From a virus, in IMG/VR virus record IMGVR_UViG_3300021356_000168, positions 1 through 23,679 of that record: a stretch of 23,679 nucleotides of DNA. One strand, 5' to 3'. Shown one piece after another: positions 1 to 23,679 of this stretch. The number at the start of each line of letters is the position of its first letter. Position 1 is the first letter of the stretch. The notes under the pieces were generated by a model that saw only the letters and a program-made list of their open reading frames with translations, did no database searches and had not been told where the DNA came from. A program made the translations under genes and the position numbers.

Positions 1-1
1 A

Positions 2-1195
2 ACTTGTCCAGATCATATTAGAGCAGGTGTTACTAGTTATAACAAAGGTAGCATAGAGTTTGAGAATGGTTCAAGGATTGTAAGTCAAACAACAACAGGC
101 AACACAGGACGTGGTATGTCTATCTCACTACTATACTGTGACGAGTTTGCGTTTGTTATGCCTAACATTGCAGAAGAATTTTGGACTTCTATTTCACCTA
201 CACTAGCAACAGGTGGTCGTGCTATTATTACAAGCACACCTAACTCAGATGAAGATACATTTGCTACCATATGGAAACAAGCAGAACAAAAGTTTGACGA
301 GTTTGGAAATGAAAGTGAAGTAGGTATAAACGGCTTTCATAGTTTTAGAGCAGAATGGCATGAGCATCCTGACAGAGACGAAGAATGGAAAAAAGCTGAG
401 ATTGGTCGTATAGGCGAAGAAAAGTTTAGACGTGAATATGGCTGCGAGTTTTTGATTTTTGACGAAACACTTATTAATAGTATTAAACTTGCTGCAATGG
501 AAGGTATTGAACCTATTATAAAAATGGGTCAAATACGTTGGTACAAAAAACCAGATCCTAAAAAGTCATATGTAGTAGGTTTAGATCCGAGCATGGGCAC
601 AGGTGGAGATTTTTCTGCTATACAAGTTATTGAACTTCCTAGTTATGAACAAGTAGGCGAGTGGCAACACAATCTAACAGCAATACCAGGACAAGTTAGA
701 ATACTTGCAGATGTATGTAAGTATCTTGCAGAAGAAATGAAAAGCTCTAGTAACATTTATTGGAGTGTAGAAAACAACGGCATAGGAGAAGCATGTCTAC
801 TAGTAATACAAGACTTTGGCGAAGAAAATATTCCAGGCTTGTTTATTAGTGAACCAATACGCAAAGGACATGTAAGAAAGTTCCGAAAAGGATTTAACAC
901 AACACACGGTTCAAAAACCACAGCATGTGCTAGACTAAAAACAATGATTGAAAACGACAAACTTACTGTGCGTAGCAAAGCACTTATAAGTGAACTCAAA
1001 GCATATATTGCAGCAGGAAGTAGTTTTCAAGCTAAGCCAGGACATTACGATGATTTGGTAAGTAGTTTATTACTAACATTAAGGATTATGAATGTTATGA
1101 AAGATTGGGATCCTACAGTGTACAATACATTCAACCAAATAGAACATGACGAGGAATACGAAATGCCAATGCCAATCTTTATAAGCAGTTATTGA
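2..1195 (+). CDS. Terminase large subunit, gp17-like (5' end outside window)
   Basis: ATPase-nuclease motor that packages DNA into proheads. The frame is open from base 2, so about 397 C-terminal residues are visible and the N-terminus with Walker A lies upstream. The in-frame Met at 116 is internal. Numbering from that Met, the Walker B LLYCDEF is at residues 5-11, and an ITSTPN coupling motif resembling that of T4 gp17 is near 38-43. The RNase H-like nuclease follows, with acidic residues in VVGLDPS (about 153-159), WSVENNG (216-222) and HYDDLV (310-315), matching the order of the three catalytic acids in gp17. The family assignment is secure. The gene ends 13 nt before the next start. Confidence 0.93.
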   Translation, partial: TCPDHIRAGVTSYNKGSIEFENGSRIVSQTTTGNTGRGMSISLLYCDEFAFVMPNIAEEFWTSISPTLATGGRAIITSTPNSDEDTFATIWKQAEQKFDEFGNESEVGINGFHSFRAEWHEHPDRDEEWKKAEIGRIGEEKFRREYGCEFLIFDETLINSIKLAAMEGIEPIIKMGQIRWYKKPDPKKSYVVGLDPSMGTGGDFSAIQVIELPSYEQVGEWQHNLTAIPGQVRILADVCKYLAEEMKSSSNIYWSVENNGIGEACLLVIQDFGEENIPGLFISEPIRKGHVRKFRKGFNTTHGSKTTACARLKTMIENDKLTVRSKALISELKAYIAAGSSFQAKPGHYDDLVSSLLLTLRIMNVMKDWDPTVYNTFNQIEHDEEYEMPMPIFISSY

Positions 1196-1201
1196 TAAAT
1201 A
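1194..1201 (+). promoter_or_regulatory. Possible T4-type late promoter box (GATAAATA)
   Basis: GATAAATA matches the T4 late consensus TATAAATA at 7 of 8 positions and lies in the only gap between the terminase and the next gene. The same octamer occurs before gp32 at 3199-3206. If used as in T4, transcription would begin near 1207, only about 2 nt before the ATG at 1209. That is awkward, so either the downstream gene is nearly leaderless or the match is chance in AT-rich DNA. Confidence 0.25.
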
Positions 1202-1208
1202 GTATACA

Positions 1209-3155
1209 ATGAGAGATTTAAACGTAGTAGCAGAACAACTTTTTAATGAAATCAGAGGACGTTATCCAAGCGTTACCATCGGCGACGAAGAAGGTAACGT
1301 AACTAATGAGCCTCGTTTGGCTAGATTTTATGAGTTTGATTTTAAAAGCAATGATACAAATGTAGGCAAAGTAAGCATATCACTAGATGAAAAAACTGGT
1401 GTAACTATTATGTATAATAAAGATTTTACAGCAGAAGTAGGAGATGCTGAAACAAAAGATTGGTATAACTTTTTAAAGCAAGTACGTAACTTTTCTAAAA
1501 GACGTTTATTAAACTTTGAAGTTAGAGATATTAATAAAACAAACTTTACAAAAAGAGATTATGGCTATATGGCAGCAAATCGCGGAGAAACACAAATGGC
1601 AGAGTCAAAAATGTATGGCACTCACAAAACCAGCTTTCAAAAGTTTGGTAGTGCTAAATTATCTATTAGGCACACAGGTGCAATAGCTGAAGGCGAAAGC
1701 AGAAACAAAAAGATTGGTGCATTGTTTATTGAAAATGCAGATGGTGAAAAATTTAAATATCCATTCAAACATTTAGCAGGTGCAAGAGCAATGGCAATCC
1801 ATGTAAGCGAAGGTGGACACCCATTTGATGATTTTGGCAAACATATTACTAGCCTAAGTGAAGAACTTTCAAATCTCCGCAAGTTCAAACAGTATATGGG
1901 CAAAAGCAATGTTATGGCTGAAAGTTTAGCTGAACATATGGATACTGTAAATGAGCGTGTTGCCACAGTAAAAAAAGAAATGCAGACACTTCAAAAACTT
2001 GCAGGTTATAGAACTGTATTTGAAGAGTTTGTTCCTATTGAAGAATCAGAAGTACCAGAAGAAGTACAAGAAGATTGGATCAATCAATTAACTATTAAGC
2101 AGTTTAACGAAGAACTTAAAGATGTATTTCCTTACATTTACAAACTAGTTAGTGAAACAACTGCTGTAGAAAGTATAGGATTTGATGATATTGTAAATGA
2201 AGTTGACAAAGCTAGTATTGATGCTGCTGTTTCAAAAGCATTATCTTCAGAGCCACAAAGGACAGCACCAACAACAAGTCCACGTCCTAAGGTAAGACCA
2301 AAAGTATTTGCAAGTCCTCGTCAAGCAAGAGACGCAGCAATGAAAGCTGGCTATCGTCAAGAAGGCAAAGACTTCAAAGTTGAAAAGTTTGGTAATGGAT
2401 ATATTTTCTCACAGATAGGACCAGATCAGAGCAACATTGGTAGCACAGAGATTGGTCCTGATGGAAAAATGACAGGCAGCACAAGAGGCTTTAACACAGA
2501 GTCAGAAATAGATATGGCATTTGATAAACTACTAGGCCAGTTTGCAGACAACTTTAGTGCTCAAGTAGAAGGCAGTTTAGACGAAGGATCAATGAAAGAC
2601 ATGTTGATCCAAGCAATGGAAAAGATTGCATCTGATAACAGCGGAGAAGAACTATATAAAGCATTGAACAAAGGCTCAATGGGTAAAGAGATCCAAAAAT
2701 ACTTACAAGACATGTATGACGAAGTAGCAGTTGACAATGGATGGCATCCAGATGATGATCATGACGAAATCGAACAACGCATGTGGGATGAGATTCACGA
2801 CGAGTATGGTATGGGCGAAGGCAACGCATACGCACACGCTGTAAGAAAAGCAAAAATGAATGGCGCAGAAAAAGGCGATAAAATAGATCATCCAGATTCA
2901 GACGAAGATGATATTGTAATTGAAAAAGACAAAACACCATTAGGCGAGTTTATACTAAGTTACTTTGATAGACATACAGGCAAGTTTCCAAAAGGCGAAA
3001 CAGCAGTATTGACAGCAATAGAAAAAGACTATGGCGATCAATACGTCAAGCCAGCAAGTCAGTTCATAGAACGTCTAGGTCAAGTATATGAAAAATATCA
3101 GGCACGTAAAATGGCAGACTTTACACGTATTCAAGAGTTAGCTGGTTTAAGATAA
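1209..3155 (+). CDS. 648-aa conserved-looking phage protein, function unknown
   Basis: Not recognised with a defined function. The protein is hydrophilic, with no signal peptide or membrane segment. Residues 1-230 look like a compact domain, including RHTGAIAEG near 154-162 and KYPFKHLAGARAMAIHV at 183-199, a style I associate with uncharacterised proteins of marine T4-like phages. A Pro/Thr-rich linker lies near 345-365. A second globular stretch follows, then a His/Asp-rich acidic region around 515-575. The C-terminus ends RIQELAGLR, echoing LQKLAGYR at 261-268. No Shine-Dalgarno is evident before the ATG, but there is no better start. Its place after the terminase could mean a structural or packaging role, which is inference only. 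Confidence 0.8.
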   Translation: MRDLNVVAEQLFNEIRGRYPSVTIGDEEGNVTNEPRLARFYEFDFKSNDTNVGKVSISLDEKTGVTIMYNKDFTAEVGDAETKDWYNFLKQVRNFSKRRLLNFEVRDINKTNFTKRDYGYMAANRGETQMAESKMYGTHKTSFQKFGSAKLSIRHTGAIAEGESRNKKIGALFIENADGEKFKYPFKHLAGARAMAIHVSEGGHPFDDFGKHITSLSEELSNLRKFKQYMGKSNVMAESLAEHMDTVNERVATVKKEMQTLQKLAGYRTVFEEFVPIEESEVPEEVQEDWINQLTIKQFNEELKDVFPYIYKLVSETTAVESIGFDDIVNEVDKASIDAAVSKALSSEPQRTAPTTSPRPKVRPKVFASPRQARDAAMKAGYRQEGKDFKVEKFGNGYIFSQIGPDQSNIGSTEIGPDGKMTGSTRGFNTESEIDMAFDKLLGQFADNFSAQVEGSLDEGSMKDMLIQAMEKIASDNSGEELYKALNKGSMGKEIQKYLQDMYDEVAVDNGWHPDDDHDEIEQRMWDEIHDEYGMGEGNAYAHAVRKAKMNGAEKGDKIDHPDSDEDDIVIEKDKTPLGEFILSYFDRHTGKFPKGETAVLTAIEKDYGDQYVKPASQFIERLGQVYEKYQARKMADFTRIQELAGLR

Positions 3156-3191
3156 TCAGCTAACCTTTTGAAAATCTTGGCAAAAAAATAG

Positions 3192-3220
3192 TTGACAAGA
3201 TAAATAAGATTGTGTAGTAT
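3192..3220 (+). promoter_or_regulatory. Sigma70-like promoter upstream of gp32
   Basis: TTGACA at 3192-3197 is a perfect -35. A 17-nt spacer leads to TAGTAT at 3215-3220, which is 4 of 6 to the -10 consensus. The start point would be near 3227, giving a leader of about 54 nt before the gp32 ATG at 3281. It sits in the largest gap of this half of the window (3156-3280) and fits early expression by host RNA polymerase. Confidence 0.5.
3199..3206 (+). promoter_or_regulatory. Possible late promoter box (GATAAATA) before gp32
   Basis: This is a second copy of GATAAATA, 7 of 8 to the T4 late box. With T4 geometry the transcript would start near 3212, about 69 nt before the gp32 start codon. That is the 5' edge of the candidate pseudoknot at 3211-3250. 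It is nested within the sigma70-like promoter spacer, so early and late transcripts could have different 5' ends. Confidence 0.35.
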
Positions 3221-3250
3221 TATAAACATGTGCTACACATTTAAGGCACA
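3211..3250 (+). promoter_or_regulatory. Candidate pseudoknot in the gp32 mRNA leader
   Basis: Two nested complementarities have H-type pseudoknot topology. Stem 1 pairs TGTGTAG (3211-3217) with CTACACA (3233-3239), 7 bp perfect. Stem 2 pairs TGTG (3229-3232) from the stem 1 loop with CACA (3247-3250), 4 bp. The stems abut with no intervening base. The element lies about 70 to 31 nt before the ATG and is followed by a purine-rich, apparently unstructured stretch up to the ribosome site. T4 gp32 represses its own translation by binding an upstream pseudoknot at a similar distance, followed by single-stranded AU-rich leader. The pairing is seen; the function is inferred. The same dyad could instead be a DNA operator. 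Confidence 0.4.
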
Positions 3251-3280
3251 ATGCATAGGCAAAAAACAGGAGGCATAACT

Positions 3281-4297
3281 ATGGCATCATTAGCAGAAAT
3301 CCGAGCGAAGCTCAAAGAACAAGAAAATCGTACAAGCGGTGGCAACACAGGCGGTGGCGATAACAGCATTTACCCATTTTGGAATATGAAAGAAGGCGAG
3401 CAAGCAACGCTACGCTTTTTGCCTGACGGCGATGATTCAAACACTTTCTTTTGGAAAGAGCGTTTGGTTATTAAACTTCCATTTGCAGGAGTAAAGGGCG
3501 AAACAGATTCACGTCCAGTACAAGTACAAGTTCCGTGTATGGAAATGTATAACGAATCATGTCCAATCCTACAAGAAGTACGTGGTTGGTTTAAAGATCC
3601 AAGTTTAGAAGACATGGGTCGTAAGTATTGGAAAAAACGTTCTTATATCTTCCAAGGCTTTGTTGTTGATAATCCACTTAATGAAGATACAACGCCAGAG
3701 AATCCGATTCGTCGATTCATTATTGGTCCACAAATCTTCCAACTAATCAAAGCAGCACTAATGGATCCAGATATGGAAGAACTGCCAACAGATTATACTG
3801 CTGGTGTAGACTTCCGTTTGTCTAAAGGTTCAAAAGGTGGATATGCTGACTACGGTGCAAGTAACTGGGCACGTAGAGAGCGTCCACTAGGCGATACTGA
3901 AATGAACGCAATCAACACAAATGGATTGTTTAACCTAAATGACTTCCTTCCTAAAAAGCCAGGCGAAGTAGAACTAAAAGTTCTTACTGAAATGTTTGAA
4001 GCAAGTGTTGACGGAGAAGCATACGATGCTGAACGTTGGAGTCAATATTTCCGTCCAAGCGGAATGCAAGCACGTACAGGTGATCCTGTAACTGCAACTC
4101 CTGCTCCGGCACCAGCAGCACCAGCAGCACCAGCAGCAGAAACAACATCTGATACAGGCTGGAAAGAACCTGCTCCGGCAGCAACACCTGAACCAACTCC
4201 TGCTCCTGCTCCGACAGCAGAGGCAGCACCTGCAGAAGAAAACGCAGGCGGCGCACAAGACATTCTAGCAATGATTCGTGCAAGACAAGGTCAATAA
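3281..4297 (+). CDS. 32: Single-stranded DNA-binding protein, gp32-like
   Basis: Coats ssDNA during replication and recombination and positions UvsX and UvsY. The start at 3281 is chosen over the Met at 3251 because AGGAGG (3268-3273) lies 7 nt upstream and the protein then opens MASLAEIRAKL, a basic N-terminal arm like the gp32 cooperativity region. The core, residues about 30-245, has gp32-like features: ATLRFLPDGDD, an ESCPIL segment, KRSYIFQGFVV, and a C-terminal FLPKKPGEVE. T4 gp32 binds zinc through His-Cys-Cys-Cys; here the last Cys of the CPVC-type motif is Leu, so zinc binding looks lost. Residues about 270-320 are an Ala/Pro-rich linker in place of the acidic tail, ending in a helix-like DILAMIRARQ. 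Length is 338 aa against 301 in T4. Confidence 0.85.
   Translation: MASLAEIRAKLKEQENRTSGGNTGGGDNSIYPFWNMKEGEQATLRFLPDGDDSNTFFWKERLVIKLPFAGVKGETDSRPVQVQVPCMEMYNESCPILQEVRGWFKDPSLEDMGRKYWKKRSYIFQGFVVDNPLNEDTTPENPIRRFIIGPQIFQLIKAALMDPDMEELPTDYTAGVDFRLSKGSKGGYADYGASNWARRERPLGDTEMNAINTNGLFNLNDFLPKKPGEVELKVLTEMFEASVDGEAYDAERWSQYFRPSGMQARTGDPVTATPAPAPAAPAAPAAETTSDTGWKEPAPAATPEPTPAPAPTAEAAPAEENAGGAQDILAMIRARQGQ
4111..4137 (+). repeat. Three tandem 9-nt repeats in the gp32 linker
   Basis: ACCAGCAGC occurs three times head to tail (4111, 4120, 4129), encoding Ala/Pro triplets in the C-terminal linker of gp32. Flanking CTGCTCCGGC-type sequence is a looser version. Such a run can slip during replication, changing linker length without breaking frame. 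Confidence 0.8.
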
Positions 4298-4306
4298 GAT
4301 AACAAC

Positions 4307-4346
4307 ACCCCCCAGGCTTGTCATAGACAGCTCAATACCGGGGGGT
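4307..4346 (+). terminator. GC-rich two-tier hairpin between gp32 and uvsX
   Basis: ACCCCCC (4307-4313) pairs with GGGGGGT (4340-4346). Inside it, GCTTGTC (4316-4322) pairs with GACAGC (4326-4331) around an ATA loop with one bulged T. Poly-C/poly-G tracts are conspicuous in this AT-rich genome. A TTTTT run lies at 4356-4360, 9 nt after the stem, so it is not a textbook intrinsic terminator. It may act as an attenuator or an mRNA 3'-end stabiliser that lets gp32 be made in excess over uvsX. The uvsX ribosome site AGGAG (4366-4370) follows. Confidence 0.5.
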
Positions 4347-4375
4347 TACTTACGCTTTTTAGAATAGGAGAAAAT

Positions 4376-5467
4376 ATGGCTACTAAGGCATTCGATCCTT
4401 CAAAGTTTCGAAACAGTTTAACAAAATCTATTAAAGGTATGAGTTCAGGGTTCAATGATCCACAAGATTGGATCAGCACAGGTAACTTTGCACTTAACTA
4501 TTTACTTAGTGGAGACTTTAGAAAAGGTGTTCCATTAGGAAAAGTAAGCGTGTTTGCAGGCGAATCAGGTGCAGGCAAATCTTACATTGTGTCTGGTAAT
4601 ATTGTAAAGTCAGCACAAGAACAAGGTATTTTTGTTGTATTGATTGACAGTGAAAATGCACTTGATGAAAAGTGGCTACACGCATTAGGTGTAGAAACAA
4701 CAGAAGACAAAATCCTAAAACTTAACATGGCAATGATTGATGATGTTGCTAAAACTATTTCAACATTTATGGATGACTATCGTGCAATGGACGAAACAGA
4801 CCGTCCTAAAGTGTTGTTTGTAGTTGATAGTTTAGGTATGCTTATGTCACCAACTGAAGTTAATCAGTTTGAAGCAGGTGATATGAAGGGTGATATGGGT
4901 CGTAAGGCCAAAGCACTGAAAGCATTGGTTACTAACTGTGTTAATATGTTTGGTTCACACAACGTAGGTATGGTTGTTACTAACCACACATACGCATCGC
5001 AAGATATGTTTGATCCAGACGACAAGATCTCAGGTGGTAGTGGTTTTATCTATGCAAGCTCGATGGTGGTTGCTATGAAAAAGCTGAAACTAAAAGAAGA
5101 TGCAGATGGTAACAAAACTAGCACTGTGAATGGTATTAGAGCAGCGTGTAAAGTTATGAAAACACGTTACGCAAAACCGTTTGAAGGTGTACAAGTAAAA
5201 ATCCCATACGAAACAGGTATGGATCCATATTCAGGTATGTTTGATTTGTTAGAAGCAAAAGGCTTACTTGAAAAACAAGGTAACCGCTACAAGTATATTG
5301 ATAGCAAAGGCGAAGAAACTCTAGAATATCGCAAGAACTGGACAGGTGACAAACTCGAAATGATCATGGCCGATTTACCGGCAAAAGAAGAACAAATGGT
5401 AAATATCGCTAACGCAGACGAAGAAGCTGTGGTTGATCATGAAGAGGGACTTGCGATAAATGAATGA
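4376..5467 (+). CDS. uvsX: UvsX, RecA-like strand-exchange recombinase
   Basis: ATP-dependent recombinase that forms filaments on ssDNA for recombination-dependent replication and repair. A RecA core is clear: Walker A GESGAGKS at residues 62-69, catalytic Glu in LIDSEN (89-94), Walker B VLFVVDS at 146-152, VVTNHTY near 200-206 and the DNA-binding L2 loop with KISGGSGFIY at 217-226. Length of 363 aa is close to T4 UvsX (about 390). The start has AGGAG 5 nt upstream. The P-loop is closer to bacterial RecA (GxxxxGKT/S with internal Gly) than to the T4 sequence. The C-terminus is acidic. It overlaps the next gene by 8 nt and precedes a UvsY-like gene, a sensible partner order. Confidence 0.93.
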   Translation: MATKAFDPSKFRNSLTKSIKGMSSGFNDPQDWISTGNFALNYLLSGDFRKGVPLGKVSVFAGESGAGKSYIVSGNIVKSAQEQGIFVVLIDSENALDEKWLHALGVETTEDKILKLNMAMIDDVAKTISTFMDDYRAMDETDRPKVLFVVDSLGMLMSPTEVNQFEAGDMKGDMGRKAKALKALVTNCVNMFGSHNVGMVVTNHTYASQDMFDPDDKISGGSGFIYASSMVVAMKKLKLKEDADGNKTSTVNGIRAACKVMKTRYAKPFEGVQVKIPYETGMDPYSGMFDLLEAKGLLEKQGNRYKYIDSKGEETLEYRKNWTGDKLEMIMADLPAKEEQMVNIANADEEAVVDHEEGLAINE

Positions 5468-5687
5468 AGACTTTGTAGCCGATTTATGGAACTTGTTTAA
5501 AGAGTATCTAGACAAGAAACATACGGATATGGCAGCTGAAAGATTTGTTGACATGCTAGTTGATTACGGAATGACTGATGTTCAGTTACAAGAAATACTA
5601 GGACAAGATAAAATACTAGACGCTGCTATACAATATTACTTAGAAATGGATTCCGACGACGACGAAGATTATGATTGGGATGAGTAA
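5460..5687 (+). CDS. Small acidic protein downstream of uvsX, unknown function
   Basis: 75 aa, predicted mainly helical, ending in a very acidic tail (DSDDDEDYDWDE). There are no Cys residues, membrane segment or recognised motif. It starts inside the last codons of uvsX (8-nt overlap) and its stop overlaps the next ATG (TAATG), so it is translationally coupled between recombinase and mediator. I recognise the style as a small hypothetical protein of marine T4-like phages but cannot name a function. The tail could mimic DNA or contact gp32/UvsX; that is speculation. Confidence 0.75.
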   Translation: MNEDFVADLWNLFKEYLDKKHTDMAAERFVDMLVDYGMTDVQLQEILGQDKILDAAIQYYLEMDSDDDEDYDWDE

Positions 5688-6142
5688 TGGGTTGGTACAG
5701 CCGAGTAAGCAGAGATATTGGACAAATACCTTCTGCTGTACAATATTTTGAAAACGAACTTATTGAAGCAAAACGTGAATGTAATATCAGCGGTAGCATA
5801 GAAAAAGCTGCCGCTGCTATGCCTGGTATTGTTGAACACAGATTTAATCAGTTACAAGAACTTGAGGCAATCTTAGAGTATCTCAATATTGAACTAAGAC
5901 GTTTGCGTAGTCAGTTTTTTAAGAAATATTTAGAAAACTATCAACGTGCATTAAGCAGTCGTGACGTAGAAAAATATGTCGACGGCGAAGCAGATGTTGT
6001 TGATTATGAAAAGATTATAAACGAGTTTGCTCTAATACGTAACAAATGGTTAGGTGTGTTAAAAGCACTTGATCAAAAACAATGGCAACTAACTAATATT
6101 GTAAAACTACGAGTCGCAGGAATGGAAGATGCAAGTTTATGA
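5687..6142 (+). CDS. uvsY: UvsY-like recombination mediator (probable)
   Basis: UvsY loads UvsX onto gp32-covered ssDNA. The 151-aa product is close to T4 UvsY (137 aa) and has the same pattern: a helix with YLNIELRRLRSQFFKKYLE near residues 64-82, a central SSRDVEKYVDGE (90-101), then a C-terminal helical pair containing NKWLGVLKALDQKQWQ (118-133) and ending near KLRVAGM. In T4 UvsY the order of basic helix, short linker with charged residues, then a Trp-containing helix and a final basic helix is similar. Similarity is by eye and moderate. Position immediately downstream of uvsX supports the call. It overlaps the next gene by 4 nt (ATGA). Confidence 0.6.
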   Translation: MGWYSRVSRDIGQIPSAVQYFENELIEAKRECNISGSIEKAAAAMPGIVEHRFNQLQELEAILEYLNIELRRLRSQFFKKYLENYQRALSSRDVEKYVDGEADVVDYEKIINEFALIRNKWLGVLKALDQKQWQLTNIVKLRVAGMEDASL

Positions 6143-6852
6143 GCATAACAATAGTTTCTACTTGGAGTGAAAAGAACTATCAAGAATATGCAAAATACTT
6201 TTTAGAAAGTGCAAAAAAATACATTTCAGAAGATATAAATGTTCGGGTATATACTGATGTTCCTTATAAAGACTTACCTGGACATTTTGAAAATCTACCA
6301 TTAGAAGCAAGTTGTCCCGATTTAGTAGATTTTAAAAGACGTAACGAACATAGAAAACCTACAGGCAAAAAAGCATTTATGCAAGATGCAGTAAGATTTG
6401 CACATAAAAGCTATGCCATTATACATGCAAGTAGAACTGTTGACACTGAACAGTTAATATGGTTAGATGCAGATACAGAAATATTATGCCCATTAACAAG
6501 CGATTGGTTTAAATCTTTTTTACCAAAAAAATACTTTTGTGCATATCTAGGACGTGATAACAAATATAGCGAAACAGGATATCTACAGTTTAATCTGAAA
6601 AAAGCAAAATCATTTTTTGACAAATGGGATTGGTATTATAAGTCTGATGAAATATACAACTTACGTGCCCAGTTAGATTGTCATGTTTTTGATGCTTGTT
6701 TAGAACATTTTCCAAAACTTAATGGACACAATATTAGTCCTCCTTGGACACAAAAAAGACATTTTGATATAGCATTTGAAAAATACATGTGCCATTATAA
6801 AGGCAGTGATAAAGAGAAACGAGATATATATTTTTGGAAAGCAACTAGATGA
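6139..6852 (+). CDS. GT-A/GT8-like glycosyltransferase (1)
   Basis: Probable nucleotide-sugar-dependent glycosyltransferase. The N-terminus MSITIVSTWS leads into a Rossmann-like domain. LIWLDADTE at residues 106-114 supplies the metal-binding DxD. A late HYKGSDKEKR segment resembles the HxxGxxKPW region of GT8 enzymes. At 237 aa it is a minimal catalytic domain without membrane anchor. The same WLDADT motif and a C-terminal H-x-KG element recur in two minus-strand genes of this window (16686-17414 and 17411-18235), so these three are paralogues. It is the first gene of the glycan island and is coupled to uvsY-like by ATGA. Donor and acceptor cannot be told from sequence. Confidence 0.75.
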   Translation: MSITIVSTWSEKNYQEYAKYFLESAKKYISEDINVRVYTDVPYKDLPGHFENLPLEASCPDLVDFKRRNEHRKPTGKKAFMQDAVRFAHKSYAIIHASRTVDTEQLIWLDADTEILCPLTSDWFKSFLPKKYFCAYLGRDNKYSETGYLQFNLKKAKSFFDKWDWYYKSDEIYNLRAQLDCHVFDACLEHFPKLNGHNISPPWTQKRHFDIAFEKYMCHYKGSDKEKRDIYFWKATR

Positions 6853-7709
6853 AAACAATACTTACAGGACATAACGGATTTATTGGTGGTCATTATCATA
6901 GGTATTTGAAAGATAAAAATATCTCGCCTATTACTGTGGATAAAAGATCAGGACAGGATTTGTGTGATGTTAATATTACAAACGATTTGCCTGATTGCGA
7001 TGTTGTAATACACTTAGCAGCAACAAATGGCACAAAACTGTTTTACGAACAACCTACAGATGTGTGTTTTAACAACACACTTCCTACATTTAATCTTGTT
7101 GCTAGATATAGACACTCTAACACAAAGTTTGTATTCGCAAGCACATGCGAAATATTTTCAGGAGCAATAGATGCGGGTCATTACCATATTCCAACTGATG
7201 AGCAAGTACCAGTTATGTTTAACGACATTCTCAATCCGAGATGGAGTTATAGCGTTCCGAAAGCTGTCGGAGAAAACCTAGTTGCAAACTGCGGATTGCC
7301 TTGGTTGATTATTAGATATTTTAATATATACGGTCCCGGACAAGTTGATCATTTTATAAGTGAGTTTGTAGAACGTTGTAAACAAGGCGAATATTATATC
7401 AAAGGCGATGACACTAGAAGTTTTTGCTATGTAGACGATGCTATTGAAATGACAGACCGTCTTGTTAATAATACAAATAATAAAATAGTACACGTAGGTA
7501 ATGATCAAGAAGTAAACATTAGTGTTGTTGCAAAACTTATAATGGGGTATATGGATATTAATCCTGCTAAACTGGAAGTTTTACCTGGTCCTAAAGGCAG
7601 TGCTAAACGCAGATGTCCTGATACTACACTTGTACAAACATTAACAGGTTTTTTAGATTATACACCGTTAGAAGTAGGTCTTAAAAAGACAGTGGAAAGT
7701 TTATTATGA
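6849..7709 (+). CDS. NAD-dependent sugar epimerase/dehydratase (extended SDR)
   Basis: Acts on a nucleotide-activated sugar. TGHNGFIG at residues 6-13 is the extended-SDR NAD-binding motif. The catalytic set is visible as FASTCE (97-101, Ser/Thr) and YSVPK (134-138, Tyr-xxx-Lys). RYFNIYGPGQ and RSFCYVDDA are typical of UDP-sugar 4-epimerases, 4,6-dehydratases and UDP-glucuronate decarboxylases. At 286 aa it is slightly shorter than most (310-340). The subfamily cannot be fixed by eye. It overlaps both neighbours by 4 nt (ATGA) and sits next to a UDP-sugar dehydrogenase, suggesting sequential work on one nucleotide sugar. Confidence 0.85.
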   Translation: MKTILTGHNGFIGGHYHRYLKDKNISPITVDKRSGQDLCDVNITNDLPDCDVVIHLAATNGTKLFYEQPTDVCFNNTLPTFNLVARYRHSNTKFVFASTCEIFSGAIDAGHYHIPTDEQVPVMFNDILNPRWSYSVPKAVGENLVANCGLPWLIIRYFNIYGPGQVDHFISEFVERCKQGEYYIKGDDTRSFCYVDDAIEMTDRLVNNTNNKIVHVGNDQEVNISVVAKLIMGYMDINPAKLEVLPGPKGSAKRRCPDTTLVQTLTGFLDYTPLEVGLKKTVESLL

Positions 7710-8500
7710 ATATAGGTATTATTGGTTTAGGTGCAGTAGGATCTGCTAACAAACATGGCTTTGTACAGTTAGGGCACAGTGTTGTAGAACATGATATAAA
7801 ACTAGATACAAAAATAAATGATGTATTAGATTGCGAAATATGTTTTTTATGCGTTCCTACTCCGCAAGCAGATGATGGCAGTTGTGATACAAGTATTATT
7901 GAAAATGTAATCAAAGAACTAAACTTGTATAGTTACAAAGGTATAGTTGCAATACGCAGTACAGTTGTTCCAGGTTTTACACAACGCATGATTGACACTT
8001 ATAAAAATCTTACAATATGTTTTGTGCCCGAGTTTTTGCGTGAACGTTGTGCAGAAGAAGATTTTATAAACAACCATAAGTTGCTTGCTATTGGAACACA
8101 TGATATTCAAGTATATAGGAAACTTGTACAAGCACATGGTAGTTATCCTGAACACACAGAACACCTTACACCAAATGAAGCAGAAGTATTAAAGTATTAT
8201 AACAATGTATATGCAGCATTGCGTGTAACATTTGCAAATGTAATGTATGAAGTTTGTGAAAAACTAGATTGTGATTATACAACTATAAAAAATGCTTACA
8301 TTAAAACAGGCAAAGCAAAAGACATGTATCTTGATGTTAATCCAAATTTACGTGGATACGGTGGTATGTGTTTACCAAAAGACACACAAGCAATAATGAG
8401 CTTACTAAACAAACTAGACTTAGATTATGATTTGATCGATAGTATTGATGCAGATAATCGCAAGTTCAAAAAAACAGTATTTAATGGCATGCGTGATTAA
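7706..8500 (+). CDS. UDP-glucose/GDP-mannose dehydrogenase family, short form
   Basis: Family enzymes oxidise a nucleotide hexose to the uronic acid with two NAD+. GLGAVGSA (8-15) is the NAD site. STVVPG (85-90), PEFLRE (108-113) and EVLKYYNN (160-167) match conserved middle-domain motifs. GYGGMCLPKDT (217-227) carries the catalytic Cys at 222. At 264 aa it lacks the C-terminal UDP-sugar-binding domain of the usual 390-450 aa enzymes. The following DNA is taken by the next gene, so this is a true short form, not an obvious frameshift. It may use another protein for sugar binding, work on a different substrate, or be inactive. It overlaps the epimerase by 4 nt. Confidence 0.8.
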   Translation: MNIGIIGLGAVGSANKHGFVQLGHSVVEHDIKLDTKINDVLDCEICFLCVPTPQADDGSCDTSIIENVIKELNLYSYKGIVAIRSTVVPGFTQRMIDTYKNLTICFVPEFLRERCAEEDFINNHKLLAIGTHDIQVYRKLVQAHGSYPEHTEHLTPNEAEVLKYYNNVYAALRVTFANVMYEVCEKLDCDYTTIKNAYIKTGKAKDMYLDVNPNLRGYGGMCLPKDTQAIMSLLNKLDLDYDLIDSIDADNRKFKKTVFNGMRD

Positions 8501-8507
8501 ATAATGT

Positions 8508-9278
8508 ATGAGCAAAGTTATTCTAGTAACAGGTGGATTTGATCCATTACACAGTGGACATATTGAATATTTTAAAGCGGCAAAAGAACTAGGGCAACAT
8601 TTAGTTGTCGGGGTTAATAGTGACGAATGGCTTGCCCGTAAAAAAGGTAAGCCTTTTATGCCCTTTACAGAACGTACAGCAATCATAAAATCTTTAGAAT
8701 GTGTTGACGAAGTTATTGGCTTTGACGATGCAGACGATAGTGCATGTGCTGCTATAGGACAAGTGTTAGCAACAAAAGGATCAAGCTGGAAACTTGTGTT
8801 TGCTAATGGCGGAGACAGAACAAAAACAAACAGTCCAGAACTTGATATATATGGTGATCATCCTGATGTTGAGTTTGCGTTTGGTGTAGGCGGCGAAGAT
8901 AAAAAGAATAGCTCAAGCTGGATATTAAAAAACTGGGATAAACCAGTAACCAAACGTGCTTGGGGTGAATACAAAGTACTAGATAGCAACGGAGAATGGC
9001 AAGTCAAAGAACTTACATTTTATGAAGGCAAAGCACTTAGTGATCAAAGACATTTCAAACGCAGCGAACACTGGCACGTTGTTGATGGTGTTATAGCAAT
9101 GTTGCTTGAAGATAGAAAAGGCAACAAATACCAACAACTTCTTGTGCCTGGAGATAGTATTGATATTCCTACTGGTTATTGGCACAAAGCAATCAACATG
9201 GATAACAAAGCAGCCAAAGTAATAGAAGTTTGGATGGGTAAAGATTTAACTGAAGAAGATATTGAAAGAAGAGACTAA
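8508..9278 (+). CDS. Fusion: cytidylyltransferase-like domain + type II phosphomannose isomerase-like cupin
   Basis: Two domains are joined. Residues 1-145 form an HxGH nucleotidyltransferase: GGFDPLHSGHIEYF with HSGH at 15-18, then FANGGDRT (98-105) and a Ser-rich SSSWIL (135-140) in the place of the family's ISTT-type motif. This is similar to HldE C-terminal domain/TagD-type enzymes that activate sugar or polyol phosphates. Residues 146-256 resemble the C-terminal isomerase domain of ManC: KRAWGEYKVL, QRHFKRSEHWHVVDG (180-194), IPTGYWH (220-226), EVWMGKDLTEEDI. The cupin metal ligands (Gln/His/Glu/His) appear kept. A combined role in making an activated sugar is inferred. The ATG follows the dehydrogenase stop by 7 nt without a clear Shine-Dalgarno. 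Confidence 0.8.
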   Translation: MSKVILVTGGFDPLHSGHIEYFKAAKELGQHLVVGVNSDEWLARKKGKPFMPFTERTAIIKSLECVDEVIGFDDADDSACAAIGQVLATKGSSWKLVFANGGDRTKTNSPELDIYGDHPDVEFAFGVGGEDKKNSSSWILKNWDKPVTKRAWGEYKVLDSNGEWQVKELTFYEGKALSDQRHFKRSEHWHVVDGVIAMLLEDRKGNKYQQLLVPGDSIDIPTGYWHKAINMDNKAAKVIEVWMGKDLTEEDIERRD

Positions 9279-9952
9279 TGAAAGTATTTGTAGGATATGA
9301 CACTAGAGAAGATATTGCTTATCAAGTGTGTAAGCACAGTATAATAAGCAAACAGCCAGCAGCTGATGTGCGTCCATTAAAACAACAAGAGTTACGTGAT
9401 GCAGGATGGTACAAACGTGATGTAGATAAACTTGCAAGCACTGAGTTTACATTTACACGTTTTCTAATACCAGAACTCACAGATTTCAAAGGCTGGGCAT
9501 TGTTTATGGATTGTGATATGATCCTTACTACAGATATTAAAGAACTTTTTGATCAAGCAGATGACAAGTATGCTGTAATGTGTGTGCAGCATGACTATAC
9601 TCCAAAAGCAGGCATAAAAATGGATGGGCAAAAACAAACTATCTATCCACGCAAAAACTGGTCAAGTGTCATGTTGTTTAACTGTGGTCATCATGCTAAT
9701 CGTAAAGTTACACAAAGTCTAGTTAACGATCCTGAAATCACTGGTGCATACTTACACAGGTTTAGTTGGCTTAACGATTTTGAAATAGGAGAACTACATC
9801 ACACATGGAACTATCTTGTTGGCGTATATGACGATATTGAAAAACCTAACCTTATACATTACACAGAAGGAGGTCCTTGGTTTGAAAACTACAGGGACTG
9901 CGAGTTTGCAGATTTATGGAAAGCAGAACTACAGGATATGATGAATGGCTAA
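9278..9952 (+). CDS. GT-A-like glycosyltransferase (2), phage type
   Basis: The N-terminal MKVFVGYDTREDIAYQV is typical of small GT8-like transferases found in marine phages. ALFMDCDMI places a DxD at residues 78-80 for metal and nucleotide-sugar binding. NWSSVMLFNC and, near the C-terminus, LIHYTEGGPWFENYRD (about 192-207) resemble the HxxGxxxPW motif of GT8. At 224 aa it has only the catalytic domain, with no membrane anchor. It differs from the WLDADT paralogues elsewhere in the window. The start shares one base with the upstream stop (TAATG). It overlaps the next gene by 8 nt. Substrate unknown. Confidence 0.75.
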   Translation: MKVFVGYDTREDIAYQVCKHSIISKQPAADVRPLKQQELRDAGWYKRDVDKLASTEFTFTRFLIPELTDFKGWALFMDCDMILTTDIKELFDQADDKYAVMCVQHDYTPKAGIKMDGQKQTIYPRKNWSSVMLFNCGHHANRKVTQSLVNDPEITGAYLHRFSWLNDFEIGELHHTWNYLVGVYDDIEKPNLIHYTEGGPWFENYRDCEFADLWKAELQDMMNG

Positions 9953-10745
9953 AGACAAGCCTAAGTTTAGAATGCACATAGAGTATCCTGATGGTACTGT
10001 ACATAGAGGCAAAAAAGACTTTAGAGTTTGGACTGATCTTATTGGCATAAGTGATGTAGATTTTACAGGCAAACGTGTATTAGACATTGCCACAGACGAA
10101 GGTTGGTGGGCTTTTTGGACAGAAATGCGTGGCGCAGAATATGTAGAAGCAAGCGATGTAGAAAGAGGAGAAGATTACGATTGGGGAAATAAAAAAGACT
10201 GGAACTGGATTAACGAACTAAATGCAAACAGAGGTGGACGAAATGTCTTCGATTTTCATCATAAAAATCTCAATAGTAAAGTTGTAGTTAAAAAAGAAAG
10301 CATATATCAAGCAGATGGAGAGTTTGATTGGATATTTGCACACGGTCTTATGTATCATCTACGCCATCCTTTATTAGCTATAGATAATATGTATCGAATA
10401 TGTAAAGGTGTGTTTATATTTGAAACTATGGTAGATATTCATAATAATCCTATGGTAGCAGAAGCAAAGTTTTATAGAACAACAGAACTTGGACCAATAT
10501 CAAACTGGACAGGTGCAACAACAGCATGTTATGCTAGTTATTTAAAAGATGCCGGATTTGAAGATGTATATTTTACACAAACAGGTACACCTCTAGGCAC
10601 ACCCAGACAACTCTTTATAGCTGTTAAAGATCCAATATACAATAGGTTGTTTTGGAAAAATAAAAACTTAACATATTGTGACTCAAAATATTGGGATTAT
10701 GTTTTTGAACAAACAAGATTTAATAGCAATGATAATATCGCATAA
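9945..10745 (+). CDS. SAM-dependent methyltransferase (class I, CmoB/DUF1698-like pattern)
   Basis: Residues 62-90 show a class I SAM-binding pattern, RVLDIATDEGWWAFW followed by EASDV, a variant of the usual VLDIGCxxG. FDWIFAHGLMYHLRHPLLAI near 108-127 resembles the motif IV to V region of methyltransferases such as CmoB. The C-terminal third, with CYASYLKDAGFEDVYF, is normal for the fold. The Gly-rich loop is altered (ATDEG), so activity is likely but not certain. Context suggests a sugar or glycan O-methyltransferase rather than a tRNA enzyme. It overlaps the glycosyltransferase before it by 8 nt and the sulfotransferase after it by 17 nt. Confidence 0.7.
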   Translation: MAKDKPKFRMHIEYPDGTVHRGKKDFRVWTDLIGISDVDFTGKRVLDIATDEGWWAFWTEMRGAEYVEASDVERGEDYDWGNKKDWNWINELNANRGGRNVFDFHHKNLNSKVVVKKESIYQADGEFDWIFAHGLMYHLRHPLLAIDNMYRICKGVFIFETMVDIHNNPMVAEAKFYRTTELGPISNWTGATTACYASYLKDAGFEDVYFTQTGTPLGTPRQLFIAVKDPIYNRLFWKNKNLTYCDSKYWDYVFEQTRFNSNDNIA

Positions 10746-11325
10746 ACATAAGTTTATATTTGTAAAAACTTTCAAAACAGCAGGGTCTAGTATTGAAAAC
10801 TATTTACAGAAGTACCTTGGCCCAAATGATATTATTAGAGGTAGTCAGTATGACAACACACCTTCGTTAAATGCTCCATCAAAAGGAAGACATGCATCAG
10901 TACAACAAATAAAAGAATGGTATCCAAATGATTGGAACGATGAATATTTTTCTTTTTGTGTTGAAAGAAATCCATGGAACGTAGCAGTTAGCTATTATTT
11001 CTATATGAAACATGCAGGCAGGATAAAATCACAAACATTTGATGAATGGATAAAAGTTGAAGATTTACAAAAACTGAATAACTACAAAAAATATACTATC
11101 AATAATAAAGTTGTAGTGAACAAAGTTTTAAAATATGAAAACTTAGAAAGTGATATTAATAATATACCTGTACCATATAATGGAGAATTAAAAACTATTT
11201 TTCTAAAGAAAGGGCATAGACCTTCCAAAGATTATAAAATACATTATACAGATGAAACAAGAAAGTTAATAGAAGATAACTTTGCAGAAACAATAAGTAT
11301 GTTTGGATACACGTATGAAGATTGA
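10729..11325 (+). CDS. Sulfotransferase (PAPS-dependent family)
   Basis: Would transfer sulfate from PAPS to a carbohydrate or other acceptor. From the Met at 10729 the product is 198 aa and opens MIISHKHKFIFVKTFKTAGSS. FVKTFKTAGSS is the 5'-phosphosulfate-binding loop. ERNPWNVAVSYY (79-90) is the 3'-phosphate-binding motif with Arg80 and Ser88. These two motifs at this spacing define the Sulfotransfer_2-like superfamily. The longer ORF from 10678 adds 17 non-homologous residues inside the upstream gene, so 10729 is preferred, although its Shine-Dalgarno is weak. The upstream and downstream genes are overlapped by 17 and 11 nt. It implies a sulfated glycan in a phage pathway. Confidence 0.75.
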   Translation: MIISHKHKFIFVKTFKTAGSSIENYLQKYLGPNDIIRGSQYDNTPSLNAPSKGRHASVQQIKEWYPNDWNDEYFSFCVERNPWNVAVSYYFYMKHAGRIKSQTFDEWIKVEDLQKLNNYKKYTINNKVVVNKVLKYENLESDINNIPVPYNGELKTIFLKKGHRPSKDYKIHYTDETRKLIEDNFAETISMFGYTYED

Positions 11326-11788
11326 ATTTGGAGCAGGAGAAACACCAACAAAAACAGACTTTCTACAGCAAGATATAAGAGCAGTAGAAGGTATTGATTT
11401 TGTGTGTGCTGCCTGGGATATAGATAAACATGTGAATTTGAACTCTGTAGACGAAATATTTTCAAGACATTTCTTTGAACATTTAACATTTAGACAAGGG
11501 GAATATTTGTTGGAAGTTTGGCACAAAATATTAAAGCCAGGAGGCAGAGTAGAAATGATGTTGCCAAATATGTTATGCCATGTGCATCAATGGATAAATG
11601 GTGATCCAAGAGCAGCAGAAAATATATACGGACATCAACGAGGCGAGTTTGAAGATACATGGGATACACACAAAAGCGGATACGATGCATACAGTATGCA
11701 AGAACTAGTAGAAAGAAAAAACTTTGTTAGATATAAATCGTTTAACAAAGATAAAAGCAAACACTTACATGTAGAGTTTTATAAATGA
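11315..11788 (+). CDS. Small class I SAM-dependent methyltransferase
   Basis: 157 aa from the Met at 11315, chosen over 11303 because MKIEFGAGETPTKTDFLQQD matches the usual start of the predicted methyltransferases that begin with LNLGCGxxPxxGxxNxD. FGAGE is the SAM loop. VDEIFSRHFFEHLTFRQGEY corresponds to the conserved xxSxHxLEHL motif, and ILKPGGRVEMMLPN to the post-motif region. No other domain is present. It overlaps the sulfotransferase by 11 nt and the next gene by 4 nt (ATGA). It probably modifies a sugar or glycan; no acceptor can be deduced. Confidence 0.75.
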   Translation: MKIEFGAGETPTKTDFLQQDIRAVEGIDFVCAAWDIDKHVNLNSVDEIFSRHFFEHLTFRQGEYLLEVWHKILKPGGRVEMMLPNMLCHVHQWINGDPRAAENIYGHQRGEFEDTWDTHKSGYDAYSMQELVERKNFVRYKSFNKDKSKHLHVEFYK

Positions 11789-12561
11789 TTTGCCTTAGTA
11801 AAAATAAAAAAGATGTTTTTATAAACAGATTTGCAAAAGGATCTAATCTTCCTATACAAGATTATGACGAACCAATACCAGATGGTCCAATATTAATACG
11901 CAGTATTGCAAAAAAACTTTTGATAAGAGAACGTTGGAAAACAGGCAAACCTTTTTATTATATGGATAGTGGATACTTTGGCAACTATAAATCAAGGGCT
12001 AATCCAAATGGCTGGAAGTTATGGCATCGTATTGTTAAGAATGATTTACAACACAGTGAAATAAAAGAACGTCCAGATGATAGATGGAAACGTTTAGATA
12101 TCGAACTGAAGTTTAATAACTATGGTGGTAGACATATATTACTTGTTTTACCAAGCGAAAAGCCATGTAAGTTTTACGGCATTGACTTGGACGAATGGAC
12201 AGAACAAACAATACACGAAATAAAAAGACATACTGATAGACCTATTGTGGTAAGAGCAAAAGGCACTAGAGGCGAAAGACTAAAAAATACAATATGGCAA
12301 GACTTGGAAAAATGTCATGCCATGGTTACATATCAAAGTATTGCAGCAGTTGAAAGTGTTATTGCAGGAGTGCCTGCTTTTACACTTGCACCGACAGCAG
12401 CAGACCCGGTGTGTGATAAAGATTTAACTAAACTAGAAAATCCTACTGTACAACATAAAGAAAAGCTACGTGCTTGGGCACATCATTTAGCATATGGACA
12501 GTTTCATACAGATGAGTTTCTAAATGGCAATGCATGGAGAATATTAAAAAATGAAAGTTGA
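11785..12561 (+). CDS. GT-B-like glycan transferase paralogue A (KpsC/KpsS-like?)
   Basis: First of five related proteins. It shares with the others a core with WTEQTIHEIKRHTDRPI (138-154), a VTYQS loop (181-185), AGVPAF (194-199) and LENP (217-220), then W..HLAYGQF...E..NGNAW at the end. The pattern RxHP ... TYNS..ai.a...GvPvF resembles the nucleotide-binding half of GT-B enzymes in the capsule synthesis family (KpsC/KpsS, beta-Kdo transferases). Here RPHP is replaced by RAKG (157-160), so a His-Pro kept in the other four copies is lost and activity may differ. At 258 aa it is the shortest. It overlaps the preceding gene by 4 nt and paralogue B by 11 nt. Confidence 0.65.
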   Translation: MICLSKNKKDVFINRFAKGSNLPIQDYDEPIPDGPILIRSIAKKLLIRERWKTGKPFYYMDSGYFGNYKSRANPNGWKLWHRIVKNDLQHSEIKERPDDRWKRLDIELKFNNYGGRHILLVLPSEKPCKFYGIDLDEWTEQTIHEIKRHTDRPIVVRAKGTRGERLKNTIWQDLEKCHAMVTYQSIAAVESVIAGVPAFTLAPTAADPVCDKDLTKLENPTVQHKEKLRAWAHHLAYGQFHTDEFLNGNAWRILKNES

Positions 12562-13576
12562 TGTATTTTTATCGAGCACGTTCAACAACACAGAACGTGA
12601 AACGCTTGTAAAGTTTTACAATGGTATCAAACGAGATTTGTGGCCGGACGATGCTTTATTAAAACAAAAAAAGATGATGGCACATATTAACAAAGAAAAC
12701 GGATTACGTTCAGGTGTTGAACTTAACTATCATGAAAAAGGTCGAGGCAAGTATGACTTAGCAGTCATAATGGGTAGTTGGAAACCAGAAAGATCAAGTG
12801 TGCATCATGGAGTTAGAACTGCTATTGCTAACAATGAAGAACAAAAACCATTTTTAGTTGTAGAAACACAACTTGTAGGTAGAAAAGTATTCCAGCCTAA
12901 TGCGTATCATAGAATAGGACTAAATGGTTTCTTATGTAACCAAGGTATATTTGGTCCTGTAAAAGATTATCCTAGCGACAGATTTGATAGACTAGATCTG
13001 CCTTACAATGGATGGAATAAAAATAGAGGCGATAAAGTTATTATTGCTTTACAATTACCAGGTGATGCTAGTATGCGTGGCGTCGATATTACTAAATGGG
13101 CTATTGAAACTGTAGGTAAAATAAGAGCAGTAAGTGATCGTCCAATAGAAATAAGAACACATCCAGGTGCAAGTGCTAAAGGTGTATCTTCGTATGCAGA
13201 ACTATATGAATATCTTGCGTTTGCAAATCACCCAAATGTGCATTGTGTAAATGGTAGAGACATACCCTGGGAAGATCATATACTTACAGCTCATTGTGTA
13301 GTTGTATATTCTAGTGGATTAGCTATTGATGCAATACTAAATGGCATACCTGTTATAGCACATGATAGCGGTAATTTTGCTTATCCAATTTGTGATTGTA
13401 AAGCAGATCAAGTTGAGAATCCAAAAATGGCAGATGAAGACATTGTTAAAAACTGGCTCAACACCTTAGCGTACTCTCAATGGTCTCCTAGTGAAATGGA
13501 GTCAGGAGAAGCTTGGCAACATATCAAGCCGTGTGTATATGAATATTTAGAGTTTATAAAAGATGAAAGTAGTTAG
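12551..13576 (+). CDS. GT-B-like glycan transferase paralogue B
   Basis: 341 aa, the longest of the five. The N-terminal half has GSWKP, KPFLVVET (99-106) and YHRIGLNGFLC (119-129), a block also seen in paralogue E as KPVIVLEV and WKVGLNG. The C-terminal half holds ITKWAIETVGKIRAVSDRPIEI (180-201), RTHPG (202-206), VVYSSGLAID (251-260), NGIPV (264-268), QVENP and AYSQW...E..SGEAW. This fits a GT-B fold with donor site in the C-terminal domain. The Kdo/capsule transferase assignment is inference from motif style. The start lies within the end of paralogue A (11-nt overlap) and opens ATGAAAGTTGATG, much like the start of C inside B. Confidence 0.7.
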   Translation: MKVDVFLSSTFNNTERETLVKFYNGIKRDLWPDDALLKQKKMMAHINKENGLRSGVELNYHEKGRGKYDLAVIMGSWKPERSSVHHGVRTAIANNEEQKPFLVVETQLVGRKVFQPNAYHRIGLNGFLCNQGIFGPVKDYPSDRFDRLDLPYNGWNKNRGDKVIIALQLPGDASMRGVDITKWAIETVGKIRAVSDRPIEIRTHPGASAKGVSSYAELYEYLAFANHPNVHCVNGRDIPWEDHILTAHCVVVYSSGLAIDAILNGIPVIAHDSGNFAYPICDCKADQVENPKMADEDIVKNWLNTLAYSQWSPSEMESGEAWQHIKPCVYEYLEFIKDESS

Positions 13577-14492
13577 TTATTTAAAAGGCATACCTAATAG
13601 CAAAAACCAAGAAAAAATAGATGTGTTAAATCATTTTATTACTGGTGTAAATCGTTGTGGAGATATTGGTATAGCAAGTCAAGACAGAGTTTGGCAACCT
13701 AGTGATGCAGCGATATTACAGGGTTTTATCAGCGATCATAGTAGCAAACTACCTAGATCTCCTCATTTGTTATTGCGTAAACAAGTATATGATCAACAAC
13801 TTGCAAATAAGAAACACACTATTATTATTGATAGTAATCTATTTTTATATGCAGATCCAGGTAACACAAAAAGGTATTTACGATATAGTATGAACGGAGT
13901 GTTTCCTACAACAGCAAATTATTTCTGGGATAAGCCTGATCCTAGAAGATGGGAAAGTATAAGTAAAAACTTGAACTTGGATTTGAAACCAGTTAGACAA
14001 ACTGGAAAACATATCCTTATTTGTTGCCAACGTAATGGCGGTTGGAGCATGGGCGGACTAGAAGTAATGGATTGGTTAAGACAAACTGTAAAAAGATTGC
14101 ATAAGTTTACTGATAGACCTATTGTAGTGCGAGGACACCCTGGAGATAAAAAAGCACCCGGATATCTAAGACTACCAAAAAAATGGACTAATGTACGTAT
14201 TAGTAAGAACGAACATATACAACAAGATTTTAAAAACTGTTGGGCAGTTATAACATATAACAGTAGTCCAGGTGTTGCAGCAGCTATAGAAGGCATACCT
14301 GTATTTGTTACAGATCCTGTTCCAGAAGTTAGTCAAGCGTTTGATATTTGCAATACAGAAATAAGAAAAATAGAAAGACCTAGGTTACCAGATAGACAAA
14401 GGTGGATAGAAAAAATATCAATGTGTCATTGGAACTTCGACGAGCTTAAATCCGGAGAAGCGTGGCGTCATATGAGGAGATATATTTGTTAA
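13563..14492 (+). CDS. GT-B-like glycan transferase paralogue C
   Basis: 309 aa. The core is conserved: HILICCQRNGG (150-160), VMDWLRQTVKRLHKFTDRPIVV (168-189), RGHPG (190-194), AVITYNSSPGVAAA (228-241), EGIPVF (243-248), KIERPRLPDRQRW and FDELKSGEAW. The N-terminal domain contains KHTIIIDSNLF and a DPRRW motif shared with A and D (DDRW, PDRW). The TYNSS loop and preceding HP pair are in the arrangement seen in KpsC/KpsS-like GT-B transferases. It overlaps paralogue B by 14 nt and paralogue D by 7 nt, so the array is one translational unit. Acceptor and donor unknown. Confidence 0.7.
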   Translation: MKVVSYLKGIPNSKNQEKIDVLNHFITGVNRCGDIGIASQDRVWQPSDAAILQGFISDHSSKLPRSPHLLLRKQVYDQQLANKKHTIIIDSNLFLYADPGNTKRYLRYSMNGVFPTTANYFWDKPDPRRWESISKNLNLDLKPVRQTGKHILICCQRNGGWSMGGLEVMDWLRQTVKRLHKFTDRPIVVRGHPGDKKAPGYLRLPKKWTNVRISKNEHIQQDFKNCWAVITYNSSPGVAAAIEGIPVFVTDPVPEVSQAFDICNTEIRKIERPRLPDRQRWIEKISMCHWNFDELKSGEAWRHMRRYIC

Positions 14493-15403
14493 AAATAGCA
14501 GGTATTAGAGGATGTACAAAAGCAGTAAAAAATATTTTGAAAGGTATACAAAGACATGGTGATCAATATATACTTGCTGAAAAACATTCTGAAGAAGCTA
14601 GAAACGCAGATGCATACCTACAAACTAATCTTTTAAAACCAAAGTATGCTACAAAAGATAGATCTGGTTCATACGAATATGTTTTAGATAGTGGCAAGCC
14701 TTTCTTAGTGCAAGAAAGTGCTAACTTTAGAAACTATTACAAAGAATGGCAAAGACTAGGATGGTACAGTTACAAATGGACGGATGGCATATTCGGCAAT
14801 GAAAAATCTCCTCCAGATAGATGGAACAAGTTTGTAAAAATGACAGGCTGTAAAATAAAAAATTGGCAAAGTCATGGTGGCAAAATTATTCTCATGGGTC
14901 AGAAAGAAGGAGATAGTAGTCTTACAGACTTGTATGATCAAGGTAAAACTTTTGCACAATGGACACAAGAAACAGTAAATGAAATAAGAAAGTATTCAGA
15001 CAGAGATATAATCATAAGACCGCATCCAAGAGGACTTAGCAGAGGAATAAAAGTTGCCAATAGCATAAAAGGAAAAAATGTATATGTATCTGAAAACATA
15101 AGCCACGGAGGAAATCAAGGCGGTGAAGGATTGTTAGCAGATTTACAAAATGCACATTGCGTAGTTACATACAATAGTTTAAGTGCTATTGAAGCTGTAT
15201 GTGAAGGAGTTCCTGTTTTTGCTTTGAACAACGGAAGTATGGTCTGGCCTATAGCACATAGAAAGTTGAGTAGGATAGAAAACTTGAACTATTCAATAGA
15301 TATTACGCAATGGTGTAACGATATTGCATATACACAATGGCATATTGACGAAATGAGAGCTGGCGAAGCGTGGGAACATTTACGTCCATTAATGTTCAAA
15401 TAA
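14486..15403 (+). CDS. GT-B-like glycan transferase paralogue D (TTG start)
   Basis: 305 aa from a TTG at 14486. This start is preferred to the GTG at 14462 because GAGGAG (14474-14479) lies 6 nt before it, and the product then begins MLKIAGIRGCTKAVKNIL, aligning with the first residues of paralogues B and C. Key motifs: WTQETVNEIRKYSDRDIII (159-177), RPHP (178-181), VVTYNSLSAIEAV (226-238), EGVPVF (240-245), RIEN, AYTQW...E..AGEAW. This is the best match of the five to the RPHP ... NS..aiEA ... GvPV signature of KpsC/KpsS-type transferases. It overlaps paralogue C by 7 nt. Its 3' end overlaps the convergent methyltransferase by 8 nt, leaving no room for a terminator. Confidence 0.7.
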   Translation: MLKIAGIRGCTKAVKNILKGIQRHGDQYILAEKHSEEARNADAYLQTNLLKPKYATKDRSGSYEYVLDSGKPFLVQESANFRNYYKEWQRLGWYSYKWTDGIFGNEKSPPDRWNKFVKMTGCKIKNWQSHGGKIILMGQKEGDSSLTDLYDQGKTFAQWTQETVNEIRKYSDRDIIIRPHPRGLSRGIKVANSIKGKNVYVSENISHGGNQGGEGLLADLQNAHCVVTYNSLSAIEAVCEGVPVFALNNGSMVWPIAHRKLSRIENLNYSIDITQWCNDIAYTQWHIDEMRAGEAWEHLRPLMFK

Positions 15404-16130
15404 ACATTTCTTCGTTTATATATTTTTTCCAATACGGATGTTCTTTTAACATTTTACAATATTGTTCTTTAGACATACTTCTATCTCTAACTCTATCAAC
15501 AGTGTGTATAACATCTTTTGTTAATTTATTTTCATCAACACATTCTGGTTTGTAAAAAAATGCATTTAATCCTGATGTACAAAGTGTAAAAAACTTATAT
15601 CCTTTAGACTCTAAATATGTTTGATATTTTTTTAAACTTACTCCGTGTAATATTTTTTTATCAAATACACCTTGATGCATGTAAGGAAAACTAAACTCAT
15701 AATCATATCCCATTACTCTATTTGTTTCTACACACATTGTTTTAGGTTGGAAGCCAGCTTCTAATAAATTATACATTATTACAAAATCATAACTATCAAT
15801 ATCTAAACTAAAAAAGTCAACATCTTTGCCAAACCTTTCTATATAACTTTTAGTGTTTTGAGGCACAACAGCTTCTCTAAAGAAAGATACATTAGCTGGT
15901 ATACTTGATTGTTTTTTTAAATCAAATGCAAATCCTTTATAACCATGATTTTGTATTAAGTTTTGTGTACAGTTAATGGCATATCCATTTATTCCGCCTT
16001 TTATATTATTACCCCAGCCCATTTCAACACATATTTTATTAGGATTATGTAATGCATTTAACATATGAGCTATAATGCCATCCTCGCCTGCTTGCGAATA
16101 GTTTTGATATTCTATCGATAAGTTATACAT
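15396..16130 (-). CDS. FkbM-like SAM-dependent methyltransferase
   Basis: 244 aa. It begins MYNLSIEYQNYSQAGEDGII; the SQxGED signature (12-17) is typical of FkbM-type and related methyltransferases of glycan clusters. Motif I is KICVEMGWGNN (32-42), and DVDFFSLDIDSYDF (about 103-116) is the motif IV region. The C-terminal part is basic with several aromatic residues. It probably methylates a hydroxyl of a sugar. It is the last gene of the four-gene minus-strand block: its start overlaps the upstream gene's stop by 8 nt, and its stop overlaps the plus-strand paralogue D by 8 nt. Confidence 0.72.
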   Translation of the reverse strand: MYNLSIEYQNYSQAGEDGIIAHMLNALHNPNKICVEMGWGNNIKGGINGYAINCTQNLIQNHGYKGFAFDLKKQSSIPANVSFFREAVVPQNTKSYIERFGKDVDFFSLDIDSYDFVIMYNLLEAGFQPKTMCVETNRVMGYDYEFSFPYMHQGVFDKKILHGVSLKKYQTYLESKGYKFFTLCTSGLNAFFYKPECVDENKLTKDVIHTVDRVRDRSMSKEQYCKMLKEHPYWKKYINEEMFI

Positions 16131-16689
16131 TTATAAGTACCGCTAACTTCTTTTTGCTAGGCCATGTTATTAAGTTTGTTGCTCCTATCTCATCACATGC
16201 TTTTTTTGTATCAGGTATATCGTAGTCGTCAAAGAAAATAACTTTACTTTGCTTTACTCTTTCATAATCTTCCATTACAGTTTCATATTTGTGTCCGCCG
16301 TCAATAAACACCATGTCGTATGCTTTTGTTGGCAAAGTATCTGTTGTAAATCCTTTGTGTAAAGAATACACAAAACTCTTTTTATTTTTTGCTGCCCTCT
16401 TTTTAAGTTTTTCCATACGTTTGAAACATGCATCGTAACTACCAGTTCCTTTGCCGTTTATTTCTTCTTTATGTGTTTTTTCATTTGCTAAATCAAATAA
16501 ATCATATCCTTCAAAACTTACCTCGTGCATCATACTTAAGATATACGAACAAGTAACACTAGCCCACCTACCATTATGACAACCTATTTCGCAATACGAT
16601 TTTGGTTTAAAGACATCTATAGCAGTTTGAAAGTATTGTTGTCTCCAACCAATATCCATTTTTTCATCAATAGGCCATTCTATGTTCAT
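16123..16689 (-). CDS. Class I methyltransferase (Methyltransf_24-like)
   Basis: 188 aa. KSYCEIGCHNGR (30-41) is the SAM-binding motif I, and YDMVFIDGGHKYETVMEDYE (about 123-142) is the hallmark IDGxHxYExVxxD segment of Methyltransf_24-type enzymes. VIFFDDYD follows as the next strand. This class acts on sugars and small molecules and is common in surface-polysaccharide clusters. No membrane segment or extra domain. The start overlaps the stop of the upstream glycosyltransferase by 4 nt (ATGA on the minus strand), showing translational coupling within the inverted block. Substrate unknown. Confidence 0.75.
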   Translation of the reverse strand: MNIEWPIDEKMDIGWRQQYFQTAIDVFKPKSYCEIGCHNGRWASVTCSYILSMMHEVSFEGYDLFDLANEKTHKEEINGKGTGSYDACFKRMEKLKKRAAKNKKSFVYSLHKGFTTDTLPTKAYDMVFIDGGHKYETVMEDYERVKQSKVIFFDDYDIPDTKKACDEIGATNLITWPSKKKLAVLINV

Positions 16690-17414
16690 GCTACTTTTCT
16701 TTCATATTTACTTTTGCCTTTAGCATGTGTAAAATATTCACCAAGAACTGTTTTCTTCAAAGGCGTTCTGTTTTTCTTTGTTGGATGCAAGTTAACAGTT
16801 TCTATACCATTTTCGTTTGCCCACTTTACACAATCAATAGTTGCCCAAGTATCATGTGGTTTTGCGAATCTAAATGGATCGTGAAGTTCTCTACTTTCGT
16901 ATATGTGTTCGTATCTTTGCATGAACTGTTTTGCATTTGCATGTTTATTGTTATAAAAGAAAATACAAGTTTCTGAATTATCTGCGTGTACTATTTCTCC
17001 ATTACGATTAGTTATAAGTCCAGGTGCATACATATATGCAATAAGTTCGTTATTGGGAAGTATTGTATCTAGGAATGTTTCATTTACATCCACAGTTGTT
17101 TCAGTGTCAGCATCTAACCAAATAAGTGTATCTTGCGATAATGTTTTGCAGGCGTGCATCCATGAATACGCTTTGTATGCAAACTTACGAAATCTACGTT
17201 TTGTATCGTTAATAAAACTTTGCATATTTGGATTACAACATTCATCAATATTTAATGTTATAATATTGGGCTCACTATAAGGCAGTTCAAAGTCTTCTAA
17301 ATATACATACAAGTTTATATTCTTTGGCCAATGTTTGATGTAGCTTTCTATCATTTGATAACCTATGTTATCAAAATATTCTTTATTCATCGTTGTAACT
17401 GTTGCATATGTCAT
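16686..17414 (-). CDS. GT-A/GT8-like glycosyltransferase (3)
   Basis: 242 aa from the ATG at 17414, which overlaps the upstream stop as ATGA and has AGAAGGA 8 nt before it. A TTG two codons earlier is less likely. TLIWLDADTE (96-105) gives the DxD at 101 and 103, identical to that in the gene at 6139-6852. An upstream KFAYKAYSWMHA helix and a late GEYFTHAKGKSKYERK element also recur among the three WLDADT paralogues. The His-x-Lys-Gly element is in the position of the HxxGxxK motif of GT8. A sugar transferase of unknown specificity. Confidence 0.75.
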   Translation of the reverse strand: MTYATVTTMNKEYFDNIGYQMIESYIKHWPKNINLYVYLEDFELPYSEPNIITLNIDECCNPNMQSFINDTKRRFRKFAYKAYSWMHACKTLSQDTLIWLDADTETTVDVNETFLDTILPNNELIAYMYAPGLITNRNGEIVHADNSETCIFFYNNKHANAKQFMQRYEHIYESRELHDPFRFAKPHDTWATIDCVKWANENGIETVNLHPTKKNRTPLKKTVLGEYFTHAKGKSKYERKVA

Positions 17415-18235
17415 TGCCAATATCCTTCTGTTCTATTCACAATCAAGTCTTTTGGTTTGTTACTTTTACCGATATCTTTTCTATCACCTTTCAAGTGATC
17501 AAAGTATTTTCCTAAATCGCTATTGATAAAAGGATGACCTTCACCGTTAATCAAGTCTCCACTGATATTATAATAAGGAAATCCGTCAAACTTGCCTTGA
17601 ACTTTTTTGCGCACTTCTTCAAATACAAAACTATCATGCCATTCATCCATTTTAAAAATGCCTGACTCTGCTTCTTCGTATACAGTTTCAAACTTTTTCA
17701 AAAACCATTTACCAGGTTTTGTTTTTAGATTTATACCATAAAATCCACACTCAGGCCATTTCTTGCCACGTCCTAAATAACTCATCCATGCACGTGATGG
17801 AGTAAACTGTCTTAGTTGATCATATGTTACTGGGCTATGACAATATGTATCTGCATCTAACCAAATAAGCCAATCTGTATCACAACGCTCTGCTGCATCA
17901 AACACTGCATATACTTTATTACTAAAACGTATTGCATCCCACTTAAATCCTTTATGCCAGTCTTTAGGACGTCTCCTTTTTATTTCAGGTGGACACACAC
18001 CATTTGCTTTTGGCTCATCTTTCCAACGATGTTTAAACTCTAATAACTTTGGTAAATTTTTACTTTGTTCTAGAACGATTATACGTTCATCATTTGTTTC
18101 AGGTTCACAGTGTTCTGTATACAAATATAGTTTTATGTCTTTGTCTACGTTTTTACTAAAACTATCCATAAACCTTCTTCCGTATAAATCTAATACTGGT
18201 TTATGAAACGTAGACACAAAAGAAATTGTTTGCAC
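17411..18235 (-). CDS. GT-A/GT8-like glycosyltransferase (4), GTG start
   Basis: First gene of the inverted block. The frame can start at ATG 18277, but GTG at 18235 is preferred: AAGGA lies 7 nt before it and the product then opens MQTISFVSTFHKPVLDLY, aligning with the start of the paralogue at 6139. With that start it is 274 aa. WLIWLDADTY (122-131) gives the DxD at 127-129. An insertion with the basic EIKRRRPKDWHKGFKWDA lies near 84-101. The C-terminus has GKYFDHLKGDRKDIGKS, the GT8-like His-x-Lys-Gly element. It overlaps the next minus gene by 4 nt. Forty bases separate its start from the divergent plus-strand gene at 18276. Confidence 0.72.
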   Translation of the reverse strand: MQTISFVSTFHKPVLDLYGRRFMDSFSKNVDKDIKLYLYTEHCEPETNDERIIVLEQSKNLPKLLEFKHRWKDEPKANGVCPPEIKRRRPKDWHKGFKWDAIRFSNKVYAVFDAAERCDTDWLIWLDADTYCHSPVTYDQLRQFTPSRAWMSYLGRGKKWPECGFYGINLKTKPGKWFLKKFETVYEEAESGIFKMDEWHDSFVFEEVRKKVQGKFDGFPYYNISGDLINGEGHPFINSDLGKYFDHLKGDRKDIGKSNKPKDLIVNRTEGYWQ

Positions 18236-18275
18236 GTTGCTATCCTTGTTAAATATAGTACTGGAGTATTTACAC

Positions 18276-19127
18276 ATGAGATTCCGTTTATGGAAAGAAT
18301 ATGGAGCAATGAATGCGAAACCTATTTTTGATGCTTTTCATCATAGCCTTCTCAGTGCCGGCCACTCTGTTTGTGATACTAGCGATTTCAACGCTGTTGA
18401 TTGCCACGTTATTTGGAGCATTCTTTTTAACGGTAGAATGGGTCCTAACCAACACGTTTGGAAGAGTGCTAAACAATATAGAAAGCCAGTTATCGTCCTC
18501 GAAGTTGGAGGAATCAAACGAGGAGAAACGTGGAAGGTCGGCCTTAACGGGATCAATAGAGATGCCTATTTCTGTGCAAAGGGAAATGATGAGACGAGAG
18601 CAAAATCGCTAGGAATAAAATTACGTCCATGGCGTGATAAAGGCGATCATATATTAATCTGTGGTCAACACGATAAAAGTTTACAATGGCAGAACATGCC
18701 GCCTATGAGCAAATGGGTGATGCAAACAATAGATGAAGTACAAAAGCATACTGACTTGCCTATTATTTTTAGACCGCATCCTAGATGTAGATTAGATCAC
18801 ATCGAAAGACAATACAAAAACGTTTATAGAGATGATCCTATAAAACTTGATAACACATACGACGACTTTAATCTTAGTTTTAAAGATTGTCATGCTGTGA
18901 TAAGTTGGAGTAGTAATCCAGGACCGCAAGCTGTGTTAGCAGGCATACCAGTATTTACAGGGCCTAGTAGTTTAGCATACGAAGTTGCAAACACAGATTT
19001 AAGTAAAATAGAGTATCCAAATAAACCAAATAGACAACAATGGTTAAATGATTATGCTCATACTGAATACACAGTTGACGAAATAGCAAATGGTATACCA
19101 CTGAAAAACTTGACTCCACGTTTATAG
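18276..19127 (+). CDS. GT-B-like glycan transferase paralogue E
   Basis: 283 aa from the ATG at 18276, with GGAG (18263-18266) 9 nt upstream. An in-frame TTG at 18237 would add 13 residues and is less likely. Shared blocks: KPVIVLEV (70-77), WKVGLNG (86-92) as in paralogue B, HILICGQ (125-131), MSKWVMQTIDEVQKHTDLPII (144-164), RPHP (166-169), AVISWSSNPGPQAV (207-220), AGIPVF (222-227), KIEYP. The final GEAW motif of the others is replaced by NGIPLKN, so the C-terminus is divergent. Codons over residues 16-53 end almost only in C or T, unlike the rest of the window, and the same DNA carries an overlapping ORF at 18313-18612. It is separated from paralogues A-D by the inverted block. Confidence 0.72.
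   Translation: MRFRLWKEYGAMNAKPIFDAFHHSLLSAGHSVCDTSDFNAVDCHVIWSILFNGRMGPNQHVWKSAKQYRKPVIVLEVGGIKRGETWKVGLNGINRDAYFCAKGNDETRAKSLGIKLRPWRDKGDHILICGQHDKSLQWQNMPPMSKWVMQTIDEVQKHTDLPIIFRPHPRCRLDHIERQYKNVYRDDPIKLDNTYDDFNLSFKDCHAVISWSSNPGPQAVLAGIPVFTGPSSLAYEVANTDLSKIEYPNKPNRQQWLNDYAHTEYTVDEIANGIPLKNLTPRL
18313..18612 (+). CDS. Candidate overprinted gene: 99-aa membrane protein in +1 frame inside paralogue E
   Basis: Not a recognised family. The ATG at 18313 has GGAG (18303-18306) 6 nt upstream. Residues 4-41 are uncharged and strongly hydrophobic (LFLMLFIIAF through FFLTV), enough for one long or two short membrane helices, with Arg2 at the N-side. The remaining 58 residues are hydrophilic and charged (KLEESNEEKRGR, REMMRREQNR). 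This is unlike shadow ORFs elsewhere in the window, which are mixtures of Ile, Tyr, Cys, Ser and Phe. A hand count gives about 44% GC over 18301-18600 against about 35% just after. Architecture could suit a holin-like, anti-holin or superinfection-exclusion protein, but no function is claimed. Confidence 0.5.
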   Translation: MRNLFLMLFIIAFSVPATLFVILAISTLLIATLFGAFFLTVEWVLTNTFGRVLNNIESQLSSSKLEESNEEKRGRSALTGSIEMPISVQREMMRREQNR

Positions 19128-19138
19128 TATGCTATATT
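19110..19138 (+). promoter_or_regulatory. Sigma70-like promoter for the 391-aa unknown and uvsW
   Basis: TTGACT (19110-19115) and TATATT (19133-19138) each match consensus at 5 of 6, with a 17-nt spacer. The predicted start point is near 19145, the A of the next start codon. A transcript from here would be leaderless or nearly so for the first gene. No Shine-Dalgarno is seen before that ATG, which agrees. It marks the right boundary of the glycan island. Confidence 0.45.
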
Positions 19139-19144
19139 GTAAGT

Positions 19145-20320
19145 ATGGAAAAGTTGTATGTAGAAGATTTACTCTATAAGTTGCTTTATGATTTCAAAGC
19201 TGTAACACCTGATAGGCAGATATTAGAAAGCATATGTAGGCAAACACAAAAAGAAACGCCTCTTACTGATAGACAGTTTAACTTAGTAGTATCAAAGTTA
19301 AAAGATTACGAAGACTTATTCGAAAGTAATAATATTACTATAGTTGCATATGAGCCTAAGTTACCTTTAAGGCAAATTGATCGTAGAAAATATATTAAGA
19401 TAGTAGACGAACTTGACAATGATACTGTATACGAAGCATATAAATCAAAGTGGAAATGGGTAAAGGTACGCTTTCCATTTAACAAAAAAGATATTGTAAA
19501 AATTAATCAGGTAGGAGTTCCAATGCGTGAGTACTATCATCGTAGAGGATCTCATGAACATTTTTATAAACTAAATGGTCGAAATGTAAATAAAATACTT
19601 ACTTTGTTTGCAACAAGAAACTTTGAAATAGATAAAGAACTAGAACAATATAACAAAAAAGTTACAAAAATATTAAAAGATAGTGAACGGTACACTAATA
19701 GTTTTGAAAATGTTATTAAGAACTTTTCTGACGAAATGCGGCAAAGTTTTGTAGGAAAAGACAATACTTACATTGCTGATAGATCTTTACGTTTTCAATA
19801 TAAGGTAAGTAAACATGCTCCTAGAAACTTAAATGATTTGATTGCATATAGATCTGAACCAGAAGTTTGCGTTGATCCAGACGTTTACGAAATGGATGAT
19901 ATTATTAGTTGTGTAAATACACTTGATAGATATCCATTATTAGTGTTGATAGATCAAGATAATGCATTTTCTCAACTTGCAGAAATACATCAATGCATTT
20001 CTAAATATGTAGATAACTCACTACAATCTGTATTATTTAGAGTAGATGCAAATGATAAAGAAAATGCAGATCTAAATACTTATGTACAACAATACTCATT
20101 AAACAACTGGGTTGACAAAAACACAAAAGTAGTGTATATTAAAAAGAATAAGTTACCGAAGATTTTATTACAGAGTAATTTTATTCCTTTTTGTTCATTA
20201 AGCAAAACAAGTATTAGGTCTAATACACATGTAAAGTCTTATGTTGAATTGTATTGTGATTGTATTTTATATCATGATGCAAGTCTTAGTTTCTTTAGGA
20301 GATTTGATGGCAAGTTGTAA
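19145..20320 (+). CDS. 391-aa protein upstream of uvsW, function unknown
   Basis: No family recognised. It is a Lys/Asp/Tyr-rich soluble protein without membrane segments. Three parts are visible: a helical N-terminal region (1-110), a basic middle with a long helix (DKELEQYNKKVTKILKDSE near 158-176), and a C-terminal alpha/beta-like region from about 255 with PLLVLIDQD, VDKNTKVVYIKKNKLPKILL and a Cys-containing ELYCDCILYHDASLSFFRR close to the end. The last part could be a degenerate nucleotide-binding or nuclease fold, but no catalytic motif is clear. It overlaps uvsW by 14 nt and shares its promoter, which suggests a replication or repair role (inference). No Shine-Dalgarno precedes the ATG. 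Confidence 0.75.
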   Translation: MEKLYVEDLLYKLLYDFKAVTPDRQILESICRQTQKETPLTDRQFNLVVSKLKDYEDLFESNNITIVAYEPKLPLRQIDRRKYIKIVDELDNDTVYEAYKSKWKWVKVRFPFNKKDIVKINQVGVPMREYYHRRGSHEHFYKLNGRNVNKILTLFATRNFEIDKELEQYNKKVTKILKDSERYTNSFENVIKNFSDEMRQSFVGKDNTYIADRSLRFQYKVSKHAPRNLNDLIAYRSEPEVCVDPDVYEMDDIISCVNTLDRYPLLVLIDQDNAFSQLAEIHQCISKYVDNSLQSVLFRVDANDKENADLNTYVQQYSLNNWVDKNTKVVYIKKNKLPKILLQSNFIPFCSLSKTSIRSNTHVKSYVELYCDCILYHDASLSFFRRFDGKL

Positions 20321-21770
20321 ACTCATCATAGAAGATGAAGTAAACATTAAACTAGAAGGACTAGACGTAGATGTACGGCGAAAGTTATCAAATGCTCTCA
20401 AGTTTGAAGTGCCATACGCACGATATATGCCACAGTATAAACTTGGTAGGTGGGACGGCAAAGTTGCTTTTTTTGGCATTGGCGGTTCTGGCTATGTTAA
20501 CCATTTGGATGTGGTTACTGAAGTACTTGCAAAAAACAATGTTCAAATAGTAGACATTGAAGACAGACGTCATCCTATTGATCTAAGTTTTGATCAAGTT
20601 ACAGAACGCTATTGGGCAGATCAAGGTGTGCATTGGCCTAAAGGTCATCCTGCAGAAGGCGAAGAAATCATTCTACGTGACTATCAAGTAGAAGCAATCA
20701 ACAACTTTGCAAACAATCCACAGAGCTTGCAACAGATTGCAACAGGCGCAGGTAAAACTATTACAACTGCTACACTATCACACATGAGTGAAAAGTATGG
20801 ACGTAGTTTAGTTATTGTGCCAAACAAATCGCTTGTTACACAAACTGAAGAAGATTACATAAACTGCGGACTTGATGTTGGCGTTTATTTTGGAGATAGA
20901 AAAGAGTTGGGTAAGACTCACACCATCTGCACTTGGCAGTCATTGAATATACTGGACAAGAAGCACAAGGACGGAGAAGCAGTATTATCACTAGCAGAGT
21001 TCTTAGATGGTGTGAGCACTGTTATTGTAGATGAGGTACACCAAGCAAAAGCAGAAGTACTAAAGAACTTGCTTACACGTAACTTAAAAAATGCTCCAAT
21101 ACGTTGGGGACTAACAGGAACCATTCCTAAAGAAAAGTTTGAGTTTGAAAGTATACACGCAAGTTTAGGTCCAGTTATTGGTGAAATATCAGCAAAAGAA
21201 TTACAAGATAAAGGTGTGTTATCACAATGCCACGTAAACATTGTACAACTTATTGATACAGTAGCACACAGAGGCTATCAAGAAGAACTAAAATATCTAG
21301 TTACAAATCAAGACAGAATAAATTATTTAGGCAAATTATTAAACACAGTAAAAGAATCAGGCAACACTCTAATACTTGTAGATAGGATTAGCGCAGGCGA
21401 AATGCTACAAGAACTTATTCCAGGATCAGTCTTTGTAAAAGGAGACGTAAAATTAAAGGACAGAAAAGATGCGTATGATGAAATCAATGAAGGAACTAAT
21501 CACGTGGTTATTGCAACATACGGAGTTGCTGCTGTTGGTATTAATATTCCTCGCATTTTCAATCTTGTTCTTATAGAGCCAGGAAAATCATTTGTTAGAG
21601 TTATTCAAAGTATAGGTAGAGGCGTTAGAAAGGCAAAGGACAAAGACTTCGTGCAAATATGGGATCTTACAAGCACATGTAAGTTTGCGAAGCGGCACCT
21701 TACCCAACGTAAAAAGTTTTATAAGGAAGCACAATACCCATTCACAATAGAAAAAGTGGATTGGAATTAA
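20307..21770 (+). CDS. uvsW: UvsW, superfamily 2 recombination DNA helicase
   Basis: Unwinds branched DNA (R-loops, Holliday junctions, stalled forks) and helps switch origin-dependent to recombination-dependent replication in T4. The start at 20307 is chosen because AGGAG (20297-20301) lies 5 nt before it; the frame is open upstream to 20241, inside the previous gene. Length is 487 aa against 503 in T4. Residues 1-110 match the UvsW N-terminal domain (MPQYKLGRWDGKVAFF at 41-56). Helicase motifs: LRDYQ (123-127), ATGAGKT (145-151), DEVH (242-245), GLTGT (268-272) and QSIGRGVRK (434-442). Assignment is firm. The stop shares one base with the next ATG. Confidence 0.94.
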   Translation: MASCKLIIEDEVNIKLEGLDVDVRRKLSNALKFEVPYARYMPQYKLGRWDGKVAFFGIGGSGYVNHLDVVTEVLAKNNVQIVDIEDRRHPIDLSFDQVTERYWADQGVHWPKGHPAEGEEIILRDYQVEAINNFANNPQSLQQIATGAGKTITTATLSHMSEKYGRSLVIVPNKSLVTQTEEDYINCGLDVGVYFGDRKELGKTHTICTWQSLNILDKKHKDGEAVLSLAEFLDGVSTVIVDEVHQAKAEVLKNLLTRNLKNAPIRWGLTGTIPKEKFEFESIHASLGPVIGEISAKELQDKGVLSQCHVNIVQLIDTVAHRGYQEELKYLVTNQDRINYLGKLLNTVKESGNTLILVDRISAGEMLQELIPGSVFVKGDVKLKDRKDAYDEINEGTNHVVIATYGVAAVGINIPRIFNLVLIEPGKSFVRVIQSIGRGVRKAKDKDFVQIWDLTSTCKFAKRHLTQRKKFYKEAQYPFTIEKVDWN

Positions 21771-22276
21771 TGAATATATTAACACTTGAAAACAAAAGTT
21801 TTAACTTAAATCAGCTACCAGAAGAAGTTGACGATTCTATGAGATTTAGTGTGTTAGATAATAGCAACCCACAAGATCCAGATTTTTATTTTGTACCATT
21901 AATATTTTTAGAATCATTTAATAGTCCAGCAGCAGTTATTGAAATAGCAGGTAAAGAAGTCACTATGCCCTTAGATTGGTGTATTGCTGTAGGCTGTCAA
22001 CAGGCAGGAAGCGACTTAGAAGTTTTACCCATTACAAGTTTAAACGAGCGAGGATTTGAAGCATATCTTTTTAATCCTTTAAGCAGTTATCAACCTGCAT
22101 TTGGTAAAATAGAAATAACTAACTTTTACAATGATGTAAAATGGTATTTTCCTAAAATGAAAAACGGACAACTACTTAGTGTACCTATTACAGAAGGAGA
22201 CGAACCGTTGTGTGCATTCTTTGTAAAAGATATAAGTAGACAATGTGAGGTAATAGATTTTGGAAAACTTTTATAA
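21770..22276 (+). CDS. 168-aa conserved-looking protein after uvsW, unknown
   Basis: Starts MNILTLENKSFNLNQLPEEV at 21770, coupled to uvsW by TAATG; the in-frame TTG at 21761 is discounted. It looks like a single beta-rich domain with DPDFYFVPLIFLESFNSPAA (about 37-56), MPLDWCIAVG, DLEVLPITSLNERGFEAYLFNP and a C-terminal FVKDISRQCEVIDF. I recognise this pattern as a conserved protein beside uvsW in marine T4-like phages, from memory and without a function. No signal peptide or membrane segment. The conserved coupling hints at a core replication or late-transcription accessory role, which is speculative. Confidence 0.75.
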   Translation: MNILTLENKSFNLNQLPEEVDDSMRFSVLDNSNPQDPDFYFVPLIFLESFNSPAAVIEIAGKEVTMPLDWCIAVGCQQAGSDLEVLPITSLNERGFEAYLFNPLSSYQPAFGKIEITNFYNDVKWYFPKMKNGQLLSVPITEGDEPLCAFFVKDISRQCEVIDFGKLL

Positions 22277-22877
22277 TCATTATCATAGATATCTAGATCT
22301 TCCTTTTGAAATAGAAAAACCTGATATATTTAATAGTGAACAAAAAACAGTTATGCAAAAAGCATTGCCTAATCATTACGATCAAAATATGGTAGATTTT
22401 TTAGCTAAGTTTGGTATGAAGCTATTAATGATAGAATGTTTTTTTACTCCTCCAAACGGAGGCAAAGTTCCAATACATACTGATTTTTGGTGGTGGGAAA
22501 CAGATTTTGTAAAAATCAATAAAACTTGGGGTCCTGAAGATGGAAAAATTATTTGGTATAAAGCTAGTAAAACAACACCTATTACAGTAAAACCAGGCAA
22601 AAATACTTCTGATGTCGAACCAGGCGAAAGTGTAGTCTATCAAACTGACGATGTAACAATATTGACAGCTAGTCAAAAAGATTGTACACCATTGTATGAA
22701 GCAAATACAAATAAGCCTAGTCTTGTTAACACAGGTATATTACACGGAACATTAAATCCAAGTAATGAGCCTAGATGGACTATATGTTTTCAGCCTGTAT
22801 GGGACATTGAAACAGAAGCATATGTCACTTGGCACGAAGCTATGGACATATTCAAAGATTATATAGTAGGAGAGTAA
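22260..22877 (+). CDS. Possible 2-oxoglutarate/Fe(II) oxygenase-like protein (TTG start)
   Basis: 205 aa from TTG 22260. A stop codon lies two codons upstream (22254-22256), GAGG at 22247-22250 gives the ribosome site 9 nt before, and the next Met is 31 residues inside. VPIHTDFWWW supplies an HxD (His73, Asp75); ILHGTLNPSNEPRWTICF supplies His162 and Arg172. The order HxD...H...R, about 90 residues apart and in beta-rich sequence, fits a jelly-roll dioxygenase, a class common in marine phages. It could also be a non-enzymatic cupin. Substrate unknown. It overlaps the previous gene by 17 nt. Confidence 0.6.
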   Translation: MENFYNHYHRYLDLPFEIEKPDIFNSEQKTVMQKALPNHYDQNMVDFLAKFGMKLLMIECFFTPPNGGKVPIHTDFWWWETDFVKINKTWGPEDGKIIWYKASKTTPITVKPGKNTSDVEPGESVVYQTDDVTILTASQKDCTPLYEANTNKPSLVNTGILHGTLNPSNEPRWTICFQPVWDIETEAYVTWHEAMDIFKDYIVGE

Positions 22878-22878
22878 A

Positions 22879-23223
22879 ATGAAAGCAGGAAAGATTTGGG
22901 GACAAACTGAACTTATCCACGCTAACGGTGTGCTAGAGTTTCACCGCATTGAGTTCAAAGGTGGCTACAAGTGTAGCGAACATGAACACAGATTCAAATG
23001 GAATGGCTTCTTTGTTGAGTCAGGAAAAATGCTTGTTCGTGTTTGGCAAAAGGATTATGATCTAGTTGATGAAACTATTCTTGGACCAGGTGACTTTACA
23101 CAAGTTAAGCCAGGAGTTATTCATCAGTTTGAAGGACTAGAAGATGGTGTAGCATTTGAACTATACTGGGCAGAGTTTAATCATAACGATATTGTAAGGC
23201 GAAGTGTTGGATCAGCAACCTAA
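22879..23223 (+). CDS. Single-domain cupin
   Basis: 114 aa with AGGAG (22868-22872) 6 nt before the ATG. Cupin motif 1 is GGYKCSEHEHRFKWNGFFVESG (about 28-49), with His35 and His37. Motif 2 is LGPGDFTQVKPGVIHQFEG (68-86), with His82. This is the metal-binding barrel of small cupins that include sugar isomerases, epimerases and oxygen sensors. The Glu normally found four residues after HxH is not obvious, so the metal site may be three-ligand. The pattern EHEHRFKWNGFFVESG suggests a sugar-nucleotide or regulatory cupin, but nothing more specific. It overlaps the next ORF by 20 nt. Confidence 0.72.
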   Translation: MKAGKIWGQTELIHANGVLEFHRIEFKGGYKCSEHEHRFKWNGFFVESGKMLVRVWQKDYDLVDETILGPGDFTQVKPGVIHQFEGLEDGVAFELYWAEFNHNDIVRRSVGSAT

Positions 23224-23479
23224 ACTTGTTCCTGGTGCTGCAATCGTGTACGAACGTGCAAACGGCGTAATCTACGGAAGGTATAGAGATGCACCGTATA
23301 ACAAATGGCCAAAATGGATCATTGGTGGCGATCCAGAAGGCGTTAGTCAAGCACAGGGTAACTTGTTTAGTTATAGTGAATGGCAAGAAATGATGGATCT
23401 AGCAAAAGAATACCCAACACTAAAAAGTCAAATGCAAAAACTTGTTACAACATATTACATGTTAAAGGATACAAAATGA
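23204..23479 (+). CDS. 91-aa protein with non-ATG start, unknown
   Basis: Starts GTG at 23204 or TTG at 23207; AAGG (23196-23199) lies 4 or 7 nt upstream and no ATG is available before residue 63. Opens MLDQQPKLVPGAAIVYERANG, then IYGRYRDAPYNKWPKWIIGG, and a helical C-terminus SEWQEMMDLAKEYPTLKSQM. Many Pro, Tyr and Trp residues suggest a small beta domain followed by helices. It resembles small conserved proteins of T4-like marine phages as I recall them; the function is unknown. It overlaps the cupin by 20 nt and kdsA by 4 nt (ATGA). Confidence 0.65.
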   Translation: MLDQQPKLVPGAAIVYERANGVIYGRYRDAPYNKWPKWIIGGDPEGVSQAQGNLFSYSEWQEMMDLAKEYPTLKSQMQKLVTTYYMLKDTK

Positions 23480-23679
23480 GAATCATAGCAGGACCGTGTC
23501 AACACGAGTCACTAGAACAAAGTTTAGCTATTGCCACAGAGTGTCAACGTGTATGTGATTTGTTTGACATTGAATACTATTTCAAAGCAAGTTATGACAA
23601 AGCAAATCGCACCAGTATGTCAGGAGAGCGTGGATTAGGTATTAGCGACACACTTCCTCATTTCCAAAAGATAAAAGCT
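23476..23679 (+). CDS. kdsA: KdsA, 3-deoxy-D-manno-octulosonate-8-phosphate synthase (5' part)
   Basis: Condenses arabinose-5-phosphate and phosphoenolpyruvate to Kdo-8-phosphate, the first committed step to Kdo. The 68 residues visible begin MRIIAGPCQHESLEQSL and include YYFKASYDKANRTSMSGERG (about 35-54), the strongly conserved KdsA FKASFDKANRSS region that binds PEP and sugar phosphate. The AGPC motif matches the first barrel strand of the family. It begins about 15 residues later than the E. coli enzyme, typical of short forms. The gene runs off the window at 23679. Start overlaps the previous stop as ATGA. Presence in a phage suggests supply of Kdo for the adjacent glycan island, which is inference. 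Confidence 0.85.
   Translation, partial: MRIIAGPCQHESLEQSLAIATECQRVCDLFDIEYYFKASYDKANRTSMSGERGLGISDTLPHFQKIKA

Follow-up and report, generated by a model that had tools for sequence, protein, structure and literature searches.

Overprinting, the reading of one stretch of DNA in two frames, is well documented for viruses with small genomes and is usually put down to compression there. In phiX174, gene E lies nested in gene D and encodes a small hydrophobic lysis protein with a membrane-spanning region (PMC8227390). In a tailed phage, Pseudomonas phage Fc02, the overlapping ORFs olg1/olg2 have exclusion activity (PMC9936078). The candidate gene described here, found inside a glycosyltransferase-like gene that we call E, resembles phiX174 E in being a same-strand nested overprint in the +1 frame that would encode a small hydrophobic protein. 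The mechanics are also alike: the T or C third positions of the outer gene are the second positions of the inner one, which gives a Leu-rich membrane segment. The two cases differ in that the outer gene here is glycosyltransferase-like and belongs to a large dsDNA phage, whereas phiX174 D is a gene of an ssDNA phage; no sequence relation between the inner gene and phiX174 E was found, and the likeness is one of kind rather than homology. Unlike phiX174 E, moreover, the inner gene varies between alleles of one orthologous locus: some lack it, and the others have it in one of three lengths. With Fc02 olg1/olg2 it shares an alternate-frame ORF, a tailed dsDNA phage as carrier and a start that closely follows the first gene's own start, but these are different genes from E and its inner gene. 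The features of the locus are as follows.

18263..18266, + strand: GGAG, Shine-Dalgarno-like site of E, 9 nt before ATG 18276 (sequence)
18276..19127, + strand: host gene E, 283-aa glycosyltransferase-like protein with a predicted WbbB/KpsC-type Kdo-transferase-like fold (translation, homologues, AF2, Foldseek)
18303..18306, + strand: GGAG, Shine-Dalgarno-like site of the inner gene, 6 nt before ATG 18313 (sequence; same in homologues L064 and L020)
18310..18312, + strand: +1-frame TGA immediately 5' of the inner start (TGAATG), E codon 12 (sequence; homologue counts)
18313..18612, + strand: putative inner (overprinted) gene, 99-aa predicted membrane protein, +1 frame of E (ORF, homologues, codon choice)
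18322..18435, + strand: uncharged hydrophobic segment, inner residues 4-41 (composition; conservation against L064)
18474..18609, + strand: charged tail of the inner protein as found in the long class of alleles, E codons 67-111 (open frame, GC3, codon choice)

The window, that is, the whole 23,679-base IMG/VR virus record analysed, seems to derive from a large T4-like phage. The RecA-like protein encoded at 4376-5467 shares 59-66% identity with its counterparts in phages whose genomes measure 337-490 kb, the closest coming from the jumbo phages Agrobacterium phage Atu_ph07, Phosso and Vibrio 2.275.O, and this points to a large-genome phage of which the window would be one fragment. In another part of the window, several minus-strand ORFs at 3974-4283 look like by-products of the low-complexity repeats at the Ala/Pro/Thr-rich end of gene 3251-4297.

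Gene E has four paralogues, A-D, at 11785-15403, and its structure is predicted with confidence (AF2, pLDDT 91, pTM 0.88). A Foldseek comparison of the model with the PDB returned WbbB, KpsC and KrkA (E 3e-7 to 1e-5, prob 1.00), and the predicted fold of E matches the overall fold of these retaining Kdo transferases (WbbB belongs to GT99 and KpsC to GT107) at 12-15% identity and a TM of 0.40-0.53, E being the smaller protein; none of the three was retrieved from the PDB with a sequence profile of E. By fold, E is predicted to be a Kdo-transferase-like enzyme. We know of no nested gene in WbbB, KpsC or KrkA. Viral capsule-polysaccharide proteins also match the E model structurally, among them those of the algal Tetraselmis virus 1 (TM 0.78), so the transferase fold of E appears to be common to phages and a giant algal virus.

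In most loci, E is accompanied by relatives of the neighboring glycan genes and of the gene at 17411-18277 upstream, and is followed by relatives of the 19145-20320 gene and of the UvsW helicase. Between the window and L064, UvsW is 97% identical and E 65%, E evolving far faster than its neighbor. In its longest reading, the opposite-strand gene 17411-18277 shares one CATG (18275-18278) with E (ATG 18276, +), such that the two start codons overlap, although its true start may be a later one. The orientation of the gene upstream of E differs between relatives (the window, L064, L113, L040, L020 and L170 were compared), and the glycan cluster is therefore a rearranging region.

A first-pass annotation of the window had proposed the inner ORF on the basis of its layout and composition, and these descriptions held when recounted. 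The ORF is present, starts 37 bases after the start of E and encodes 99 aa, with the GGAG where it had been placed. The 38-residue hydrophobic segment contains no charged residues, and the tail (residues 43-99) has 8 acidic and 9 basic ones; C or T is the third base in 37 of the 38 codons from E 16 to 53; and the GC content is 43.7% over 18301-18600, compared with 30.7% before and 35.3% after it. For the inner protein, AF2 returned one long helix only (pTM 0.40), and we propose that the hydrophobic segment of ~38-42 residues forms either one long helix or two hairpin helices.

The first question is whether such an ORF could be expected by chance. It runs for 99 codons where the null averages 41 (p=0.001), and the +1 frame stays open to E codon 111 where the null averages 30 (p<2.5e-4). 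Among the 28 genes of the window, with both sense frames considered, E shows by far the strongest alternative-frame excess, followed by uvsW and C (p about 0.04). Sixteen of the 37 pyrimidine endings in E codons 16-53 are forced by the amino acid (Asp/Asn/His/Tyr/Cys/Phe); the free-choice codons end in a pyrimidine in 21 of 21 cases, with 0.52 expected from the codon usage of E itself, an outcome reached in none of 4000 resamplings (p<2.5e-4). The codon resampling and the ORF-length null thus reject a chance ORF, and the amino-acid composition of E alone is rejected because it accounts for the 16 forced codons and not for the 21 free ones. Given E and its codon usage, the probability of the long tail being open by chance is 0.0002 in the window and 0.004 in L064. 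Paralogues A-D were checked for a similar overprint, and only C showed a mild excess (p=0.04 among many tests). In C, the +1 frame is open for 72 codons at 13674-13893 (null mean 46, p=0.04 uncorrected), and a hydrophobic 63-aa ORF lies at 13702-13893.

Homologues of E were then compared as a set of 128 distinct sequences, including the window, that seemingly represent one orthologous phage locus. The +1 frame is open from its start in 76 of them and is interrupted by stops at codons 25-60 in the other 52. The position of the first +1 stop is bimodal and separates closed alleles (n=52, codons 25-60) from short (n=41, 66-77), mid (n=22, 88-93) and long ones (n=13, 112-114), the window allele being long. 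The surrounding neighborhood is alike for open and closed homologues. Across the open homologues, only the +1 frame is stop-free up to the end of each class; the +2 frame and the antisense frames are not. Two antisense ORFs, at 18288-18476 and 18341-18556, were rejected because no antisense frame is stop-free across the open homologues, and where in-phase antisense stops are partly depleted, this follows mechanically from the pyrimidine endings. Open-class E alleles are also carried by two Neomarinimicrobiota MAG contigs (L146 and L147, 153 and 335 kb), which may be phage contigs binned with a Neomarinimicrobiota MAG.

Since the open and closed states were defined from E codon 14 onward, codon 12 provides independent evidence. 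A +1 stop is found there in 45 of the 52 closed homologues and in 5 of the 76 open ones (p=2e-21), and in four of these five, as in the window, the next codon is a start codon. Most other open homologues can start at an ATG at codon 9 or a GTG at codon 10, often behind GGA or GGAG. The inner start codon varies between homologues (ATG, GTG or TTG), and one open homologue, L035, has no early inner start. The first-pass annotation had named +1 stops in homologues as a finding that would speak against overprinting; such stops do exist in 52 alleles, but those are the very alleles that lack the codon bias described next, and the other 76 are open.

Another important question is whether codon choice in E carries a sign of selection on the inner frame. 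Because a pyrimidine at the third position mechanically removes +1 stops, the comparison was restricted to safe sites, namely, four-fold sites at which no choice of third base creates a +1 stop; this restriction removes the mechanical link between pyrimidines and an open frame as a cause of the bias. Over E codons 14-53, 282 of 342 safe sites are pyrimidines in open homologues and 123 of 242 in closed homologues (p=4e-16), and the open homologues' own C-terminal half has 877 of 1628 (p=3e-24 against codons 14-53), both, like the value for codon 12, being pooled p-values that treat related sequences as independent. In closed homologues, the fraction (0.51) equals that of their own C-terminal half (p=0.78); a matching C/T bias in closed alleles, which had been named in advance as an argument against an inner gene, is thus absent.

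The extent of the pattern follows the extent of the inner ORF. For codons 67-88, 89-111 and 114-283, respectively, GC3 is.25,.27 and.29 in the closed class,.27,.27 and.31 in the short class,.42,.26 and.30 in the mid class and.43,.47 and.28 in the long class, stepping down at each length class's own inner stop. Over codons 89-111, the safe-site pyrimidine fraction is.39 in the long class only and.63-.70 in the other classes, and the inner residues encoded in that part of the long tail are accordingly hydrophilic; a rise in purine-ending codons and GC3 over the tail is confined to the classes whose frame continues into it. The ratio of third- to first-position differences over codons 13-53 is 1.67 in closed homologues and 1.25, 1.09 and 0.88 in the short, mid and long classes, and past codon 114 all classes lie at 1.67-1.85. 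The drop in synonymous change over the overlap that the first-pass annotation had asked for is therefore seen, class-wide as well, and in open homologues only. Because the codon pattern tracks the length of the inner ORF, the GC rise over 18301-18600 is largely explained by the overprint.

These data can be set against two explanations without an inner gene. According to the first, a phage richer in GC and in pyrimidine-ending codons was the source, by recombination, of the N-terminal half of E, and the +1 ORF is accidental; GC is raised over the stretch, and the two halves of E in the window have different nearest relatives. However, the bias ends, and flips to purine, exactly at the inner-ORF end of each class, is missing from the C-terminal half of each open homologue, and persists among the 36 open homologues that are less than 85% identical, where mutation would erode a bias that was simply inherited. 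All but five of the open homologues also lack the +1 stop at E codon 12, and the same bias was sought over codons 13-53 of the closed alleles and not found. We therefore consider foreign codon use very improbable. According to the second, E codons 1 to 60-110 are shaped by selection on something other than a protein, such as RNA structure, a translational ramp or low mutation at the 5' end, and a low-Ks domain of ~60 codons does occur at the 5' end of bacterial genes (PMC12725619). This effect is controlled for by the closed homologues, which have the same locus, gene position and 5' end without the reduction; moreover, the affected length varies with the +1 stop, and the inner-frame periodicity and the switch from hydrophobic to hydrophilic are protein-like. 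No Rfam family and no tRNA were found in the window, and an RNA element was rejected on these grounds. Non-protein selection is likewise very improbable. In all probability, judging from these comparisons, E contains a real, selected protein-coding gene.

The best homologue of the inner ORF, in L064, is 62% identical over its full length and has the same start codon and the same GGAG spacing. Four-fold sites are identical between the window and L064 at 12 of 12 positions in codons 13-66, 7 of 15 in codons 67-112 and 9 of 30 in codons 113-283 (12/12 vs 9/30, Fisher p=5e-5). Differences at host positions 1, 2 and 3 number 11, 4 and 4 in codons 13-53 and 52, 26 and 92 in codons 113-283; the former is the periodicity of the inner frame. 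Over E codons 13-53, which hold the hydrophobic segment, 33 of 41 residues are identical in the inner protein and 28 of 41 in E, and the inner identity is significant when the codons of L064 are resampled with 30-50% of third bases retained (p=1e-4 to 9e-3). Conservation of the tail (67-110) does not exceed the same nulls at that retention. The inner core of ~55 residues, to E codon ~66, is thus well supported and the long tail less so by pairwise conservation, its support coming from codon choice and the stop-free frame. FG and EW, the inner motifs that vary least, owe their constancy largely to invariant residues of E (W47; R54-M55), and it is thus mainly at E third positions that conservation of the inner protein carries information.

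The history of the locus appears to be mosaic. The C-terminal half of E in the window is nearest to two closed alleles, L001 (82% aa) and L004 (80% aa), and the N-terminal half to L064, which makes recombination or repeated gain and loss likely; the N-terminal stretch looks like a module exchanged by recombination. The caution about foreign codons in the first-pass annotation was thus sound as far as a recombinant module is concerned (the window groups with L064, then with L001/L004), but not as an account of a bias that stops or flips where each inner ORF stops. On the larger C-terminal tree, many forks of which may be unsupported, the open/closed state requires at least 21 changes. In a tree-aware test with independent pairs on supported branches of the C-terminal tree, ~5.4 of 7 pairs agreed with the expectation and an average of 0.0 contradicted it (median p 0.03), a result that rests on few supported pairs. 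Overall, none of the three observations that had been proposed as tests of overprinting went against it. Three features of overprinted viral genes were found at this locus, namely, a nested ORF longer than expected by chance, conservation among homologues and a synonymous drop only where the inner frame is open.

Searches for relatives were confined to E in their outcome. All 25 loci retrieved with the inner profile lie inside E genes, and no stand-alone inner homologue was found in IMG/VR. GenBank phages gave no match to the inner protein even at E=10, Pfam gave no meaningful E-value (the window ORF being below the curated cut-off), and the PHROG and PDB sequence searches returned no family, only scattered sub-threshold transmembrane matches, of which the best to a holin PHROG (E 0.09) came from one of 45 inner members. 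The inner protein probably represents a new phage membrane-protein family that exists only as an overprint in a glycosyltransferase gene and that has been gained, lost, lengthened and moved at one locus.

What such a protein would do can be approached through the two kinds of function known for similar layouts. A lysis protein like phiX174 E or a small holin is suggested by the arrangement itself, a +1-frame ORF in which pyrimidine thirds give a hydrophobic segment followed by a hydrophilic tail, within 55-100 aa, as for phiX174 E in D (PMC8227390), and by the single sub-threshold holin match. The resemblance to phiX174 E-type proteins is one of layout only, and no sequence homology to known lysis proteins or holins was found. 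Against this reading, the inner gene lies in a glycan cluster rather than a lysis cassette and is absent from 52 of 128 alleles, which is unexpected for a needed lysis protein; large tailed phages, moreover, normally encode their own holin and endolysin. A lysis function is accordingly improbable. Alternatively, the inner product could be a superinfection-exclusion or receptor-modifying membrane protein unrelated to the chemistry of E, whose presence at this locus reflects exchange together with the E allele. T4 Imm is an example of a small hydrophobic protein that keeps out superinfecting phages, and both the presence/absence polymorphism and the exchange between alleles suit an arms race. 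Phage Fc02 provides a precedent for exclusion activity of overlapping ORFs (PMC9936078), but the inner protein has no sequence match to any exclusion protein; we regard this alternative as somewhat unlikely.

Overall, an overprinted, translated gene in E that makes a small membrane protein is the best explanation, and a highly likely one. What can be read directly from the alleles is the ORF, the fact that it is conserved and a mark of selection at the codon level; from these we infer translation, internal initiation and membrane insertion of the product. Ribosomes would start internally on the E mRNA, in the window at ATG 18313 behind GGAG and in relatives at the ATG of codon 9 or the GTG of codon 10, and would read the +1 frame, such that one message could yield both E and the inner protein. 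The product would be a small membrane protein with a hydrophobic segment followed, in some phages, by a charged tail. Selection would keep the inner gene in ~60% of the sampled E alleles, in three nested lengths, with the rest lacking it, and recombination of the N-terminal half of E may carry it between alleles. The inner protein could serve as an inner-membrane accessory in a phage surface-glycan cluster, acting jointly with E or alongside it to modify the envelope or to exclude superinfecting phages. The glycan-cluster setting, the Kdo-transferase-like host gene and the dispensability of the inner gene favor such an envelope accessory or exclusion role over lysis; we put this role forward tentatively, as a possibility that may well prove wrong.

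If this explanation is correct, living phages carry all four states side by side (closed, short, mid and long), which would record stages in the birth and extension of a gene. The locus would then represent a strongly supported, fully nested gene in a large-genome tailed-phage lineage, in which there is no evident need for saving space, and its open and closed alleles, found at one orthologous position, provide matched controls for the birth, extension and loss of overlapping genes. It also indicates that ordinary annotation can miss a membrane protein conserved across many marine phages, here in a fast-changing glycan locus that is likely tied to the interaction between phage and host.
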